DNA of 64,000 nt from Catellatospora bangladeshensis (GTDB lineage: Bacteria; Actinomycetota; Actinomycetes; Mycobacteriales; Micromonosporaceae). A program made the position numbers and the translations under genes. Numbering within the stretch: the first letter of the stretch is position 1; every line of letters begins with the position of its first letter. The notes under the pieces are model-generated. The model was not told the origin of the DNA. It did no database searches and saw only the letters and a list, made by a program, of their open reading frames with translations. The stretch lies in contig NZ_BONF01000043.1 in the NCBI RefSeq assembly GCF_016862575.1, positions 1 to 64,000 on the forward strand, written 5' to 3'. Below, in pieces: positions 1 to 64,000 of this stretch.

Positions 1-42
1 TGGGGCTAGACCACCGGTTTTGACACGGGACAGCGATCATCC
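1..42. repeat. Family B palindromic element, right half (cut by window start)
   Basis: The bases GACACGGGACAGCGATC at 22-38 match the right arm of the 61-bp family B palindrome found complete at 4759-4819, 20788-20848, 22097-22157, 37190-37250 and 63918-63978. If this copy has the same length, its left end lies about 23 bases before the window. It precedes the first gene. Confidence 0.7.
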
Positions 43-97
43 CTTCGCTTGCGGTGAGGGGCTACCGTCGGCAGCGTCTCGGGATAGGACGGTGCTG

Positions 98-676
98 ATG
101 GGGCGGCGACGGCGGGTGCCGGTGTGGCTGGTGGTCGCGCTCGTGGCCGCGCTCGCCTCCGGCGGTTACGGGGTGTGGATGGCCATGGGGCAGAGCACCG
201 TGACGCCGCCGCCACCCCGGTCGGCCTGCGAACTGATCCGGCCGGAGGCGCTGGCCCGGCTCGGCCTCACCCAGGACGGTCCCGCCGACTCCGACGTCCG
301 GCAGACCGCGGTCTACAGCGAGTGCCTCTGGTCAGCGGGCACGTCGGCGCAGCTCGACATCGTCGTCGGTCATCACTCGGGAGACGGGCAGGGGGTCAGC
401 CCGCACGACCGGGCCGGCTGGCTGCTGAGAGCCGGCCATGGGGGCTACGCGGAGCTCACCCGGCCCGATATTCCGGGCGCGGAGGCGGTGCAGTTGCGAT
501 ACGACTCGTCCGTCGCGACGCCCAAGCTCGAGGGGTGGGAGGGCGGCAACCGGGTCGAGCTGTGGATGCGGGCGGGCGCCTTCTCGGTGCTCCTCTACTG
601 GACCAGCAAGGACGAGCCGGAGCAGGCCGTGCGGACCGCGCAGTGGCTGGCCCGAGAGGTGGTGTCGGCGCTGTGA
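98..676 (+). CDS. Single-pass membrane protein, DUF3558-like
   Basis: The 192-residue product has a basic N-terminus, one hydrophobic helix at about residues 8-29, a Pro-rich stretch (PPPP near residue 37), and an extracytoplasmic domain. That domain has a Cys-Glu-Leu segment at residue 44 and a Glu-Cys-Leu-Trp segment near residue 76. This C...C-x-W layout resembles the DUF3558 family of actinobacterial exported proteins, whose function is unknown. A TTG start at 20 is possible but would translate through a repeat element, so ATG at 98 is preferred. The stop codon overlaps the GTG of the next gene (GTGA), so the two are probably translated together. Family assignment is tentative. Confidence 0.65.
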   Translation: MGRRRRVPVWLVVALVAALASGGYGVWMAMGQSTVTPPPPRSACELIRPEALARLGLTQDGPADSDVRQTAVYSECLWSAGTSAQLDIVVGHHSGDGQGVSPHDRAGWLLRAGHGGYAELTRPDIPGAEAVQLRYDSSVATPKLEGWEGGNRVELWMRAGAFSVLLYWTSKDEPEQAVRTAQWLAREVVSAL

Positions 677-924
677 ACCTCTCCGAGGCGGGCCTGCGGC
701 CGAGCACGGACGGCGACATCCCGCCGGGTGACGTGCTGCGCTTCCTGGCCAGGTGTGCCGTCGCCCTGGTGCTCGTGGCCGCCGCCCTGGCCGGCGGCTA
801 CGCTGCCGGGCCGGTGCTCGGCAGGCACGTGGCCCGGCTCGACCTGGAGCGCGCCGACCGCGACTTCGTCCGCCCCACGCCGCCGGACCTTGCGGACCTG
901 CCCGCGCGCAGCCCGTCCCCCTGA
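673..924 (+). CDS. Small single-pass membrane protein
   Basis: An 83-residue product starts at GTG 673, which overlaps the upstream stop codon in a GTGA arrangement that favours translational coupling. One hydrophobic helix spans about residues 25-46. It is followed by a short, charged extracytoplasmic tail rich in Asp, Arg and Pro. I do not recognise a family. The tight overlap suggests it works with the DUF3558-like protein encoded just upstream. It ends 48 bases before the stop codon of ribA on the other strand. Confidence 0.6.
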   Translation: MNLSEAGLRPSTDGDIPPGDVLRFLARCAVALVLVAAALAGGYAAGPVLGRHVARLDLERADRDFVRPTPPDLADLPARSPSP

Positions 925-972
925 CGTCCGCCCCGGGGCGGGCCGGCCGCGCCGCACGGCGGTGGGGGTTGG

Positions 973-1593
973 TCAGGCGGCTATGGGGAGGGCGATGGTG
1001 TGGCCGGTGTGAGTGACCTTGGCGCGGAGGTAGCGGAGGTTGTCGGGCTTGGCGTGGACGCCGGTGGGGACGACGCTCGCCACCTCGATGCCGTGGTCGC
1101 GCAGCTGGCCGGGCTTGTCAGGGTTGTTGGTGAGCAGGTCGATGCGGGGCACGTCCAGCGCGGTGAGCATCTGCGCGGCGGCGGTGTAGTCGCGCTCGTC
1201 GTCACCGAAGCCCAGCGCCCGGTTCGCGGCGTACGTGTCCAGGCCCGCGTCCTGCAGGGCGTAAGCGTCGAGCTTGGCGTACAGGCCGATGCCCCGCCCC
1301 TCCTGGCGCAGGTAGAGCAGCCAGCCGCCGTGCTCGGTGATCTTCTGGACGGCTTCGCGCAACTGGGGGCCGCAGTCGCAGCGGGCGGAGCCGAACACGT
1401 CGCCGGTCATGCACTCGGAGTGGGCCCGGACCAGCGGCGTCGGGGTGTTCGCGAAGTCGCCGAGGCCGAGCGCAAGGTGCTCCAGGCCGTCGGACAGGCC
1501 GGTGAAGGTGAAGACCTCGGCGGTGGTCGCGTACCCGTCGGGGAAGCGCAGCGGCACGGTCACCCGGGTGCGTACGCCCAGCGTCTCGGTCAT
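973..1593 (-). CDS. ribA: GTP cyclohydrolase II
   Basis: This 206-residue cytoplasmic enzyme should convert GTP to 2,5-diamino-6-ribosylamino-4(3H)-pyrimidinone 5-phosphate, the first step of riboflavin synthesis. Its three zinc-ligand cysteines are C61, C72 and C74, with the same 11/2 spacing as in E. coli RibA. The RQEGRGIGL catalytic loop follows at about residue 96 and an LLTNNP motif at about 153. It is a stand-alone enzyme, not the RibA/RibB fusion common in actinobacterial rib operons, and no other rib gene is in view. The start at ATG 1593 gives the usual family length. A TTG nine codons earlier is also open. It is divergent from the symporter gene at 1748. Confidence 0.93.
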   Translation of the reverse strand: MTETLGVRTRVTVPLRFPDGYATTAEVFTFTGLSDGLEHLALGLGDFANTPTPLVRAHSECMTGDVFGSARCDCGPQLREAVQKITEHGGWLLYLRQEGRGIGLYAKLDAYALQDAGLDTYAANRALGFGDDERDYTAAAQMLTALDVPRIDLLTNNPDKPGQLRDHGIEVASVVPTGVHAKPDNLRYLRAKVTHTGHTIALPIAA

Positions 1594-1663
1594 GGTCCAC
1601 CAGTCTCGTCGTCGAAACACGCTTGTTCGATCATGCTCTACAGCTAACGCCGGTCCTGCGTCT

Positions 1664-1687
1664 GAGTTGTTGAAGTCTCAAGAACTC
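1664..1687. promoter_or_regulatory. 24-bp inverted repeat, candidate operator
   Basis: GAGTTGTTGA at 1664-1673 and TCAAGAACTC at 1678-1687 form a 10-4-10 inverted repeat with one mismatch. It lies in the 154-bp region between divergent ribA and the symporter gene. Its length and symmetry fit a dimeric repressor site. The regulator is unknown, and either gene could be the target. Confidence 0.5.
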
Positions 1688-1733
1688 TGTGAAATTCCCT
1701 CACCTCCCGATGTGCGATGGGACACACGCCGCG

Positions 1734-1739
1734 TAGCAT
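1734..1739 (+). promoter_or_regulatory. Candidate -10 element for the symporter-lyase operon
   Basis: TAGCAT lies 8 bases before ATG 1748. Initiation 6-8 bases downstream of a -10 would place the first transcribed base at or next to the start codon, so the mRNA is probably leaderless. No Shine-Dalgarno sequence is visible. The same arrangement recurs at about ten other genes in the window. Confidence 0.45.
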
Positions 1740-1747
1740 CCGCAGCC

Positions 1748-3154
1748 ATGACCGTCTCACCCCCCGCCCAGGTCACCGCCCCCGACCAGGACAAACCCCT
1801 CACCGGAGGGGTACGCGCCGGCTACGCGCTCGGCTCGCTGGCCACCGGAGCGTTCGGCACGGTGCCCGGCCTGCTGCTGCTGCCGTACCTCACCGACAAC
1901 CTCGGGGTCGCCGCGGGCCTGGCGGGCCTGCTGGTGCTGGTGCCGAAGGCGTGGGACGTGCTGATCAACCCGGTCGCGGGCCGGATCTCCGACCGCACCG
2001 TGTCGCGCTGGGGCGCGCGCCGGCCGTACCTGCTGTTCGGCGGGCTCGCGGTGGCGGTGCTGTTCGCCGCGATGTTCGCCGCGCCGTTCGGCACCGGCAC
2101 GGGCGCGTCGGCCTACGTGGCGGTCGCGTTCCTGGCCACCGCGACGGCGTACGCCTTCTTCCAGGTGCCGTACGTGGCGATGCCGGCCGAGATGACCGAC
2201 GGCTACACCGAGCGCACCCGGCTGATGACCTGGCGGGTGGCGGTGCTCGCGATCGCGATCCTGGTGTCGGGCGCGGTGGCGCCGATCGTGGTGCAGGCCG
2301 GGGGCGGGGGCGTGCCAGGTCACCGGTGGATGGGCCTGTTCGTCGCGGTGCTGATCATCGCGGGAGCGCTCGGCGCGTTCCTGGGCACCCGGCGCGCGCC
2401 GGTGGGCCGGGTCACCGAGAGCGAGCCGTCGCTGCGCGCGCAGCTGGCCGTGGTGCGCGGCAACCGGCCGTTCATGGTGCTGCTGATCGTGTTCGTGGTG
2501 CAGTCGATCGGCGTCGCGACGATGCTGGCGGGCGTCAAGTACGTCGCCGACCACGTACTGGAGCGTCCCGAGGACGGCCCGACGCTGCTGTTCGCCTGCT
2601 TCGTGGGCCCGGCGCTGCTGGTCATGCCGCTGTGGAGCAGGGTCGGCGCCCGGGTCGGCAAGACGAAGGCGCTGGTGCTGGCCTCGCTGCTGCTGGCCGG
2701 GGGAGCGCTGGCGCTGGTGGTGGCGGGTTCGGTGCCGCCCGTGGCGGCGTACGCGATCACGGGTGTGATCGGCGTCGGCTACGCGGGACAGCAGGTGTTC
2801 GCGATGGCGATGCTGCCCGACTGCGTGGCGTACGACGCCGCGCGCACCGGCCGCCGCCAGGCGGGCGTGTTCACCGGGCTGTGGACGGCGGGGGAGACGC
2901 TCGGCCTGGCGCTGGGCCCCGGCCTCTACGCCCTGGTGCTCCAGCTGTCCGGCTACGCCTCCTCGGCGTCCGGCCAGGCCGCGGTGCAGTCGGACGGCGC
3001 CCGGCTAGGGGTGCTGCTCGGCTTCAGCGTGGTGCCCGCGCTGCTGGCCGGACCGGTGACGCTGCTGCTGCGCCGCTACGACCTGACCCCCGATCGGCTG
3101 GCATCGGTGCAGGTCACGGCCGGTGACGCGGCTGACGATAGGGTGACGCGATGA
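1748..3154 (+). CDS. MFS transporter of the GPH sugar:cation symporter family
   Basis: The 468-residue polytopic membrane protein has about 12 hydrophobic segments. After the second or third of these comes a GRISDRT...RWGARRPYLL loop, typical of the glycoside-pentoside-hexuronide (MelB-like, MFS_2) symporters. Such proteins move glycosides or uronates with a cation, though some family members carry other solutes, so the substrate is open. The start at ATG 1748 is preceded by a -10-like TAGCAT and removes 411 bases of antisense overlap with ribA. The stop codon overlaps the ATG of the lyase-like gene (ATGA). The two are therefore one operon, and the lyase substrate may relate to the imported compound. 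Confidence 0.88.
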   Translation: MTVSPPAQVTAPDQDKPLTGGVRAGYALGSLATGAFGTVPGLLLLPYLTDNLGVAAGLAGLLVLVPKAWDVLINPVAGRISDRTVSRWGARRPYLLFGGLAVAVLFAAMFAAPFGTGTGASAYVAVAFLATATAYAFFQVPYVAMPAEMTDGYTERTRLMTWRVAVLAIAILVSGAVAPIVVQAGGGGVPGHRWMGLFVAVLIIAGALGAFLGTRRAPVGRVTESEPSLRAQLAVVRGNRPFMVLLIVFVVQSIGVATMLAGVKYVADHVLERPEDGPTLLFACFVGPALLVMPLWSRVGARVGKTKALVLASLLLAGGALALVVAGSVPPVAAYAITGVIGVGYAGQQVFAMAMLPDCVAYDAARTGRRQAGVFTGLWTAGETLGLALGPGLYALVLQLSGYASSASGQAAVQSDGARLGVLLGFSVVPALLAGPVTLLLRRYDLTPDRLASVQVTAGDAADDRVTR

Positions 3155-4617
3155 TCGACGCACTGCCCACTGAGGGCGTCCCCGCCGAGCAGGTGCTGGC
3201 CGAGCTGCGCGGGATGCGCCAGGCCGACCTGCCCACCCACGGCGGCCGCCTGTTCGCCTACGTGTACGACCCGGCCCGCGCCGGGCTCGACGAGCTGGCG
3301 ATGTCCGCGTACGCGCTGTCCGCGCACGTCAACGGCCTGGACCCGACGGCCTTCCCGTCCCTGCTGGCGACCGAGAACGCGCTGGTCGCCGCGGCGGCCC
3401 GGGTGCTCGGGGCGGGGCCGGGCACGAGCGCGCCGGACGTGGTCGGTTCGGTCACCAGCGGCGGCACCGAGTCACTGATCCTGGCCGTGAAGACGGCCCG
3501 CGACGCGCACCCGGAGATCGCGAACCCGCGGCTGGTCGTGCCGTCCACGGCGCACGCCGCGTTCGCGAAGGCCGCGCACTACCTGGGCGTGGCGCTGGAC
3601 CTGGTGCCGGTGGACCCGGAGACGTTCACGCCGGACCCGGCGGCGATGTCCGCCGCGATCACCGCGGACACGGTGCTGGTGGCGTGCTCCGCGCCGTCGT
3701 ACGCGCACGGCGTGGTCGACCCGGTCGAGCAGATCGCGGCGCTGGCCGCCGAGCGGGGCGTGCGCTGCCACGTGGACGCCTGCTTCGGCGGCTGGGCGCT
3801 GCCGTTCCTGCGCCGGGTGGGCGTTTCGGTGCCCGCGTTCGACTTCAGCGTGCCGGGCGTGACGAGCGTGTCGGTGGACCTGCACAAGTACGCGTACACC
3901 CCCAAGGGCGTGTCCGTGCTGCTGCACCGCGACGCGAACCTGCGCCGCCCGCAGTACTTCGCGTTCGCCGAGTGGCCCGGCTACACCATGATCAATCCGG
4001 TGATCTCGTCGACCCGCTCCGGCGGCCCGATCGCGGCGGCCTTCGCCACGCTGCGCCACCTCGGCGACGAGGGCTACCTGGAGCTGGCCCGGCAGACCCG
4101 GGACGCGGTCGCCGGGCTGGCCAAGGCGGTGTCCGGGGTGGACGGCCTGCGCCTGCTCGCCCCGGCCGACTACACCGTGGTCTGCCTGGCCTCCGACGAT
4201 CCCGGTCTGGACCTGTTCGTGCTCGCCGACGAGCTGGCCGCGCGGGGCTGGCACACCCAGCCGCAGCTGCCGTACGCCGACCTGCCCGCGAGCATCCATC
4301 TCACGGTGACCGCGTCGGTCCTGCCGCAGGTGCCGCAGTTCGGCCCGGACCTGGCCGAGGCGGTCTTCGCCGCCCGCTCCCAGGGCCCCGTCCAGCTCCC
4401 CGCCGAACTCCACGCCCTGGCCTCGTCCCTGCCCCCGGACCAGCTCACCCCGGAGCTGGTCGCCGCCCTGGCCCAGCAGTTCGGCCTGGTCGGCGGCGAC
4501 CCCGGCGCGGCCCCCCGCCTGGCCGTCGTCAACGCCGTCCTCGCCGCGGCCTCACCCCGCCTGCGCGAACGCCTCCTCGTCGAGTTCGTCAGCCTCCTCC
4601 AACGCCCCACCTGGTGA
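3151..4617 (+). CDS. PLP-dependent lyase/decarboxylase, sphingosine-1-phosphate lyase-like
   Basis: This 488-residue protein belongs to fold-type I PLP enzymes of the pyridoxal-dependent decarboxylase (group II) superfamily. Visible features are the phosphate-binding GGTES at 104-108, His135 in STAHAAF which stacks on the cofactor, Asp209 in HVDACFGG, and the Schiff-base Lys246 in SVDLHKY. The STAHAAF and DLHKYAYTPKG segments resemble sphinganine-1-phosphate aldolases more than glutamate or aromatic decarboxylases. The family cleaves phosphorylated long-chain bases to an aldehyde and phosphoethanolamine, but the true substrate is unknown. The C-terminal 100 residues (about 390-488) extend beyond the core and are Ala/Leu-rich. 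It is coupled to the symporter and followed 3 bases later by a family A palindrome. Confidence 0.82.
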   Translation: MIDALPTEGVPAEQVLAELRGMRQADLPTHGGRLFAYVYDPARAGLDELAMSAYALSAHVNGLDPTAFPSLLATENALVAAAARVLGAGPGTSAPDVVGSVTSGGTESLILAVKTARDAHPEIANPRLVVPSTAHAAFAKAAHYLGVALDLVPVDPETFTPDPAAMSAAITADTVLVACSAPSYAHGVVDPVEQIAALAAERGVRCHVDACFGGWALPFLRRVGVSVPAFDFSVPGVTSVSVDLHKYAYTPKGVSVLLHRDANLRRPQYFAFAEWPGYTMINPVISSTRSGGPIAAAFATLRHLGDEGYLELARQTRDAVAGLAKAVSGVDGLRLLAPADYTVVCLASDDPGLDLFVLADELAARGWHTQPQLPYADLPASIHLTVTASVLPQVPQFGPDLAEAVFAARSQGPVQLPAELHALASSLPPDQLTPELVAALAQQFGLVGGDPGAAPRLAVVNAVLAAASPRLRERLLVEFVSLLQRPTW

Positions 4618-4620
4618 AAG

Positions 4621-4664
4621 GAAGGGCACCTTCTTAACGCTATGCGTTGTAGAAGGTGCCCTTC
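4621..4664 (+). repeat. Family A palindrome, copy 1
   Basis: GAAGGGCACCTTC (4621-4633) and its exact complement GAAGGTGCCCTTC (4652-4664) flank an 18-base spacer. The spacer itself contains the small palindrome AACGCTATGCGTT. Each arm can also fold alone (GAAGG/CCTTC). The element starts 3 bases after the lyase stop codon and reads in that gene's sense orientation. Total length is 44 bp, as in the other three copies. Confidence 0.85.
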
Positions 4665-4758
4665 TTAACGCCTCGGTGGTGGACGCCTGGGCTGGCGCCA
4701 ACCCACTGGGCGGCGTGGCTCGCTCAGCGGCGCGGCTCGCTGGGCGGCGCGGGGCGAA

Positions 4759-4819
4759 GATCGGCGTCTCGTGTCGAAAAGTGCGGCTGGGCGCTGCAAT
4801 GTGACACGAGACGGCGATC
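4759..4819. repeat. Family B palindrome, copy 2
   Basis: The 17-base left arm (4759-4775) and right arm (4803-4819) are complementary except for one position. Both ends are GATC, and the total is exactly 61 bp. The core GTCTCGTGTC/GACACGAGAC is shared with the other copies. It lies between two convergent genes, flanked by family A copies 1 and 2. Confidence 0.85.
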
Positions 4820-4849
4820 AACACCCGCCCCGAGACCCCGCCACGTTAG

Positions 4850-4893
4850 GAAGGGCACCTTCCTCTACGCATAGCGTTAAGAAGGTGCCCTTC
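4850..4893 (-). repeat. Family A palindrome, copy 2
   Basis: The arms lie at 4850-4862 and 4881-4893 and are identical to those of copy 1. The spacer is reversed (contains ACGCATAGCGT), so this copy reads in the sense of the thioesterase gene on the minus strand, whose stop codon is 45 bases away. Confidence 0.85.
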
Positions 4894-4938
4894 CTAACCG
4901 ACGGAGGCGGCTCCGGCGCGGGGCCGGGGCGGGGTGGG

Positions 4939-5328
4939 TCACTTGCGGAGGAGGCAGGTGAGGCGGGCGGTGCAGATGCGCTGGTCCTCCTCGTCGGTGA
5001 TGACGATCTCGTAGGTGACGACGGTGCCGCCGCGGTGCAGGGGCGTGGCCACGCCGGTGACCAGGCCGGTGCGGGCGGCCTTGTGGTGGGTGGCGCTGAT
5101 GTCGACGCCCACGGCGTACGGGCGGCCGATGGTGGAGCCGTGCAGGGTGGCCCCGATCGAGCCGAGCGTCTCGGCCAGCACGCAGGACGCGCCGCCGTGC
5201 AGCAGCCCGAACGGCTGCGTGTTGCCCTCCACCGGCATGGTCGCGACGAGCCGCTCGGGGGTCGCCTCCAGCAGCGTGATGCCCATCCGCTCGGCGAGCG
5301 CGCCGTGCATGGTCGTGTCGTATGTCAT
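4939..5328 (-). CDS. PaaI-family hotdog thioesterase
   Basis: This 129-residue hotdog-fold protein is of the PaaI/1,4-dihydroxy-2-naphthoyl-CoA thioesterase type. It carries the LLHGGAS signature (H44-G45-G46) and Glu53 in LAET, the position of the catalytic carboxylate in this family. It should hydrolyse an acyl-CoA thioester, often an aromatic one. The substrate cannot be read from sequence. ATG 5328 is chosen, with a purine-rich stretch just upstream. A GTG at 5343 is also open. A strong terminator-like hairpin at 5385-5437 separates it from the upstream membrane protein gene, so it is probably transcribed alone. Confidence 0.85.
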   Translation of the reverse strand: MTYDTTMHGALAERMGITLLEATPERLVATMPVEGNTQPFGLLHGGASCVLAETLGSIGATLHGSTIGRPYAVGVDISATHHKAARTGLVTGVATPLHRGGTVVTYEIVITDEEDQRICTARLTCLLRK

Positions 5329-5384
5329 CTCCACCCGCCGCACGTTACCCGCCGGTCACCAGCGCGGACAGGCCCGGGAACGGC

Positions 5385-5437
5385 TTCGGGGAACCCGCGG
5401 GCCTCCGGGGGGAAGCGGAGGCGGCGGGTTCCCCGAA
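5385..5437. terminator. Two-tier hairpin between two minus-strand genes
   Basis: A perfect 14-bp outer stem (5385-5398 with 5424-5437) encloses a 6-bp inner stem (CCTCCG/CGGAGG). It sits just past the stop codon of the four-helix membrane protein gene. There is no U-tract, which is usual for actinobacterial terminators. Confidence 0.7.
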
Positions 5438-5457
5438 ACGGCTCGGGCGGCGACGCG

Positions 5458-5955
5458 TCAGGGCGTCGAGCCGCGGTAGTGACCCAGGGTGGCGATGCCG
5501 ACGATCCAGCCGACGAACAGGCCGTAGATCGCACCCGCGCCGGCCGCCTGGAACGCGCCGAGCAGCGACGCGTCGGAGCGGATGAACGCGGTGAGCAGGC
5601 CGGCCACGGCGCCCGCGAAGATGTAGCCGGACCAGCCGGCCATCAGTTGGCTGAAGGTGCCCCGGGCGCGGCCCAGCTGGGCGTTGGTGGACAGCGCCAG
5701 GAAGACCGCGGTGAACACGATCAGCAGGATCGCCTTGATGTCGGCGGCGATCACGTCCTGGACGGAGGCGTCGGCGTCGAACCTCCACGCCGGCCAGGCC
5801 AGCAGCCGCAGGAACCAGCCGCCGGCGGTGTCGGGGTCGGCGTTGTCGTTCGCCCAGTCGACGTACACCGGGCTGCCGAACACCAGCACGAGGATGAGTG
5901 CGGCGATGACGCCCGCACCGGTCGCGGTGCGGTATCGCGAAGCGGTGAGTACCAT
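5458..5955 (-). CDS. Four-helix membrane protein, paralogue of 10039-10521
   Basis: The 165-residue protein has about four hydrophobic segments, including a C-terminal YGLFVGWIVG helix. I do not recognise a named family. It is clearly paralogous to the gene at 10039-10521. Shared landmarks in the same order are a TGAGVIAA/TGAGIIAT start, a VFG/IFG-x-P segment, GWFLRLLAWP/GWFLRVLCWP, an Asp-rich loop ending in a poly-aliphatic helix (ADIKAILLI/ADDLRALLLI), a GW-S-IFA segment, LTAFI, and GA-YGLFVGWIVG. ATG 5955 is chosen over an ATG at 5979 because it aligns with the paralogue. The function is unknown. Confidence 0.75.
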   Translation of the reverse strand: MVLTASRYRTATGAGVIAALILVLVFGSPVYVDWANDNADPDTAGGWFLRLLAWPAWRFDADASVQDVIAADIKAILLIVFTAVFLALSTNAQLGRARGTFSQLMAGWSGYIFAGAVAGLLTAFIRSDASLLGAFQAAGAGAIYGLFVGWIVGIATLGHYRGSTP

Positions 5956-6065
5956 GGCGCCTCGATTGCCGGGCGCCACGGTCAGTAAACATACGTGCCC
6001 AATGTGTACTGATTAGTCCTGCGTGCCCGGGCGCACAGCGGACGTGCGCCCGGCGCTGAGGGGGA

Positions 6066-6356
6066 TCACGGCGTGCGTGGCCGGGGTGCCTGGGAGTGGC
6101 GTCCCGCGGACATCCGGGTGGCGAGCCAGACGAAGAACATGGCCAGGGCGAGCTGGATGAAGTGCCGGATCCAGTCGATGCCCCTGGTCTCGCCCACCCC
6201 GAGCCAGGTGGCGATGATGCCGCCCAGCGTCGCGGCGAGGATGCCCGCGATCACCGTCATCAGCGCCGAGATGTTCTGGTGTCCGGGCAGCAGCAGCCGC
6301 CCCAGATACCCGACGATCGCGCCGCCGACGATGCCCCAGATGATCGCCCCGATCAT
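6066..6356 (-). CDS. GlsB/YeaQ/YmgE-family stress membrane protein
   Basis: The 96-residue protein has three predicted transmembrane helices. The N-terminal GAIIWGIVGGAIVGYLGRLLLPG and central GIIATWLG segments fit the transglycosylase-associated/GlsB family, small membrane proteins often induced by general stress. The extra C-terminal tail of about 20 polar residues is unusual for the family. The molecular role is unknown. An upstream GGGGGG stretch about 5 bases before the ATG may serve as ribosome-binding site. Confidence 0.8.
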   Translation of the reverse strand: MIGAIIWGIVGGAIVGYLGRLLLPGHQNISALMTVIAGILAATLGGIIATWLGVGETRGIDWIRHFIQLALAMFFVWLATRMSAGRHSQAPRPRTP

Positions 6357-6450
6357 GCATGCCCCCCGTGATCACTCTGCGTTCCAGGCCAGTATCGGCC
6401 GGTGGTGCGGCAGCTCGGGAGGCTTTGCGAATATCCGTCGTATCTTCGGC

Positions 6451-7551
6451 CTAGCGGCCGGGCGCCGCGAGTACGCAGGACGGGTTGGGCACCCGGGTGG
6501 CGTGGCCGGTCGGCTGCGGCAGCCCGGTGCCCGGGTCGCGGCGGAACACGGTGACCGAGTCGCCGTCCTGATTGGCCACGTACACGAAGTCGCCGATGAG
6601 GGCGAAGTGGCGCGGCCAGCGCCCGCCGGTGGGCACGTCGGCCAGCGCCCGCAGCCCGCCGTCGGCGACGTCGAACACGGTCAGGCAGTCCGCGCCCCGG
6701 TTGGCCACGTAGAGGAAGCGGCCGTCGGGGGAGCACTCCAGGTGGCTCGGGTAGTTGCGCTCGGCGGGCGGGGCGGCGGTCGCGGGCAGCGCCGTCACCG
6801 GCGTCAGCCGGCCGTCCTCGGCGGTGCAGGCGACGACCGTGGAGTCCAGCTCACCGGCGACGTAGACCGTGCCGGACGGGTGCAGCGCGAGGTGGCGCGG
6901 GCCCATGCCCTCCGGCATCGGCGAGGTGTGCACGTGCCGCAGCCGCCCCGACTCGTCCACCACGTATCCGCGCACCTCGTCGGTGCCCAGGTCGGTGACG
7001 TAGAGCAGGCCGCCGGGGGTGAACAGGGCCATGTGCGCGTGCGGTGCGCCCTGCCGCTCCGGGTCCGGGCCGTTGCCCGCGTGCTCCACCAGGTCGTGCG
7101 GCGGGCGCAGCGCCCCGTCGGGGCCGATCGCCAGCACGCCGACCGAGCCGCCGCTGTAGTTGGCCGCGACCACGAACCGGCCCTGCGGATCGACGCCGAG
7201 GTGGCACGGGTCCGCCCCGCCGCTGGGCTGGCTGGCGAGCAGCGTCAGCTCGCCGCCGTCGGCGACCGCGTAGGACAGCACTTGCGCGGCGGACTCGCTG
7301 GCGGCGTAGAGGTGGGTGCCCGCCGGGTGCCAGGCGATCCAGGACGGGTCGACGGCCTGCACCGGCGACAGCGCCGGCTCCAGCCGCCCGGACTCCGGGT
7401 CCTGCCGCCAGCCGGTGATCGCGTGCGAGGTGCCGGCGCTCGCCGTGTACGAGCCGATGTAGACGAGGTCCGGCGGAACGTGCCCGGCCCCGCCGTGGCG
7501 CCGCTGCAGCGGCGTGCCCGTCCCGTCACTTTCCGGCGAAACCGATGACAT
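6451..7551 (-). CDS. Lactonase family protein, seven-bladed beta-propeller (YbhE-type 6-phosphogluconolactonase-like)
   Basis: The 366-residue protein starts with a YIGSYT blade and contains repeated propeller motifs such as FVVAANYSGGSVGVL, HPSGTVYVAGEL and FLYVANRGADCLTVFD. These fit the YbhE/lactonase_7_bladed family. E. coli Pgl of this family hydrolyses 6-phosphogluconolactone in the pentose phosphate pathway. Other members act on different lactones, so the substrate is inferred only. A -10-like TAAGCT ends 7 bases before ATG 7551, which suggests a leaderless transcript, even though the kinase stop codon is only 27 bases upstream. The gene may thus be both co-transcribed with the two-component system and separately initiated. 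Confidence 0.85.
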   Translation of the reverse strand: MSSVSPESDGTGTPLQRRHGGAGHVPPDLVYIGSYTASAGTSHAITGWRQDPESGRLEPALSPVQAVDPSWIAWHPAGTHLYAASESAAQVLSYAVADGGELTLLASQPSGGADPCHLGVDPQGRFVVAANYSGGSVGVLAIGPDGALRPPHDLVEHAGNGPDPERQGAPHAHMALFTPGGLLYVTDLGTDEVRGYVVDESGRLRHVHTSPMPEGMGPRHLALHPSGTVYVAGELDSTVVACTAEDGRLTPVTALPATAAPPAERNYPSHLECSPDGRFLYVANRGADCLTVFDVADGGLRALADVPTGGRWPRHFALIGDFVYVANQDGDSVTVFRRDPGTGLPQPTGHATRVPNPSCVLAAPGR

Positions 7552-7578
7552 GGCAGGCAGCTTAGTCGGCCGTGTTGA

Positions 7579-8583
7579 TCAGGACGGCAGGTGCACCGTG
7601 AAGCGGCAGCCGCCGCCCGTGTTGGCCACGCCGACCCGCCCGCCGTGCGCCTCGACGAGTCCACGCACGATGGCCAGCCCCAGGCCGCCGCCGCCGTCCG
7701 CTTCGGGCGTACGCGCCTTCGCCCCGCGGAACGCCACGTCGAACACGTGCGGCAGGTCCCCGTCGGCGATGCCGCCGCAGGTGTCGGCGACCTCCAGCCA
7801 GCCGCCCTCGGCGTCGCGGCCGCCGGTGACCATGACCGTGCCGTCGGCGGGCGTGTAACGCACCGCGTTGAGCAGCAGGTTCCCGACGATCCGGGACAGC
7901 TCGCGCTCGCCCGCGCGCACCGTCGGCCAGTGCTCCTGCGCCGCCGTCAGGCGCACCCCGCGCGCCGCCGCCAGCGGGGCCGCCGCCGCGACCGCGTCGG
8001 AGACCACCTCGCCCAGCGGCACGTCCACCGGCGCCAGCGCCAGCGCGCCCGCGTTGATCCGGGACAGCTCGAACAGGTCGTCCACCAGGGACGCCATCCG
8101 GTCGGTGCCGGTGCGGATACGGCGGTGATACTCGGCGACGGTGGCCGGGTCGCTGACCACGCCGTCCTCCAGCGCCTCGGCCATGGCCCGCATCCCGGCC
8201 AGCGGGGTGCGCAGATCGTGCGACACCCAGGCGACCAGGTCGCGGCGGCTCGCCTCGACCTGGCGCTCGCGCTCGCGCGCGTCGGCGGCCCACATCGCGG
8301 TCCGGGCCAGCCGCCACGCCACCCAGCCGCCGAACAGCAGGCTGACCAGCCCCGACAGTGGCACCACCAGCAGCAGCACCTGGAGGTCGTGGGCCGAGAT
8401 GAACATGCCCTCGGCCACCGCGAGCACCCCGGCCAGCATCGCCAGCACCGTGGCGACCAGCAGCACGCAGACGTTCAGGGTGAGCGAGCGGCGGTGCAGC
8501 AGGCGCAGCAGCAGCGCCGCGGGCAGCCACACCACCGCGGCCCCGCCGAGCGCCGCCAGCAGGATGAGCAGCACGTCACGCAT
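7579..8583 (-). CDS. Membrane sensor histidine kinase
   Basis: The 334-residue kinase has about four hydrophobic helices in the first 90 residues with almost no extracytoplasmic loop. It should therefore sense a membrane or cytosolic cue. A HAMP-like linker leads to the phosphoacceptor His122 in VSHDLRTPL, an N-box ([13 protein letters not shown]) and glycine-rich G-boxes near the C-terminus ([12 protein letters not shown]). ATG 8583 overlaps the end of the response-regulator gene by 8 bases, so the pair is translationally coupled. The longer reading frame from 8622 would overlap the regulator further and is less likely. The signal is unknown. Confidence 0.9.
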
Positions 8584-9277
8584 CTGCCGCGCCCGCCACC
8601 GGCTCGTAGCGGTAGCCGACACCCCATACCGTATGGATGCGGCGCGGCGCGGACGGGTCGGGCTCGATCTTCTCGCGCAGCCGTCGCACGTGGACGGTGA
8701 CCGTCGACTGGTCGCCGAACGTCCAGCCCCATACCGACTCCAGCAGCTGCGCCCGGCGCAGGGCGACGTCCGGATGCGCCATCAGGTAGGCGAGCAGGTC
8801 GAACTCGCGTACGGTCAGCGCCAGCTCCTGGCCGCCGAGCGTCGCGGTGCGGCGGGCCGTGTCCACCACCAGGTCGCCGTCGGCCAGCACGGCGGCCGTG
8901 GCGGCGGGCGCGGTGCGGCGCAGCACCGACTGCGCCCGCAGCACCAGCTCCCGCGGGGAGAACGGCTTGGTCACGTAGTCGTCGGCGCCGAGCTGGAGAC
9001 CGGCGATGCGGTCCACCTCCTCGCCGAGCGCGGTCAGCATGATGATCGGCACGCCCGGTCCGGGCGCGGCGCGCAGCCGCCGGGCCACCTCCAGGCCGTC
9101 GATCCCGGGCAGCATCAGGTCGAGGATCAGCAGGTCGGGGCGCTCGCGGGCGTACGCGTCGAGCGCGGTCTGCCCGTCGGCGGCCAGCACCACCCGGTGC
9201 CCGGCATGCTCCAGATAGCGGCGTACCACGTCGCTGACGGTGGGATCGTCGTCCACGACGAGCACGGTGGTGGCCAT
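8576..9277 (-). CDS. OmpR/PhoB-family response regulator
   Basis: The 233-residue protein has a receiver domain with acidic pocket D9-D10-D11, phosphoacceptor D53, T82 and K104. It is followed by a winged-helix effector domain (about 130-226) ending in the GVGYRYEP signature. It is the partner of the kinase encoded immediately downstream with an 8-base overlap. TACGCT lies 6 bases before ATG 9277, consistent with a leaderless mRNA. Nearby candidate targets are the lactonase downstream and the DM13 protein gene, which is divergent and 115 bp away. This is inferred from position only. Confidence 0.93.
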
Positions 9278-9392
9278 GACGTGAGCGTACGTCCTGGTCA
9301 GGGCTCACCGAACCGAGGCGGGTGGGACGGGATCCTTACGATCCGCGAACGCGGCCGCCATTATGCCCGCCGGAGTCCTAGCGTGACTGGGT

Positions 9393-9938
9393 ATGACGAG
9401 GTTCTTCCGCAAGCCCGCCGTCTGGGCGGTGGCCGCGGTGCTGGCCGTGGGCCTGGCGTTCGGGCTGTACTGGTTCCAGCCCTGGAAGCTGCTCACCTCG
9501 AACACGGTCAACGACGCGGCCCCGGTGGTGGTGGCGCCCACGCCCGCCCCCGGCACGCCGTCCGGGGCGCCCACACCGTCGCCCGTGGCCGTGCTGCTGG
9601 GCGAGGGCGCGCTGGTGACCCACGAGCACGACAGCTCCGGCACGGTCCAGCTCGTGCGCCTGCCGGACGGCCGGCACCAGGTGATCCTGCGCAACCTGGC
9701 CACATCGGACGGCCCGGACCTGCGGGTATGGCTGACCGACCAGCCGGTGCTGCCCGGCCGCGACGGCTGGCACGTGTTCGACGACGGCAAGCACGTCGAG
9801 CTGGGGCGGCTCAAGGGCACCCACGGCACCCAGGTCTACGACGTGCCGGCGAACACGGATCCGGCGCAGTTCCGCAGCGTCACCATCTGGTGCGCCCGGT
9901 TCAAGGTCTCCTTCGCCGCCGCCGAGCTGAGCATGTGA
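9393..9938 (+). CDS. Membrane-anchored DM13-domain protein
   Basis: The 181-residue protein has an N-terminal hydrophobic anchor (about residues 10-28), a Pro/Thr/Ala-rich linker (about 42-65) and a C-terminal DM13 domain. The conserved end of the domain is visible: YDVPANTDPAQF, then VTIWC with Cys167, then F-V-F and A-L. DM13 domains are thought to be extracellular redox modules with a near-invariant cysteine, but the partner is unknown. TAGCGT ends 8 bases before ATG 9393, so the transcript may be leaderless. It is divergent from the two-component system. Confidence 0.85.
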   Translation: MTRFFRKPAVWAVAAVLAVGLAFGLYWFQPWKLLTSNTVNDAAPVVVAPTPAPGTPSGAPTPSPVAVLLGEGALVTHEHDSSGTVQLVRLPDGRHQVILRNLATSDGPDLRVWLTDQPVLPGRDGWHVFDDGKHVELGRLKGTHGTQVYDVPANTDPAQFRSVTIWCARFKVSFAAAELSM

Positions 9939-10038
9939 CGCTCCGTGTCCACTCGGGAGGGTGACCGCTTGCTCGATCGAGTATTACCGATGGTATGACC
10001 CATCGACATATGCATTCCTGGGCACCTATCATCAGGTC

Positions 10039-10521
10039 ATGGCGCGGACTCGTACGGTGACTGGTGCCGGCATCATCGCAACCGCGGCGCTCGTCCTCAT
10101 CTTCGGAAACCAGCCCTTCACTGAGTGGGTCTACCGGCACACCAGTGAAGACACTGCCTGGGGCTGGTTCCTGCGTGTGCTCTGCTGGCCCCACTGGGCC
10201 TTCGGGCCGGTCGACGGCTCCAGCGGCGCGATGCGCCGTCTGCTGGCCGACGACCTGCGCGCGCTGTTGCTGATCCTGTTCGTCGCGGTCATCCTCGGCG
10301 TGGTCAGCAAGGCGGTCACCGGCGGCGCCGGCGGCTTCCTCCTGGGCTGGTCGGCTCTGATCTTCGCATCGGCGCTGGCGGCCTTCCTCACCGCGTTCAT
10401 CATCGCCAACCCCACGTTCATCGGCGCGCTCAAGGCCGCTCACGCCGGTTCGGCGTACGGCCTGTTCGTCGGCTGGATCGTCGGTGCCGCCACCGGCACC
10501 GCCAAGGGCGCCGGCTCCTGA
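10039..10521 (+). CDS. Four-helix membrane protein, paralogue of 5458-5955
   Basis: This 160-residue protein with about four transmembrane segments aligns throughout with the product of 5458-5955 on the opposite strand. Both have GWFLR..CWP/AWP near residue 45, a cytosolic LADDLRALLLI segment, and the terminal AYGLFVGWIVG. No known family is recognised. TATCAT lies 6 bases before ATG 10039, so the mRNA may be leaderless, and no ribosome-binding site is seen. Both paralogues have a TGGGCAC-x-TAT motif upstream (see findings). A strong terminator hairpin follows at 10558-10608. Confidence 0.75.
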   Translation: MARTRTVTGAGIIATAALVLIFGNQPFTEWVYRHTSEDTAWGWFLRVLCWPHWAFGPVDGSSGAMRRLLADDLRALLLILFVAVILGVVSKAVTGGAGGFLLGWSALIFASALAAFLTAFIIANPTFIGALKAAHAGSAYGLFVGWIVGAATGTAKGAGS

Positions 10522-10557
10522 CCGCGGCCCACCCCGTCCCCCAACCCCCTTCGCAGG

Positions 10558-10608
10558 CGACGGCCTGCCGCGTCGAGTCCGGCCGGGACCCGATGCGGCA
10601 GGCCGTCG
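10558..10608 (+). terminator. Perfect 14-bp stem hairpin terminator
   Basis: CGACGGCCTGCCGC (10558-10571) pairs exactly with GCGGCAGGCCGTCG (10595-10608), with a loop that has its own small stem. It lies 37 bases after the stop codon of the membrane protein gene. Confidence 0.75.
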
Positions 10609-10630
10609 TCCGTGCCGCGCGGGGTCAAGG

Positions 10631-10652
10631 GTGTTCAGACATTCGTGAACAC
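10631..10652. promoter_or_regulatory. Candidate MarR-type operator
   Basis: GTGTTCA (10631-10637) and TGAACAC (10646-10652) form a perfect 7-8-7 inverted repeat. It sits where the -35 region of the MarR gene should be, 12 bases before the -10-like TATCAT at 10665-10670. Auto-repression by the downstream MarR-family protein is the natural inference. Confidence 0.6.
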
Positions 10653-10678
10653 TGCGAAGGTCGTTATCATCGGTGCTG

Positions 10679-11188
10679 ATGAGCGACGAAGTTGACGCGG
10701 TCGCCCCGCGTGATGAGGACGCCGTGCGCCGCTCCGTGGAGCACATGGCGATGATGCTGGCCGACATGGGCTTTCCGCGGATGCCCTCGCGCGTGCTGAT
10801 GACGATGATGAGCGCGGAGGAGACCTCGCTGACGGCGGGTGACCTGGCGGATCGGCTGAGCGTGAGCCCGGCGGCGATCTCCGGAGCGGTCCGCTACCTG
10901 ATGCAGATGGGCTTCGTCGTACGCGAGCCCGCCCCCGGCTCCCGCCGGGACCACTACCGCCTGCCCGACGAGCCCTGGTACGGCGTGACCACGGCCAAGC
11001 GCGGCTTCTACGGCCAGTTCTCCGACGAGGCCGAGGGGGTCATCGACGCGGCCGGCGGCGAGGACACGGTGGCCGGGCGGCGGCTGGCCGACATGCGGGA
11101 CTTCTTCCTCTTCGTGCAGGACCAGGTGGGTTCGGCGCTGGCGCGCTGGCAGGAGCAGCGGCAGCAGGGGCGTTCCGCCCGGCGGTGA
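10679..11188 (+). CDS. MarR/GbsR-like transcriptional regulator
   Basis: The 169-residue protein has a winged helix-turn-helix. The helix-turn-helix segment LTAGDLADRLSVSPAAISGAV is at about 55-75, followed by a wing (EPAPGSRRDHYRL) and long dimerisation helices at both ends. These features fit GbsR/MarR-type regulators of efflux or osmoprotectant genes. ATG 10679 is chosen because TATCAT ends 8 bases before it, giving a leaderless mRNA. A perfect palindrome lies just upstream and suggests autoregulation. The GH35 gene begins 56 bases downstream on the same strand, but it has its own putative operator, so a functional link is uncertain. Confidence 0.85.
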   Translation: MSDEVDAVAPRDEDAVRRSVEHMAMMLADMGFPRMPSRVLMTMMSAEETSLTAGDLADRLSVSPAAISGAVRYLMQMGFVVREPAPGSRRDHYRLPDEPWYGVTTAKRGFYGQFSDEAEGVIDAAGGEDTVAGRRLADMRDFFLFVQDQVGSALARWQEQRQQGRSARR

Positions 11189-11214
11189 TCACGTGTAGTC
11201 TCCCCAGCCGTAGT

Positions 11215-11223
11215 AAACGGTTT
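11215..11223. promoter_or_regulatory. Possible LacI/ROK-type half-palindrome before the GH35 gene
   Basis: AAACGGTTT is a perfect 9-bp palindrome within TAGTAAACGGTTTCC, 22 bases before the GH35 start codon. Such AAAC-GTTT cores are common in sugar repressor operators. The site is short and could be chance. Confidence 0.3.
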
Positions 11224-11244
11224 CCATGCGGCTGAGGAGTGCTG

Positions 11245-13014
11245 ATGGTCGAGTTCGCCGTGGCTTCGGGCGGCTTCCTGCGGGACGGGCGGCCGCACCA
11301 GGTGCTCTCCGGGGCGCTGCACCACTTCCGGGTGCGCCCGCAGCTGTGGCGGCACCGGCTGCGCATGCTGCGGGCGATGGGCCTGAACTGCGTGGAGACG
11401 TACGTCGCCTGGAACCTGCACGAGCCGGTGCCGGGCCGGGTCGACTTCACCGGCATCGCCGACCTGTCCCGCTTCCTGGCCGAGGCGGCCGAGGAGGGGC
11501 TGGACGCGATCGTGCGGCCGGGGCCCTACATCTGCGCCGAGTGGGACAACGGCGGCCTGCCGTCCTGGCTCACGGGGCGGCCCGGCCGCCGCATCCGCTG
11601 CCACGACGCGGACTACCTGGCCGCCGTGGACGCGTGGTTCGACGAGCTGATCCCGGTCGTCGCCGCACACCAGGCCACCCGCGGCGGCAACGTGATCATG
11701 GTGCAGGTCGAGAACGAGTACGGCTCGTACGGCTCCGACAAGGAGTACCTGCGCCACCTGGCGGACGGCCTGCGCGCGCGGGGCATCGACGTACCCCTGT
11801 TCACCTCGGACGGGCCCGAGGACTTCATGCTCGACGGGGGCACCCTGCCCGGCGTGCTCGCCACGCTGAACTTCGGCAGCGACCCGGAGGGCGCCTTCGC
11901 CGCGCTGCGCCGGTTCCGCCCGGACGACCCGCTGTTCTGCATGGAGTTCTGGTGCGGCTGGTTCGACCACTGGGGCGACGAGCACGTCACCCGCGACCCG
12001 GCCGACGCCGCCGACGTGCTGCGGCGCATCGTGCGGGCGGGCGCGTCGGTCAACGTGTACATGGCGCACGGCGGCAGCAACTGGGGCGTCTGGGCGGGCG
12101 CGAACCGCGCCGACGGGCACCTGGGCGCGTTGCAGCCCGACGTGACCTCGTACGACTACGACGCCCCGATCGACGAGCGCGGCGCGCCCACCGAGAAGTT
12201 CTGGCTCATGCGCGACGTGCTGACCGCGCACACCGGTGTCGAGCCGCCCCCGGTGCCGCCGGCCGCCCCGCTGCTGCCCGCCGGGCAGGTGGCGCTGACC
12301 GAAGCGCTGCGCCTGTTCGGCGTGCTCGACGTGCTCAGCCCCGAGCCGGTCCGGGCCGCGATGCCGCCGAGCTTCGAGGAGCTGGGGCTGGTGCACGGGC
12401 TCACGCTGTACCGGACCGAACTGCCGGGGCCGCGGCAGGCGTACCCGCTGACGGTCGACGGCCTGGCCGACCGGGCACACCTCTTCGTGGACGGCGCGCT
12501 CACCGCGGTGCTGACCGAGACCGGCAACGCGGCCGAGGTGGCGGTGCCCGGCGCCCGTGCCACGGTAGACCTGCTGGTGGAGTCGATGGGGCGCACCAAC
12601 TACGGGCCGCTGACCGGCGAGCGCAAGGGCATCACGGGGGCCGTGCGCCACGCCCAGCAGTTCGTGCACGGCTTCACGGCGTACCCGATGGATCTCAGGG
12701 AACTGCCGCCGCTGCCGTGGGACGCGGCCCCGGCGGGGGACGCGGCGCTGCCCTCCGGGGGGCCGACTTTCCACCGGGGACGGCTCGACGTGACGGCTCC
12801 GGCGGACACCTACTTCAGCGTGCCCGGCGGCACGAAGGGGTACCTCTGGATCAACGGTCACCTGCTCGGCCGTTACTGGTCCGCGGGACCTCAGCGCACC
12901 CTCCACGTCCCCTGGCCGCTGCTGCGCCCGGGCGGCAACGAGGTCCTCGTGCTGGACCTCGACGGGGCCGAGCTGTCCACCGTGGATCTCCACACTGCCC
13001 CTGACCTGGGCTGA
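11245..13014 (+). CDS. GH35 beta-galactosidase
   Basis: The 589-residue enzyme has a GH35 TIM-barrel. The acid/base Glu158 lies in VQVENEYG and the nucleophile Glu234 in CMEFWCGWFDHWG. The early PGPYICAEWDNGG motif is at about 92-104. The C-terminal third contains jelly-roll domains ending in WINGHLLGRYW. There is no signal peptide, so it is cytoplasmic and would cleave terminal beta-galactosides after uptake. ATG 11245 has a good ribosome-binding site (GAGGAG at 11234-11239). The next genes form a sugar ABC operon, so imported galactosides are plausible substrates, although a strong hairpin separates the transcripts. Confidence 0.92.
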   Translation: MVEFAVASGGFLRDGRPHQVLSGALHHFRVRPQLWRHRLRMLRAMGLNCVETYVAWNLHEPVPGRVDFTGIADLSRFLAEAAEEGLDAIVRPGPYICAEWDNGGLPSWLTGRPGRRIRCHDADYLAAVDAWFDELIPVVAAHQATRGGNVIMVQVENEYGSYGSDKEYLRHLADGLRARGIDVPLFTSDGPEDFMLDGGTLPGVLATLNFGSDPEGAFAALRRFRPDDPLFCMEFWCGWFDHWGDEHVTRDPADAADVLRRIVRAGASVNVYMAHGGSNWGVWAGANRADGHLGALQPDVTSYDYDAPIDERGAPTEKFWLMRDVLTAHTGVEPPPVPPAAPLLPAGQVALTEALRLFGVLDVLSPEPVRAAMPPSFEELGLVHGLTLYRTELPGPRQAYPLTVDGLADRAHLFVDGALTAVLTETGNAAEVAVPGARATVDLLVESMGRTNYGPLTGERKGITGAVRHAQQFVHGFTAYPMDLRELPPLPWDAAPAGDAALPSGGPTFHRGRLDVTAPADTYFSVPGGTKGYLWINGHLLGRYWSAGPQRTLHVPWPLLRPGGNEVLVLDLDGAELSTVDLHTAPDLG

Positions 13015-13051
13015 CCCACTTTCGCCGGGTCCACCACCCGGCGACGCCCCC

Positions 13052-13090
13052 GTTCGAGGCCGCGACTCCGCCGGAGCCGCGGCCTCGAAC
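13052..13090 (+). terminator. Terminator hairpin after the GH35 gene
   Basis: A perfect 13-bp stem (13052-13064 with 13078-13090) has a CTCC/GGAG inner extension. It lies 37 bases after the GH35 stop codon, and a T-rich stretch follows about 20 bases later. Confidence 0.75.
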
Positions 13091-13158
13091 CTGTTATGAG
13101 ACCGCGACTTTTTAAGACTTGCGCACGAGAGGTGGGGGTGTTCTGCCGAGGTCGGAGT

Positions 13159-13184
13159 AACTTCTGCTTGATCATGCAAAAGTT
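13159..13184. promoter_or_regulatory. Candidate operator of the ROK repressor
   Basis: AACTTCTGC (13159-13167) and GCAAAAGTT (13176-13184) form a 9-8-9 inverted repeat with one mismatch, upstream of the promoter of the ROK-ABC operon. It is AT-richer than its surroundings. Autoregulation of the operon by its first gene is inferred. Confidence 0.45.
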
Positions 13185-13206
13185 TCGCGGATTCGGCTAG
13201 AAGCTA

Positions 13207-13235
13207 TGGACACGTTCGTCGAAAGCTCGTAACCT
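13207..13235 (+). promoter_or_regulatory. Sigma-70-type promoter of the sugar ABC operon
   Basis: TGGACA (13207-13212) and TAACCT (13230-13235) are separated by exactly 17 bases. They match the actinobacterial housekeeping consensus TTGAC/TANNNT well. Transcription would start near 13242, about 47 bases before the ROK start codon. Confidence 0.5.
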
Positions 13236-13288
13236 GTGCGACACAACACACATCGGTGGTCGTCCAATCAGGCTGGAAGGGCGGGCGG

Positions 13289-14472
13289 ATGAGCCTCGCG
13301 CGGGTGCTCTGGGATCCCCTGCATGTCAGGGTGCTGCGGTTGCTGCGAGACGAAGGTGCGCTGTCGCGCGCCGAGCTCGCCGACCGCCTCGACATCCCGC
13401 GCCCGCGGCTGCTCGGCGAGCTGGACCGGCTGGTGACCGGCGGCCAGATCGCCGAGGCCGGCCCGGCCGAGTCGCGCGGCGGCCGCCGCTCCACCCTGGT
13501 CGAGCTGAACCCGGGCATGCGTTTCGCCGGGGTCGACCTGGGCGCCACCTCGATCGACGTCGAGGTGACCAACGGGCGGCTGGAGCCGGTGGCGCACTAC
13601 AGCGAGACGGCCGACATCCGCAGCGGGCCCAAGGTGATCCTGCAGCGGGTCAACGAGCTGCTCGCCAAGGCCAAGGTCGAGGGTGCGTTCACGCACCTGG
13701 ACGGCATCGGTATCGGCGTGCCCGGCCCGGTCAGCTTCCGCGACGGGGTGCCCGTGTCGCCGCCGATAATGCCCGGCTGGGACCGCTTTCCCGTGCGCGA
13801 GCTGCTGACGCGGGAGCACGGGTGCCCGGCCGTGGTGGACAACGACGTGAACATCATGGCGATCGGGGAGCGCAACGGCGGCGTCGCGCACTCGGTGGAC
13901 AACTTCCTCTTCGTGAAGATCGGCACCGGCATCGGCTGCGGCGTCTACCTCAACGGCGAGGTCTACCGGGGCACCGACGGCTGCGCCGGCGACATCGGCC
14001 ACATCCAGGTCGACTCGCACGGCCCGGTCTGCACCTGCGGCAACGTCGGCTGCCTGGAGGCCGTGTTCAGCGGCGCGGCGCTGGCCCGGGAGGCCACCGC
14101 GGCGGCCCGGTCGGGCGCCTCACCCGCGCTGGCCGAGCGCCTGGCCACCAACGGCCAGGTCACCGCGATGGACGTGGCGATCGCCGCGGTCGAGGGCGAC
14201 GTGGCCTGCGTGCAGCTGATCCGCGACGGCGGCCGGCGCATCGGCACCGTGCTGGCCGGGCTGGTCAGCTTCGTCAACCCGTCGATGATCGTCATCGGCG
14301 GCGGCCTGGCACAGCTCGGCCACATCATGCTGGCCGAGATCCGCAGCGTGGTCTACCGGCGGTCGCTGCCGCTGGCCACGGGCAACCTGCCGCTGGTGCT
14401 GTCCGAGCTGGGTCCCCGCGCGGGCGTCGCCGGTGCCGCCGTGCTGGCCAGCGAGATCGCCTTCGAGCAGGC

Positions 14473-14476
<4 letters not shown>
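13289..14476 (+). CDS. ROK-family transcriptional repressor
   Basis: The 395-residue protein has an N-terminal winged helix (about 10-75, with ALSRAELADRLDIPRPRLLGEL) and a ROK sugar-kinase-like domain. The phosphate loop GVDLGATS is at 81-88 and VDNDVN at 183-188. The ROK zinc motif comprises H238, C248, C250 and C255 (GHIQ...CTCGNVGC). Such proteins repress sugar genes until the sugar or its phosphate binds. ATG 13289 is preceded by a GGAAGGGCGGGCGG-type ribosome-binding region, and a GTG at 13256 is less likely. The stop codon overlaps the ABC ATPase ATG (ATGA), so the repressor heads the operon it probably controls. Confidence 0.92.
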
Positions 14477-16037
<1,561 letters not shown>

Positions 16038-16041
<4 letters not shown>

Positions 16042-17114
16042 GTGCGGAAGTTGGCGTGAAGGACGGCGTGGCGCTGAACGCCGCCGGTCCCCGCTGGTGG
16101 AAGAACGAGTCGGCCGAGGGCCTGTGGCGCAACCTCGGGCTGGTCGGCGTGCTGCTGGCGCTGTTCGCGATCGGCGCGGTCATCAGGCCGGATCTCTACG
16201 GCAACATCGACTGGGTGACCAACAACATGATGGTCATCCTGACCCAGGCGGCCGCGATCGGCGTGGTCACCGTGGGCATGACCTTCGTGATCATCGGCGG
16301 CGGCATCGACCTGTCGGTCGGCGCGCTGATCGCGCTGTCGGGCGTCTGGGCCACCACGGTGGCCACGCAGAGCTTCGGCCCGGCCGGCATGATCTTCACC
16401 GCGATCGCGGTCGGCGTGGGCGCGGGCCTGGTCAACGGCCTGCTCATCGCGTACGGCCGGCTGGTGCCGTTCATCGCGACGCTGGCCATGCTGGTCGCGG
16501 CGCGCGGTCTGGCGGCCGCCATCTCCGGCAAGCAGACCCAGGTCTCCAACGACCAGTTCATCAACAGCCTCGCCAAGGAGCGCGTGCTCGGCGTGCCGCT
16601 GCTGGTCATCATCCTGCTCGTGGTGGCCGGGCTGGGCTGGGTGCTGCTCAACCGGACCACCTTCGGCCGGCGCACCATCGCCATCGGCGGCAACGCCGAG
16701 GCGGCCCGCCTGGCCGGCATCAACGTCCGCGGCCACACCATGCTGCTGTACGCCCTGTCCGGGCTGTGCTGCGGCATCGCCGCGATCATGCTCACCTCGC
16801 TGGCCACCTCCTCCCAGGCGGCCGCCGCCGAACTCTACGAACTCGACGCGATCGCCGCCGCGATCATCGGCGGCACGCTGCTCTCGGGCGGCCGCGGCAC
16901 CATCGTCGGCTCGCTGTTCGGCGTGATCGTGTTCTCCGCGATCACCAACCTGTTCGCCATCGCCAACCTCCCCACGGAGGTCCAGAACATGGTCAAGGGC
17001 GCGATCATCGTGGTCGCGGTCCTGATCCAGCAGGTGCGGTTCTCGTCCGTCACGCAGTTCGCCCGAAGGCACGGCCTCTCCCGTCCCAAGGCCGGCACGC
17101 CGCAGCAGACCTGA
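16038..17114 (+). CDS. Sugar ABC transporter permease, RbsC type
   Basis: The 358-residue protein has about eight to ten transmembrane helices. The branched-chain/CUT2 permease motif is visible in FVIIGGGIDLSVGALIALSG, and a C-terminal GGTLLSGGRGTIVGSLFG segment follows. It forms the membrane channel with the ATPase upstream and the binding protein downstream. The GTG start overlaps the ATPase stop codon (GTGA). The 110-base gap before the binding-protein gene holds a small hairpin (17167-17182), which may allow differential expression of the binding protein. Confidence 0.92.
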
Positions 17115-17224
17115 CCGCCGCGTTGTAAAGGTTCCATCACCGCACACCCCGCACCACCTGGGGCGACCGTCGAACGCGACGGCCGCCGGACCGAACACAC
17201 CCTCGCGACGACCAGGAGGTCGTG

Positions 17225-18280
17225 ATGACCAAGCACATTCCGGACGCGTCCCGCCGCCGGCTTCTCTTCGGCGGCACCGCGCTGGCCGCCGGCGCTCTGC
17301 TCACCGCGTGCACCAGCAACGAGGCCGAGCCGAACGCCGCGCAGACCAAGGGCGCCGACACGTCCAACCCGAACGCCGCGGCCGGCAAGGCCGTGACCAT
17401 CGGGTTCTCCGCCCCGGCCGCCGACCACGGCTGGATCGCGGCGATCACCAACAACGCCAAGGCGCAGGCCGGGGCGTACAGCGACGTGACCTTCAAGCAG
17501 GTCGAGGCCGGCAAGGACGCTGCCGCGCAGCGTGCCGCGCTGGAGACCCTGATCGCCGAGAAGCCCGACGTCATCGTGCTGCTCCCGCACGACGGCAAGG
17601 AGCTCAACGCGTTCGGCCTCAAGGCCATGGAGGCCGGCATCCCGGTCGTCAACCTGGACCGCGCCTTCCCCGACGCGCTGGCGTACCGCCTGCAGATCAA
17701 GGGCGACAACTACGGCATGGGCGTGGCCGCCGGTCACTACATCGGCAAGGCGCTCAAGGCCAAGGGCGTGGCCGCGCCGGTCATCGGTGAGATCGCCGGC
17801 ATGGACGAGCTGGAGCTGACCCAGGAGCGCAGCGCGGGCTTCAAGGCCGCGCTGGCCACCTACGGCTTCTCCGTCACCAACCGGCGCGCGGCGCGTTTCA
17901 CCGCCGACAGCGGCCAGAAGGAGGGCCAGAACCTGCTCCAGGCGCTGCCCAAGATCGACGCCATCTGGAACCACGACGACGACCAGGGCATCGGTGTGCT
18001 GGCGGCCATCTCGGCGGCCAACCGCAGCGAGTTCTTCATGGTCGGCGGCGCCGGCTCCAAGAAGGCGATCGAGGACATCGCCGCCGACAACACCGTGCTC
18101 AAGGCCACGGTCACCTACAGCCCGTCGATGGCCTCCTCGGCCATCTCGCTGGCCCGCCTCATCGGCCAGGGCAAGGGCATGTCGGACCTGGTCGAGCTGC
18201 AGGTGCCGAAGGAGATCATCCTGGCCTCCGAGACGATCACGAAAGAGAACGCGAGCACCTACCTGAAGCTCGGTTTCTAA
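17225..18280 (+). CDS. Sugar-binding lipoprotein of the CUT2 transporter
   Basis: The 351-residue protein has a twin-arginine-like signal (SRRRLLFGG at 9-17) and a lipobox (LTAC) with the lipidated Cys29. It would be exported and anchored outside the membrane. The rest is a periplasmic-binding-protein type I fold: VTIGFSAPAADHGWIAAI, then EKPDVIVLLPHDGKEL and PVVNLDRAF, typical of ribose/inositol-binding proteins. A consensus AGGAGG (17214-17219) sits 5 bases before ATG 17225, the best ribosome-binding site in the operon. This fits the need for excess binding protein. The ligand cannot be deduced. Confidence 0.92.
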   Translation: MTKHIPDASRRRLLFGGTALAAGALLTACTSNEAEPNAAQTKGADTSNPNAAAGKAVTIGFSAPAADHGWIAAITNNAKAQAGAYSDVTFKQVEAGKDAAAQRAALETLIAEKPDVIVLLPHDGKELNAFGLKAMEAGIPVVNLDRAFPDALAYRLQIKGDNYGMGVAAGHYIGKALKAKGVAAPVIGEIAGMDELELTQERSAGFKAALATYGFSVTNRRAARFTADSGQKEGQNLLQALPKIDAIWNHDDDQGIGVLAAISAANRSEFFMVGGAGSKKAIEDIAADNTVLKATVTYSPSMASSAISLARLIGQGKGMSDLVELQVPKEIILASETITKENASTYLKLGF

Positions 18281-18334
18281 GCCCGACATGGATCGCCCGC
18301 ACCAGCGGGCACGGTAACGACGGGAGCCCACTCC

Positions 18335-19540
18335 GTGTCCACAATCGACAACAAGGAGCTGCGGGTCGGCATGGTCGGCTACGCGTTCATGGGGGCCGCG
18401 CACTCACAGGCGTGGCGCACCGTGAACCGTGCGTTCGACCTGCCCCTGCGGGTCCGGATGGCCGCGGTCTGCGGCCGTGACGAAGCCAAGGTCGCCGAGG
18501 CGGCCGACCGTCTCGGCTGGGACGGCTACGTCACGGACTGGCGTGAGCTGATCGCCCGGGACGACATCGACGTGATCGACGTCTGCACGCCCGGCGACAG
18601 CCACGCCGAGATCACCATCGCCGCCCTCGCCGCGGGCAAGCACGTGATGTGCGAGAAGCCGCTGGCCAACAACGTGGCCGAGGCCCAGGCGATGGTCGAT
18701 GCCGCGACCGCGGCCCGGGAGTCGGGCATCCGTACGCTGTGCGGGTTCAACTACCGGCGCGTGCCGGCGGCGGCGCTGATGCGTCAGATGATCGCCGCCG
18801 GCCGCCTCGGGGTGATCCGGCACGTGCGGGCCGTGTACCTGCAGGACTGGATCACCGATCCGAACTTCCCGCTGGTCTGGCGGCTGCAGCAGGAGCGGGC
18901 CGGGTCCGGTGCGCTGGGCGACATCGGCGCCCACATCATCGACCTCACCCAGCACATCACCGGGCAGCGCATCACCGGCGTCAGCGCGCTGACCGAGACG
19001 TTCGTCAAGGAGCGGCCCATCCCCACCGAGATGAGCGGCCTGGCCGCCAGCTCGGCCGCGGACGGCCAGGCGTACGGGCAGGTCACCGTCGACGACGCCG
19101 CGGTGTTCACGGCGCGGCTGTCCGGCGGGGCGATCGCCACGTACGAGGCGAGCCGCTTCGCGATGGGCCGCAAGAACGGGCTGCGCGTCGAGATCAACGG
19201 CTCGCTCGGCTCCCTGGTCTTCGACCTGGAGCGCCTCAACGAGCTGGAGTTCTACGACGCCACCTTGCCGGCCGCGGAGCAGGGGTTCAACCGGATCCTG
19301 GTCACCGAGCCGGAGCACCCGTACCTGTCGGCCTGGTGGCCGCCGGGTCACATCATCGGCTACGAGCACTCCTTCACCCACCAGGCACGGGACTTCGTGC
19401 AGGCGGTGGCGGAGGGCACCGACCCCCACCCGTCGTTCGAGGAGGCGCTCGGCGTCCAGCTCGTGCTCGACGCGGTGCAGCGGTCGGCGGCGTCCGGTTC
19501 GACCTGGACGCAGGTGGCTCAGCCGCAGTACGCGGCCTGA
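18335..19540 (+). CDS. Gfo/Idh/MocA-family NAD(P)-dependent oxidoreductase
   Basis: The 401-residue enzyme has an N-terminal Rossmann fold (VGMVGYAFMGAAH at 11-23) and the family motif CEKPL with Lys108. It also has a C-terminal alpha/beta domain with GDIGAHIIDLTQHI, which carries the catalytic Asp/His pair. Family members oxidise inositols, glucose, sugar acids or N-acetylhexosamines. Together with the CUT2 transporter and the TIM-barrel isomerase, the operon looks like an inositol or keto-sugar pathway (inference). GTG 18335 is the start, with GGGAG about 10 bases before it. Confidence 0.9.
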   Translation: MSTIDNKELRVGMVGYAFMGAAHSQAWRTVNRAFDLPLRVRMAAVCGRDEAKVAEAADRLGWDGYVTDWRELIARDDIDVIDVCTPGDSHAEITIAALAAGKHVMCEKPLANNVAEAQAMVDAATAARESGIRTLCGFNYRRVPAAALMRQMIAAGRLGVIRHVRAVYLQDWITDPNFPLVWRLQQERAGSGALGDIGAHIIDLTQHITGQRITGVSALTETFVKERPIPTEMSGLAASSAADGQAYGQVTVDDAAVFTARLSGGAIATYEASRFAMGRKNGLRVEINGSLGSLVFDLERLNELEFYDATLPAAEQGFNRILVTEPEHPYLSAWWPPGHIIGYEHSFTHQARDFVQAVAEGTDPHPSFEEALGVQLVLDAVQRSAASGSTWTQVAQPQYAA

Positions 19541-19562
19541 GCCCGCACCACCCCCGACGTGG

Positions 19563-19595
19563 GAGGGCCGGTCGGACGCCGACCGACCGGCCCTC
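19563..19595 (+). terminator. Intercistronic 13-bp hairpin
   Basis: GAGGGCCGGTCGG (19563-19575) pairs perfectly with CCGACCGGCCCTC (19583-19595) across a 7-base loop. It lies between the oxidoreductase and isomerase genes on the same strand. It may be a partial terminator or an RNA-stabilising element. Confidence 0.55.
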
Positions 19596-19644
19596 TCACC
19601 CATGAACGTCTCGCCCCACGGGCATACCGAAAGGGAGCGTATCC

Positions 19645-20649
19645 ATGCCCCGACCCATCACCCTGTTCACCGGCCAGTGGGCAGACCTCCCGTTCGAGGA
19701 GGTCTGCCGCCTCGCGTCCGAGTGGGGTTACGACGGACTCGAGATCGCCTGCTGGGGCGACCACTTCGAGGTCGACAAGGCGCTGTCGGACGACACCTAC
19801 ATCGCGCGCAAGCGGGCGCAGCTCGACAAGTACGGCCTGAGCGTGCACGCGATCTCCAACCACCTGGTCGGACAGGCCGTCTGTGACAACCCGATCGACG
19901 AGCGGCACAAGGCGATCCTGCCCGCCCGGATCTGGGGCGACGGTGAGCCCGAGGGCGTGCGCCAGCGCGCCGCCGCCGAGATGGCCGACACCGCCCGCGC
20001 CGCCGCCAAGCTCGGCGTGAACGTCGTCGTCGGCTTCACCGGCTCGCCGATCTGGCACTTCGTGGCCATGTTCCCGCCGGTCCCGGCCTCGATGATCGAC
20101 GCGGGGTACGAGGAGTTCGCGCGGCGCTGGCACCCCATCCTCGACGTGTACGACGAGGTCGGCGTGCGCTTCGCACACGAGGTGCACCCGAGCGAGATCG
20201 CGTACGACTACCACACCACCCGCCGTACGCTGGACGCGCTGGGCAACCGGCCCGCGTTCGGCCTGAACTGGGACCCGTCGCACATGGTGTGGCAGGGCTG
20301 CGACCCGGTCGGCTTCATCCTCGACTTCGCCGACCGCATCTACCACGTGGACTGCAAGGACACCAAGGTGCGCATGGGCGACGGGCGCCGGGGCATCCTG
20401 TCCTCGCACCTGCCCTGGGCCGACCTGCGCCGCGGCTGGGACTTCGTGTCCACCGGCCACGGCGACGTCCCCTGGGAGGACTGCTTCCGCGCACTGAACT
20501 CGATCGGCTACGACGGCCCGATCTCGATCGAGTGGGAGGACGCGGGCATGGACCGGCTCGTCGGGGCTCCCCAGGCGCTGCAGTTCGTACGCAACCTCCT
20601 CTTCGACCCGCCCACCGCCTCGTTCGACGCGGCCTTCAGCTCGGACTGA
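19645..20649 (+). CDS. Sugar phosphate isomerase/epimerase family protein (AP endonuclease 2-like TIM barrel)
   Basis: The 334-residue TIM-barrel protein has metal-binding-type residues in [13 protein letters not shown], in [13 protein letters not shown], in NWDPSHM and in [11 protein letters not shown]. These fit the xylose-isomerase-like (IolE/IolI/AP-endonuclease 2) superfamily. Such enzymes isomerise or dehydrate keto-sugars and inosose derivatives. AAAGGGAGC about 8 bases before ATG 19645 is a good ribosome-binding site. It closes the ROK-ABC-oxidoreductase operon and probably acts on the oxidoreductase product. A strong hairpin and then family A and B repeats follow. Confidence 0.88.
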
Positions 20650-20657
20650 CCCCGGCC

Positions 20658-20691
20658 CCCGCCGGCCGGTGCCCACGTGCCGGCCGGCGGG
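20658..20691 (+). terminator. Terminator hairpin after the sugar operon
   Basis: CCCGCCGGCCGG (20658-20669) pairs exactly with CCGGCCGGCGGG (20680-20691) across a 10-base loop, 8 bases after the isomerase stop codon. Confidence 0.75.
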
Positions 20692-20702
20692 CCTGAGATA
20701 AG

Positions 20703-20746
20703 GAAGGGCACCTTCTTAACGCTATGCGTATAGGAAGGTGCCCTTC
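20703..20746 (+). repeat. Family A palindrome, copy 3
   Basis: The two 13-base arms (20703-20715 and 20734-20746) are identical to the other copies, and the spacer reads TTAACGCTATGCGT in the sense of the upstream isomerase gene. It is followed 41 bases later by family B copy 3. The same pair recurs inverted at 22097-22242. Confidence 0.85.
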
Positions 20747-20787
20747 TTAACGCCTCACGATGGCGGGCCGGGCGGTCCGCCGGGGTT

Positions 20788-20848
20788 GATCGCGACCTCG
20801 TGTCGGAACCTGTGGTGTGAGCCGAGGTTCTGACATGAGACGGCGATC
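20788..20848. repeat. Family B palindrome, copy 3
   Basis: The element is 61 bp from GATC to GATC, with arms GATCGCGACCTCGTGTC and GACATGAGACGGCGATC. These pair with a few mismatches and wobbles, so this copy is more degenerate than copies 5 and 6. It lies upstream of crtB. Confidence 0.8.
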
Positions 20849-20945
20849 ATCGAGGGTCCGGCCGGGTGGGGAGGCGTCATGGCGCCCGCCTAAGATGGGC
20901 CCTGGCCTGGGCGGACTCGCCGTCGGCAGGACAAGGGGCGGGAGA

Positions 20946-21917
20946 GTGCCGGTGCGGCAGGCTGGTCCGGCGGAGGCCGTGACTCCCGCCACGGAAGGTC
21001 CCGGGTCAGCCGCCGACGCCGTCGATGCAGCCGACCCGAGGACCGTGCCGAGGGCGCTGGCGGACGCCTACCGGCGCTGCGCGGACCTCCACCGGCGCCA
21101 CGGCCGGACCTACTACCTGGCCACCCGGCTGCTGCCCGCCTGGAAGCGGCCGCACGTGCACGCGCTCTACGGGTTCGCCCGCCACGCCGACGAGATCGTC
21201 GACAGTCTCGACGCCACGGCACCCGCCGAGCGCGCCCGGCGGCTGGGCGAGCTGTCCGCGCGGCTGCACGCCGGGCTGCACGGCGAGCCGGTCGACGATC
21301 CGCTGCTTCCGGCTGTGCTGCATACCGCGCGGGTGCTCCGGCTGGACCCGGCCGACTTCACCGCGTTCCTCTGCTCCATGGCGATGGATCTGACGGTGCG
21401 GCATTACGCCGACTATCCGGCGCTGCTGCGCTACATGGAGGGCTCGGCGGCGGTGATCGGCACGCTGATGCTGCCGGTACTCGGCCCCGCCGATCCGGAG
21501 GCGGCACGTGAGCCCGCGCGGCAGCTCGGGCTGGCGTTCCAGCTCACCAACTTCCTGCGCGACGTCGCCGAGGATTTGGCCCGGGACCGGGTGTACCTGC
21601 CGCAGGAGGACCTGGCCCGGTTCGGCGTCGACGAGGGTGAGCTGCGCGCCGCTGCGGCGGCCGGGCGGGCGACGCCGAGGATCAAGCGGCTGATCGCTTA
21701 TGAAATCACCCGGGCGCGGGGGCACTACGCCGCCGCGCTGCCCGGGGTCGGGATGCTGTCCGGCGCGTCCAGGAGGTGCGTGCGGACCGCCTACCTGGTC
21801 TACGGCGCGATTCTCGACGAGATCGAGCGCGCGGATCACGACGTGTTCGCGCGGCGCGCGGTCGTGCCGGGGCGGCGCCGGGCCGCGCTGCTGGCACGTG
21901 GTCTGCTGGGGCGGTAG
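20946..21917 (+). CDS. crtB: Phytoene/squalene synthase family protein
   Basis: The 323-residue protein has the two Asp-rich motifs of head-to-head prenyl synthases: DEIVD at 82-86 and DVAEDLARDRVYLP from 206. It also has FLCSMAMDL and AFQLTNFLRD. These fit CrtB/HpnC/HpnD-like enzymes that join two prenyl diphosphates. The symbol is given for the family, since squalene-type products are also possible. The start is uncertain. GTG 20946 or 20952 follow a GGCGGGAGAG stretch, while the earlier open frame runs through repeat B3. No other carotenoid or hopanoid gene is nearby, and the gene stands alone between mirror-image repeat pairs. Confidence 0.82.
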   Translation: MPVRQAGPAEAVTPATEGPGSAADAVDAADPRTVPRALADAYRRCADLHRRHGRTYYLATRLLPAWKRPHVHALYGFARHADEIVDSLDATAPAERARRLGELSARLHAGLHGEPVDDPLLPAVLHTARVLRLDPADFTAFLCSMAMDLTVRHYADYPALLRYMEGSAAVIGTLMLPVLGPADPEAAREPARQLGLAFQLTNFLRDVAEDLARDRVYLPQEDLARFGVDEGELRAAAAAGRATPRIKRLIAYEITRARGHYAAALPGVGMLSGASRRCVRTAYLVYGAILDEIERADHDVFARRAVVPGRRRAALLARGLLGR

Positions 21918-22096
21918 CACCCGCTGTGGCTGTGGCTGTGGCTGTGGCTGCGGCTGTGGCCTCGGCGAACCCTTCCGCACGCAAGCTCGGCCCGCCTGCC
22001 CGCCTGCCCGCCTGCCCGCCTGCCCGCCTGCCCGGCCGCCCGCCTGTCCGGCCGTTCCGCGCCCGCCTGGCCTAGCCGCCGGGCTGTTCGCGGCAA
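21918..22096. repeat. Two adjacent simple tandem repeats 3-prime of crtB
   Basis: Directly after the crtB stop codon, a 6-base unit (TGTGGC) is repeated about six times (about 21924-21960). A second tract of an 8-base unit (CCTGCCCG) follows, repeated five to six times (about 21990-22037). No gene is visible. Such tracts are prone to slippage and should differ in length between strains. Confidence 0.8.
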
Positions 22097-22157
22097 GATC
22101 GGCGTTTCGTGTCCGAAACTGGGGTCAGGCCCCACCTTTGGACACGAACTCGCGATC
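22097..22157. repeat. Family B palindrome, copy 4
   Basis: The element is 61 bp from GATC to GATC, with the core TTTCGTGTCC/GGACACGAA conserved. An extra inner stem GGGG-TCAGG-CCCC is present. It lies between crtB and the convergent M23 peptidase gene, 41 bases from family A copy 4. Confidence 0.8.
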
Positions 22158-22198
22158 AACCCGGCCGACCGCTCGACCCCGCGGGGGCGAGGCGTTAA

Positions 22199-22242
22199 GA
22201 AGGGCACCTTCCTATACGCATAGCGTTAAGAAGGTGCCCTTC
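22199..22242 (-). repeat. Family A palindrome, copy 4
   Basis: The arms lie at 22199-22211 and 22230-22242. Read on the minus strand, it is identical to copy 3 over the whole 44 bp and flanks. It ends 5 bases from the M23 peptidase stop codon, in that gene's sense orientation. Confidence 0.85.
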
Positions 22243-22247
22243 CTTGT

Positions 22248-23024
22248 CTAGCAGCGGGGGACGCCGGGGATGAAGCCGTCGTAGCCGGTGTAGACGTAGG
22301 CGTCGGAGATGAACTTGCCCGAGCCGATGCGGTCCCAGATGGTGCTGGTGCCGTAGGTGCCGGTGACCGAGGTGCCGGTGGTCTGGCACTGGATGGAGAC
22401 GGTCGCGCCGTCGGCGACGGTGCCCACGGAGGCGTAGCCGGTGCCGGGGCCCGAGCGGATCGTCAGCGGCGAGCCCGCGGTGTTGACGGTGCCCTGCGCC
22501 GCCCCACCGCCGCAGCCGTTGTCACTGGTGTAGTTCTTGGTGCCCCAGTAGAGCGCGGTCACGCCGTTGAACTTGATCTGGACGGCGGAGCCGCCGGAGC
22601 GCTGCTCGTAGTGCAGGTGGGGGCCGGTCGAGCCGCCGGTGGTGCCGACGTACCCGATCACGGTGCCGTACTTGACGGTCTGGCCCACCGACACGTTGAA
22701 CGAGTTCAGGTGCGCGTAGTAGGTGGTCCAGCCGCTGCCGTGGTTGATCCGGACGTACTTGCCGTAGCTGGTGTCACCGAGGTTGGTGACGACGTCCACA
22801 GTGCCCGGGGCGCTGGCCACGACGGGGTCGCCGAGGTCGTCGGTGCGGTTGAAGTCGATGGCGTTGGCGGGGCTGTGGTTGGTGCGGGTCTGGCCGGACC
22901 AGACCTGGTTGCACGGGAACGGGACCTTGAAGGTCGGGGCGGCCATGGCCGGGCTTGCTTCGACCAGCACGGCCGCGCCGATGGCCAGGGCGGCGGTGGC
23001 CAGCCCCAGGACGCGCTTGAGCAT
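22248..23024 (-). CDS. Secreted M23 metallopeptidase with C-terminal SH3-like domain
   Basis: The 258-residue protein has a signal peptide (about 1-29, ending AMAA) and a LytM/M23 domain. Its zinc residues are H50 and D57 (HSPANAIDF) and H136/H138 (GPHLHYE). A Cys-containing bacterial SH3-type domain follows (about 180-258, with LTIRSGPGTGY). It should cleave peptide cross-bridges in peptidoglycan outside the cell. ATG 23024 has GAGGAGA as ribosome-binding site. It is the downstream member of a tandem M23 pair, 22 bases after the paralogue's stop codon, so the two are probably one operon. Confidence 0.92.
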   Translation of the reverse strand: MLKRVLGLATAALAIGAAVLVEASPAMAAPTFKVPFPCNQVWSGQTRTNHSPANAIDFNRTDDLGDPVVASAPGTVDVVTNLGDTSYGKYVRINHGSGWTTYYAHLNSFNVSVGQTVKYGTVIGYVGTTGGSTGPHLHYEQRSGGSAVQIKFNGVTALYWGTKNYTSDNGCGGGAAQGTVNTAGSPLTIRSGPGTGYASVGTVADGATVSIQCQTTGTSVTGTYGTSTIWDRIGSGKFISDAYVYTGYDGFIPGVPRC

Positions 23025-23046
23025 GGGTTCTCCTCGGGGTGAGAGG

Positions 23047-23919
23047 TCAGGCGCAGTGTTCGAAACCGGAGGTGTAGGTGGTGCCACCGGCGCTGCCGCC
23101 CCATTTCACGCAGCCGGGGGCGGTGCGGATGACCGGCCCGGCGTAGTAGGAGAAGCTGCCGGAGTCGGTGGTTCTGCTCGCCCCCTGCGGTTCCAGGAAC
23201 GCGCTGACGGCGGTGGGGGTGCCGACGCTGGTCATCTTCAGCGTCGTGACGCAGTTCTGGCCGGTCGAGCCCTTCCACAGCAGGTTCGCGGTGCCCGCGC
23301 TGCCGAGCTTGACCGAGTCGATCATCTGGAAGCCGGCGCCGCAGACCTCGGCCGGGTCGTACGACGTGGCGCAGTTGTTGCTGGTCACGTTGGCCGAGCC
23401 GTAGCCGAAGGTGCTGCCGTTGAAGACGGCCTTGATGATGTGCGACTGCGAGCGGTCCGGGTAGCGCACCTCGTAGTGCAGGTGCGGGGAGATGTTGTTG
23501 CCGGGCTTGCTGGTGTTGCCCAGCGCGCCGATGGCCTGGCCGCGCAGCACGGACTGCCCGGCGACGACCGCCCGGCTGTCGAGGTGGGCGTAGTAGGTGA
23601 AGTAGCCGCCGCCGTGGTCGATGACGATCAGGTTGCCGTACCCGTTGACGGAGCCCTGGTGCGCGGAGACCTCGACGGTGCCCGCCGCGGCGGCGACCAC
23701 GGTGTCACCCAGGTCGGCCGTGGCGGTGGAGCCCCGGTTGAAGTCGATCTCCCACGAGACGTGGGCGCTGCTGTTGGTGCTGTTGCCGTTCCAGGTCTGG
23801 CCGCAGGGGAACGGCAGCTGGAACGCGGGTGCGGCATGAGCGGGCGAGCCGAGCAGGACCGCGCTCGTCACGCCGAGGAGCAGCGCGGCGGCGCCGGACA
23901 GGAGCTTGAGTGGTCGCAT
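23047..23919 (-). CDS. Secreted M23 metallopeptidase fused to a spore-associated-protein-A-like domain
   Basis: The 290-residue protein has a signal peptide (about 1-29, ending AHAA) and an M23 domain with H53, D59 and H146/H148 (SPHLHYE). A C-terminal domain follows (about 183-290) with VCGAGFQMIDS, NCVTTLK, DSGSFSYYAGPV and CVKWGG...EHC. This last part resembles Streptomyces spore-associated protein A, a small secreted spore-coat-linked protein. The enzyme may therefore be targeted to or act on spore or aerial walls (inference). ATG 23919 is preceded by GGAAGGGAA. It is divergent from the SARP regulator gene, 168 bp away. Confidence 0.88.
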   Translation of the reverse strand: MRPLKLLSGAAALLLGVTSAVLLGSPAHAAPAFQLPFPCGQTWNGNSTNSSAHVSWEIDFNRGSTATADLGDTVVAAAAGTVEVSAHQGSVNGYGNLIVIDHGGGYFTYYAHLDSRAVVAGQSVLRGQAIGALGNTSKPGNNISPHLHYEVRYPDRSQSHIIKAVFNGSTFGYGSANVTSNNCATSYDPAEVCGAGFQMIDSVKLGSAGTANLLWKGSTGQNCVTTLKMTSVGTPTAVSAFLEPQGASRTTDSGSFSYYAGPVIRTAPGCVKWGGSAGGTTYTSGFEHCA

Positions 23920-24011
23920 GTGGCCGTTCCCTTCCGTGGGGTGGTGGACAGGGTGTGCACAGCGTTGCGACACGTGCTCCAACGTTTCTCCAGAACCACT
24001 ACAGCCGTTCA

Positions 24012-24051
24012 GCCGAGCGCTCTGGTCCGATCGGCCGAGCACGCGTAGGCT
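24012..24051 (+). promoter_or_regulatory. SARP-like direct repeats and -10 element
   Basis: GCCGAGC occurs at 24012-24018 and 24034-24040, exactly 22 bases apart, followed by a -10-like TAGGCT at 24046-24051. SARP proteins bind heptamer direct repeats spaced by multiples of 11 bp just upstream of the -10. The site lies between the M23 gene and the SARP gene. An intermediate third repeat is not seen, so this is tentative. Confidence 0.35.
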
Positions 24052-24087
24052 CAGGCGATCGATCACGGATCGTGAGTGGTTGGGGCG

Positions 24088-26112
24088 ATGGCGGACCGGC
24101 TGGAACTGCGCATCCTGGGCACCTTCGAGCTGACGTGCGACGGGGTGGCCGCTTCCGTGGGTGGTGTGAAACCGCGCCAGCTGCTGGCGACGCTGGCGCT
24201 GCACCACGGCCGCACCGTGTCGGTCGACCACCTGATCGAGGTGCTGTGGCCGCAGGATCCGCCCCGCTCGGCACTGGCCAATGTGCAGACGTACGTGAGC
24301 GCGCTGCGCACCTGTCTCGGGGACCGGCTGCGCCGCCAGCCGCCCGGCTACCGGCTGGAGCTGTGCCCGGACGAGCTGGACCTGCTGCGCTTCGAGGAGC
24401 ATGCGCGGGGCGGCGACCCGGCCGGGCTGGCCGCCGCGCTGGAGCTGTGGCGCGGCGAGCCGCTGGAGAACCTGCCGGCGTCCCCGCTGTGGCGCACCGA
24501 GATCGACCGGCTGGTCGAGCGGCACCGCTCGGTCCGGCAGAGCCGGGCGCGGCTGCGCATCGAGGCCGGGCAGCCCGCCGCGGCCGTCGACGAGCTGCGC
24601 CGGCTGGTCGGCGAGGAGCCGCTGCGCGAGGAGGCGTGGCAGCTGCTGGTGACGGCGCTGCGCGACGCGGGCCACCGGGCGGAGGCGCTGTCGGCGTACG
24701 CGGCCGCGCGCCGCACGCTCACCGAGGAGCTGGGCGTCGAACCGGGCGAGCCGCTGCGCCGCCTGCACCGCACGCTGCTGGTCGAGGAGGAGGGTCCGCT
24801 GCCGTTCGGTGCCCGGCTGGACGGCGCCGCCGCGCTGGTGCTGCGCGGGCTGGCCCGGCTCGCGGTGCCCTCGGTGCCGGGCTGGGTGACCGCCGCCCTG
24901 CTCGACCGTCCGGACGCGACGGAGGTGCTCGCCTCGCTGGACCGGGCCCGCCTGCTGCGCCCGGCCGGCCCGGACGAGCTGGGCCAGGCCCGGTACGGCC
25001 TGCCCGTGCTGGTCGGGCTGCTCGCGCCGGACCTGCCCGGCGAGGCGATCGGCGCGGCGCTGGCCCGCGCGCTCGGCGGCTACCTGAGCCTGGCCGAGCG
25101 GGCCGCGGGCGGGCTGCCGCCGCAGGTGTTCGGGCCGGGGCTGACCGTCGCGCCGCGCTGGCCGGTGCCGGACGCGGCGGAGCTGACGGGCGACCCGGTG
25201 CGCTGGTTCGCCGCGGAGCGGCAGGCGCTGCTCGGCGCGGTCGAGGCCGCCGCGGGCAACGGGCTGTCCGATCTGGCCTGGGAGCTGGCGCACGCCATGG
25301 TGGCCTGGTGCGACATGGGCGGGCACACCGCCGAGTGGGAGCAGACGCACCGCACCGCGCTGGCCGCGTGCCGGGCGGGCGGCAACCTGCTCGGCGAGGC
25401 GGTGACCCTGCGCGGCCTGGGCCAGCTGCACCTCTACCGCGATCACTACGAGGAGGCGGCGGAGGCGTTCAGCCGGTCCCGGCTGCTGTTCGCGCGGCTG
25501 GGCAACCTGTGCGGGCAGGCAGCGGCGCTGGCCGGGCTGGGCACCGGGCACCGCATCCGGGGCGAGCTGGACGACGCGCTGGACTGCTACCGGCAGGCCC
25601 TGGAGGCGTACCGGATGCTCGGGCACCGCCACGGCGAGGCGTACGCGCTGGGCGCGCTCGGCATGGTGTGGCTGGCCCGCGGCGACCTCGCCGAGGCGTT
25701 CCGCGACTTCGGCACCGGGCTGCGGCTGGCCGACGAGATCGGCGACGCGCACCGGTCCGCGCTGCTCACCCGCCAGCTTGGCCTGGCCCGCCTGCGCAGC
25801 GGCGACCTGGCGCACGCGCGCGCCGACCTGACCGCCGCGCTGGACCGCTTCGCGGTGCTCGGCGACGCGCACTGTGAGGCGTACTGCCTGACCGACCTGG
25901 CCGCGCTGGAGGCGCCGGAGGTCGCGGTGCGGCGGCTCACCCAGGCGCTGGAGATCTTCGAGCGGATCGGCGACCGGCGCGCCCAGGCGCAGACCTCCCG
26001 CCGCCTGGGCGAACTCCACCGCGGCGACGCCCGCTACGGCCTGTCCGACGCCTACCTCGCCGAGGCCCGCCGCCTCCAGTCCACCGTCGAGATGACCCGC
26101 ATGCCCTTCTGA
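24088..26112 (+). CDS. SARP-family transcriptional activator with C-terminal TPR domain
   Basis: The 674-residue protein has an OmpR-type winged helix at about 3-95 (LRILGTFEL to PPGYRLEL). A bacterial transcriptional activation domain (BTAD) follows at about 100-240, with EEAWQLLVTALRDAGHRAEALSAY. A middle domain comes next, and the C-terminal array of TPR-like helices runs from about 420. It lacks the NB-ARC ATPase found in AfsR. Such regulators usually activate specialised metabolism or development genes. It is divergent from the tandem M23 peptidases, which are the most obvious targets. ATG 24088 is chosen over GTG 24076. Confidence 0.9.
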   Translation: MADRLELRILGTFELTCDGVAASVGGVKPRQLLATLALHHGRTVSVDHLIEVLWPQDPPRSALANVQTYVSALRTCLGDRLRRQPPGYRLELCPDELDLLRFEEHARGGDPAGLAAALELWRGEPLENLPASPLWRTEIDRLVERHRSVRQSRARLRIEAGQPAAAVDELRRLVGEEPLREEAWQLLVTALRDAGHRAEALSAYAAARRTLTEELGVEPGEPLRRLHRTLLVEEEGPLPFGARLDGAAALVLRGLARLAVPSVPGWVTAALLDRPDATEVLASLDRARLLRPAGPDELGQARYGLPVLVGLLAPDLPGEAIGAALARALGGYLSLAERAAGGLPPQVFGPGLTVAPRWPVPDAAELTGDPVRWFAAERQALLGAVEAAAGNGLSDLAWELAHAMVAWCDMGGHTAEWEQTHRTALAACRAGGNLLGEAVTLRGLGQLHLYRDHYEEAAEAFSRSRLLFARLGNLCGQAAALAGLGTGHRIRGELDDALDCYRQALEAYRMLGHRHGEAYALGALGMVWLARGDLAEAFRDFGTGLRLADEIGDAHRSALLTRQLGLARLRSGDLAHARADLTAALDRFAVLGDAHCEAYCLTDLAALEAPEVAVRRLTQALEIFERIGDRRAQAQTSRRLGELHRGDARYGLSDAYLAEARRLQSTVEMTRMPF

Positions 26113-26121
26113 CGGCCGCGG

Positions 26122-27108
26122 TCAGGGCCGGGTGCGGAAGGTGCGGCGGTATGACGACGGCGACGTGCGCATACACCGGCTGAAGTGGTGGCGGAAGGTG
26201 GCGGGGGAGTCGAAGCCGACGGCGGCGGCGACCTGCTCGACGGGGGAGTCGGAGGTCTCCAGCAGCGGCAGGCTGGCGGCCACCCGCTGCTCGATGAGCC
26301 ACCGGATCGGGCTGGTGCCGGTGTGCCGGGCGAAGTGGCGCAGGAAGCTGCGCGGCGACATCCGGGCGTGCGCGGCGAGCAGGTTGACCGTCAGCGGCTC
26401 GGTGAGGTGGTCCAGCGCCCACGCCATCGCGCGGGCCACCCCGTCGTCGTCGACCACGTCGCGCACGGGCAGCTCGATGAACTGGGCCTGCCCGCCGTCG
26501 CGGTGCGGCGGCAGCACCAGCCGCCGGGCCACCGTGTTGGCGATCTGCGCGCCGTGGTCGCGGCGCACCAGGTGCAGGCAGAGGTCCAGCCCGGCGGCGC
26601 TGCCCGCGCTGGTGACCACCTGGCCGCTGTCCACGTACAGCACGTCGGGGGTGACGTCGACCAGCGGGTGCCGCTCGCGCAGCAGCGGGGCGTAGCGCCA
26701 GTGCGTGGTGGCGGCGCGGCCGTCCAGCAGTCCGGCAGCGGCCAGCGCGAACGCGCCGGAGCAGATGGACACGATGCGGGCGCCCCGCCCGGCCGCCGTG
26801 CGCAGCGCCGTGACCAGGGCGGGGGAGACCGGGGCGTGCACGTCGGCGACGCCGGGGACGATCACGGTGTCGGCCGCGGCGAGCACGTCCAGGCCGTGCC
26901 GGGCGGTGATGGTGAAGCCGCCGACGGCGGGCAGCGGGTCGGGCGTCTCGGCGCAGACGGCCAGGTCGTACCAGGGCACGTCCAGCTCCGGGCGGGGCAG
27001 GCCGAACACCTCGACCACGCAGCCCAGCTCGAACGGGGCCATCCCGGCGAACGCCAGCACCGCGATCCGGTGCCGGGGCCGGGTCTCCAGCGTCAGCGGC
27101 GTACCCAT
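26122..27108 (-). CDS. GlxA-family AraC-type regulator with DJ-1/PfpI domain
   Basis: The 328-residue protein has an N-terminal DJ-1/PfpI-like amidotransferase fold with the nucleophile-elbow Cys in SICSGAFALA (about 120). A C-terminal AraC helix-turn-helix pair begins at MSPRSFLRHF and ends with GFDSPATFRHHFSR. This GlxA-type architecture regulates small-molecule catabolism genes in several bacteria. It is divergent from the rhodanese gene, which starts 98 bp away and is the likeliest target. It converges with the SARP gene, with 9 bases between stop codons. Confidence 0.92.
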   Translation of the reverse strand: MGTPLTLETRPRHRIAVLAFAGMAPFELGCVVEVFGLPRPELDVPWYDLAVCAETPDPLPAVGGFTITARHGLDVLAAADTVIVPGVADVHAPVSPALVTALRTAAGRGARIVSICSGAFALAAAGLLDGRAATTHWRYAPLLRERHPLVDVTPDVLYVDSGQVVTSAGSAAGLDLCLHLVRRDHGAQIANTVARRLVLPPHRDGGQAQFIELPVRDVVDDDGVARAMAWALDHLTEPLTVNLLAAHARMSPRSFLRHFARHTGTSPIRWLIEQRVAASLPLLETSDSPVEQVAAAVGFDSPATFRHHFSRCMRTSPSSYRRTFRTRP

Positions 27109-27206
27109 GGCGAGATCTTAGCGAACAGCGGCGTTACCGCCACTCGTCCGCGAAGCCCGGCCCGCCGAGGATGGACGTAGTTGATCGAGCCGTAGAGGAG
27201 CAGCTC

Positions 27207-27665
27207 ATGTCCGCCGTTCTCAGCACCCCGCCGGCCGCCGCCGACGTCGCCGCCGCCCACTTCGCCGCCCGCCTGTCGTTCGAGGCCGACGTGTCCGATG
27301 TGCACGCCGACCTGGCGTCGGGTGGGGCGGGCTTCGTCCTGGTCGACTCGCGCTCGCTGGAGGCGTGGGAGCAGGGCCACCTTCCCGGCGCGGTGCACCT
27401 GCCCACGGCGGAGATCGCGAGCCGGGCGGCCGAGGTGGTGCCCGCCGGCAGCGTCGTCGTCACCTACTGCTGGGGGCCCGGCTGCAACGGCGCCACCCGG
27501 GCCGCACTGGCCTTCGCCCGGCTGGGCTATCAGGTCAAGGAGATGCTCGGCGGGTACGAGTACTGGGTGCGCGAGGGCTTCGACACGCAGGGCCTGCTCG
27601 GGTTGCAGAAACACGACGTGGACCCGCTGACGGCGCCCGCGAGCGGCGCCGCCTGCGCCTGCTGA
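27207..27665 (+). CDS. Rhodanese-like domain protein
   Basis: The 152-residue single-domain rhodanese has the DSR...GHLPGAVHLP motif and a putative catalytic Cys88 in TYCWGPGCNGATRAA. Rhodaneses carry persulfide sulfur, for example from thiosulfate to cyanide or thiols. The loop after Cys88 is longer than the usual CRxGxR and has a second Cys93. The C-terminus ends with a CAC motif. ATG 27207 has a GAGGAG ribosome-binding site. The divergent GlxA-type regulator probably controls it. The pairing of a GlxA regulator with a rhodanese is common in actinobacteria but of unknown purpose. Confidence 0.88.
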   Translation: MSAVLSTPPAAADVAAAHFAARLSFEADVSDVHADLASGGAGFVLVDSRSLEAWEQGHLPGAVHLPTAEIASRAAEVVPAGSVVVTYCWGPGCNGATRAALAFARLGYQVKEMLGGYEYWVREGFDTQGLLGLQKHDVDPLTAPASGAACAC

Positions 27666-27710
27666 GCGCGTCCATCGACGACTGTCGGGATGGACCATCG
27701 ATGACACGCC

Positions 27711-27758
27711 GAACTTCATATGGGGTCGCTTTCCTCGCGGTGCCACTAGATGTAGTGT
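27711..27758 (+). promoter_or_regulatory. Tandem NrdR boxes of the nrdAB promoter
   Basis: CCACTAGATGTAGTGT (27743-27758) matches the NrdR-box consensus acaCwAtATwTwGtGT closely. A second, weaker box, GAACTTCATATGGGGT (27711-27726), lies exactly 32 bp upstream, the three-helical-turn spacing typical of paired NrdR sites. NrdR is the nucleotide-sensing repressor of ribonucleotide reductase genes. The proximal box overlaps the likely -10 region. Confidence 0.85.
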
Positions 27759-27769
27759 GAATCCATCGC

Positions 27770-27975
27770 TGGTCCACCCCTCCGGTGCCCTCAAGCACCG
27801 GGTCGAGGGGTGCGCGCGAGCCGTCGTGAGGCGGTCTCGCGCTGAGGGAATCCGGTGCGATTCCGGAGCTGCCCCGCAGCGGTGAGTGGGAACGAAGCCG
27901 TCCCGCGCCCTCCCGCGAAGAGGGCGCGGAGCAGCACTGGGCCGTCCGGCCTGGGAAGCGACGGCGTAGGGGGTC
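27770..27975 (+). ncRNA. Cobalamin (B12) riboswitch
   Basis: The conserved core is clear. GGTGCC lies near 27784, and GGGAATCCGGTGCGATTCCGG with GCTGCCCCGCAGCGGTGAG occupies about 27845-27887. GGGAACGAAGCC follows, then a GC-rich variable hairpin, then CACTGGGCC-CCGGCCTGGGAAG near 27933-27960. It controls the downstream nrdAB operon. The same arrangement is established for class Ia nrdAB of Streptomyces, where B12 shuts the operon off because a B12-dependent class II reductase can take over. The ends are approximate. Confidence 0.93.
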
Positions 27976-28210
27976 GACGTGCGGCGCGGCGGGAGCCGGG
28001 CCGGTCGGCCGCGCCCATGAGCCCGAAGACCTGCCGGCGTGCGCGCCGCGGCCCAGCCCGCGACGCGCCCCCGACCCGTCGGTCCGTCCGGACCGGAGCG
28101 GGCCGAGGACACCGGGCCGCGCGGGACGGTCCACGGTGGACCGTGCCCATCCGGCTCAGGATGAGTGCTGTTCGCGTGCCCTCCCGCGCTCGATGAGGGG
28201 GAGCGCACGC
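27976..28210 (+). other. nrdA leader, likely expression platform
   Basis: This 235-base GC-rich stretch between the riboswitch core and the nrdA start holds hairpins at 28081-28094 (GGTCC-GTCC-GGACC) and 28126-28144 (ACGGTCCA-CGG-TGGACCGT). It ends with the purine-rich GAGGGGGAG at about 28194-28203. No coding potential is convincing. One of the hairpins may be the switchable terminator or ribosome-binding-site sequestrator. Confidence 0.5.
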
Positions 28211-30646
28211 TTGACCAGCACAACCTTCCGCAACACGACCGCCACCGGCATCTCCGGGTCCGGCGGGCCGGGCACGCCGCCCGAGGAGGCGACGACGCTC
28301 ACCACGGCGCTGGGGGCGCTGCTCGCCGAGGCCGCGCGGGGACTGCCCGACGTGGACCACCGGGCGGTGCTCAACCCGGTGGCCGCGGGGATCTGGCCCG
28401 GAGCGACCGAGGCCGACCTGCGGCTGCGCGCCGTCGAGACCGCCGCCGCGCTGGTGGTGCAGGAGCCCGGATACAGCCGCCTCGCGGCGCGGCTGCTCGC
28501 GGTGCACGTCGCCGAGGAGGCCGCCACCCAGGGCGTACACGACTTCGCCGGCTCGGTGCGGGTCGCGCACGAGGCCGGGCTGCTCGCCGACGACCTGGCC
28601 GCGTTCGTCGCGGCGCACGCCGACGAGCTGGGGGAGCTCGTCGACCCGGCCGCCGACGACCGCTTCGAGTACTTCGGCCTGCGCACCGTCTACGACCGCT
28701 ACCTGCTGCGCCACCCGGTGACCCGCAGGGTCGTGGAGACGCCGCAGCACTTCCTGCTGCGGGTGTCCTGCGGGCTGATGGGCGAGGTCGGCGACGCGGG
28801 CACCGCCGGGCGCCGCCTGCCGGGCAGCACGGCCGAGGTCGCGCGGGTGTACGCGAAGCTCAGCCGCCTGGCGTACCTGCCCAGCTCGCCGACGCTGTTC
28901 AACGCCGGGGCCCGGCGCCCGCAGCTGAGCAGCTGCTTCCTGCTGGACTCGCCGCGCGACGAGCTGGAGTCGATCTACGAGCGCTACGCCCAGGCGGCCC
29001 GGCTGTCCAAGTACGCCGGGGGTATCGGGGTGTCGTGGAGCCGGATCCGGTCCCGGGGCTCGCTGATCCGCGGCACCAACGGGCTGTCCAACGGCATCGT
29101 GCCGTGGCTGCGCACGCTGGACGCCAGCGTGGCCGCGGTCAACCAGGGCGGCCGCCGCAAGGGCGCGGCCTGTGTCTACCTGGAGACCTGGCACGCCGAC
29201 CTGGACGAGTTCCTGCAGCTGCGCGACTCGACCGGGGAGGAGAGCCGGCGCACTCACAACCTGCACCTGGCCAACTGGGTGCCGGACGAGTTCATGCGCC
29301 GGGTGGAGGCGGACACGGCGTGGTCGCTGTTCGACCCGAAGGACGTGCCCGAGCTGGTGGACCTGTGGGGCGACGACTTCGACCGGGCGTACCGGGCGGC
29401 CGAGGCCGCCGGGCGCGCGGTGCGCACCGTCCCGGCCCGGGAGCTGTACGGCCGCATGATGCGCACCCTCGCGCAGACCGGCAACGGCTGGATGACGTTC
29501 AAGGACGCGGCCAACCGCACCTGCAACCAGACCGCCGTGCCGGGCAACACGGTGCACCTGTCCAACCTGTGCACCGAGATCCTGGAGGTCACCAGCGACG
29601 GCGAGACCGCCGTGTGCAACCTCGGCTCGATCAACCTGGCCGCGCACCTGGGCCCGGACGGCGTGGACTTCGCGGCGCTGGCCGACACCGTGCGCGTCGC
29701 CGTGCGGATGCTGGACCGCTCGATCGACCTGTCCTACTACCCGACGGGCGAGGCGGCCGGGGCCAACAACCGCTGGCGGCCGGTCGGCCTGGGCGTGATG
29801 GGCCTGGCCGACGTGTTCTTCGCGCTGGGCCTGGACTTCGACTCGCCCGAGGCGCTGGCGCTGTCCACCCGCATCGCGGAGGAGATCGCGCTGGCCGCGT
29901 ACGACGCCAGCGCCGACCTGGCCGTCGAGCTGGGTGTGCACCCGGCGTACGGGGACACCCGCGCCGCGCGCGGCGTGCTGCACGCCGACCACTTCCCGGA
30001 CGCGGTGTCCACCCGGCCGTGGGCGTGGGACGAGCTGCACGCGAAGGTGGCCCGCACCGGGCTGCGCAACTCGCTGCTGATCGCGATCGCGCCGACGGCG
30101 ACCATCGCCTCGATCGCGGGCAGCGCCGAGTGCATCGAGCCGCCGGTGGCCAACGTGTTCAAGCGCGAGACCCTGTCCGGCGAGTTCCTCCAGGTGAACC
30201 GCTACCTGGTGGAGGAGCTGAAGGCGCGCGGCCTGTGGACGGCCGCGGTGCGCGACCGCGTGCTGGCGGCCGAGGGTTCGGTGGCCGGCATCGAGGAGAT
30301 CCCGGCGGAGCTGCGGCGGCGCTTCCGCACCGCGTGGGAGCTGCCGCAGCGGGCGCTGATCGACCTGGCCGCGGCACGGATGCCGTACATCGACCAGTCG
30401 CAGTCGCTGAACCTGTTCATGGCCGCCCCGGAGATCGGCAAGCTCTCCTCGATGTACGCCTACGCCTGGCGCAAGGGCCTGAAGACCACCTACTACCTGC
30501 GCTCCCGCCCCGCCACCGCGATCGCCCAGACCACGGTGCGCAAGGCGGCCGCGCCCGCCGCCGCGCCCGCGCAGCCGCTGCGCACCGCGAGCAGCCTGAT
30601 CGACCTGAACCTGGAGAACCCGGAGATCTGCGAGGCATGCCAGTGA
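28211..30646 (+). CDS. nrdA: Class Ia ribonucleotide reductase large subunit
   Basis: The 811-residue protein reduces ribonucleoside diphosphates to deoxyribonucleotides together with NrdB. Visible are the active-site cysteines in SSCFLLD, SNLCTEI and VCNLGSINL, the SxxK-containing RKGAACVYLETWH segment, PTATIASIAGSAECIEP, and the C-terminal redox pair C807/C810 in CEAC. TTG 28211 is preferred because GAGGGGGAG ends about 8 bases before it. ATG 28193 lies upstream of that site and has none of its own. The stop codon overlaps nrdB. Regulation is through NrdR boxes and a B12 riboswitch. The nrdS regulator gene that follows nrdAB in Streptomyces is absent. Confidence 0.95.
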   Translation: MTSTTFRNTTATGISGSGGPGTPPEEATTLTTALGALLAEAARGLPDVDHRAVLNPVAAGIWPGATEADLRLRAVETAAALVVQEPGYSRLAARLLAVHVAEEAATQGVHDFAGSVRVAHEAGLLADDLAAFVAAHADELGELVDPAADDRFEYFGLRTVYDRYLLRHPVTRRVVETPQHFLLRVSCGLMGEVGDAGTAGRRLPGSTAEVARVYAKLSRLAYLPSSPTLFNAGARRPQLSSCFLLDSPRDELESIYERYAQAARLSKYAGGIGVSWSRIRSRGSLIRGTNGLSNGIVPWLRTLDASVAAVNQGGRRKGAACVYLETWHADLDEFLQLRDSTGEESRRTHNLHLANWVPDEFMRRVEADTAWSLFDPKDVPELVDLWGDDFDRAYRAAEAAGRAVRTVPARELYGRMMRTLAQTGNGWMTFKDAANRTCNQTAVPGNTVHLSNLCTEILEVTSDGETAVCNLGSINLAAHLGPDGVDFAALADTVRVAVRMLDRSIDLSYYPTGEAAGANNRWRPVGLGVMGLADVFFALGLDFDSPEALALSTRIAEEIALAAYDASADLAVELGVHPAYGDTRAARGVLHADHFPDAVSTRPWAWDELHAKVARTGLRNSLLIAIAPTATIASIAGSAECIEPPVANVFKRETLSGEFLQVNRYLVEELKARGLWTAAVRDRVLAAEGSVAGIEEIPAELRRRFRTAWELPQRALIDLAAARMPYIDQSQSLNLFMAAPEIGKLSSMYAYAWRKGLKTTYYLRSRPATAIAQTTVRKAAAPAAAPAQPLRTASSLIDLNLENPEICEACQ

Positions 30647-31656
30647 CCACCCCGAAGAAGATGCTGCTCGACGCCGGTCTCGACCTGACCTTGCGGCCGA
30701 TGCGCTACCCGGACTTCTACGAGCGCTACCGCGCCGCCATCCGCAACACCTGGACCGTCGAGGAGGTCGACCTCGGCAGCGACCTGCCCGACCTGGCCGG
30801 GCTGTCCGAGGGCGAGCGGCACCTGGTGAACCGCCTGGTCGCGTTCTTCGCCACGGGCGACACCATCGTCGCCAACAACCTGGTGCTGAACCTGTACCGC
30901 CACATCAACGCCCCGGAGGCCCGGCTCTACCTGAGCCGCCAGCTCTTCGAGGAGGCGGTGCACGTGCAGTTCTACCTGACCCTGCTGGACACCTACCTGC
31001 CCGACGACGAGGAGCGGGCGAAGGCGTTCGCGGCGGTGGAGAACATCCCCTCGATCGCCCGCAAGGCGAACTTCTGCTTCGAGTGGATCGACTCGGTCTT
31101 CGACCTGCCCGCGCTGCGCACCGCCGACGAGCGGCGCCGCTTCCTGCTCAACCTCATCTGCTTCGCCGCCTGCATCGAGGGCCTGTTCTTCTACGGCGCC
31201 TTCGCGTACGTGTACTGGCTGCGCTCGCGCGGCCTGCTGGACGGGCTGGCCGCGGGCACCAACTGGGTGTTCCGCGACGAGTCGATGCACATGGACTTCG
31301 CGTTCGCCGTGGTCGACACGGTGCGCGCCGAGGAGCCGGACCTGTTCGACGAGGACATGGGCAAGGCGGTCACCCGGATGATGGAGGAGGCGGTCGACGC
31401 CGAGCTGGCCTTCGCCGAGGACCTGTGCGGGGCCGGGCTGCCCGGCATGACCCTGGCCGACATGCGGCAGTACCTGCAGTACGTCGCCGACCAGCGGCTG
31501 GCCCGGCTCGGCCTGCCCGCCCGGTTCGGCGCGGCCAACCCGTTCCCGTTCATGGCGCTGCAGGACGTGCAGGAGCTGGCCAACTTCTTCGAGCGCCGGG
31601 TGACGGCGTACCAGGTGGCCGTGCCCGGCACGGTCACCCTCGACGAGGACTTCTGA
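30637..31656 (+). CDS. nrdB: Class Ia ribonucleotide reductase small subunit
   Basis: The 339-residue R2 protein holds the di-iron/tyrosyl-radical centre. Ligands are recognisable as D75, E106 and H109, with the radical Tyr113 at the E-x2-H-x3-Y spacing of E. coli R2. A second ligand set follows in CIEGLFFYGAF and FRDESMHMDF. The C-terminus (VTLDEDF) fits the NrdA-docking tail. ATG 30637 overlaps nrdA by 10 bases, and a GTG at 30643 is an alternative. The TIR-domain gene begins 47 bases after the stop codon on the same strand but differs strongly in base composition. Confidence 0.95.
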   Translation: MPVTTPKKMLLDAGLDLTLRPMRYPDFYERYRAAIRNTWTVEEVDLGSDLPDLAGLSEGERHLVNRLVAFFATGDTIVANNLVLNLYRHINAPEARLYLSRQLFEEAVHVQFYLTLLDTYLPDDEERAKAFAAVENIPSIARKANFCFEWIDSVFDLPALRTADERRRFLLNLICFAACIEGLFFYGAFAYVYWLRSRGLLDGLAAGTNWVFRDESMHMDFAFAVVDTVRAEEPDLFDEDMGKAVTRMMEEAVDAELAFAEDLCGAGLPGMTLADMRQYLQYVADQRLARLGLPARFGAANPFPFMALQDVQELANFFERRVTAYQVAVPGTVTLDEDF

Positions 31657-31703
31657 CCCAAGCAAGAGAACCAGTCGTTGTTTACGACGGAAGGAGGAAC
31701 AGA

Positions 31704-32864
31704 ATGACGAACTCTGCCGCAGAAACCAATGTCGTTCGATGCTTTCTTAGCTACTCGCGGGACGACAACACAGCCATGCGGGGGATCGCTGATCAACTGA
31801 AGGCGAGCCTGACCGGTCTGTACAGGGCGAAGACGGGGCGCGAGCTGGAGATCTTTGTTGATCGTGACAACATCGGGTGGGGCGAGGATTGGCGAAACAA
31901 GATCGCCTCATCCATTCGTCAGGCAACGGTTTTCATCCCGCTGGTCACCATGAATTACTTCAATCGACCCGCCTGTCGCGACGAACTCATCGCCTTCTAT
32001 GAAAGCGCCCGCATCGTAGGTGTTACCGATCTTGTCCTTCCAATCGTGCTGGCTGGCTCGCGGACTCTCGCGGATCAGAACGCACGAGATGAGGTAAAGA
32101 TCGTCGAAAGCCTCAACTACAAGAACTTCGAACGCATCTGGATTCGCGGCTACGACTCGCCGGAGTGGCTCACCGCGGTCGATGATCTGGTCGAGTCGCT
32201 CATAAAGGCGATTGAAGCCGCCGAGCAGACCTTGGTCGCCATGGAGGTCGGCTCGGTCGCTGCGGCGAGTGACCTCGGTGTGTCACCTCCGAGCGTGGAC
32301 GTTGATCAGGTGCCGTTGGAGGACGGCGGGGCCGAGTTGGGACTCTTCGACGTACTCGAAAGTCTTAATGATGCTGGCTCTGCACTGCCACTAGCCACGG
32401 AACGCGCGCTTGAAGACCTCCGTGTGTTCGCTGAGGTTGTGGGCGAATCCTTTAGCGATCATGTCGGCAACGGGGCCGACCTGCAGAAAGCGGGCCCCAT
32501 GATCGCAGCACGGGTGACCGCACCCGCTGCTACCGTCGGGGAGTCCGGCGTAGCGTTTGGAAGGCTGATCTCACGCATCGACGCAGAGCTGCGCTTCTTC
32601 GTAGGAGAATTGAACTCTTTCGATGTTCCGGAACTCCATGCGACGTTCGAGGTGCAACTGAACCGAATCCGGGAATCGCTTGAGGGCGGAGACGCCGCCG
32701 TGGAAACGATCCGGCAGGTGCGGACCTACATCAAACTGGCTCAGTCGATGAGCCTGTCCCTGCGAAAGTCGCTAGCTCCTGCGCTTCTCGGCATCACCGC
32801 TATAGAGAATGCGCTGAACACGACCCTGACGTGGAAAAACATCAGGGCAGGGCAAGCGGGTTAG
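31704..32864 (+). CDS. TIR-domain protein, possible defence effector
   Basis: The 386-residue protein begins with a TIR domain (about 10-165). It has CFLSYSRDDN at 13-22, FVDRDNIGWGEDW at 51-63, and CRDEL with Glu94 at the place of the catalytic glutamate of NAD-cleaving TIR domains. The C-terminal 210 residues are helical and match nothing I recognise. Bacterial TIR proteins of this kind are often NADases or cyclic-ADP-ribose makers in anti-phage systems, and here that is an inference. The codon use and base composition are visibly more AT-rich than in the flanking genes, suggesting transfer. The ribosome-binding site AAGGAGGAAC (31691-31700) is the strongest in the window. No partner gene is adjacent. 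Confidence 0.82.
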   Translation: MTNSAAETNVVRCFLSYSRDDNTAMRGIADQLKASLTGLYRAKTGRELEIFVDRDNIGWGEDWRNKIASSIRQATVFIPLVTMNYFNRPACRDELIAFYESARIVGVTDLVLPIVLAGSRTLADQNARDEVKIVESLNYKNFERIWIRGYDSPEWLTAVDDLVESLIKAIEAAEQTLVAMEVGSVAAASDLGVSPPSVDVDQVPLEDGGAELGLFDVLESLNDAGSALPLATERALEDLRVFAEVVGESFSDHVGNGADLQKAGPMIAARVTAPAATVGESGVAFGRLISRIDAELRFFVGELNSFDVPELHATFEVQLNRIRESLEGGDAAVETIRQVRTYIKLAQSMSLSLRKSLAPALLGITAIENALNTTLTWKNIRAGQAG

Positions 32865-33586
32865 TTGTCGAGGATCGCCGCGAACCGCTTCTCGGCGAGG
32901 TCGAACTGGGCGAAGATGTGCGCCTTGACCTCGCCGATCAGCGGCGTGTCCGCCCGCGCGACCAGCTCGCGCAGGGCGGGCACGAGCGGCGAGTACTTCG
33001 TCGCGGCCCGGCGCACCTTCGGCCCGATGGTGTGGATGACGCCCACGCCGTTGTCGGTGAAGTCGGAGACCTTGATGACGCGCGCCCACGGGTCCACGTC
33101 CAGCGACTCGACCACGTGCGCCCGGTACTGCTCGTCCTTGTCGCGGTCGAGGTCGTACTCCGGGTTGGTCACCGCGGCGACCAGCGACGCGACCCGGGGG
33201 CTGAACCGCTCGGCGAGCGCCGCGAGGGCCTGCTCGCGGGGCGGCGGGCCGCTGCGGTGGGTCTGGCCGACGATGCCCCACGGCTGGTCCTCGACGGAGT
33301 CGTGGAGCAGGGCGGCGACCAGCACGTCCCGGTCGGTGATCCGGTAGTAGTGGATGATCCGGATGGTCACCCGCAGCAGGTGGTTGAGGTACGGCTCGCG
33401 TACCCGCCGCTGCTCGGCGTGCAGCCGCGCGGCCAGCTCCAGGGCCTCGCCCAGCACGGCGCGGTCCGCCTCGGGCAGCCGCTCGATCTCCAGGGCGAAC
33501 CGGTCGCGCAGCCCCTGCTCGCCGAGCACCTCGGTGATGGCGTGCAGGGGCATGGTCATGAGATACGCCGGCGCGGTCGCGTCCAT
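32861..33586 (-). CDS. HD-domain phosphohydrolase, SpoT/MESH1-like
   Basis: The 241-residue protein has the RSH-type HD order: NHLLRVT with His69, LVAALLHDSVED with H95-D96 and E99-D100, and a later KVSDFTDN segment. This fits single-domain (p)ppGpp hydrolases or related nucleotide phosphohydrolases. No synthetase domain is present. A role in removing alarmones is plausible but unproven. The start at ATG 33586 follows the AT-rich TATAAA by 7 bases, consistent with leaderless initiation. Two in-frame ATGs lie 9 and 11 codons later. It converges with the TIR gene, with a 4-base overlap of the 3-prime ends. Confidence 0.8.
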   Translation of the reverse strand: MDATAPAYLMTMPLHAITEVLGEQGLRDRFALEIERLPEADRAVLGEALELAARLHAEQRRVREPYLNHLLRVTIRIIHYYRITDRDVLVAALLHDSVEDQPWGIVGQTHRSGPPPREQALAALAERFSPRVASLVAAVTNPEYDLDRDKDEQYRAHVVESLDVDPWARVIKVSDFTDNGVGVIHTIGPKVRRAATKYSPLVPALRELVARADTPLIGEVKAHIFAQFDLAEKRFAAILDN

Positions 33587-33645
33587 GCCGGTGTTTATAT
33601 CCGATCAGCGCAGCCCGCGCCGTCCCTCCGATGTGGACCGGACGC

Positions 33646-34539
33646 TCAGCGCGGCACCTTGGCACGGTTGCGGTCGGCCAGCGCACGGGCCAGGCTGAAC
33701 GGCGGATTGACCGGGTCCGCCGCGTCGGCGGTGCCGCGCGGACCGGGGATGACCAGGGCGGCGTTGGCGGCGTGCTGCCCGGGGCGGGCCGCTCCGGTGC
33801 CGTCGAACTCCTCCTGCGTCATGGCCTGCAGTGCGCTGAACATCACACCGATCAGGCACAGCGCCGACAGCAGCACGATCGGCACGATGAGCACGAACGG
33901 GCTCAGCCCGGAGACCTCGCCGTCGCCGTCGGTGCGCAGCGTGATCCGCACCGCCGCCATCGCGGTGTAGTGCATGCCGCACACGGCGACGCCCATCACG
34001 GCGGCCGCGGCGGTGATAGCGCGCATGCCCGACACCGTCACGGTGAACCACAGCGCGACCGTCGCGGCGACCACGGCGATCAGCACGGAGGCGGCGACCA
34101 GGCCGAAGTCGTAGCTGACGTCGCCGGCCACCCGCATCGCGGCCATGCCGGTGTAGTGCATCGCGACCACGCCCAGGCCGGTGAACCCGCCGCCCGCCAC
34201 GACGCGCAGCGCCGACCGGGGACCCTGACCGGCGATGAACAGCCCGATGCCCACGGTGGCGACGGCGAGCGCGAGGCTGATGAAGGTCACCACCGGGTCG
34301 TAGCGGACCGGGCTGGCCGGCACGTCGAAGCCGATCATGGCCATGAAGTGCATGAGCCAGATGCCCGTGCCGCCGATCGACAGCGACGCGATGATCAGCC
34401 AGCGCGCCCGCCGCCCGGCGGTGGACGCGCGCCGGGCGCGCGACGTGCAGACCAGGCCGAGCAGCGAGCCGATGAAGGCCATCAGGTACGCGGTCACCGG
34501 GTTGAACCAGCCGTACGCGAAATGGTGCACTTCTGCCAT
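33646..34539 (-). CDS. MHYT-domain membrane sensor protein
   Basis: The 297-residue protein has about seven transmembrane helices. It carries the triplicated MHYT motif: WLMHFMAM, VVAMHYTGMAAMR and VCGMHYTAMAAVR. MHYT domains are proposed to bind copper and to sense O2, CO or NO. Here the domain stands alone with no GGDEF/EAL or kinase output, as in several actinobacterial proteins. The C-terminal 60 residues are cytoplasmic and Pro/Ala-rich. ATG 34539 is chosen because GGAGGCGC lies about 5 bases upstream. The longer frame from 34623 is not needed. Confidence 0.88.
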   Translation of the reverse strand: MAEVHHFAYGWFNPVTAYLMAFIGSLLGLVCTSRARRASTAGRRARWLIIASLSIGGTGIWLMHFMAMIGFDVPASPVRYDPVVTFISLALAVATVGIGLFIAGQGPRSALRVVAGGGFTGLGVVAMHYTGMAAMRVAGDVSYDFGLVAASVLIAVVAATVALWFTVTVSGMRAITAAAAVMGVAVCGMHYTAMAAVRITLRTDGDGEVSGLSPFVLIVPIVLLSALCLIGVMFSALQAMTQEEFDGTGAARPGQHAANAALVIPGPRGTADAADPVNPPFSLARALADRNRAKVPR

Positions 34540-34664
34540 GGGGGCGCCTCCGGGCGGTAGCCGAAGATGCCATTGCGTCATGGAAGTTGCACGGACCATC
34601 GCACAGCGTGTCCGTGACCGCACTGTGGATCACCCTGTGGCGGGTGCAGGGTAGCGTCTGGTGC

Positions 34665-35300
34665 ATGGCAGGCACGAGCGCGGCGGTGATCGCTCTGGTC
34701 GGCATCGACGGCTCGGGCAAGACGACCCAGGCGGTACGCCTGGCCGCGGCGCTGTGCGCGGCCGGCATCACCGCCCGGTACGGCCCGAATCCGGGCGGCC
34801 GGCGCTTCCTCGGGCGTGTCGCGCGCCGGCTCGGCCGGCCGGACGCGATCGCCCTGGTCGGGCGCCGGGGCCTGCTGCTGATCGAGGCGGTGCTGCGCTG
34901 GCTGGCCATCGCCCGCTCGCTGGTGGCGGCGCGGCTGACCGGCCGGATCGCGGTGATGGACCGCTACACGCCCTGCCAGCTGGTGAGCATTCGGGCACAC
35001 GGCGGCGGCGACCGGCTCGAGCGCTTGGTACGCGCGGCTTATGCCCCCTTCCCCCGCCCGGCTGTCATCATCTTCCTCGACGTCCCGCCTGGCCTGGCCT
35101 ACGACCGGATCGAGCAGCGCGGCGACGACCACGAGGACATCGAATATCTGAACGTGAGCCATGCCGCCTACAAAGACGTACTGTCGGATGCGGTACATGT
35201 CGACGGCACCGGCGATCCCGACACCGTCGCTCAGGCCGTTTGGGCGGCCGTCTGGCCGGGCATCGAACACGGTTTGGCAGTTGACGCCGGGCAGTCGTGA
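34665..35300 (+). CDS. Thymidylate kinase-like P-loop protein
   Basis: The 211-residue protein has the P-loop GIDGSGKTT (about 14-22), AVMDRY (about 105-110, the DR-Y/H motif of dTMP kinases) and a lid-like RIEQRGDDHEDIEYL region with DVPP. These place it in the thymidylate kinase family, though the family also includes other nucleotide and sugar kinases. TAGCGT ends 7 bases before ATG 34665, so the mRNA may be leaderless. The stop codon is 15 bases before the RpiR regulator gene, but a palindromic operator overlaps the junction. Confidence 0.8.
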   Translation: MAGTSAAVIALVGIDGSGKTTQAVRLAAALCAAGITARYGPNPGGRRFLGRVARRLGRPDAIALVGRRGLLLIEAVLRWLAIARSLVAARLTGRIAVMDRYTPCQLVSIRAHGGGDRLERLVRAAYAPFPRPAVIIFLDVPPGLAYDRIEQRGDDHEDIEYLNVSHAAYKDVLSDAVHVDGTGDPDTVAQAVWAAVWPGIEHGLAVDAGQS

Positions 35301-35312
35301 AAGTAAGTTTCA
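35298..35312. promoter_or_regulatory. Candidate RpiR/MurR operator
   Basis: TGAAA-GTAAG-TTTCA is a perfect 5-5-5 inverted repeat. It overlaps the stop codon of the kinase gene and ends 3 bases before the GTG of the RpiR-family regulator. It is a good candidate for autoregulation of the regulator-murQ operon. Confidence 0.55.
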
Positions 35313-35315
35313 ACC

Positions 35316-36260
35316 GTGGCGAAGAAGTCGAAAGTTTCTGAGGAGAGCGACGCCGCGCGCGCCGCACAGGAGCCGGCCGGGCTGATCGTTCAGATCAACG
35401 GCCTGCTGCCCGCGCTCTCCCCGGCGGAGCAGCGCGTCGCGCGGCTCGTGCTCGCCGACCCGGCCGCCTCGGCTCGCCGCACCATCACCGACCTGTCCGC
35501 CGCCGCCGAGACCTCCGAGGCGACGGTCATCCGGTTCTGCCGCTCGATCGGCATGTCCGGCTACCCCCAGCTGCGCATCCGGCTCGCCGCCGAGGCCGCG
35601 CGCCGGGTCGAGCCGGCCGACTCCCGGGTCGTCGGCGGCGACATCCCGCCCGGCGCGGACATGGCACAGATCATCGCCACCATCGCCTTCAACGACGCCC
35701 GCGCCGTCGAGGAGACGGCGGAGCAGCTCGACCCCGAGGTCTGCGACAAGATCGCGGACGCGCTGGTCAAGGCCTCCCGGGTCGAGGTCTTCGGGGCCGG
35801 GGCCAGCGGCTTCGTCGCCGCCGACTTCCAGGCCAAGCTGCACCGCATCGGCCGCGTCGCGTACTACTGGCCCGACCTGCACACCTCGCTCACCTCGGCG
35901 GCCCTGCTCGGCCCCGGTGACGTGGCGCTCGGCATCTCGCACACCGGCACCACCGCCGACACCATCGACGTGCTGGAGCGGGCCAAGGCCGCGGGCGCGG
36001 TGACGGTGGCGCTGACCAACTTCCCGCGCTCGCCGATCTGCGACGTGGCCGATTTCGTGCTGACCACCGCCGCGCGCGAGACGACGTACCGCTCGGGCGC
36101 CATGGCCAGCCGCCTCGCGCAGCTCACGGTGGTGGACTGCCTGTTCGTGGCCGTCGCCGCGCGCACCCGCACCAAGGCCCGCAAGGCGCTCGAGGTCACC
36201 GCCGAGGCGGTGCGCGGGCGTCGCGTCGGCACCTCGCGCCGCCGGTCCGGCGATGCCTGA
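35316..36260 (+). CDS. MurR/RpiR-family transcriptional regulator
   Basis: The 314-residue protein has an N-terminal RpiR helix-turn-helix (about 28-100, with LSAAAETSEATVIRFCRSIGMSGY). A C-terminal SIS sugar-phosphate-binding domain follows (about 130-270, with VEVFGAGASGFVA and GISHTGTTADTID). By context it should respond to N-acetylmuramic acid 6-phosphate and control murQ, whose ATG overlaps its 3-prime end by 8 bases. It starts at GTG 35316. A palindrome just upstream is a likely autoregulatory site. Confidence 0.92.
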   Translation: MAKKSKVSEESDAARAAQEPAGLIVQINGLLPALSPAEQRVARLVLADPAASARRTITDLSAAAETSEATVIRFCRSIGMSGYPQLRIRLAAEAARRVEPADSRVVGGDIPPGADMAQIIATIAFNDARAVEETAEQLDPEVCDKIADALVKASRVEVFGAGASGFVAADFQAKLHRIGRVAYYWPDLHTSLTSAALLGPGDVALGISHTGTTADTIDVLERAKAAGAVTVALTNFPRSPICDVADFVLTTAARETTYRSGAMASRLAQLTVVDCLFVAVAARTRTKARKALEVTAEAVRGRRVGTSRRRSGDA

Positions 36261-37173
36261 GCTGCCCACCGCCTCGGTGCGCGTCAGCGCCCCGACCGAA
36301 CAGCGGTACGCACCCAGCGCCGACCTCGACATGCTCGACACCCGGCAGATCCTGCAAGTGATCAACGACGCCGACCGGACCGTCGCCGACGCGGTCAGCG
36401 CCGTCCTGGACCCGCTGGCCGTGGCGGTGGAGGACGCGGTCGCGGCGCTGCAGCGCGGCAACCGGGTCCACTATGTCGGCGCGGGCACCTCGGGCCGGCT
36501 CGGCGTGGTCGATGCGGCCGAGCTGCCGCCCACCTTCAACGCCCCGCGCAGCTGGTTCTGCGCGCACATCGCGGGCGGCCCCGGTGCGCTGCTGGCGGCG
36601 GTCGAGGACGCCGAGGACGACACCGAGGCCGGCGCCGACGAGATCGCCCGCTGCGTGCGTACCGGCGACGTGGTCATCGGCCTGGCCGCCAGCGGGCGCA
36701 CGCCGTACGTGCTCGGCGCCCTGCGCGCCGCGGGCGAGCTGGGCTGCCGCACCGGCCTGATCGCGGCCGACCCGCACGCCGCCGCGGCGGACTGGGTCGA
36801 CGTCTTCATCGGCGTGGACACCGGCCCCGAGGTGGTCACCGGCTCCACCCGGATGAAGGCCGCCACCGCGCAGAAGCTGCTGCTGAACGCCTTCTCCACC
36901 GCGGTCATGGTGCGCCTGGGCCGGGTGTTCTCCAACTTCATGATCGACATGGTGCCGACCAACGCGAAGCTGCGCGGCCGCATGCTGAACATCCTCGTCG
37001 AGGCGACGGGCCACGACGAGGACGAGTGCCGCCGCACGCTCGACGCGGCCGGAGGCGACCTGCGCGCCGCCCTGGTCGCCCTGCTCGCCGGGCGCGAGGT
37101 CGCCGCCGCCCGAGGCGCTCTGGCCGGGCACGGCAACCGCATCCGGGACGCGATAGCTTCGCTGGCCGACTGA
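36253..37173 (+). CDS. murQ: N-acetylmuramic acid 6-phosphate etherase
   Basis: The 306-residue enzyme cleaves the lactyl ether of MurNAc 6-phosphate to give GlcNAc 6-phosphate and D-lactate during cell-wall recycling. The signature VGAGTSGRLGVVDAAELPPTF carries the catalytic Glu90. STRMKAATAQK and VPTNAKLRGRM further identify the MurQ/GCKR-like SIS family. Length is normal. ATG 36253 overlaps the regulator gene by 8 bases, so expression is coupled. No MurP or MurNAc kinase is adjacent. It complements the wall hydrolases elsewhere in the window. Confidence 0.95.
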   Translation: MPELPTASVRVSAPTEQRYAPSADLDMLDTRQILQVINDADRTVADAVSAVLDPLAVAVEDAVAALQRGNRVHYVGAGTSGRLGVVDAAELPPTFNAPRSWFCAHIAGGPGALLAAVEDAEDDTEAGADEIARCVRTGDVVIGLAASGRTPYVLGALRAAGELGCRTGLIAADPHAAAADWVDVFIGVDTGPEVVTGSTRMKAATAQKLLLNAFSTAVMVRLGRVFSNFMIDMVPTNAKLRGRMLNILVEATGHDEDECRRTLDAAGGDLRAALVALLAGREVAAARGALAGHGNRIRDAIASLAD

Positions 37174-37189
37174 CTCCGCGCGGGGGCAA

Positions 37190-37250
37190 GATCGCTGTCT
37201 CGTGTCACAACCTGCGCCTGGACCGCAGATCTCGACACGAAACAGCGATC
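37190..37250. repeat. Family B palindrome, copy 5
   Basis: This is the best-preserved copy. With flanks it is a 21-bp arm GCAAGATCGCTGTCTCGTGTC (37186-37206) paired with 37234-37254 at 20 of 21 positions. The GATC-to-GATC length is 61 bp. It lies 16 bases after the murQ stop codon. Confidence 0.88.
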
Positions 37251-37254
37251 TTGC

Positions 37255-37570
37255 GTCTTTACGGCCTTATTGGGGTGGCCCGGTCGGGGGCAATTGGTGG
37301 CCGGATGGGTGTGCTTTTCACTCATCGGGGTATGCGGGTCATGCGATCAGGTGCGGCTGGTGTGGAACCGTGCAATAGCGCGCCCGTTCCGACGTCACAA
37401 GAAATGGCGACGCAGGTCACAGCGTTGTAGTGAGGTGGATCGCTGTGTCAGGGCGGCGCTGCATGGTGTCATAAATGGGGCATTGCGGACCGATAGGCTC
37501 GCGTCCAGCGAGTCGGTATGTCGGTATCAGCGAGTTCACAGCTTTTCGTGACAGTTTCGATGGGCAACGC
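37255..37570 (+). other. Gene-free region upstream of the sigma factor promoter
   Basis: About 315 bases of lower GC content than the flanks with no convincing gene. It contains a short tandem duplication GTCGGTAT-GTCGGTAT (37512-37527) flanked by AGCGAGT copies, which could be a regulator site. Otherwise nothing recognisable is seen. Confidence 0.4.
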
Positions 37571-37596
37571 GGAATCATTCGCAGGCGTCATCTGTT
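37571..37596 (+). promoter_or_regulatory. Sigma-R-type promoter of the sigma factor gene
   Basis: GGAAT (37571-37575) and GTT (37594-37596) are separated by exactly 18 bases, matching the GGAAT-N18-GTT consensus of sigma-R (SigH in mycobacteria) promoters. In Streptomyces the group 2 sigma gene hrdD is known to have a sigma-R promoter. Transcription would begin about 50 bases before GTG 37652. The match is short, so chance cannot be excluded. Confidence 0.55.
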
Positions 37597-37651
37597 GTGA
37601 AGGTGTCAGTACCGCAAGGCCCTGCGGCGATTACGTGGGAGGGACCCGAAC

Positions 37652-38593
37652 GTGGAGAACATGACCATGCTGCGCACCGACCAGGTGGCTGAGGAGCGCG
37701 ACCTCGTCGGTGTATACCTGCACGAGATCTCACGTACCCCGCTGCTGGATGCCGCGCAGGAGGTCGACCTCTCGAAGGCGATCGAAGCCGGCCTCTACGC
37801 CGAGCACCTGCTGGAGGCGGACAAGCTCAAGCGCGGCCTCAAGCGCGACGAGCTCGAGAAGCTGGTGGCCGAGGGCGAGCGCGCCAAGGACCTGTTCATC
37901 CGGGCGAACCTGCGCCTGGTGGTCTCGATCGCGCGGCGCTACGTGCGCTCCGGGATGCCGATGCTCGACCTGATCCAGGAGGGCAACACCGGCCTGGTGC
38001 GCGCCGTCGAGAAGTTCGACTACGTGAAGGGCTACAAGTTCTCCACGTACGCCACCTGGTGGATCCGGCAGGCGATCAGCCGCGCCATCGCTCAGCAGGA
38101 GCGGACCGTGCGGCTGCCCGTCCACCTGGTCGAGGACGTCAACCGGATGCGCAACGTCGCCCGCCAGCTCACCCGTGAGCTGGGCAGCGAGCCGGAGCCG
38201 GAGCAGATCGCGACCGCGCTGGGCGTGACCGTCGAGCGGGTGACCGAGCTGATCCGCTGGTCGCAGGACACCGTCTCGCTCGACACCCCGGTGGGCGACG
38301 ACGGCGACACCAACCTGGGTGACCTGGTCGCCGACCGCGACACGCCCAGCCCGGAGGAGATCGTGCTCTCGGCGCTGGAGCGGCAGCGGATCGAGGGCCT
38401 GCTCAACCACCTGGACGACCGCTCCGCGGGCATCATGCGGGCGCGCTACGGCCTGGAGGACGGCCGGGAGCACTCGCTGACCGAGGTGGCGTCGCGCTTC
38501 TCGCTCTCCCGCGAGCGCATCCGCCAGCTGGAGATCCAGGCGCTGGGCCGGCTGCGCGAGCTGGCCCGTGCCGAGGGCCTGCAGTCCGTCTGA
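37652..38593 (+). CDS. Group 2 sigma-70 factor, HrdD/SigB-like
   Basis: The 313-residue sigma factor has region 1.2 (DLVGVYLHEISRTPLL) and region 2 (RANLRLVVSIARRY, MLDLIQEGNTGLVRAVEKFDY, TYATWWIRQAI). Region 3 (LPVHLVEDVNRM) and region 4 (SLTEVASRFSLSRERIRQLE) follow. It lacks the long N-terminal region 1.1 and acidic extension of the primary sigma factor. It is therefore a group 2 factor like Streptomyces HrdD/HrdA. GTG 37652 follows a GGGAGGGA ribosome-binding site. A possible oxidative-stress sigma-R promoter lies upstream. Confidence 0.93.
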   Translation: MENMTMLRTDQVAEERDLVGVYLHEISRTPLLDAAQEVDLSKAIEAGLYAEHLLEADKLKRGLKRDELEKLVAEGERAKDLFIRANLRLVVSIARRYVRSGMPMLDLIQEGNTGLVRAVEKFDYVKGYKFSTYATWWIRQAISRAIAQQERTVRLPVHLVEDVNRMRNVARQLTRELGSEPEPEQIATALGVTVERVTELIRWSQDTVSLDTPVGDDGDTNLGDLVADRDTPSPEEIVLSALERQRIEGLLNHLDDRSAGIMRARYGLEDGREHSLTEVASRFSLSRERIRQLEIQALGRLRELARAEGLQSV

Positions 38594-38614
38594 TCCCACA
38601 CGCGTCCCGTACAC

Positions 38615-38657
38615 GGCGAAAGGCCCCTCCCGGAGCACCCGGGAGGGGCCTTTCGCC
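38615..38657. terminator. Bidirectional terminator between convergent genes
   Basis: A perfect 18-bp stem (38615-38632 with 38640-38657) has a 7-base loop and AAA/TTT near its base on both strands. It serves the sigma factor gene and the convergent NlpC/P60 gene. Confidence 0.9.
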
Positions 38658-38662
38658 TGCGG

Positions 38663-39643
38663 TCAGAGCTTCACGCGGCCGTAGCCGTAGGGCGTCATCA
38701 TGTCGACGCTGGATACCTTGACCACTTCGCCGGTGGTCGGCGCGTGGATGACCTTGCCGCTGCCGACGTAGAGCGCAACGTGGCCCAGGCCGGAATAGAA
38801 GACGAGGTCTCCCGGCGCGAGCTGGGACCGTTTGATGTGGGTCACCTCACGCCACTGCGTCGCCGCCTGGTGGTAGAGGCTCACCCCGGCGGCGCGCCAG
38901 GCGGCCAGGGTCAGGCCCGAGCAGTCGTACCCCTCGGGACCGTCGGCGGCCCAGATGTACGGCTTGCCCAGCGCCTTGTACGCGAACTTCACCGCGATCC
39001 CGGCCTTGCCCGCGTAGGCGGGCACCGCGCCGGTGTAGGTGGAGGTCGCCTCGTCGGTGAGGCCGGCCGCCTGGCGCATGGCCTTGAGCTTGCCCAGGTC
39101 CTTCTCGACGGCCTTGCGCTGCGTGGACAGCGCCTTGACCCGGGTGGCCTGCTCCTGCAGCCGGGCGTCGAGGGCGGCCTTGGCCGCGAACCGGTCACCC
39201 GCGGCGCGGTGCGCCTCGTCAAGCTGCTCCTGCTGGCTGGCGGCCAGCTGGTGCAGGGTGCTCAGGCGGGCCAGCAGCTCGCCGTCGGCCGACTTGTCCA
39301 GCAGGGCGTTCCAGCCCCGGAAGGCGCCCGTCCGGTACGCGGTCGCGGCGATGCGGGCGACGTTCTGCTGTGCGGCGTCGGCCCTGACCTCCAGCGGCCC
39401 GAGGTCGCGTTCGAGCTGGGCGACCTCGGCGCGGGTCTGCTTGAGCTGGCTGTTCAGCTTGTTGTACTGCTCGACGATCTTCTCCAGCTGTGCCGACTTC
39501 GTGGTGATCTGCTTGCGGAGCTCGGCGGCGCTGGGCTCGGCGTGGGCGGGCGCGGCGGTGACCAGCAGCCCGATGATCAGTGCACCGGCGGGGGCGAGCA
39601 GGCGCGCGGCGGCGCGCCAGCCCCTGCCATGGGGGGATGACAA
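38663..39643 (-). CDS. Secreted NlpC/P60 peptidoglycan endopeptidase with coiled-coil region
   Basis: The 326-residue protein has a signal peptide (about 1-35, ending AHAE) and a long coiled coil (about 38-190, RipA-like). The C-terminal NlpC/P60 domain has catalytic Cys241 (YDCSGLT), His288 (GHVALYVG) and His300. It should cleave stem peptides of peptidoglycan, for example in cell separation. The TTG start at 39643 is the only in-frame option before the signal peptide and has GGAGAAGGG upstream. The 5-prime leader holds a c-di-AMP riboswitch, a known arrangement for actinobacterial wall hydrolases. Confidence 0.93.
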   Translation of the reverse strand: MSSPHGRGWRAAARLLAPAGALIIGLLVTAAPAHAEPSAAELRKQITTKSAQLEKIVEQYNKLNSQLKQTRAEVAQLERDLGPLEVRADAAQQNVARIAATAYRTGAFRGWNALLDKSADGELLARLSTLHQLAASQQEQLDEAHRAAGDRFAAKAALDARLQEQATRVKALSTQRKAVEKDLGKLKAMRQAAGLTDEATSTYTGAVPAYAGKAGIAVKFAYKALGKPYIWAADGPEGYDCSGLTLAAWRAAGVSLYHQAATQWREVTHIKRSQLAPGDLVFYSGLGHVALYVGSGKVIHAPTTGEVVKVSSVDMMTPYGYGRVKL

Positions 39644-39660
39644 GGTATGGGTGGCCCTTC

Positions 39661-39775
39661 TCCGTGGCCGCCTACCGAGTTAGCTGACGGGTTCGGGCGA
39701 AGGGCGCCCTACCGCCGTCACTCATGGTGACTGCGGATTCACCCCAGTGGTGGTGGGTCCCCGGCTCGCGGCGCT
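39661..39775 (-). ncRNA. Cyclic di-AMP (ydaO-yuaA) riboswitch
   Basis: Read on the minus strand, the conserved blocks are present in order. CCGGGGACCCACCACCACTG is followed by GGGGTGAATCCGC and a variable hairpin. Next come AGGGCGCCCTTCGCCCGAACCCG and finally TCAGCTAACTCGGTAGGCGG. These match the ydaO consensus. The class binds c-di-AMP and usually turns off osmotic and wall-hydrolase genes. It sits directly before the NlpC/P60 gene. The ends are approximate. Confidence 0.93.
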
Positions 39776-39872
39776 CCGGACGACATCGATCGTCCCGATC
39801 GCTCGGCGACTCGGCGGCGCTGGTCCGGTGCCACCCGGGGGTGGGCGGCGGACAACCGGTCCAGTGCCGGCA

Positions 39873-39901
39873 ACCGTATCCGCGGATTCGGCGAGGCCCA
39901 A
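39873..39901 (-). promoter_or_regulatory. Promoter of the riboswitch-NlpC/P60 transcript
   Basis: On the minus strand TTGGGC and TACGGT are separated by exactly 17 bases, a fair match to the housekeeping consensus. Transcription would start near 39866, leaving a leader of about 220 bases that contains the riboswitch. Confidence 0.5.
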
Positions 39902-40239
39902 CTGCTCGCTGACCGAAGTGCCCGAACTGCGCTGGCTTGCGGAAAAAGTTCCGTCACATCGAGTGATTCCTGAACGCACATTAGGTTCTGGAACGTGCCA
40001 ACCTGCCAGGTGGCGGATTGAGGGACTTCACAACGATTGCTGTCCTCGGTCACACTGAGGTCACGAGGCGGCCGGACATCCTGGAGCGCACCAGCCCACC
40101 GGCGGCGGCTCGACAGCGCGAAAAGACCGGCATCCGGCGGCCACCGGATACCGGCCTCAGGTCCACCACATGCCAGGCGTCGCCACCTGCGGGCATCAAC
40201 CACCAGCCGAGCCCGCGTACAAGCAGTTGGGAGACTTCT
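39902..40239 (+). other. Gene-free leader of the DUF6232-like gene
   Basis: No convincing gene is seen. A TTAGG-containing stretch near 39981 includes the small palindrome GTTCTGGAAC (39985-39994). A hairpin CCGGCATCCGG/CCGGATACCGG (40127-40137 with 40144-40154, one mismatch) lies in the presumed leader. An open frame from 40018 exists, but its first 74 residues look non-coding in composition. Confidence 0.4.
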
Positions 40240-40785
40240 ATGAAGCCTACACGGGCGCCGGATCGGCCACCAGAACAGATGATCATGACCATCCGCCCCG
40301 GACTGCACTTCTCGTCGACCTGCTTCCAGGTCGGCGGGCGGCACTTCACCCTCAGCGCCCTGGAGAACGTCCACACCCGACAGGCCGGCCACGACCCGCT
40401 GACGCGCCGGGCCGGCGCCATGGCCGCCGCCGGGCTCGTCCTGCTCGGGGCGTTCGCGCCGCTGCTGCGCCCGGCAGGCATCGTCGCCGCCATCGTCGTG
40501 CTCAGCGGTCTCACCGTGCTCACCCTGGTCAGCTCCCGCCGCAGGCCGCGCCGGCTGGAGCTGTGGGCCGACTACCACGGTCACCCCACCCAGCTGTTCG
40601 TCAGCGACGACTGGTGGCTGTCCCGCGGGGTCGAGCGCTACCTGCGCCGGGTGCTCGTCGAGTCCCGCCTCGGCCATCTCGACATCTCGCACCGCCCCAC
40701 CCGCGGCGTGCCGCACCCGTCGAACATGCACCCCTCCCGGCTGGTGCCCGGCGGCGGCCGGTCCGGCTGGGAACGCGCCGCTTGA
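40240..40785 (+). CDS. DUF6232-like membrane protein
   Basis: The 181-residue protein has a short N-terminal beta-like domain (about 28-45, FQVGGRHFTLSALENV) and two closely spaced hydrophobic helices (about 59-75 and 79-97). A cytosolic basic segment follows, with ELWADYHGHPTQLFVSDDWWL and RYLRRVLVE. This layout is typical of the DUF6232 proteins of actinobacteria, which have no known function. The C-terminal 35 residues are variable. ATG 40240 is chosen because a GGGAGA stretch lies 6 bases upstream. Confidence 0.65.
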   Translation: MKPTRAPDRPPEQMIMTIRPGLHFSSTCFQVGGRHFTLSALENVHTRQAGHDPLTRRAGAMAAAGLVLLGAFAPLLRPAGIVAAIVVLSGLTVLTLVSSRRRPRRLELWADYHGHPTQLFVSDDWWLSRGVERYLRRVLVESRLGHLDISHRPTRGVPHPSNMHPSRLVPGGGRSGWERAA

Positions 40786-40792
40786 GTTGTCG

Positions 40793-40946
40793 GCGCCCGC
40801 TCCGCGGGCGCGGCATCCGGCCTTTGAAGCCGGGCTTACCCTCCGGTCGCTCGCCCGCTTCGCGGGCTTCCGCTCCTGTCGGGTGCGCCCGGCGGCCGGA
40901 TGCGGGTACGGAGGCGTTGCCGCAGCCTGCGGCAGCGCCTGACCTC
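40793..40946. repeat. Cluster of nested hairpins
   Basis: Four inverted repeats occur within 155 bases. The first is 40793-40811 (8-bp stem). A 10-bp outer stem pairs 40813-40822 with 40894-40903. It encloses a 6-bp stem at 40853-40867. The last is a 7-bp stem at 40918-40934 with weaker outer pairs out to about 40946. The cluster lies between the DUF6232-like gene and the PIG-L deacetylase gene. It may combine a terminator with another structured element. Confidence 0.65.
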
Positions 40947-40973
40947 CTCCGGCGGCGGCATATGCTCGGCCGC

Positions 40974-41708
40974 ATGAGCTTCCCGCCCTCCGCCGCACCC
41001 TGCCCCGACGTCGAGCGCGTGCTGTGCGTGTTCGCCCACCCCGACGACGTCGACTTCGGCGCCGCGGGCACCGTCGCACAGTGGGTCGACCAGGGCATCG
41101 AGGTGTCGTACCTGCTGGTCACCCGTGGTGACGCGGGCGGCTTCGACGAGACCCCGCGCGAGCGCATGCCCGCGCTGCGCGAGGCCGAGCAGCGGGCCGC
41201 CGCGGCCGCCGTCGGGGTCAAGCAGGTCGACTTCCTGGAGGGGTACGCCGACGGCTCCGTCACGCCCAGCCTCGCGCTGCGCAAGGAGCTGGTCGCGGCG
41301 ATCCGCCGGGCACGGCCCGACCGCATCCTGACCAGCGCGCCGCTGCGCCGCTGGGATCGCCTCGCCGGGCCCAGCCACCCCGACCACCTGGCCGTGGGCG
41401 AGGCGGTCACCTGCGCGGTCTACCCGGACGCGCGCAACCAGTTCGCCCACCCCGACCTGGGCGCGGCCGGGCTGGCCGCCTGGACGGTGCGGGAGATCTG
41501 GTACTCCGGCGGCCCCGACCCGGACCACGCCGTCGACATCACCGACACGTTCGACCGCAAGCTCGCCGCGCTGCACGCGCACGTGTCGCAGACCGCGCAC
41601 CTGCCCGAGCTGGACAGCATGCTGCGCGAGCGGCTCAGCGGTCTCGCCGAGTCGCTCGGCCTGCCCGGCCGGCTCGCCGAGGCGTTCACGGTGATCCGCA
41701 CCGAGTAG
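40974..41708 (+). CDS. PIG-L family deacetylase
   Basis: The 244-residue protein has the zinc-binding FAHPDDVDFGAAGT motif (H22, D25) and SHPDHLAVG, which carries the third ligand. It belongs to the LmbE/PIG-L family, which removes acetyl groups from GlcNAc conjugates, including mycothiol precursors and antibiotic intermediates. The length suits MshB- or Mca-like enzymes but the substrate is not determinable. ATG 40974 is favoured because TATGCT (40962-40967) lies 6 bases upstream as a leaderless-type -10. The in-frame ATG at 40962 would then be part of the promoter. Confidence 0.88.
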   Translation: MSFPPSAAPCPDVERVLCVFAHPDDVDFGAAGTVAQWVDQGIEVSYLLVTRGDAGGFDETPRERMPALREAEQRAAAAAVGVKQVDFLEGYADGSVTPSLALRKELVAAIRRARPDRILTSAPLRRWDRLAGPSHPDHLAVGEAVTCAVYPDARNQFAHPDLGAAGLAAWTVREIWYSGGPDPDHAVDITDTFDRKLAALHAHVSQTAHLPELDSMLRERLSGLAESLGLPGRLAEAFTVIRTE

Positions 41709-41740
41709 CGGTCTGGGTACGGCGCGGTGACGGTGGTCGC

Positions 41741-42619
41741 CTACTCGTCGAGTTCGTCGGCGACGCGGGTGAGAAAGGTCAGCGAATCCGCTTCACTGAG
41801 CGCGGCCTGGGTCAGCCGGGCGAAGGCATCACGGTATGGCGTCACGAGCTCGTCACGCTCCAGGACCTCGCCCAGGTCCTGCGCCGTCGGGCTGTAGTTG
41901 CTGAACTCCAGGTAGACGACGTCGAACTCCGGCCCGTAGGGGAACGACATCACGACGAACGCGGGTTCCAGCACGTGGAGGCCCGCACGGAACGGCAGCA
42001 CCTGGATATGGATGTTGCTTCGGCGGCCTAGCCGCACCAGGTGTCGGAGCTGCTCTCGCTGGATGTGCGCGTTGCCGTTCGTGCGGTAGAGCGTCCCCTC
42101 GTCGAGAACCACGTGGATCTGCGGCGGGTCGGGGCGATCAAGCACCTCCTGCTGCCGGCGCATCCGGATCGCGATGACGCTGTCCGCGTTGTCCGTGCTG
42201 GTGACATGACCGGCGAGCAGGACAGACCTTGCGTATCCAGCGGTCTGCAGCAGCCCAGGAATCACCAGGAGCTGGTAGAAACGCAGCTCGGCGGCGCCGT
42301 CCTCCAGCCCGATGTAGGTCGAGAGCTTGGGAGCGTCGGCGCCGGCCTCCTTCCACCACGGGCGCTGGCGGGCGGCTTTCGCAAGCGACACCATCTGCGA
42401 CACCTCGGACGGATCTTGGATGCCGTAAAGCTGCAGCAGAGCCTTGACGTCGGTGACCGTCATGCCGACGGAGCCGTTCTCGATCCGAATGATCTTCGAC
42501 AGGGACCAGTCCAGGGAATCCGCAACCTGGTTCTGGGTGAGATCCGAGGAGTCGCGCGCCGATCGAAGGGCGTTCCGCAGGCGAAGCCGGGCGACTGCTG
42601 GATTCGTCCTGGGGCTCAC
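41741..42619 (-). CDS. XRE-family regulator with DUF5753 domain
   Basis: The 292-residue protein has an N-terminal XRE helix-turn-helix (about 14-72, with LTQNQVADSLDWSLSKIIRIENG). A C-terminal DUF5753 domain follows (about 95-285, with LLVIPGLLQTAGYA and FVVMSFPYG). Such proteins occur in many copies in filamentous actinomycetes, usually beside small DUF397 partners. Some (WhiJ-like) influence development or antibiotic production. Here the DUF397 gene is divergent, 178 bp away. The start at ATG 42619 places it normally. Confidence 0.9.
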   Translation of the reverse strand: MSPRTNPAVARLRLRNALRSARDSSDLTQNQVADSLDWSLSKIIRIENGSVGMTVTDVKALLQLYGIQDPSEVSQMVSLAKAARQRPWWKEAGADAPKLSTYIGLEDGAAELRFYQLLVIPGLLQTAGYARSVLLAGHVTSTDNADSVIAIRMRRQQEVLDRPDPPQIHVVLDEGTLYRTNGNAHIQREQLRHLVRLGRRSNIHIQVLPFRAGLHVLEPAFVVMSFPYGPEFDVVYLEFSNYSPTAQDLGEVLERDELVTPYRDAFARLTQAALSEADSLTFLTRVADELDE

Positions 42620-42797
42620 CTGACCGGCCCACCTTCACGACGCGGTTGATCAAGCATGTGGCGGCGTGCGACCTGGCCAATCGACCAGGGCTGCCTGCCA
42701 CCATTCAGTGACTTGAGTTTAACCTGGACGCTGTCCAATCTGCCAGCACGCGGGTGTGCGGGCAGTTCCGCCATTACTGTTGATCTTCGGAGCGAAG

Positions 42798-42992
42798 ATG
42801 ACGTCAGTTCAGGCCGCGACCTGGCGAAAGAGCAGCCGCTGCGACTCGGTGACGTGTGTGGAGGTCGCCGTGTTCCCGGGGGCCGTCGGCTTGCGCGACT
42901 CCACGGATCCGCTGCAGCACCTGATGCTGTCGCCGGAGTCGTTTCAGGCCCTCATCGAGGGTGTGAAGGCCGGTGAGTTCGATCTAGCCTAG
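42798..42992 (+). CDS. DUF397 protein
   Basis: The 64-residue protein carries the DUF397 pattern: WRKSSRCDSVTCVEVA, a Gly-LRDS segment, and the F-ali-GVKAGEFDL tail. It is the expected small partner of the divergent XRE-DUF5753 regulator, with which such proteins are thought to interact. ATG 42798 has CGGAGCGAAG upstream as a ribosome-binding site. Its last 9 bases overlap the 3-prime end of the convergent DUF6082-like gene. Confidence 0.88.
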   Translation: MTSVQAATWRKSSRCDSVTCVEVAVFPGAVGLRDSTDPLQHLMLSPESFQALIEGVKAGEFDLA

Positions 42993-43682
42993 GTCGGCTT
43001 CTCGGCCGGCATCGTCGCCCCTGGCGGGTGGTGGTGCCGGCTCGTTCGTCTCCATGGTCGGCGCGTCCAGGCTGTCCTCCGCTGCCGCTGCCGCGGCCGT
43101 TCGCCATTGCTCATTGACGATCCGTACGAACATTCGCTCCATTCGCAACCTGCTGCCGGTCGCGTAGGCCGGGCGTGCCTGCGGCCACCACGCGCGTGCC
43201 TCAGGACTCCGAAAGATGATCTCCATCTGGAGCCGTAGCGCGTCGGGAGAGATGTCCTCGGTGAAGTAGCTGGATCGGAGATACATGAACATCATGTTGC
43301 GGTAGATCGAGCGCCGCCAGGTGGCCACCTGGTCCGCGCTCGCGTCCGGGGGTAGCGACGAGTTCAGAGTCGGGTCATCCAGTTGGAGTTTCATCAGCTC
43401 GAACTGCATGGAGCGCGCCGCATCCTGCTGGCCGACGCGGGCCTGCCTCAAGCTGACGGCGATGGACAGCACGATTCCGATCAGCGCGAACGAGGAGAGG
43501 ATCGCGGACGCTGCGCCGTAGGTCTGGCCGACGTCACTGAGCAGAGACCAGTCGCCCGACATCACTTTGGTCGCGGTCTCGAGAAGCAGGGGCGACAGGA
43601 GCACCACGGCGATGAGTGCCGCCGTCGTGAGCAGTGAAAGTGCATAGCTTGCAGGCAGCTTTGCCGAACCACGCCTCAGCAT
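42984..43682 (-). CDS. DUF6082-like membrane protein
   Basis: The 232-residue protein has two hydrophobic helices (about 15-36 and 54-75). A cytosolic domain follows, with MQFELMKLQLDDP, YRNMMFMYLRSSYFTEDIS and EARAWWPQARPAY. These resemble the DUF6082 proteins of Streptomyces relatives, whose function is unknown. The Pro/Ala-rich C-terminus is variable. It overlaps the DUF397 gene tail-to-tail by 9 bases. Base composition is slightly less GC-rich than that of the housekeeping genes around it. Confidence 0.7.
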   Translation of the reverse strand: MLRRGSAKLPASYALSLLTTAALIAVVLLSPLLLETATKVMSGDWSLLSDVGQTYGAASAILSSFALIGIVLSIAVSLRQARVGQQDAARSMQFELMKLQLDDPTLNSSLPPDASADQVATWRRSIYRNMMFMYLRSSYFTEDISPDALRLQMEIIFRSPEARAWWPQARPAYATGSRLRMERMFVRIVNEQWRTAAAAAAEDSLDAPTMETNEPAPPPARGDDAGREADLG

Positions 43683-43752
43683 CGATCCATGGTGACGAAT
43701 GGAACGACTTGCGTCAACGGGCTATGACTGCCTGCGTGCAGGCAGTGAGCGG

Positions 43753-44517
43753 CTAGTGCATCGCGTTGCCCGCGATGGTCCACAGCCGCAGGGCGGCCTC
43801 GCGGGCACTGGGCCGCGCCGAGGACTTCTTGTCCATGCAGGCGCGGCACAGGTCCGAGACGGCCTGCGGCAGCCCCGGCACAGCGAGCACCGGCGTGGGC
43901 GCGAGGTGGCGCAGCGCGGCGGTCTCCTGCGGGCTGCGCCGCGGCCCGGCGTACGGCGACTTGCCGGTCAACGACGTGTAGAGCAGCGCGCCCAGGGCGT
44001 ACACGTCGTCGGCGGGGCTGGCGAACGTCGGCGTGCCGGCGCCGATCAGCTCGGCCAGCCCGAAGTCGACCACCTTCGGGCCCTTCGTGGTCAGCATGAC
44101 GTTGCCCGGGGTCAGATCGCGGTGCACGACGCCGCGGCGGTGCGCGACGGCGAGCACGTCCGCCGCGGTGGCCGCGACCCGGACCGCACCGGTCCACGGC
44201 AGCGGGCCGTCGGCCAGCACGTCCATCAGCGCCTCGCCGCTGAGCAGCTCCAGCGCCAGGAAGCCGAAGTCGCGGCCGTCCGGGCCGGTCTCCACACCCA
44301 CGTCGATCACCTTGGGCACGTGCGGGTGACGCAGCCGGTCGGTCATCGCCGCCTCGTGCCGGATCAGACGGGAGTAGTGGCTGTCGACCACCTTGACCGC
44401 GAGCCGGGCGCCCTTGGCGGCGTCCACCGCCTGGTACACAGTGGAGACTCCGCCCCGGGCGAGTGGCCTGGTCAGCACGTATCGCCCGGCGAGCGCCGTG
44501 CCGATGGGGACATCCAC
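43753..44517 (-). CDS. Soluble serine/threonine protein kinase
   Basis: The 254-residue protein is a minimal Hanks-type kinase. It has a glycine loop ARGGVSTVY (about 20-28), catalytic Lys42, Glu55, HRDLTPGN with Asp134 and Asn139, and DFG with Asp151. There is no transmembrane helix or extracellular sensor, unlike PknB. The activation loop is short. The start is set at GTG 44517, since the longer open frame would run into the neighbouring nuclease gene. Its targets are unknown. Confidence 0.85.
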   Translation of the reverse strand: MDVPIGTALAGRYVLTRPLARGGVSTVYQAVDAAKGARLAVKVVDSHYSRLIRHEAAMTDRLRHPHVPKVIDVGVETGPDGRDFGFLALELLSGEALMDVLADGPLPWTGAVRVAATAADVLAVAHRRGVVHRDLTPGNVMLTTKGPKVVDFGLAELIGAGTPTFASPADDVYALGALLYTSLTGKSPYAGPRRSPQETAALRHLAPTPVLAVPGLPQAVSDLCRACMDKKSSARPSAREAALRLWTIAGNAMH

Positions 44518-44584
44518 GGGCGGGATTCTTCCGCAATTGCACGCGCAAAGCCATGACGCGAACTTCAAATCTTCGCTAAAAGGT

Positions 44585-45172
44585 TCACGGGCCCTCGCAA
44601 CTACCCCAGAGCCCGCGCCGTGCGGTACGGGCGGCGGCGACGGCGGCGCCGATGTCGGCCTGGTGGGTGAGGTTGGGGCGGATCGCCAGCTCGCGCACCG
44701 CGCCACGGGCGGCCAGCTCGCCGTTGACGAAGCGGCCGTCGGCGGTCCAGGCGTAGACGAGGTAGCGCTGGTAGGAGTCGCGCCGCTCGGCGTCGGGCAG
44801 CACCCACAGGCGGCCGCCGGGCGGGGCGAGCCGTTGCAGCTCGGTGCGGGCGGATTCGGCCCAGCACTGCGGGCCGCCGTCGGCGCCGTGCAGCTCGGGC
44901 GCGTCGATGCCGAGCAGCCGCAGCTGGGCGTCCCCGGCGGTGTCGATCACCGGCCCCGGCGCGGCGACGCTTACCTGGAGCGAGTCGCCGTCCAGCGGGA
45001 AGCCCACCCGCACCTCCTGGGCACCGGTGGGCGGCCGGCCGGTGCTCCGCTGGTCCGTCTGCGGACGCAGGGTCCACCAGAGCCAGCCGGCGGCGGCGAG
45101 CAGCAGCACGACCAGCCAGAACGCCGTCGCGCGGAGTTCGCGGCGGCGCGCGGTGCGCCGTACCCCCGCCAC
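44585..45172 (-). CDS. Membrane-anchored thermonuclease-family protein
   Basis: The product is about 195 residues. It has a basic N-terminus, one transmembrane helix (about 16-33) and a staphylococcal-nuclease-like domain. Visible are DGDSLQV, LRLLGIDAPEL and a YLVYAWTADGRFVNGELAARG segment. A single free Cys lies in the GGPQCWAESA loop and another near the C-terminus. SNase domains cleave nucleic acids in a Ca-dependent way, and this one would face outward. The start is uncertain. GTG 45172 is chosen, while a TTG at 45256 would overlap the ohr operator. Confidence 0.75.
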   Translation of the reverse strand: MAGVRRTARRRELRATAFWLVVLLLAAAGWLWWTLRPQTDQRSTGRPPTGAQEVRVGFPLDGDSLQVSVAAPGPVIDTAGDAQLRLLGIDAPELHGADGGPQCWAESARTELQRLAPPGGRLWVLPDAERRDSYQRYLVYAWTADGRFVNGELAARGAVRELAIRPNLTHQADIGAAVAAARTARRGLWGSCEGP

Positions 45173-45241
45173 CGGCTCATCGTCGCACCGGCCGCACCGA
45201 TGCTCGGGCCGATTCGGTTCGGTGATTCTGATCGCACACGT

Positions 45242-45261
45242 TTTAATTGTGTACAACTAAA
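45242..45261. promoter_or_regulatory. OhrR-type operator
   Basis: TTTAATTG (45242-45249) and CAACTAAA (45254-45261) form an 8-4-8 inverted repeat with one mismatch around TGTA. This fits the TACAATT/AATTGTA-like operators of OhrR repressors. It lies 21 bases before the ohr start codon. Confidence 0.7.
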
Positions 45262-45282
45262 ATCCTGGCTAGCGTCGGGGGC

Positions 45283-45696
45283 ATGACTCCTCTCTACACA
45301 GCGGTGGCGACCGCTACCGGTGACGGCCGTGACGGGAAGGTGCGCAGCTCGGACGGGCTGCTGGAGACCGCCGTGGCGACCCCGGCCGAGCTGGGCGGCG
45401 CCGGCGGGGCCACCAACCCCGAGCAGCTCTTCGCCGCGGGTTACGCCGCGTGCTTCCACTCCGCGCTGCGGGTCGTGGCCCGGCGGGCCAAGGTCGAGCC
45501 GGGTGACACCGAGGTGACCGCGCGGGTCGGCATCGGCCGCGCCGGAGCCGGGTTCGGGCTCGCGGTGACCTTGGAGATCACCATGCCGGGCCTGCCCGCC
45601 GACACCGCCCGGCAGCTGGTCGAGGCCGCGCACCAGGTCTGCCCCTACTCGAACGCGACCCGCGGCAACATCGACGTGCAACTCGTGCTTCGCTGA
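45283..45696 (+). CDS. ohr: Organic hydroperoxide resistance protein
   Basis: The 137-residue Ohr/OsmC-family thiol peroxidase has catalytic Cys57 (YAACFHSAL) and Cys120 (VCPYSNATRGN). It reduces organic hydroperoxides using lipoyl-type reductants. ATG 45283 gives the normal family length. It is followed 4 bases later by ohrR and preceded by an OhrR-like operator, so the pair is autoregulated and induced by organic peroxides. Confidence 0.95.
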   Translation: MTPLYTAVATATGDGRDGKVRSSDGLLETAVATPAELGGAGGATNPEQLFAAGYAACFHSALRVVARRAKVEPGDTEVTARVGIGRAGAGFGLAVTLEITMPGLPADTARQLVEAAHQVCPYSNATRGNIDVQLVLR

Positions 45697-45700
45697 GACC

Positions 45701-46171
45701 ATGACCGCCCACGTGCCCGACGAGACCGATCTCGACCTGCGTAAGCAGGTCTGCTTCGCGCTGTACGCGGCCAGCCGCGCGCTGACCGCGCTCTACCGGC
45801 CGGTGCTGGACCGGCTCGGCCTGACCTACCCGCAGTACCTGGTCATGCTGGTGCTGTGGGAGCGGGGGGACACCTCGGTCAAGGCGCTGGGCACGTCGCT
45901 GGAACTCGACTCGGGCACACTGTCGCCGCTGCTCAAGCGGCTGGAGGCGGCCGGGCTGGTGACCCGGGCCCGCGACCCACGCGACGAGCGCTCGGTCCTG
46001 ATCAGCCTCACCACCGCCGGCGACGACCTGCGCACGCAGGCCGCCGGCATCCCGCGGGCCATCGCCGAGGCCACCGGCGTGCCCGCCGACAAGCTCGCCG
46101 ACCTGCGCGACACGCTGCGCATGATCACCCAGGCGGCCCACACGGCCGCCGAGGACAAGGAGACGACGTGA
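45701..46171 (+). CDS. ohrR: Organic hydroperoxide-sensing repressor OhrR
   Basis: The 156-residue MarR-family protein has the redox-sensing Cys18 in KQVCFALYAASR and the conserved tyrosines of LYAASRALTALY and TYPQYL. The helix-turn-helix and wing follow (LELDSGTLSPLLKRLE, DPRDERSVLISLT). These match B. subtilis OhrR residue by residue around the sensor site. Oxidation of the cysteine releases it from DNA. It follows ohr by 4 bases and overlaps the oxidoreductase gene (GTGA). Confidence 0.95.
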   Translation: MTAHVPDETDLDLRKQVCFALYAASRALTALYRPVLDRLGLTYPQYLVMLVLWERGDTSVKALGTSLELDSGTLSPLLKRLEAAGLVTRARDPRDERSVLISLTTAGDDLRTQAAGIPRAIAEATGVPADKLADLRDTLRMITQAAHTAAEDKETT

Positions 46172-47160
46172 CCACCGGACGTGAGATCCACCTGGCGTCC
46201 CGCCCGCAGGGCGTACCCACCCCGGACAACTTCCGCCTCGTCGAGGTCGACGTGCCCGCTCCCGCCGAGGGGCAGGTGAAGGTGCGCAACCTCGTCATGT
46301 CGGTCGACCCGTACATGCGCGGGCGGATGAACGACGTCAAGTCGTACGTGCCGCCGTTCCAGGTCGGCGCGGCGCTCGACGGCGGCGCCGTGGGCGAGGT
46401 CGCCGAGTCCGCCTCGCCCGACCTCAAGCCCGGTGACCTGGTGCTGCACGGCTACGGCTGGCGCGACTGGGTGGTCGGGGACGCGCGCCGCTTCCGCCGC
46501 CTGGAGCCCGTCGCGCCGCCGAGCGCGTTCCTCGGCGTGCTCGGCATGCCGGGCCTGACCGCGTACGTGGGGCTGCTCGACATCGCCGCGATGAAGCCGG
46601 GCGACACCGTGTTCGTGTCCGGCGCGGCGGGCGCGGTCGGCAGCCTGGCCGGGCAGCTCGCCAAGCTCAAGGGCGCCGGGCGGGTCGTCGGCAGCGCGGG
46701 CAGCGCCGCCAAGGTGGCCTACCTGACCGAGGAGCTGGGCTTCGACGCCGCCTTCAACTACCGCGACGGCGACCTGGCCGGGCAGCTCAAGCAGGCCGCG
46801 CCCGGCGGGGTGGACGTGTACTTCGACAACGTCGGCGGCGACCACCTCACCGCGGCCATCAGCCGGGCCAACGTGGGCGCCCGGATGGCCATCTGCGGTG
46901 CGATCGCCGGGTACAACGAGCCCGTGCCGGGCCCGGACAACATGATGATGCTGATCGGCAAGCGGCTCACCCTGCGCGGCTTCATCGTCAGCGACCACGA
47001 GGACCGCATGCCGGACCTGATCCGCGAGGTCGGCGCCTGGTACGCCGAGGGGCGGATCAAGGCGCCGGAGACCTTCGTGGCCGGGCTGGAGAACGCGCCG
47101 GAGGCGTTCCTGGGCCTGCTGCGCGGCGACAACACCGGCAAGATGCTGGTCAACCTCTGA
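46168..47160 (+). CDS. NADP-dependent medium-chain oxidoreductase (YfmJ/CurA type)
   Basis: The 330-residue zinc-free MDR enzyme resembles prostaglandin reductases and curcumin reductase. It has MSVDPYMRGRM near residue 45, the nucleotide-binding SGAAGAVGS at about 150, and a C-terminal AFLGLLRGDNTGKMLV. Such enzymes reduce the double bond of alpha,beta-unsaturated ketones and aldehydes. GTG 46168 overlaps the ohrR stop codon and follows an AAGGAGA ribosome-binding site. Co-expression with ohr-ohrR suggests detoxification of lipid-peroxide breakdown products (inference). Confidence 0.9.
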   Translation: MTTGREIHLASRPQGVPTPDNFRLVEVDVPAPAEGQVKVRNLVMSVDPYMRGRMNDVKSYVPPFQVGAALDGGAVGEVAESASPDLKPGDLVLHGYGWRDWVVGDARRFRRLEPVAPPSAFLGVLGMPGLTAYVGLLDIAAMKPGDTVFVSGAAGAVGSLAGQLAKLKGAGRVVGSAGSAAKVAYLTEELGFDAAFNYRDGDLAGQLKQAAPGGVDVYFDNVGGDHLTAAISRANVGARMAICGAIAGYNEPVPGPDNMMMLIGKRLTLRGFIVSDHEDRMPDLIREVGAWYAEGRIKAPETFVAGLENAPEAFLGLLRGDNTGKMLVNL

Positions 47161-47220
47161 CGTCCCAGGCCGTGGGCCACGGGGCATCGCGCAGCGGCAC
47201 CGGTCACTAGGATTCCCCGG

Positions 47221-47283
47221 GTGACGATCACCGCTGCGGCCCCGGCGTGGACGCCCGGCCGGCCCGCTCCGCGGGACCACTGA
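47221..47283 (+). CDS. Putative 20-residue leader peptide
   Basis: An open frame of 20 codons (GTG 47221 to TGA 47283) starts 7 bases after TAGGAT (47208-47213), the spacing seen at leaderless genes in this window. Its stop codon is 4 bases before the GTG of the M16 protease gene, which has only a weak ribosome-binding site. Translation of the short frame could deliver ribosomes to the protease. The peptide itself has no recognisable features. Confidence 0.4.
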   Translation: MTITAAAPAWTPGRPAPRDH

Positions 47284-47286
47284 GCC

Positions 47287-48789
47287 GTGCTGCGTACCAC
47301 CGAGGTCGACGGTGTGCCCGCGCTCATCGCGCCGTCCGCCGGCGCGATGAGCGCGGGGCTCATGTTCCGGGTCGGCCAGGCCGACGAGACGCTGGCCGAA
47401 CACGGCGTCACCCACCTGGTGGAGCACCTGGCGCTGCACGACAGCGGGCTGTCCGACCACCACTACAACGGCGAGACCTCGTCCGTCTACACGCACTTCC
47501 ACCTGCGCGGCAGCGAGTCCGATGTGGTGGGCTTCCTCGGCCGGGTCTGCGCGGCCCTGTCCGCCCTGCCGATGTACCGGCTGAAGACGGAGAAGGAGAT
47601 CCTGCGCACCGAGAGCCGCACCCGCGGCCCGCTGCCCGGCCTGCCGCTGCGGCGCTACGGGGCGCAGGGCTACGGCCTGCCCGGCTGCCCCGAGTGGGGA
47701 CTGGCCCGGCTCGGACCCGACGACCTGCGGCGCTGGGTCGCCCGCTGGTTCACCCGGCAGAACGCGGTGCTCTGGATCGCGGGCGGGGACGTGCCCGCCG
47801 GGCTGCGGCTGCGGCTGCCCGACGGCGCGCGCCGCCCGGTGCCGCCGGCCGCAGCCGTGCTGCCGCGGCTGCCCGCCTACTACCCCGGTGACGGGACCGG
47901 CGTGCTGTCGAGCGCGGTCGTTCGGCGCAGCACCGCCGCCAGCGTCTACTCCGGCGTGCTGGAGCGGGAGCTGTACCGCGACCTGCGCCAGGAGGGCGGG
48001 CACTCGTACACGGCCTCGTCGTCGTACGAGCCGCGCGGCGACGGGTACGCGACGGTGACCGCGTACGCCGACGCGCTGCCGGAGAAGCAGGACGCCGTGC
48101 TCGGCGGGTTCACCGAGGTGCTGGCGCGGATGCGGCGCGGCGAGCTGGACCCGCGCAGCGTCACCGCCGTACGCACCAAGGCGCTGGAGAATCTGAACCA
48201 CCCGGAGATCGAGGCGACCCGCCTGCCCGGCCACGCCCTCAACCTGCTCACCGGGCAGCGTCACCTGCCCGTGGACGAGCTGCGCGCGGAGCTCGCCGCG
48301 GTCACCGACGAGCAGGTGCACGCCGTCGCCGCCGAGGCCGCCGGGACCACGCTGCTACAGGTGCCCCGAGGCGCCGCCGCCCCGGCCGGGTTCGCGCCCG
48401 CCCCGACGTCGTCCCCGGCCGAGGTCGCCGGCCGCCGGTACGCGCCGCGGGACGCGGCCGCCGCGCGCCTGGTCATCGGGCCGGACGCGGTCGGCATCAC
48501 CCGGCCCGGCTCGCGGATCACCGTCCGCTACCGCGAGTGCGCCGCGCTGCTGGCCTGGCCCGACGGCGCGCGGCGGCTCATCGGGTACGACGGCGTCACG
48601 CTGCACCTGGAACCGGCGCTGTGGTCGGTGCCGGACGCGGCGCTGGCCGCCGTCGACGCGGGAGTCGCGGCCGCCCGGCACATCCCGATGCCACCCCGCG
48701 ATCCGGACGGCATCCCGCGCAACGCGCCCGCCGTGGCGTCCGGGCCGATGCGCCGCCTGCTCGCGAACGCCCGCCTGTTCCTTTCCTGA
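47287..48789 (+). CDS. M16-family zinc protease-like protein with C-terminal extension
   Basis: The 500-residue protein has the inverted zinc motif H43-L-V-E-H47 in VTHLVEHLALH. Glu109 in EKEILRTES lies in the helix expected to supply the third ligand. The usual M16 domains follow (LREGG-like RQEGGHSYTASSSYEP). The last 100 residues (about 400-500) form a separate segment with IGPDAVGITRPG and IGYDGVTLHLEP, resembling a PH-like fold. It is cytoplasmic with no signal peptide. GTG 47287 is the start. The substrate is unknown. A strong terminator follows. Confidence 0.85.
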   Translation: MLRTTEVDGVPALIAPSAGAMSAGLMFRVGQADETLAEHGVTHLVEHLALHDSGLSDHHYNGETSSVYTHFHLRGSESDVVGFLGRVCAALSALPMYRLKTEKEILRTESRTRGPLPGLPLRRYGAQGYGLPGCPEWGLARLGPDDLRRWVARWFTRQNAVLWIAGGDVPAGLRLRLPDGARRPVPPAAAVLPRLPAYYPGDGTGVLSSAVVRRSTAASVYSGVLERELYRDLRQEGGHSYTASSSYEPRGDGYATVTAYADALPEKQDAVLGGFTEVLARMRRGELDPRSVTAVRTKALENLNHPEIEATRLPGHALNLLTGQRHLPVDELRAELAAVTDEQVHAVAAEAAGTTLLQVPRGAAAPAGFAPAPTSSPAEVAGRRYAPRDAAAARLVIGPDAVGITRPGSRITVRYRECAALLAWPDGARRLIGYDGVTLHLEPALWSVPDAALAAVDAGVAAARHIPMPPRDPDGIPRNAPAVASGPMRRLLANARLFLS

Positions 48790-48804
48790 TCCTTCGTGAT
48801 CCTT

Positions 48805-48843
48805 CGCGGTGCGAAGCTCCCGCCGGGGGAGCTTCGCACCGCG
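48805..48843. terminator. Bidirectional terminator between convergent genes
   Basis: A perfect 16-bp stem (48805-48820 with 48828-48843) and a 7-base loop lie between the M16 gene and the convergent DUF4190 gene. Confidence 0.85.
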
Positions 48844-48854
48844 GGCGGTCAGCC

Positions 48855-49832
48855 CTAGATGGAGCCGGTGCGCGGCGGGTCGAAGCTCGCCACGCAGGTC
48901 ACCAGCCGGTCGGACTTGAGCCGCCAGCTCTCGTCCGTCGGGTAGAGGAAGTAGGTGTCCACCGACGCGTCGTCGGCCGCCTCCGGCGCGTAGCTCTCCA
49001 GCAACGTGCCGCAGCGCTCCTCGGCCTCCTTCTGGATCGCGTCCAGGCCCGGGTAGGTGGAGCCGGTGAGCCGGAACTCGGCGTACACCTCGCCGTCGTG
49101 CGGGGCCGAGCAGGCGACCACCGGCAGCGACTCGATCTCCTCGTCGTCCTCCAGCGCGTTCAGGCAGTCGCCGATCTGCAGCGAGTGCACCGAGGTGTCG
49201 TCGCCGGTGGTCGTCGGGCTGCCGCTGCTCGGCGTGTCGTCGAACGCGATCGCCAGGCCCACGGCGGTGCAGATGCCGGCCAGCCACAGGCCGCTGATGA
49301 CCAGGCCTGCGATGGCCATGCCGCGGCCGGTCTGGTTGCGCTTCTTGATCTGGGACAGCGCCACGATGCCGAAGATGACGCTGAGCAGGATGCCGCCGAG
49401 GATGCCGAGGACGAGCGAGGCGATGGCGAAGCCGTTGGTCCCGCCCGCGCCCGGCGGCTGCTGGAACGGCACGCCGTAGCCGGCCGGCGGGGTGTGGTAC
49501 GGCGGGGTCGACTGCGGGGCGCCGTACACCGGCGGCACCGACTGGGGCGCACCGTACGACGGCGGGACGGACTGCGGTGCGCCGTACGACGGGGGCACCG
49601 ACTGGGGCGCGCTGTAGGGCGGGGACGACTGCGGTGCGCCGTAGGGTGTGGCCGGCGGGGTGGCGCCGTACGGCGGCTGCGGCGGGACCGGGGCGTACGG
49701 GTCGGCGGGCGCGGCGTACGGGGACGCGGGCTGCGCGTACGGGTCAGCCGACGGGTAGGACGGCGTGACCGGCGGCGGTGCGAGCGGGTCCTGGTACGGC
49801 TGGGGGTTCTGGTCTGGCGAGGGGTAGGTCAC
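48855..49832 (-). CDS. DUF4190/septum-formation-family membrane protein
   Basis: The 325-residue protein has a Pro/Tyr/Gln-rich cytosolic N-terminus (about 1-130). It includes about five tandem copies of a 10-residue unit such as YGAPQSVPPS. Two transmembrane helices of DUF4190 type follow (about 133-160 and 172-200). An extracytoplasmic domain begins VHSLQIGDCL and has CSAPHDGEVYAEF, typical of the actinobacterial septum-formation (Septum_form) family. The domain has four cysteines likely paired as disulfides. The gene at 49896-50519 encodes a related domain, so the pair is a local duplication. Confidence 0.82.
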   Translation of the reverse strand: MTYPSPDQNPQPYQDPLAPPPVTPSYPSADPYAQPASPYAAPADPYAPVPPQPPYGATPPATPYGAPQSSPPYSAPQSVPPSYGAPQSVPPSYGAPQSVPPVYGAPQSTPPYHTPPAGYGVPFQQPPGAGGTNGFAIASLVLGILGGILLSVIFGIVALSQIKKRNQTGRGMAIAGLVISGLWLAGICTAVGLAIAFDDTPSSGSPTTTGDDTSVHSLQIGDCLNALEDDEEIESLPVVACSAPHDGEVYAEFRLTGSTYPGLDAIQKEAEERCGTLLESYAPEAADDASVDTYFLYPTDESWRLKSDRLVTCVASFDPPRTGSI

Positions 49833-49895
49833 CGCCGGAAGCTACCACTCACCCCCGTCGCTCCCGACAGGATTCCTGCGCCGGCCGCGATGTGC

Positions 49896-50519
49896 TCACA
49901 CCGCGACGCCCGGCGACGCGGGCGCGGGCTGGGAGACGCCGCTCAGGGAGCCGACACGAAGCTCGTGATCGGTGGCCATGCAGACGACCTGCTGGGTCGG
50001 ATCGGCCCACTGTTCCTCACTCAGCAGGATGAACGCGACGTCGAAAGCCGGGTCGTCCGCGTACCGGGGCGCGTATCGCCGGAACCTCTCCTGGCAGCGC
50101 TCATGGTTCCCCTCCGGCGCCACCCCCTCCCCGGGGAAGTCGCCGACCGGCCGGAACGTGCCGACGATCTCGAACTCGTGCGGCTGCGTGCACGGCACCA
50201 TCGGCAGCACGGTCCGGTCGCCGGTGTGGACGATCCGCTCCACACAGTCGCCGACCCGCAGGTGACCGACCTCGATCCGGTCCGCTGCGGGACTCGGCTC
50301 CGGAGCCGTCTGCCGGAAGTCGGCCGGATTCCGCACCCGGTCGGGGACCAGCACGATCGCGCCGACGCCGGCCATCAGGCAGACCGCGACGGCGATCAGG
50401 CCGGCGCGCTTCGCGGTGCTCATCGGAGCCTCCTCCGGCACCCGGAGCAGCCCGATCTCGTCAGGGCGGGTCGAGGGAACGGGCGCCTGCGGCTGCGGAG
50501 CGCTCGGAGCATCGGACAT
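49896..50519 (-). CDS. Septum-formation-family membrane protein
   Basis: The 207-residue protein has a Pro-rich N-terminus, one transmembrane helix (about 37-58) and an extracytoplasmic domain. The domain has LRVGDCVERI, VPCTQPHEFEIVGTF, RCQERF and QQVVCMATD. The same Cys pattern and the His-Glu motif occur in the DUF4190 protein next door, and both fit the Septum_form family. The cellular role is inferred from family name only. It lies 63 bases upstream of its paralogue on the same strand. Confidence 0.8.
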   Translation of the reverse strand: MSDAPSAPQPQAPVPSTRPDEIGLLRVPEEAPMSTAKRAGLIAVAVCLMAGVGAIVLVPDRVRNPADFRQTAPEPSPAADRIEVGHLRVGDCVERIVHTGDRTVLPMVPCTQPHEFEIVGTFRPVGDFPGEGVAPEGNHERCQERFRRYAPRYADDPAFDVAFILLSEEQWADPTQQVVCMATDHELRVGSLSGVSQPAPASPGVAV

Positions 50520-50578
50520 GGCGCGGGATGCTACCGAACGCGGGCAACCGGGGTGGGCCGTACAGCCGGCTTACAGAA

Positions 50579-50655
50579 TGGTGCGCCCGGCAGGACTCGA
50601 ACCTGCGACCTGAGGATTAGAAGGCCCCTGCTCTATCCAGCTGAGCTACGAGCGC
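50579..50655 (-). tRNA. tRNA-Arg(TCT)
   Basis: Read on the minus strand, the acceptor stem GCGCTCG pairs with CGGGCGC (one G-U). The D-arm, anticodon loop CTTCTAA with anticodon TCT, and T-arm GCAGG-TTCGAGT-CCTGC are complete. CCA is encoded at the 3-prime end (50579-50581). The top of the anticodon stem has a C-U mismatch. No integrase or attachment duplication is seen beside it. Confidence 0.93.
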
Positions 50656-50796
50656 GCGACTTGAAGGCTACCGTGCGGGACGGCCGGTGTGATCGGCTAC
50701 CCGGCGGAAGTTGACCACGATCCTAGGGCACCGACACGCCGCCGAACACTGACTTAAGTTCATGATCAACGGGGTGTCGGGTGGGGCGGGGGCGGG

Positions 50797-51741
50797 CTAG
50801 CGGAGGTAGGTGGTTAGCCAGCGGTCGGACTGGTCGAAGAACTGGTCGCGGGCTGGTTGGCGGGAGAGGGTGAGGTCGTGTTTGCCGCCGTCTACGCGGA
50901 CCAGGGTGAGGTGGCGGCCTACGGCGGGGGCCCAGCGCACGATGTGGTCCACGTTGAGGACGGCGTCGGCGTCGTGGGCCTGCTCCGACCAGACGCGCTG
51001 GCGGTAGGAGGCGGTCGAGCAGCCGACGAAGACGGGGACCTTGAGGTCCAGGCCGCGGTGCAGGCGGCGCTGGCCGCTGCGGATCGCGTTCAGCCAGGCC
51101 ACCCGGACCGGGAAGCCGATCACCGGCTTCCAGTCGACGCGGTAGTCCCACTCGCCGTCGTGGTCGCGGTGCAGGCTGCGGCCGTACAGGCCGGGCATCT
51201 TCAGCGGGATCACCCGGTAGGGGGCGCGCTGGGCGAGGGAGCCGACCGCGGACACGGCCGGGCGGCGCATGAACCAGGGCGCGTTGATGTCGAAGAACGG
51301 GCTGTTGAGCAGCAGGCCGTCGACCAGGTTCGCGTCCGCGCGGGCGTCGGCCCACAGGGCGGTGATCAGGCCGCCCGTGGAGTGGGCCGCGACCACCAGC
51401 ATGTCGTGGCCTTCGTCGTCGCGGATGATCCGGGCGGCCTCGTCCAGCTCCGGGAAGTACTCCGACATGCTGCGGGTGAAGTTGGGCGTCTGGTGCGTGA
51501 GCAGGCTGCGGCCGTACTTGCGCAGGTCCAGGGCGTAGAAGTCGTAGCCGCGGGCGACGAAGAAGTCGGCCAGGTGCGTCTGGAAGAAGTAGTCGTTGAA
51601 GCCGTGCACGTAGAGCACCGCGCGCGTGGTGGTGCCGGGCGCCTTCCGGCTGACCAGGGTGGCGACGACCTTGCCCTGGTCGTCGTCGGGCAGCTCGATG
51701 ACGCGCTGGGTGTACGGCTCGCCGAGGATGTCCGTCTGCAC
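50797..51741 (-). CDS. Alpha/beta hydrolase, monoacylglycerol lipase-like
   Basis: The 314-residue protein has the nucleophile elbow AHSTGG (Ser near residue 120), an oxyanion region YVHGFNDYFFQ, and the catalytic His in DGGKHDL near residue 290. It fits the serine aminopeptidase S33/lysophospholipase-like hydrolases. The substrate is unknown. GTG 51741 is the start, and TAACAT lies 6 bases before it on the minus strand, suggesting a leaderless mRNA. There is no signal peptide. Confidence 0.85.
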   Translation of the reverse strand: MQTDILGEPYTQRVIELPDDDQGKVVATLVSRKAPGTTTRAVLYVHGFNDYFFQTHLADFFVARGYDFYALDLRKYGRSLLTHQTPNFTRSMSEYFPELDEAARIIRDDEGHDMLVVAAHSTGGLITALWADARADANLVDGLLLNSPFFDINAPWFMRRPAVSAVGSLAQRAPYRVIPLKMPGLYGRSLHRDHDGEWDYRVDWKPVIGFPVRVAWLNAIRSGQRRLHRGLDLKVPVFVGCSTASYRQRVWSEQAHDADAVLNVDHIVRWAPAVGRHLTLVRVDGGKHDLTLSRQPARDQFFDQSDRWLTTYLR

Positions 51742-51906
51742 GGCGCAATGTTACCGCGAGGTAGGCATGCGCCATAACAGATCAACTTCATGATCAGGCG
51801 GTTATCCCCAACCACGCCTCTGTCCACAGGGCGGGGCCGCAGGCGGTGGTACGCCGCGCCCGGGTGGCGCAACCTCTGCGGTGTCGGACATCGAGAGGAG
51901 AAGGCA

Positions 51907-52563
51907 GTGTTTGACACCCCCATAACCGTGATCGGGAACGTGCTGACCGCGCCGGAGTGGCGGCGCACCAGCCAGTCCGGGCAGCTCGTGGCGAACTTCA
52001 AGGTGGCCTCCACCGCCCGGCGGCTGGACAAGGCGAACAACCGCTGGGTGGACGGCAACAGCCTGCGCGTGCGGGTCAACTGCTGGCGGCGGCTGGCCGA
52101 GGGCGTGGCCAGCTCGATCATGGTGGGCGACCCCGTGGTCGTGGTGGGCCGGCTCTACACCCGCGACTGGATCGACGAGGAGGGCCAGCGCCGGGTGATG
52201 TACGAGGTGGAGGCGGTGGCCGTCGGGCACGACCTGTCCCGGGGCCGGGCGAAGTTCGCCCGCACCAAGCCGAGCACCACGATCAGCGCCGTCGAGGACG
52301 CCGCGGCCGAGGCGCGGGCCGGCGGCGAGGCGACCGTGGCCGCGCCCGACATGCGGGTCGGCCCCGACCCGAACGACCCGCTGTTCGCCGAGGACGACGA
52401 CGCGTCGTTCGGCGGCCCGTTCGACCTGGACGCGGTCGCCTCGCTGCGCGGCGGCGGCCTGCAGGCCGAGCTGGTCGGCGGCGAGCAGGACGCCGACGAG
52501 GACGACGAGGACGACCTCGACGACGACGTGACGGCGCTCGACCGGGTGCCCGTCGCGGCCTGA
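51907..52563 (+). CDS. ssb: Single-stranded DNA-binding protein with atypical tail
   Basis: The 218-residue protein has an N-terminal OB-fold (about 1-108, with [13 protein letters not shown] and [12 protein letters not shown]). A long low-complexity linker and an acidic stretch follow (about 196-210, [13 protein letters not shown]). The C-terminus then ends [11 protein letters not shown], not with the DDxPF tip that recruits repair proteins in canonical SSB. It is therefore an accessory SSB, not the replication one. GTG 51907 is preceded by a strong GAGAGGAGAAGG. Confidence 0.9.
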
Positions 52564-52578
52564 CCCGGGGAGGGGACA

Positions 52579-52730
52579 CCTCCGGCCCGTCCGTCATCCC
52601 CGTTGATGCGGGCCGGAGGGCTGGTGGCACGCGGTTCGACCGCCGCGTGCCACGGGGGCGGGGCGGCCGGCGGGTGCACTGGGGAGACCGGCCGCCCCGG
52701 CTCTCCGGCACGTCACGGCGTGTCGGAGAG
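52579..52730. repeat. Array of four consecutive stem-loops between ssb and cobQ
   Basis: Four hairpins follow one another. They are 52579-52619 (11-bp stem), 52624-52653 (11-bp stem), 52659-52699 (12-bp stem) and 52701-52730 (12-bp stem with one G-U). All stems are otherwise perfect and together fill the 197-bp gap. The first is probably the ssb terminator. The others have no obvious role. Confidence 0.75.
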
Positions 52731-52760
52731 CACAGCACCGGCTCACCTAGGCTGAGGGAC

Positions 52761-54299
52761 ATGAGCGGGATCTTGATCGCCGGCACGACCTCGGACGCCG
52801 GCAAGAGCGTGCTGACCGCCGGGGTGTGCCGCTGGCTGCACCGGCGCGGCGTGCGGGTGGCCCCGTTCAAGGCGCAGAACATGTCGAACAACTCGGCCGT
52901 GGTGGTCGACGCGCAGGGGCGGGGCGGGGAGATCGGCCGGGCGCAGGCGCTGCAGGCGGTGGCGTGCGGGCTGGAGCCGCAGGTGCGGTTCAACCCGGTG
53001 CTGCTCAAGCCGGGCAGCGACCACACCAGCCAGGTCGTGCTGCTGGGACAGGCGGTCGACCACATCGACGCGGCGAACTTCCGGCGGCTGAAGACCACCA
53101 TGTCCGGGGCCGCCTTCACCGCGTACGACGAGCTGTCCGCCGAGTACGACGTGGTGGTGTGCGAGGGGGCGGGCAGTCCCGCCGAGATCAACCTGCGCGA
53201 CCACGACTACGTGAACATGGGCCTGGCCCGGCACGGGCAGATGCCCACGATCGTGGTCGGCGACATCGACCGCGGCGGCGTGTTCGCCGCGATGTTCGGC
53301 ACCGTGGCCCTGCTCGATCCCGAGGACCAGGCGCTGGTCGCGGGCTTCGTGGTGAACAAGTTCCGCGGCTCGCGGGCGCTGCTCCAGCCCGGCCTCGACA
53401 TGATCGAGTCGGCCACCGGGCGGACCGTGTACGGCGTGCTGCCGTTCGATGTGGACCTGTGGCTCGACGCCGAGGACGCGCTCGCGTACGGGCGGGTGCT
53501 CGGCCGGCCCGGCCCGGCGCGGGGGAGCGAGTGGCTGCGGGTGGCCGTGGTGCGGCTGCCGCACATCTCCAACGCCACCGACGCCGAGGCGCTGGCCTGC
53601 GAGCCGGGGGTGAGCGTGCGGCTGACCGTCGAGCCCGGCGAGCTGGCCGACGCCGATCTGGTGGTGCTGCCGGGCACCAAGGCGACCGTGGACGACCTGC
53701 GCTGGCTGCGCGAGACCGGCCTCGACCAGGCGGTGCTCGCGCACGCCCGCGCGGGCAGGCCGCTGCTCGGCATCTGCGGCGGCTTCCAGATGCTCGCCGA
53801 GCAGATCACCGACGAGGTGGAGAGCCGCCGCGGCGAGGTGCCCGGCCTCGGCCTGCTGCCGGTGCGGATCGCGTTCGCGGCGGACAAGACCCTGGCCCGG
53901 CCCGCCGGGCAGGCGCTCGGCGCGGACGTACGCGGGTACGAGATCCATCACGGCCGGGTGGCGCACCGCGCGCCCGAGCTGCAAGCGCTGATCACGCTGC
54001 CCGGCGGGGAGACCGAGGGCGCGGTCGCCGGGAACGTGTTCGGCACCCACTGGCACGGCGCGTTCGAGTCCGACGATTTCCGCCGCCGGTTCCTGACCCA
54101 CGCGGCCGGGCTGGCCGGGCGGCACGGCTTCGCCGTCGCGCCGGACACGAGCTTCGCCGCGCTGCGCGAGGCCACCGTGGACCGGCTCGGCGACCTGGTC
54201 GAGGAGCACCTCGACACCGACGCCCTGTGGCGGCTCGTGGAGAAGGGCGCCCCGCCCGGCCTGCCGTTCCTGCCGCCCGGCGCGCCAGCTCTGGCATGA
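52761..54299 (+). CDS. cobQ: Cobyric acid synthase
   Basis: The 512-residue enzyme amidates four carboxyl side chains of adenosylcobyrinic a,c-diamide using glutamine and ATP. The N-terminal synthetase domain has the P-loop GTTSDAGKS (8-16) and [10 protein letters not shown]. The C-terminal glutamine amidotransferase domain has the nucleophile Cys in GICGGFQML and His in GTHWHG. ATG 52761 lies 6 bases after TAGGCT, a leaderless-type layout. No B12 riboswitch precedes it. The next gene overlaps by ATGA. Confidence 0.95.
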
Positions 54300-54859
54300 G
54301 CGAGCAGGCACGCGAGGACGTGACGATGCTGCTCGCCGCGCCGCCCCGGCTGGGGCGCAGCAGGCTGGTGCTGGTCGACGGGCCGAGCGGGGCGGGCAAG
54401 ACGTTCTACGCCGGGCGGCTCGCCGAGGACCTGTCCGGCAGCGGGCGGAGCGTGGCCACCGTGCACACCGACGACCTGCTCGACGGCTGGGACGACCAGT
54501 TCACCTACTGGTCGCGGCTGGAGCGGCAGGTGCTCGCGCCGATCCGGCACGGCGCGCCGGGCGGGTACCACCCGTACGACTGGCACCTGCGGCGCTTCGG
54601 CACCGAGTGGGTGACGGTGTGGCCCGCCGACGTGGTGCTCGTCGAGGGCGTGGGCTGCGGCCGGGCCGAGGGCCGGGCCTGGGCCAGCCTGACCGTCTAC
54701 GTGTACGCCCCGGCGGCGGTGCGCCGCGCACGCAGCATCGTGCGCGACGGGCCCGCGATGCAGCCGGCGCTGCGGGAGTGGCGACGCCGCGAGGCGATCC
54801 ACTTCGCCGCCGACGCCACCGCGCTCCAGGCCGACCTGCGCATCGACGGCTCGGCCTGA
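54296..54859 (+). CDS. Uridine kinase-like P-loop NTPase
   Basis: The 187-residue protein has Walker A GPSGAGKT (29-36), a [11 protein letters not shown] segment like the substrate loop of uridine/pantothenate kinases, and VVLVEGVG (Walker B-like). It most resembles actinobacterial uridine kinase-like proteins. The substrate is unproven. ATG 54296 overlaps the cobQ stop codon. It is not CobU, which would have a different motif set, so a direct role in cobalamin assembly is unlikely despite co-transcription. Confidence 0.75.
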
Positions 54860-54929
54860 GCGGGGTGCACCCGCCGCGAACAACCAGGTCGCCGTGCGGG
54901 TGACCGGGCGCCGTGACAGGATCATCGTC

Positions 54930-56303
54930 ATGACGACCCTCACTGTTGATCAGCTGCGCGCTGCGATCGAGCGCGAGCTGCCGGGGGTACGGGCCGACCT
55001 CGAGGCGCTCGTACGCATCCCCGGCATCGCCTTCGACGGCTTCGACTTCGCCCCGCTGGAGCGCTCGGCCCAGGCCGTCGCCGAACTGATGCGCGGTGTC
55101 GGGCTCGACGTGCAGGTCAGCCGGATCGGCGACGGGCACCCCGCGGTCATCGGCCGCCGCCCGGCCCCGCCCGGCGCGCCGACGGTCCTGCTCTACGCCC
55201 ACCACGACGTCCAGCCGGTGGGCGACCTGAGCAAGTGGGAGTCCGAGCCGTTCGAGCCGACCGAGCGCGACGGCCGCCTCTACGGCCGCGGCGCCGCCGA
55301 CGACAAGGCCGGCGTCATGGCGCACATCGCCGCGCTGCGCGCCTTCGGCTGCGGCACCGACGACGACCGGCTGCCGCTCGGCGTGGTCGTGTTCGTCGAG
55401 GGCGAGGAGGAGTTCGGCTCCGACTCGCTGCCCGGCCTGCTGGCCAAGCACTCCGAGGAGCTGGCCGCCGACGTCATCGTCATCGCGGACTCCGGCAACT
55501 GGGACATCGGCGTGCCCGCGCTCACCACCTCGCTGCGCGGCATCGTCAACAGCTTCGTCGACGTGCAGGTGCTGCACTCCGCCGTGCACAGCGGCATGTT
55601 CGGCGGTGTCGTGCCCGACGCGCTGACCGTGCTCTGCCGCCTGCTGGCCACGCTGCACGACGAGAACGGTGACGTGGCGGTGCAGGGCCTGGTCAGCGGG
55701 CAGGCCGCGCCGCTGGACTACCCGGTGGACCGGTTCCGGGCCGAGGCGGGGGTGATCGACGGCGTCGAGCTGATCGGCACCGGCCGCATCGTCGACCGCA
55801 TGTGGACCAAGCCGTCCCTGTCGGTGCTCGGCATCGACGCCCCGCGCACCGCCGAGGCGCCGAACGCGCTGGTCCCGTCGGCGCGCGCCAAGCTGAGCAT
55901 GCGGCTGGCGCCGGGCGACGACCCGAAGTCGGCGTACCAGGCGCTGATCGCGCACCTGGAGAAGCACGTGCCGTGGGGCGCGAAGGTCAGCTTCGAGTTC
56001 GAGCACGACGGCAACCCGTGCGTGATCGACGCCACCGGCAAGTACTTCGACGCCGCGCGGGCCGCGTTCACCACCGCGTGGGACGGTACCGAGCCGGTCG
56101 AGATCGGCGTCGGCGGCTCGATCCCGTTCATCGCCACCTTCCAGGAGATGTTCCCGAACGCGTCGATCCTGGTCACCGGCGTGGAGGACCCGCACGCCAA
56201 GGCGCACGGCCCGAACGAGAGCCTGCACCTGGGCGAGTTCGCACGGGTCTGCCTCGCCGAGGCCCTGCTGCTGCACAACGTGGCCGCCGCCGCGGCCGCC
56301 TGA
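54930..56303 (+). CDS. M20-family dipeptidase
   Basis: The 457-residue metallopeptidase has the first metal motif YAHHDVQP, the bridging Asp in GRGAADDKAG, the general base in EGEEEFGS, and a late GVEDPHAKAHGPNESL. These match the CNDP/DapE-like M20 dipeptidases. It hydrolyses small peptides in the cytosol. ATG 54930 is preferred over an earlier GTG. The gene is separate from the cobQ operon by about 70 bases and ends at a strong hairpin. Confidence 0.92.
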   Translation: MTTLTVDQLRAAIERELPGVRADLEALVRIPGIAFDGFDFAPLERSAQAVAELMRGVGLDVQVSRIGDGHPAVIGRRPAPPGAPTVLLYAHHDVQPVGDLSKWESEPFEPTERDGRLYGRGAADDKAGVMAHIAALRAFGCGTDDDRLPLGVVVFVEGEEEFGSDSLPGLLAKHSEELAADVIVIADSGNWDIGVPALTTSLRGIVNSFVDVQVLHSAVHSGMFGGVVPDALTVLCRLLATLHDENGDVAVQGLVSGQAAPLDYPVDRFRAEAGVIDGVELIGTGRIVDRMWTKPSLSVLGIDAPRTAEAPNALVPSARAKLSMRLAPGDDPKSAYQALIAHLEKHVPWGAKVSFEFEHDGNPCVIDATGKYFDAARAAFTTAWDGTEPVEIGVGGSIPFIATFQEMFPNASILVTGVEDPHAKAHGPNESLHLGEFARVCLAEALLLHNVAAAAAA

Positions 56304-56311
56304 CCTGCCCC

Positions 56312-56376
56312 GGACCGCCCACCGCTCCCGCCCACCGGCGCGGGACCGGTGGGCGGTCCTCATTCCGTTCGGAATG
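56312..56376. terminator. Double hairpin between convergent genes
   Basis: A 13-bp perfect stem (56312-56324 with 56347-56359) is followed by CATTCC-GTTC-GGAATG (56361-56376). They separate the M20 peptidase gene from the convergent proline-rich protein gene. Confidence 0.75.
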
Positions 56377-56384
56377 GGGGAGGT

Positions 56385-57602
56385 TCAGAGGGCGGCCAGG
56401 GAGCGTACGTAGTTGACCTGGGCGTGGATGTGGGCGACCACGCGCTGGTCGGTGACGGGGATGCGCGCGACGTACTGGCGGTTGCCGTTGGTGATCATCA
56501 CCTGGACCGTGCCGGTGTAGCGGGTCTCCTTGGCCAGCAGGAAGAACAGGCTCAGGAAGCAGAGCAGGAAGAACAGCAGCACCGCGCAGACCACGGCCCA
56601 GGTGGGGATGCGCTGGCGGCTGTGCCACTGGTCGCTCACCGCCCACTGCGAGCCGCGCAGCGGGATGTCGCCGGTCGGCGTGTGGATCGTGGTCGAGGTG
56701 ACCCGTACCTCGCCGAGCTGCACCAGCACCGCCCCGGGACCGGCGGCGGGCTGGGCCGGCGGGGCGGGCTGCACGCGTGGCGCCGGAGCCGGGGTCTGCG
56801 GCCGCTGCAGGCGTGGCGGCGCGGGCTGCGTCACCGGCGCGGGCTGCCGCGCGACCGGCGGCGCCGGGGCCACGGGCGGCGCGGACACGATCGGGGGCAC
56901 CGGGGCTGATGCCACGGGCGGCGCGGAGGCGACCGGCGGTACCGGGGCTGAGGCCACCGGCGGCGGGTAGGCCACCGGCGGCACCGGGGCTGACGCCACC
57001 GGCGGGGCCGGCGCGACAGGGGGCACCGAAGAAACCGGTGGGGCGTAGGCGACCGGCGGTACAGGTGTCGAGGACACACGCGGCGCGGGTGCGACCGGCG
57101 GAGTCGAGGCGGACACGGAGGACCGGCCGACGGGCGGCGCCGACGACACGGGCGGACCCGATACGGCGGGCGGAGCTGATACGACGGGCGGAGCCGATGC
57201 CGACACGGGCGGTGCCGAGGCCACGGGCGGTGTCGGGGCCACGGGAGGGGTGTACGGCACCGTCGGCGACGGGTCGACGGCGACCGTCGGCTCGGCCGCG
57301 ATCGGCGGAGTCGCCTGCGGGGCCGGGGGAGCCGAGGTGACCGGAGGCGCGGCCAGGTAGACGACCGGGGCCGTGGGCATCGCGTCGGCGGCCGGGGCGA
57401 TGCGCTGTGTCGGCTCCGCGGGCGGGGTGATGCGCTGTGTCGGCTCCGCGGGCGGGGCGGGCAGCTTCGCCTGGGCCTTGTCGGGCGCTTCGGCGCGGGC
57501 GCGAGCGCCGAAGGCGGCCAGCGGCTCGGTCGGCAGTGGCAGGGTCGGCGGCAGGTCGCGGTGGTCGGGCTGGTCGGGCTGCTCGTCGGTCACACCCGGC
57601 AC
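56385..57602 (-). CDS. Proline-rich repeat protein with C-terminal membrane segment
   Basis: The 405-residue protein has about 230 residues of low-complexity Pro/Val/Ala sequence (about 45-275), built from PPVAS/PPVAPAP-type repeats. A short beta-rich domain follows (VQLGEVRVTSTTIHTPTGDIPL). Then comes one transmembrane helix (about 337-362) and a C-terminal domain with VQVMITNGNRQYVARIPV and INYVRS-like end. No family is recognised for the C-terminal domain. The N-terminus is cytosolic by charge. GTG 57602 or 57590 could be the start. The surf1-like gene ends 8 bases upstream, so they are co-transcribed. Confidence 0.7.
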   Translation of the reverse strand: MPGVTDEQPDQPDHRDLPPTLPLPTEPLAAFGARARAEAPDKAQAKLPAPPAEPTQRITPPAEPTQRIAPAADAMPTAPVVYLAAPPVTSAPPAPQATPPIAAEPTVAVDPSPTVPYTPPVAPTPPVASAPPVSASAPPVVSAPPAVSGPPVSSAPPVGRSSVSASTPPVAPAPRVSSTPVPPVAYAPPVSSVPPVAPAPPVASAPVPPVAYPPPVASAPVPPVASAPPVASAPVPPIVSAPPVAPAPPVARQPAPVTQPAPPRLQRPQTPAPAPRVQPAPPAQPAAGPGAVLVQLGEVRVTSTTIHTPTGDIPLRGSQWAVSDQWHSRQRIPTWAVVCAVLLFFLLCFLSLFFLLAKETRYTGTVQVMITNGNRQYVARIPVTDQRVVAHIHAQVNYVRSLAAL

Positions 57603-57610
57603 GATATCGG

Positions 57611-58495
57611 CTAGGCGCCTGCGGGGCTCCCGGCAGGCGCGGTCGGCTTCTGGTCGCCCGATCCGTCCGATCCGAACGGTTCGCCGGTGCCGGCCGCCGC
57701 GTCCGGGTCGTCGGCGTCCGGGTCGGGTCCGGCGGCCGCCCGCTCCGCGGCCTCCTGGCGCAGGTCACGGCGGGCGAGGTAACCCACGCCGACCAGCGCG
57801 CCGGCCGCGAAGATCCACCACTGGACGGCGTACCCGAGGTTGAGCCAGTCGTTCTCGTGGCCGACCGTGACGGCGGTGAGGCCCTGCGCGCCGGGGGTGT
57901 CCTGGTCGGCGAGCACGTACGCGCCGAGCACCGGGTAGGGCAGCCGCTCGGCGATGGCGGGCACCCCGACGCGGCGGGTCTCCCAGCGGCCGTTGCGCTG
58001 GTCGACGGCGCCCGCGCCGGACTCGGTCAGGTGCACCCGGCCGACCACGGTGACGGTGCCGGCGGGCGCGGTTGGGTAGTCGGGGGCGACGGTGATGCCG
58101 TCGGGGTGGGGCGGCACCCAGCCGCGGTCGACCAGCAGCGCCGAGCCGTCGGCCAGCAGCAGCGGGGTGAGCACCTCGTAGCCGACCTGGCCGTCGACGG
58201 TGCGGTTGCGGATCAGGATCTCCTGGGCCGCGTCGTACCGGCCTGTCGCGGTGACCCGGGTCCAGGCGCGGTCCTCGCCGGGCCCCGGTGCGGCGCCGCG
58301 CCCGGACGGGGCGGGGGCCAGCACGTCGCCGACGGGCACCGGGTTCACCACGGTGCTGGCGTCGATGCGGTCGTTGATCGCGCTGCGCAGCTCGTAGCGG
58401 CCCCACTGCCAGCGGCCCAGCAGCACCATCACGAAGGAGGCGAGCAGGGCGAGGGCGAAGACGGTGAGCCAGCGTCGGGTCAGGAGGGCGCGCAC
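57611..58495 (-). CDS. SURF1-family cytochrome oxidase assembly protein
   Basis: The 294-residue protein has two transmembrane helices (about 10-28 and 219-238) flanking an extracytoplasmic domain, the SURF1 layout. LGRWQWGR follows the first helix. LLVDRGWVP lies in the domain, and YAVQWWIFA begins the second helix. SURF1 helps insert heme a into cytochrome c oxidase. The C-terminal 50 residues are acidic and disordered, which is common in actinobacterial members. It is divergent from the GNAT gene. Confidence 0.9.
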   Translation of the reverse strand: MRALLTRRWLTVFALALLASFVMVLLGRWQWGRYELRSAINDRIDASTVVNPVPVGDVLAPAPSGRGAAPGPGEDRAWTRVTATGRYDAAQEILIRNRTVDGQVGYEVLTPLLLADGSALLVDRGWVPPHPDGITVAPDYPTAPAGTVTVVGRVHLTESGAGAVDQRNGRWETRRVGVPAIAERLPYPVLGAYVLADQDTPGAQGLTAVTVGHENDWLNLGYAVQWWIFAAGALVGVGYLARRDLRQEAAERAAAGPDPDADDPDAAAGTGEPFGSDGSGDQKPTAPAGSPAGA

Positions 58496-58626
58496 CCGGG
58501 CAGTCTACCCAGGCCCTGAGCTGTGAGTTCTATCACGGACGAGTGGTGGAACGGTCACTCGGGCGTCCGGACGACCCAGCGGGTATGGTGCAGCTTCGGA
58601 CAGCGCCGTCACTTCTGGAGTCCCGT

Positions 58627-59226
58627 ATGTCTGGCAATCCCATTCCCGGCAACGCCGGGCTGGGCAACCTCGCCGTACGCCGCTTCCCGACGCTCACCGT
58701 GCAGACGCCGCGGCTGGACGTGCGCCCGCTGACGGCGGCCGACGCCGATCCGGTGACCGAGATCTTCGCGGACAAGCAGACGCAGCGCTGGCTGCCGTTC
58801 CCGAAGGAGTTCGGGCAGATCGACGGGCGCTCGTGGTGCACCGAGATGGCGGGGGAGCGCCGCGACAGCGGCATGGGCGACCACTACGGCATCGTGCGGC
58901 GCGAGGACCAGCGGCTGGTCGGCTGCCTGTGGACCAAGCGGACCGACTGGGTGGGCCGGGTCACCGAGATCTCGTACGCCGTCTCGCCGGACGTGCGCGG
59001 GCTGGGCATCGCGCCGGAGGCGGTGGACGTGCTGACCCTGGCGCTGGTGCTGGAGCACGGGTTCCAGCGCATCGAGCTGCGGGTCGCGCCGGGCAACACC
59101 GCCTCGCGCCGGGTGGCCGAGAAGGCGGGCTTCACCTACGAGGGCCTGCTGCGCAACGCGGGCTACGTGCACAGCGGCCGGGTGGACCTGGAGGTCTGGT
59201 CGATAGTGGCCGCCGACCTGCGCTGA
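58627..59226 (+). CDS. GNAT acetyltransferase, RimJ/RimL type
   Basis: The 199-residue protein has the GNAT core. RLDVRPLTAADAD begins the fold and SPDVRGLGIAPEAVDVL is motif A (acetyl-CoA pyrophosphate loop). ELRVAPGNTASRRVAEKAGFTYEG is the motif B region. It most resembles RimJ/RimL N-terminal acetyltransferases. ATG 58627 is chosen. A -10-like TATGGT at 58584-58589 would give a leader of about 30 bases. A strong bidirectional terminator follows. Confidence 0.88.
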   Translation: MSGNPIPGNAGLGNLAVRRFPTLTVQTPRLDVRPLTAADADPVTEIFADKQTQRWLPFPKEFGQIDGRSWCTEMAGERRDSGMGDHYGIVRREDQRLVGCLWTKRTDWVGRVTEISYAVSPDVRGLGIAPEAVDVLTLALVLEHGFQRIELRVAPGNTASRRVAEKAGFTYEGLLRNAGYVHSGRVDLEVWSIVAADLR

Positions 59227-59233
59227 GCGCATA

Positions 59234-59269
59234 CGAGAAGGGCCCCGCCGCTCGGCGGGGCCCTTCTCG
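59234..59269. terminator. Bidirectional terminator between convergent genes
   Basis: A perfect 17-bp stem (59234-59250 with 59253-59269) with a tight loop lies between the GNAT gene and the convergent penicillin-binding protein gene. Confidence 0.9.
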
Positions 59270-59279
59270 GTGAGCCGTC

Positions 59280-61502
59280 TCAGTTCTTCTTCTTTTTCTT
59301 CATCTTGGGCAGGTTGGCCGGCTTCTTGCCGAGGATCTTGTCCGACGGCGGGGTGAACTTCTGGATGTCCTCGCCCTTGAGCGCGTCCTTCAGGGTGTAC
59401 GCGACCGTCTCGATCGGCTTCCAGGAGTTGCCGTCGCCGGTGGCGTGGAACGGGTTGTCCGGGTCGGCCATGAAGGACGCCGCGGCCAGCTCCTTGGTGA
59501 AGCCCACGAACCAGGCGGCGCGGGTGTCGTCGGTGGTGCCGGTCTTGCCCGCCACCGGCCGGTCGACCATGCCGTAGACGCCGGGCGCGGTGGACCAGCC
59601 GCCACATGCGCCCTTGGCGGCGCCGTAGCCGGTGACGCAGCGCATCGCGTCGGTGGCGGCGCGGGCCACGTCCTTGGTGACCTCCTGCCGGCAGCGCGGC
59701 GTGGCGACGGGCACCTGCTGGCCCTTGACGTCCATCATCGCCGGGGTGCCGTCCGGCTTCAGGATGCCCTTGACCGGCAGCGCCTCGCAGTACTTGCCCT
59801 CGGCGGCCATGGTGGCGTACGCGTTGGCCATCTCCAGCGGGGTGGTGTCGGCGACGCCGAGGGTGAACGAGCCCCAGGTCTTCGACTTGCCCGGCGACGC
59901 CTGGAGCTTGTCGATGTCGGTACGCCACTTGAGGCCGAGCCGCTCGGCCATCTTGACGGCCTTGTCCGCGCCGACCTTCTGCTCCAGCTGGACGAAGTAG
60001 GTGTTGACCGACTTGCCGAAGCCGGACCACATGGCGTGGTTGCCGGTCATCGAGCCGCTGGCGTTGGCCGGGCACCAGTGGCCGCCGCCACAGGAGCCGC
60101 GCTCGCCCCAGCCCGCGAAGTACTGCGACTTGTAGCGGTTCGGCGCGTAGAACCAGGTGTTCATCTTCAGGCCCGCGTCGAGCGCGGCGACCATGGTGAA
60201 CAGCTTGAACGTCGAGCCGGCCTGGTAGCCGGGCAGGTTGCCGCCGCCGAGGAGCGGGTTCACCGTGTTCGGGTAGTTGCCCTTGATCTTGCCGTAGCGC
60301 TTCGGGTCGCTGTGCGCGCCGTTGTTCGACTGGTCCAGCGAGTAGACCCGGTTCACCGCCATCGCCTTGACCAGGCCGGTGCCGGGCTGCACCACGACCT
60401 CGCCGAGGGCGTACGCGCTGCCGATGGGCTGCCGCTTGGTCACGTGCTCCATCGCGATGTCCTGGATCTTCGGGTCCAGCGACGTGGTGATCCGGTAGCC
60501 GCCGCGGCGCAGGTTGTCCTCGCGCTCGCCCGGGTTGGCGCCGAACGCCGGCTGCGACAGCCACCAGCTCTTGAACATGTCGCAGAAGTAGCCCCAGCTG
60601 TTGTTCTTCTTCGACACCGCGATGCAGTCGTTCGGCGGTTCGGTGATCTTCAGCTTGATCGGCTCCGCCTTGGTGGTGGCGGCGATCGCGGGTGTGATGT
60701 AGCCCAGCTCCGCCATCCGGTCGATGACGTAGTTGCGCCGCTGCTTGGCCGCGGTCTGGTCGCTGCCCGCCGGGTCGTAGGCGCTGGGCGCCTTGACCAG
60801 GCCGGCCAGCATCGCCGACTCGGCCAGGGTGAGGTCCGCGGGCAGCTTGGAGAAGAAGATCTGCGCGGCGGCGAACACGCCGTACGCCCGGTGGCCGAAG
60901 TAGGCCACGTTCAGGTAGCGCTCCAGGATCTCCGTCTTGGACAGGTCCTTCTCGACCTTCATGGCGAGCCGGGCCTCACGGATCTTGCGCAGCGGCGTCT
61001 GCTCCGTCGCCGCCATCACCTCGCCGGGCGTCGTCGCTCCGTCGCGCAGCGCCATGCGCACGTACTGCATGGTCAGCGTCGACGCGCCCTGGGACACCTC
61101 ACCCGCGGTGTGGTTGGCCACGAAGGCGCGCGCGATGCCCTTGGCGTCCACGCCGTTGTGCTCGTAGAAGCGCCCGTCCTCGCTGGCCACGATCGCCTTG
61201 GTGATGTTCTCGGAGATGTCGGCGATCGGCGCGTACTTGCGGTGCTCCTCGTAGAAGTTCGTGATCAGCGTCTTGCCGTCCGAGGCGTACACGTAACTGG
61301 TCTGCGCGGGCGGCAGGCTCTTGAGTTCCGAGGGCAGCGATTCGTAGAAGTCGGCGCCGGCCTTCAGCCCGAGACCGCCCACCGCGGCCAGCGGGTACGT
61401 GACCGCGGCTACGACGACGCCGGCGAGCAGGCCTGACCGGAGGATCGGCGCGAGACGTCCGGTAGCAGAAATTGCACCTTTTAGGCGGCTAAGCGGCTTC
61501 AC
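59280..61502 (-). CDS. Class A penicillin-binding protein (transglycosylase/transpeptidase)
   Basis: The 740-residue bifunctional enzyme has a cytosolic N-terminus, one membrane anchor (about 22-46) and a GT51 glycosyltransferase domain. Catalytic Glu108 lies in ASEDGRFYEHNG. The transpeptidase domain has SxxK at Ser430-Lys433 (AGSTFKLF), SVN in GFGKSVNTYF, and KTG in VAGKTGTT. It polymerises and cross-links peptidoglycan outside the membrane. The short Lys-rich C-terminal tail (KKKKKN) has no PASTA domains. GTG 61502 is preferred. A TTG at 61520 is possible. Confidence 0.95.
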   Translation of the reverse strand: MKPLSRLKGAISATGRLAPILRSGLLAGVVVAAVTYPLAAVGGLGLKAGADFYESLPSELKSLPPAQTSYVYASDGKTLITNFYEEHRKYAPIADISENITKAIVASEDGRFYEHNGVDAKGIARAFVANHTAGEVSQGASTLTMQYVRMALRDGATTPGEVMAATEQTPLRKIREARLAMKVEKDLSKTEILERYLNVAYFGHRAYGVFAAAQIFFSKLPADLTLAESAMLAGLVKAPSAYDPAGSDQTAAKQRRNYVIDRMAELGYITPAIAATTKAEPIKLKITEPPNDCIAVSKKNNSWGYFCDMFKSWWLSQPAFGANPGEREDNLRRGGYRITTSLDPKIQDIAMEHVTKRQPIGSAYALGEVVVQPGTGLVKAMAVNRVYSLDQSNNGAHSDPKRYGKIKGNYPNTVNPLLGGGNLPGYQAGSTFKLFTMVAALDAGLKMNTWFYAPNRYKSQYFAGWGERGSCGGGHWCPANASGSMTGNHAMWSGFGKSVNTYFVQLEQKVGADKAVKMAERLGLKWRTDIDKLQASPGKSKTWGSFTLGVADTTPLEMANAYATMAAEGKYCEALPVKGILKPDGTPAMMDVKGQQVPVATPRCRQEVTKDVARAATDAMRCVTGYGAAKGACGGWSTAPGVYGMVDRPVAGKTGTTDDTRAAWFVGFTKELAAASFMADPDNPFHATGDGNSWKPIETVAYTLKDALKGEDIQKFTPPSDKILGKKPANLPKMKKKKKN

Positions 61503-61612
61503 CCTACAAAGGTAGGACAAAGTACGTAGACGATGGATTCAAAGCAGTAAACGACGCGACGTTTTCTGCCCCCGAGTCGGCATCACGACACTGAACGTGA
61601 TGAGGTGGGGGC

Positions 61613-62704
61613 GTGACGAGTGAGCTGTTGGGACTAACGATCGGAGCGGTCCGGCCGCTCGACGCCGCGGCCATGGCCCAGACCCGGGAGCTGCAGGCCC
61701 GCCTCACCAAGCCGGCGGGCTCGCTCGGCGAGCTGGAGGAGCTGTCGGTGCGCCTGTCCGGGCTGGCCGCGCTGTCTCCGCCACCGATGCTGGAGCCCGC
61801 CCACCTCGCGATCTTCGCGGGCGACCACGGCGTGCACGCCCAGGGCGTCACCCCGTGGCCGCAGGAGGTCACCGCGCAGATGGTGGCCAACTTCCTGGCC
61901 GGCGGCGCGGCCGTGAACGCGCTGGCCCGCCAGACCGGGGTCGCGGTGACCGTGGTCGACGTCGGCGTCGCCGCCGACGTGCCCGGCGCCGACGGCCTGG
62001 TCTCGGCCAAGGTCCGGGCGGGCACCCGGGACATGACCGTCGAGCCCGCGATGACCCGGCCCGAGGCCCTGGCCGCGCTGGAGGTCGGCATCGCCACCGC
62101 GAACGCCCTGGTCGACGGCGGGGCGCGGGTGCTGCTGACGGGCGACATGGGCATCGCCAACACCACCGCGTCCGCCGCGGTCATCTCCGCGTTCACCGGC
62201 CGCGACCCCGGCGTCGTCACCGGCTACGGCACCGGCATCGACGCGCCCACCCACCGGCGCAAGGTCGAGGTCATCGAGCGCGCGCTGGCGCTGCACGGCC
62301 CGGCCTGGGGCGGCGACCCGCACACCGACCCCGTCGCGGTGCTCGCCGCGGTCGGCGGCCTGGAGCACGCCGCTCTCGCCGGGTTCATCCTCGGCGCCGC
62401 CGCGCGCCGCGTCCCGGTCATCCTCGACGGCGTGATCGCCGCGGCCGCCGCGCTGACCGCCGCCGCGCTCGCGCCCAGCAGCCGGGACGCCATGATCGCC
62501 GGACACGAGTCGGTCGAGCCGGGCGCTAGCGTGGCGCTGTCGCAGCTCGAACTGAACCCGCTGCTGAGCCTGGGCCTGCGCCTGGGCGAGGGCACCGGCG
62601 CGGTGCTGGCCTACCCGGTCGTCGCCGGCTCGGTGCGGGTGCTGCACGAGATGGCGACGTTCGACAGCGCCGGTGTCGCCTCAAAGGATGAGCACAAGCA
62701 GTGA
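61613..62704 (+). CDS. cobT: Nicotinate-nucleotide--dimethylbenzimidazole phosphoribosyltransferase
   Basis: The 363-residue enzyme activates the lower ligand of cobalamin by making alpha-ribazole phosphate from dimethylbenzimidazole and nicotinate mononucleotide. Motifs are KPAGSLGELEEL near the start, IFAGDHGV, GDMGIANTT and the catalytic Glu326 in GLRLGEGTGA. GTG 61613 follows a GAGGTGGGGG ribosome-binding region. The stop codon overlaps the cysG-like gene (GTGA). No riboswitch is seen upstream. Confidence 0.95.
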   Translation: MTSELLGLTIGAVRPLDAAAMAQTRELQARLTKPAGSLGELEELSVRLSGLAALSPPPMLEPAHLAIFAGDHGVHAQGVTPWPQEVTAQMVANFLAGGAAVNALARQTGVAVTVVDVGVAADVPGADGLVSAKVRAGTRDMTVEPAMTRPEALAALEVGIATANALVDGGARVLLTGDMGIANTTASAAVISAFTGRDPGVVTGYGTGIDAPTHRRKVEVIERALALHGPAWGGDPHTDPVAVLAAVGGLEHAALAGFILGAAARRVPVILDGVIAAAAALTAAALAPSSRDAMIAGHESVEPGASVALSQLELNPLLSLGLRLGEGTGAVLAYPVVAGSVRVLHEMATFDSAGVASKDEHKQ

Positions 62705-63897
62705 GTGATCTTTATCCGCTGGCCCTGCGGCTGGACGGGCGGCCGGTGCTGGTCGTCGGCGGCGGCGCGGTGGCCACCCGGCGCGTGCCCGCGCTGCTGG
62801 CCGCCGGAGCCGCCGTGCGGCTGGTGTCGCCTGACCTGACCCCCGCGCTGCGCGGGCTGGCCGACGCGGGCCGGCTCGACTGGATCGAGCGCCCGTTCGC
62901 CGAGACCGACCTGGACGGCGTCTGGCTGGTCCAGGTCGCCGTGGACGATCCCGAGGCGGCCGCGGCGGTCTCGGCCGCCGCGGAGCGGCGGCGGATCTTC
63001 TGCGTACGCGCCGACGACCGGCACGCGGCCAGCGCCTGGACCCCGGCGGTGGCCCGGCACGGCGCGGTCACCGTCGCCGTGCTCGCGGGCGGCGAGCCGC
63101 GCCGCGCGGTCGCCGTGCGCGACCGGATCGCGAGCCTGCTCGCCACCGACGAGGCCACCGTGCCCGAGTCGGTCAAGGGCACCGTGGCCCTGATCGGCGG
63201 CGGCCCCGGCGACCCCGAGCTGATCACGGTCAAGGGGCGGCGCCTGCTGGCCGCCGCCGACGTCGTGGTCGCCGACCGGCTCGCCCCGGGTCTGCTGCTC
63301 GACGAGCTGCGGCCCGACGTGGAGCTGGTCGACGTGGCCAAGCTGCCGTACGGCCCCGCCGCGCAGCAGGAGGAGATCAACCGCATCCTGGTGGAGCGGG
63401 CCAAGGCCGGGCTGTTCGTGGTGCGGCTCAAGGGCGGCGACTCCTACGTCTTCGGCCGGGGCGGCGAGGAGGTGCTGGCCTGCGCCGAGGCGGGCGTGCC
63501 GGTCACCGTGGTGCCGGGTGTGACCAGCGCCATCTCGGTGCCCGCGGCGGCCGGGGTGCCGGTCACCCACCGCCGGGTCGCGCACGAGTTCACCGTGCTG
63601 AGCGGGCACATCGGCCCCGAGCACCCGGACTCGCTGGTGGACTGGGCCGCGCTGGCCCGGATGCGGGGCACGCTGGTCATCCTGATGGGCCTGAAGAACC
63701 TGCCCGCGATCACGGCGGCGCTCCTGGCGCACGGCCGCGACGGCGCGACGCCCGCCGCGATCATCCAGGAGGGCACCACCGACCAGCAGCGCTCGGCCCA
63801 CGGCACGCTCGCCGAGCTGCCCGCGCTGGCGAAGTCGTTCGATCCGCCGGCCATCGTGGTGATCGGGTCCGTGGTGGACGTGCTTCCGCGGTTGTGA
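62701..63897 (+). CDS. cysG: Uroporphyrinogen-III C-methyltransferase with N-terminal precorrin-2 dehydrogenase domain
   Basis: The 398-residue protein has an N-terminal NAD-binding precorrin-2 dehydrogenase domain (VLVVGGGAVATRR at 16-28). A SAM-dependent SUMT domain follows from about 158 (LIGGGPGDPELITVKG, VRLKGGDSYVFGRGGEE). It makes precorrin-2, the branch point to cobalamin and siroheme. It is about 60 residues shorter than E. coli CysG. The missing part is the middle dimerisation/chelatase region, so ferrochelatase activity may be lost. GTG 62701 overlaps cobT. A family B repeat lies 20 bases after the stop codon. Confidence 0.92.
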   Translation: MSDLYPLALRLDGRPVLVVGGGAVATRRVPALLAAGAAVRLVSPDLTPALRGLADAGRLDWIERPFAETDLDGVWLVQVAVDDPEAAAAVSAAAERRRIFCVRADDRHAASAWTPAVARHGAVTVAVLAGGEPRRAVAVRDRIASLLATDEATVPESVKGTVALIGGGPGDPELITVKGRRLLAAADVVVADRLAPGLLLDELRPDVELVDVAKLPYGPAAQQEEINRILVERAKAGLFVVRLKGGDSYVFGRGGEEVLACAEAGVPVTVVPGVTSAISVPAAAGVPVTHRRVAHEFTVLSGHIGPEHPDSLVDWAALARMRGTLVILMGLKNLPAITAALLAHGRDGATPAAIIQEGTTDQQRSAHGTLAELPALAKSFDPPAIVVIGSVVDVLPRL

Positions 63898-63917
63898 GTC
63901 TCGTCGGCGGTGGGCAA

Positions 63918-63978
63918 GATCGCTGTCTTGTGTCGAAACCTTGCGCTGAACTGCACTTTTCGACACGAATAAGCGATC
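63918..63978. repeat. Family B palindrome, copy 6
   Basis: The element is 61 bp from GATC to GATC, with GATCGCTGTCTTGTGTCGAAA at the left and TTTCGACACGAATAAGCGATC at the right (18 of 21 paired). It lies 20 bases after the cysG stop codon. Confidence 0.85.
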
Positions 63979-64000
63979 ATCCCACCGGACCGCCCAGCCC

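Follow-up and report, generated by a model that had tools for sequence, protein, structure and literature searches.

We propose that a block of four hairpins between ssb and cobQ in Catellatospora bangladeshensis makes up the 3' end of the ssb transcription unit. Within it, H3 is likely to be an ancestral U-less ssb terminator or RNA 3'-end hairpin, around which H1, H2 and H4 would have been added in this lineage to form a termination cluster. The block lies in a stretch of 64,000 nucleotides, hereafter the window, from an 8.83-Mb genome in 115 contigs belonging to the genus Catellatospora. All features concerned are on the + strand: ssb, a spacer of 197 bases, and cobQ, the two genes being directly adjacent in all 11 Catellatospora genomes compared. 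They are listed below.

51907..52563, + strand: ssb paralogue, single-stranded DNA-binding protein of 218 aa (Pfam SSB, 1.6e-18, above cut-off)
52579..52619, + strand: H1, 11-bp stem, 19-nt loop; shared at this locus by the sister genome G007 alone
52624..52653, + strand: H2, 11-bp stem, 8-nt loop; likewise shared at this locus by G007 alone
52659..52699, + strand: H3, 12-bp all-GC stem, 17-nt loop; conserved, proposed ssb terminator
52700..52731, + strand: H4, 13-bp stem including one G-T pair, 6-nt loop; adjoins H3 and overlaps the expected cobQ -35
52748..52753, + strand: -10-like TAGGCT of cobQ, 7 nt ahead of its ATG
52761..54299, + strand: cobQ, cobyric acid synthase of 512 aa (NCBIfam NF001989, 4.6e-179; TIGR00313 cobQ, 3.8e-133; both above cut-off)

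The best matches of the 51907..52563 product are NCBIfam SSB models, yet they fall under their own cut-offs. A second SSB match in the same genome (G000:C38:92380-92745) shows 45% identity over the matched part.

The crowding of H1-H4 is genuine, beyond chance, and rare in the sampled genome. Hairpins were counted under a strict rule, requiring a stem of at least 11 bp with at most one G-T pair and a loop of 3-20 nt. Four such hairpins are found in the spacer. Among 2000 dinucleotide shuffles of its 197 bases, 1952 contained none, 48 contained one, and two were never seen; across ten third-order Markov copies of the window, 87 hairpins were counted, all isolated and none clustered. The folding of the spacer RNA has a z of -4.38, and none of 200 shuffles was equally stable. 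Over 1,965,827 bases of the same genome beyond the window, the strict rule returned 577 lone hairpins, 11 pairs and no larger group; the window itself has 24 lone hairpins, 2 pairs and the H1-H4 foursome. With a stem cut-off lowered to 10 bp, one further cluster of three appeared in the own-genome sample, and with 9 bp, one further cluster of four and two of three. In 400 kb of the sister genome, 136 lone hairpins and 2 pairs were counted under the strict rule. The shuffles and the genome scan thus bear out the initial annotation, which had been made from the letters and had judged the crowding remarkable. Its geometry needed some correction: it described four perfect stems of 11-12 bp over 152 bases with gaps of 1-5, and all four are indeed present, but the stems measure 11, 11, 12 and 13 bp, H4 has a G-T pair, the gaps are of 4, 5 and 0 bases, and the block spans 153 bases (52579-52731). 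It also placed the start of TAGGCT 18 bases past the last hairpin; the box is there, with 16 bases between.

H3 is the conserved member of the series. As a GC-rich stem of ~12 bp with a purine-rich loop, it is found in the ssb-cobQ spacer of 11/11 Catellatospora genomes and of G026, which belongs to another genus (locus L013). Spacer counts, the H3 model and the -10 counts refer to the 12 loci (L001-L011 and L013), among 30 cobQ loci, where ssb directly precedes cobQ; L012, with ssb ~1 kb upstream, and loci with ssb farther off or outside the stretch were left out of the spacer counts. The H3 model, itself made from these 12 sequences, gave a single strong match per Catellatospora genome (11 genomes), always between ssb and cobQ, at 56.6-68.7 bits, the next best match in any of them reaching 37.1 bits. 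In the alignment of 11 distinct rows, pairing holds in 94.7% of cells, and both sides have changed at 3 pairs, in 7 cells, with for instance G-C replaced by A-T in 4 rows and C-G by T-A in 2 rows. None of 500 shuffles attained this number of cells, or the covariation score; the number of double-change pairs was matched by 83/500 and the number of pair types by 115/500, and the outermost pair, one of the three doubly changed, is unpaired in 7/11 rows. This suggests some covariation in H3, modest and resting on few pairs. A covariation test among related species, as proposed with the initial annotation, is therefore passed modestly by H3, whereas H1, H2 and H4 exist only in two near-identical genomes.

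Beyond the genus, the H3 model had no match in 136 of the 150 family genomes. Besides the 11 Catellatospora, it matched G026, which is not independent as its sequence was in the model, G108 and G067. In G108, of another genus, the match lies behind ssb and scores 42.5 bits on the strand opposite ssb transcription, against 28.5. The stem is thus shared and the loop is not, and the idea of an H3 whose loop is conserved between genera was rejected. In G067, the match (C1:5177823) is away from the ssb locus (C1:3078225). In G028, which has the nearest CobQ outside the genus, ssb is ~1 kb from cobQ, and the H3 model found no match.

We turn to hairpins of any sequence behind ssb. A stem of at least 9 bp was present within 200 nt past the ssb stop in 49 of 59 other Micromonosporaceae loci, these being the best 59 of the 137 genomes outside Catellatospora where ssb was matched, several per genus and not independent; some of the 200 nt runs into the next gene, and two loci (L211 and L212) had a spacer of less than 200 nt. 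One hairpin was found in 36 loci, two in 11, three in 2 and four in none, the 10 other loci having no stem of at least 9 bp in these 200 nt. The mean is 1.08 hairpins per locus, compared with 0.29 in first-order shuffled sequence. A cobD-like reading frame, its start recognised by what we take to be the characteristic motif, lies within 300 nt of ssb in 23/59 loci; 21 of them have a hairpin, as do 28 of the 36 loci without such a frame. An arm with GGGGTGGC recurs in 12/59 family loci, and also in the H3 arms of G008, G009 and G026. Judging from these sequences, a hairpin appears to go with ssb whatever gene comes next, and at that place a hairpin is common in the family loci sampled, H3 itself being rare outside the genus.

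The rest of the series has a much narrower distribution. Strict hairpins number 4 in the present spacer and 3 in that of the sister genome G007; the other 9 congeners and G026 have a single one apiece. The initial annotation had named lack of conservation in close relatives as grounds for giving up the series, and as a series of four it is indeed absent beyond the sister; taken hairpin by hairpin, H3 is kept throughout the genus and H1, H2 and H4 are confined to the two genomes. With stems of at least 9 bp, G007 does have four hairpins: a change at 52729 breaks one stem pair of its H4, which drops below the strict rule. The CobQ proteins of the two genomes are 99% identical. Their aligned spacers differ at 4 places, including two indels; the 112 nt of H1-H3 are unchanged, and one of the differences lies in H4. 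A further indel is found at the ssb stop codon. Over cobQ, 49/1539 sites differ, 42 of them third positions, so that by our own arithmetic the 112 bases of H1-H3 would be expected to carry ~3.6 differences at the gene average or ~9 at the third-position rate, as compared with the 0 seen. This single genome pair hints that H1 and H2 may be kept by constraint; hairpin-driven copy correction could be an alternative cause.

The spacers of the 11 congeners measure between 70 and 325 bases and can carry other inserts before or after H3. Four of them (L003, L005, L006 and L007) carry upstream of H3 a different, branched element of ~90 bases, in one full-length copy per genome; in L004, L008 and L009-L011, just 12-21 bases precede H3. 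The spacer therefore looks like one that may gain and lose folded inserts around one fixed hairpin. The branched element (e.g. L006:1322-1410) has two inner hairpins with a common GCGGTAG, and its other three copies are 91-94% identical to that of L006. By eye, one pair of its outer stem is swapped (C-G to G-C) when L006 is compared with L007, and is broken in L003. When H1-H2 was aligned with the branched element, scores of 65.5-71.5 were obtained, base-shuffled means being ~46 (sd 6.4-7.1); those for L003 and L007 exceeded the top of 300 shuffles, and those for L005 and L006 did not. Common flanks and composition may be behind this likeness.

On the cobQ side, TA[GC]GCT occurs 6-7 nt ahead of the ATG in 12/12 ssb-cobQ spacers compared, and L012 has its own TAGGGT 6 nt before the cobQ ATG. 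Transcription commonly starts 6-7 bases downstream of a -10 box. Given this usual distance and the conserved spacing, the first base of the cobQ message would be that of the ATG or one close beside it, and the message is probably leaderless and made from its own promoter. No good -35 is visible, and a consensus scan found no sigma-70 type site; in the present species, the expected -35 position coincides with the right arm of H4.

How does the block compare with known elements? No L-shaped intrinsic terminator was found: none of the hairpins is followed by a U-tract, and a terminator scan of 51700-54500 gave 0 sites, where 0.2 are expected. H3 resembles I-shaped, or U-less, terminators in its strong GC stem past the stop codon without a U-tract, an arrangement present in 12/12 ssb-cobQ spacers. 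The I-shaped class typically has a single hairpin, so that H3 taken alone fits it but a series of four does not. Dispersed palindromes of the REP type are intergenic palindromic units near one another. H1-H4 are likewise intergenic palindromes close to each other, but they are single-copy in the searches made and mutually dissimilar. REP-like repeats were indeed rejected: the spacer is single-copy in its own genome, the best other match having an E of 0.005 over 29 bases. A repeat family of the individual hairpins was rejected as well, since the matches of H1-H4 to 2455 hairpins from 2.03 Mb of the genome were all short and no better than chance (E 0.013 or worse). A genus search with the H1-H2 part found no family either, the match that kept coming back being to an H2-like hairpin at other loci. 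The repeat cluster suggested in the initial annotation is thus abandoned, the spacer search of the genome and the single-hairpin search of 2.03 Mb of it having given no further copies. A riboswitch or other known RNA was rejected too, as no credible Rfam match fell in the spacer, whether at gathering score over the window, at a loose threshold over 52500-52800, or in three congener loci. The best weak match in 52500-52800, Guanidine-II (20.8 bits vs 32), sits at 52503-52568, nearly all inside the ssb CDS. The same annotation had also suggested a structured RNA or a multi-site protein-binding element; of these readings there remains one conserved and modestly covarying hairpin, H3, in a series that is not conserved beyond the sister and has no Rfam match above threshold. 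Overall, we found no evidence for a riboswitch, a repeat family or a conserved operator.

Two published descriptions are closer. Of 535 highly structured RNA ends reported in S. clavuligerus, 182 are U-rich and 353 are not, and the U-less ends are interpreted there as possible I-shaped terminators or Rho-terminated transcript ends (PMC8269248); that report names the I-shaped, U-less terminators of GC-rich bacteria, citing Mitra et al. 2009. Gupta and Pal (2021, PMC8355165) describe hairpin-cluster termination units, with hairpins <15 nt apart in inter-operon regions and an average of 3 per cluster. These units are RNA-seq-linked in 13 genomes, two-hairpin clusters being the commonest and larger ones declining exponentially. 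Our block has at least two hairpins less than 15 nt apart, in a region that would be inter-operon if, as we infer, ssb and cobQ belong to separate operons; as in those clusters (PMC8355165), a U trail would be unnecessary. It differs from the RNA-seq-tied units of that report in being known from sequence alone, and in its long unbroken stems, four in a row. In view of the 353/535 U-less ends and of the clusters already described, we file the block as another case of that kind, and not as a new kind of element. No publication on the ssb-cobQ spacer was found by full-text literature search, judged by the titles and abstract openings listed.

The strongest rival to a termination cluster is that H1, H2 and H4 have no function. 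H3 alone would then be functional, and the three others would be neutral or transient palindromes, left by local rearrangements in a spacer where inserts are tolerated. We regard this as a possibility to be kept in mind, somewhat short of being the expected case. The 70 to 325 bases of the congener spacers, the inserts flanking H3, the pair-breaking change in the H4 of G007 and the lack of H1, H2 and H4 in nine congeners are what it would predict. It accounts poorly for the absence of any difference from the sister over H1-H3 while cobQ has 49, and for four stems of at least 11 bp standing together so far from chance. Termination could also be Rho-dependent, the hairpins merely blocking 3'-5' exonucleases and setting the mature 3' end of the ssb RNA. 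We consider this rather doubtful, even though the missing U-tract and the two readings given to the S. clavuligerus ends (PMC8269248) agree with it: only 16 bases separate H4 from the cobQ -10 box, so that by our reasoning Rho would have to act within cobQ, and a U trail has been argued to be unnecessary for intrinsic termination (PMC8355165).

Readings centred on cobQ fare worse. The hairpin arms are palindromic and H4 overlaps the place where a -35 would lie, as might be expected of a multi-site protein-binding operator at the cobQ promoter. BLAST of H1-H4 shows no common sequence among the stems, however, and from the end of H3 to the cobQ start codon there are 17 to 177 bases depending on the congener, unlike a fixed operator, so that such a function seems very unlikely. 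A 12-base direct repeat with one mismatch does connect an H1 arm with an H4 arm. As for control of cobQ by a structured RNA such as a riboswitch or an attenuator, the gene belongs to vitamin B12 synthesis, and B12 riboswitches are common upstream of such genes; a Cobalamin riboswitch even exists elsewhere in the window (27823-28034, + strand, 44.3 bits), not beside cobQ. We nevertheless give this reading hardly any credit, because no Rfam match in the spacer is above threshold, the hairpin architecture differs among congeners, and the -10 box lies downstream of the hairpins, which would leave them outside a message starting there. Extremely improbable, finally, is a lineage-specific switch, by which SSB would bind the loops or extruded arms of the palindromes, and SSB level or DNA melting would tune both its own 3' end and the cobQ start.

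Under the termination-cluster reading, H3 would be the ancestral GC-rich, U-less terminator of ssb, or the 3'-end hairpin of its Rho-terminated RNA, and the present species and its sister lineage would have gained H1 and H2 upstream of it and H4 downstream, making a tandem cluster. As the ssb RNA emerges, the hairpins would fold in turn, an order that we infer, and would pause and dislodge the polymerase; once folded, they would shield the 3' end of the ssb RNA. Read-through into cobQ would be limited, and the probably leaderless cobQ message, made from its own promoter, would thereby be insulated. The extra hairpins may bring some benefit; nine congeners manage with one strict hairpin, so the other three are dispensable. 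The locus offers a natural series, in which the same gene pair is separated by one strict hairpin in nine congeners and by three to four in this species and its sister. It lets one ask what added hairpins bring to a U-less actinobacterial terminator, and bears on how transcripts end without U-tracts in GC-rich actinomycetes.

Some other structured elements were observed along the way. A hairpin resembling H2 was present in 7/9 loci examined from this genome and congeners; one of them, with a GGCACGCGGTTCGACC core on one strand, is at L142:1496-1530 (G000:C8 near 452899), behind an ORF that reads as glycosidase-like. The window also contains a c-di-AMP riboswitch (ydaO/yuaA) at 39655-39783 on the - strand (68.4 bits). 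A dispersed palindrome of 42-54 bp, with GAAGGGCACCTTC arms and a CGCATAGC centre, occurs in the window at 4619-4666, 4845-4898, 20703-20746 and 22199-22242, and in 32 copies in 2.03 Mb of the genome. With at most 2 mismatches allowed, a 27-base piece of it occurs at 188 places in this genome and was found in 10 of the 61 genomes searched, namely 9/11 Catellatospora and G020, of another genus (38 sites). It looks like a lineage-expanding repeat of REP or terminator type. The two further close hairpin pairs of the window under the strict rule are at 20658-20746 and 32892-32984, and the second member of the former is this dispersed palindrome.
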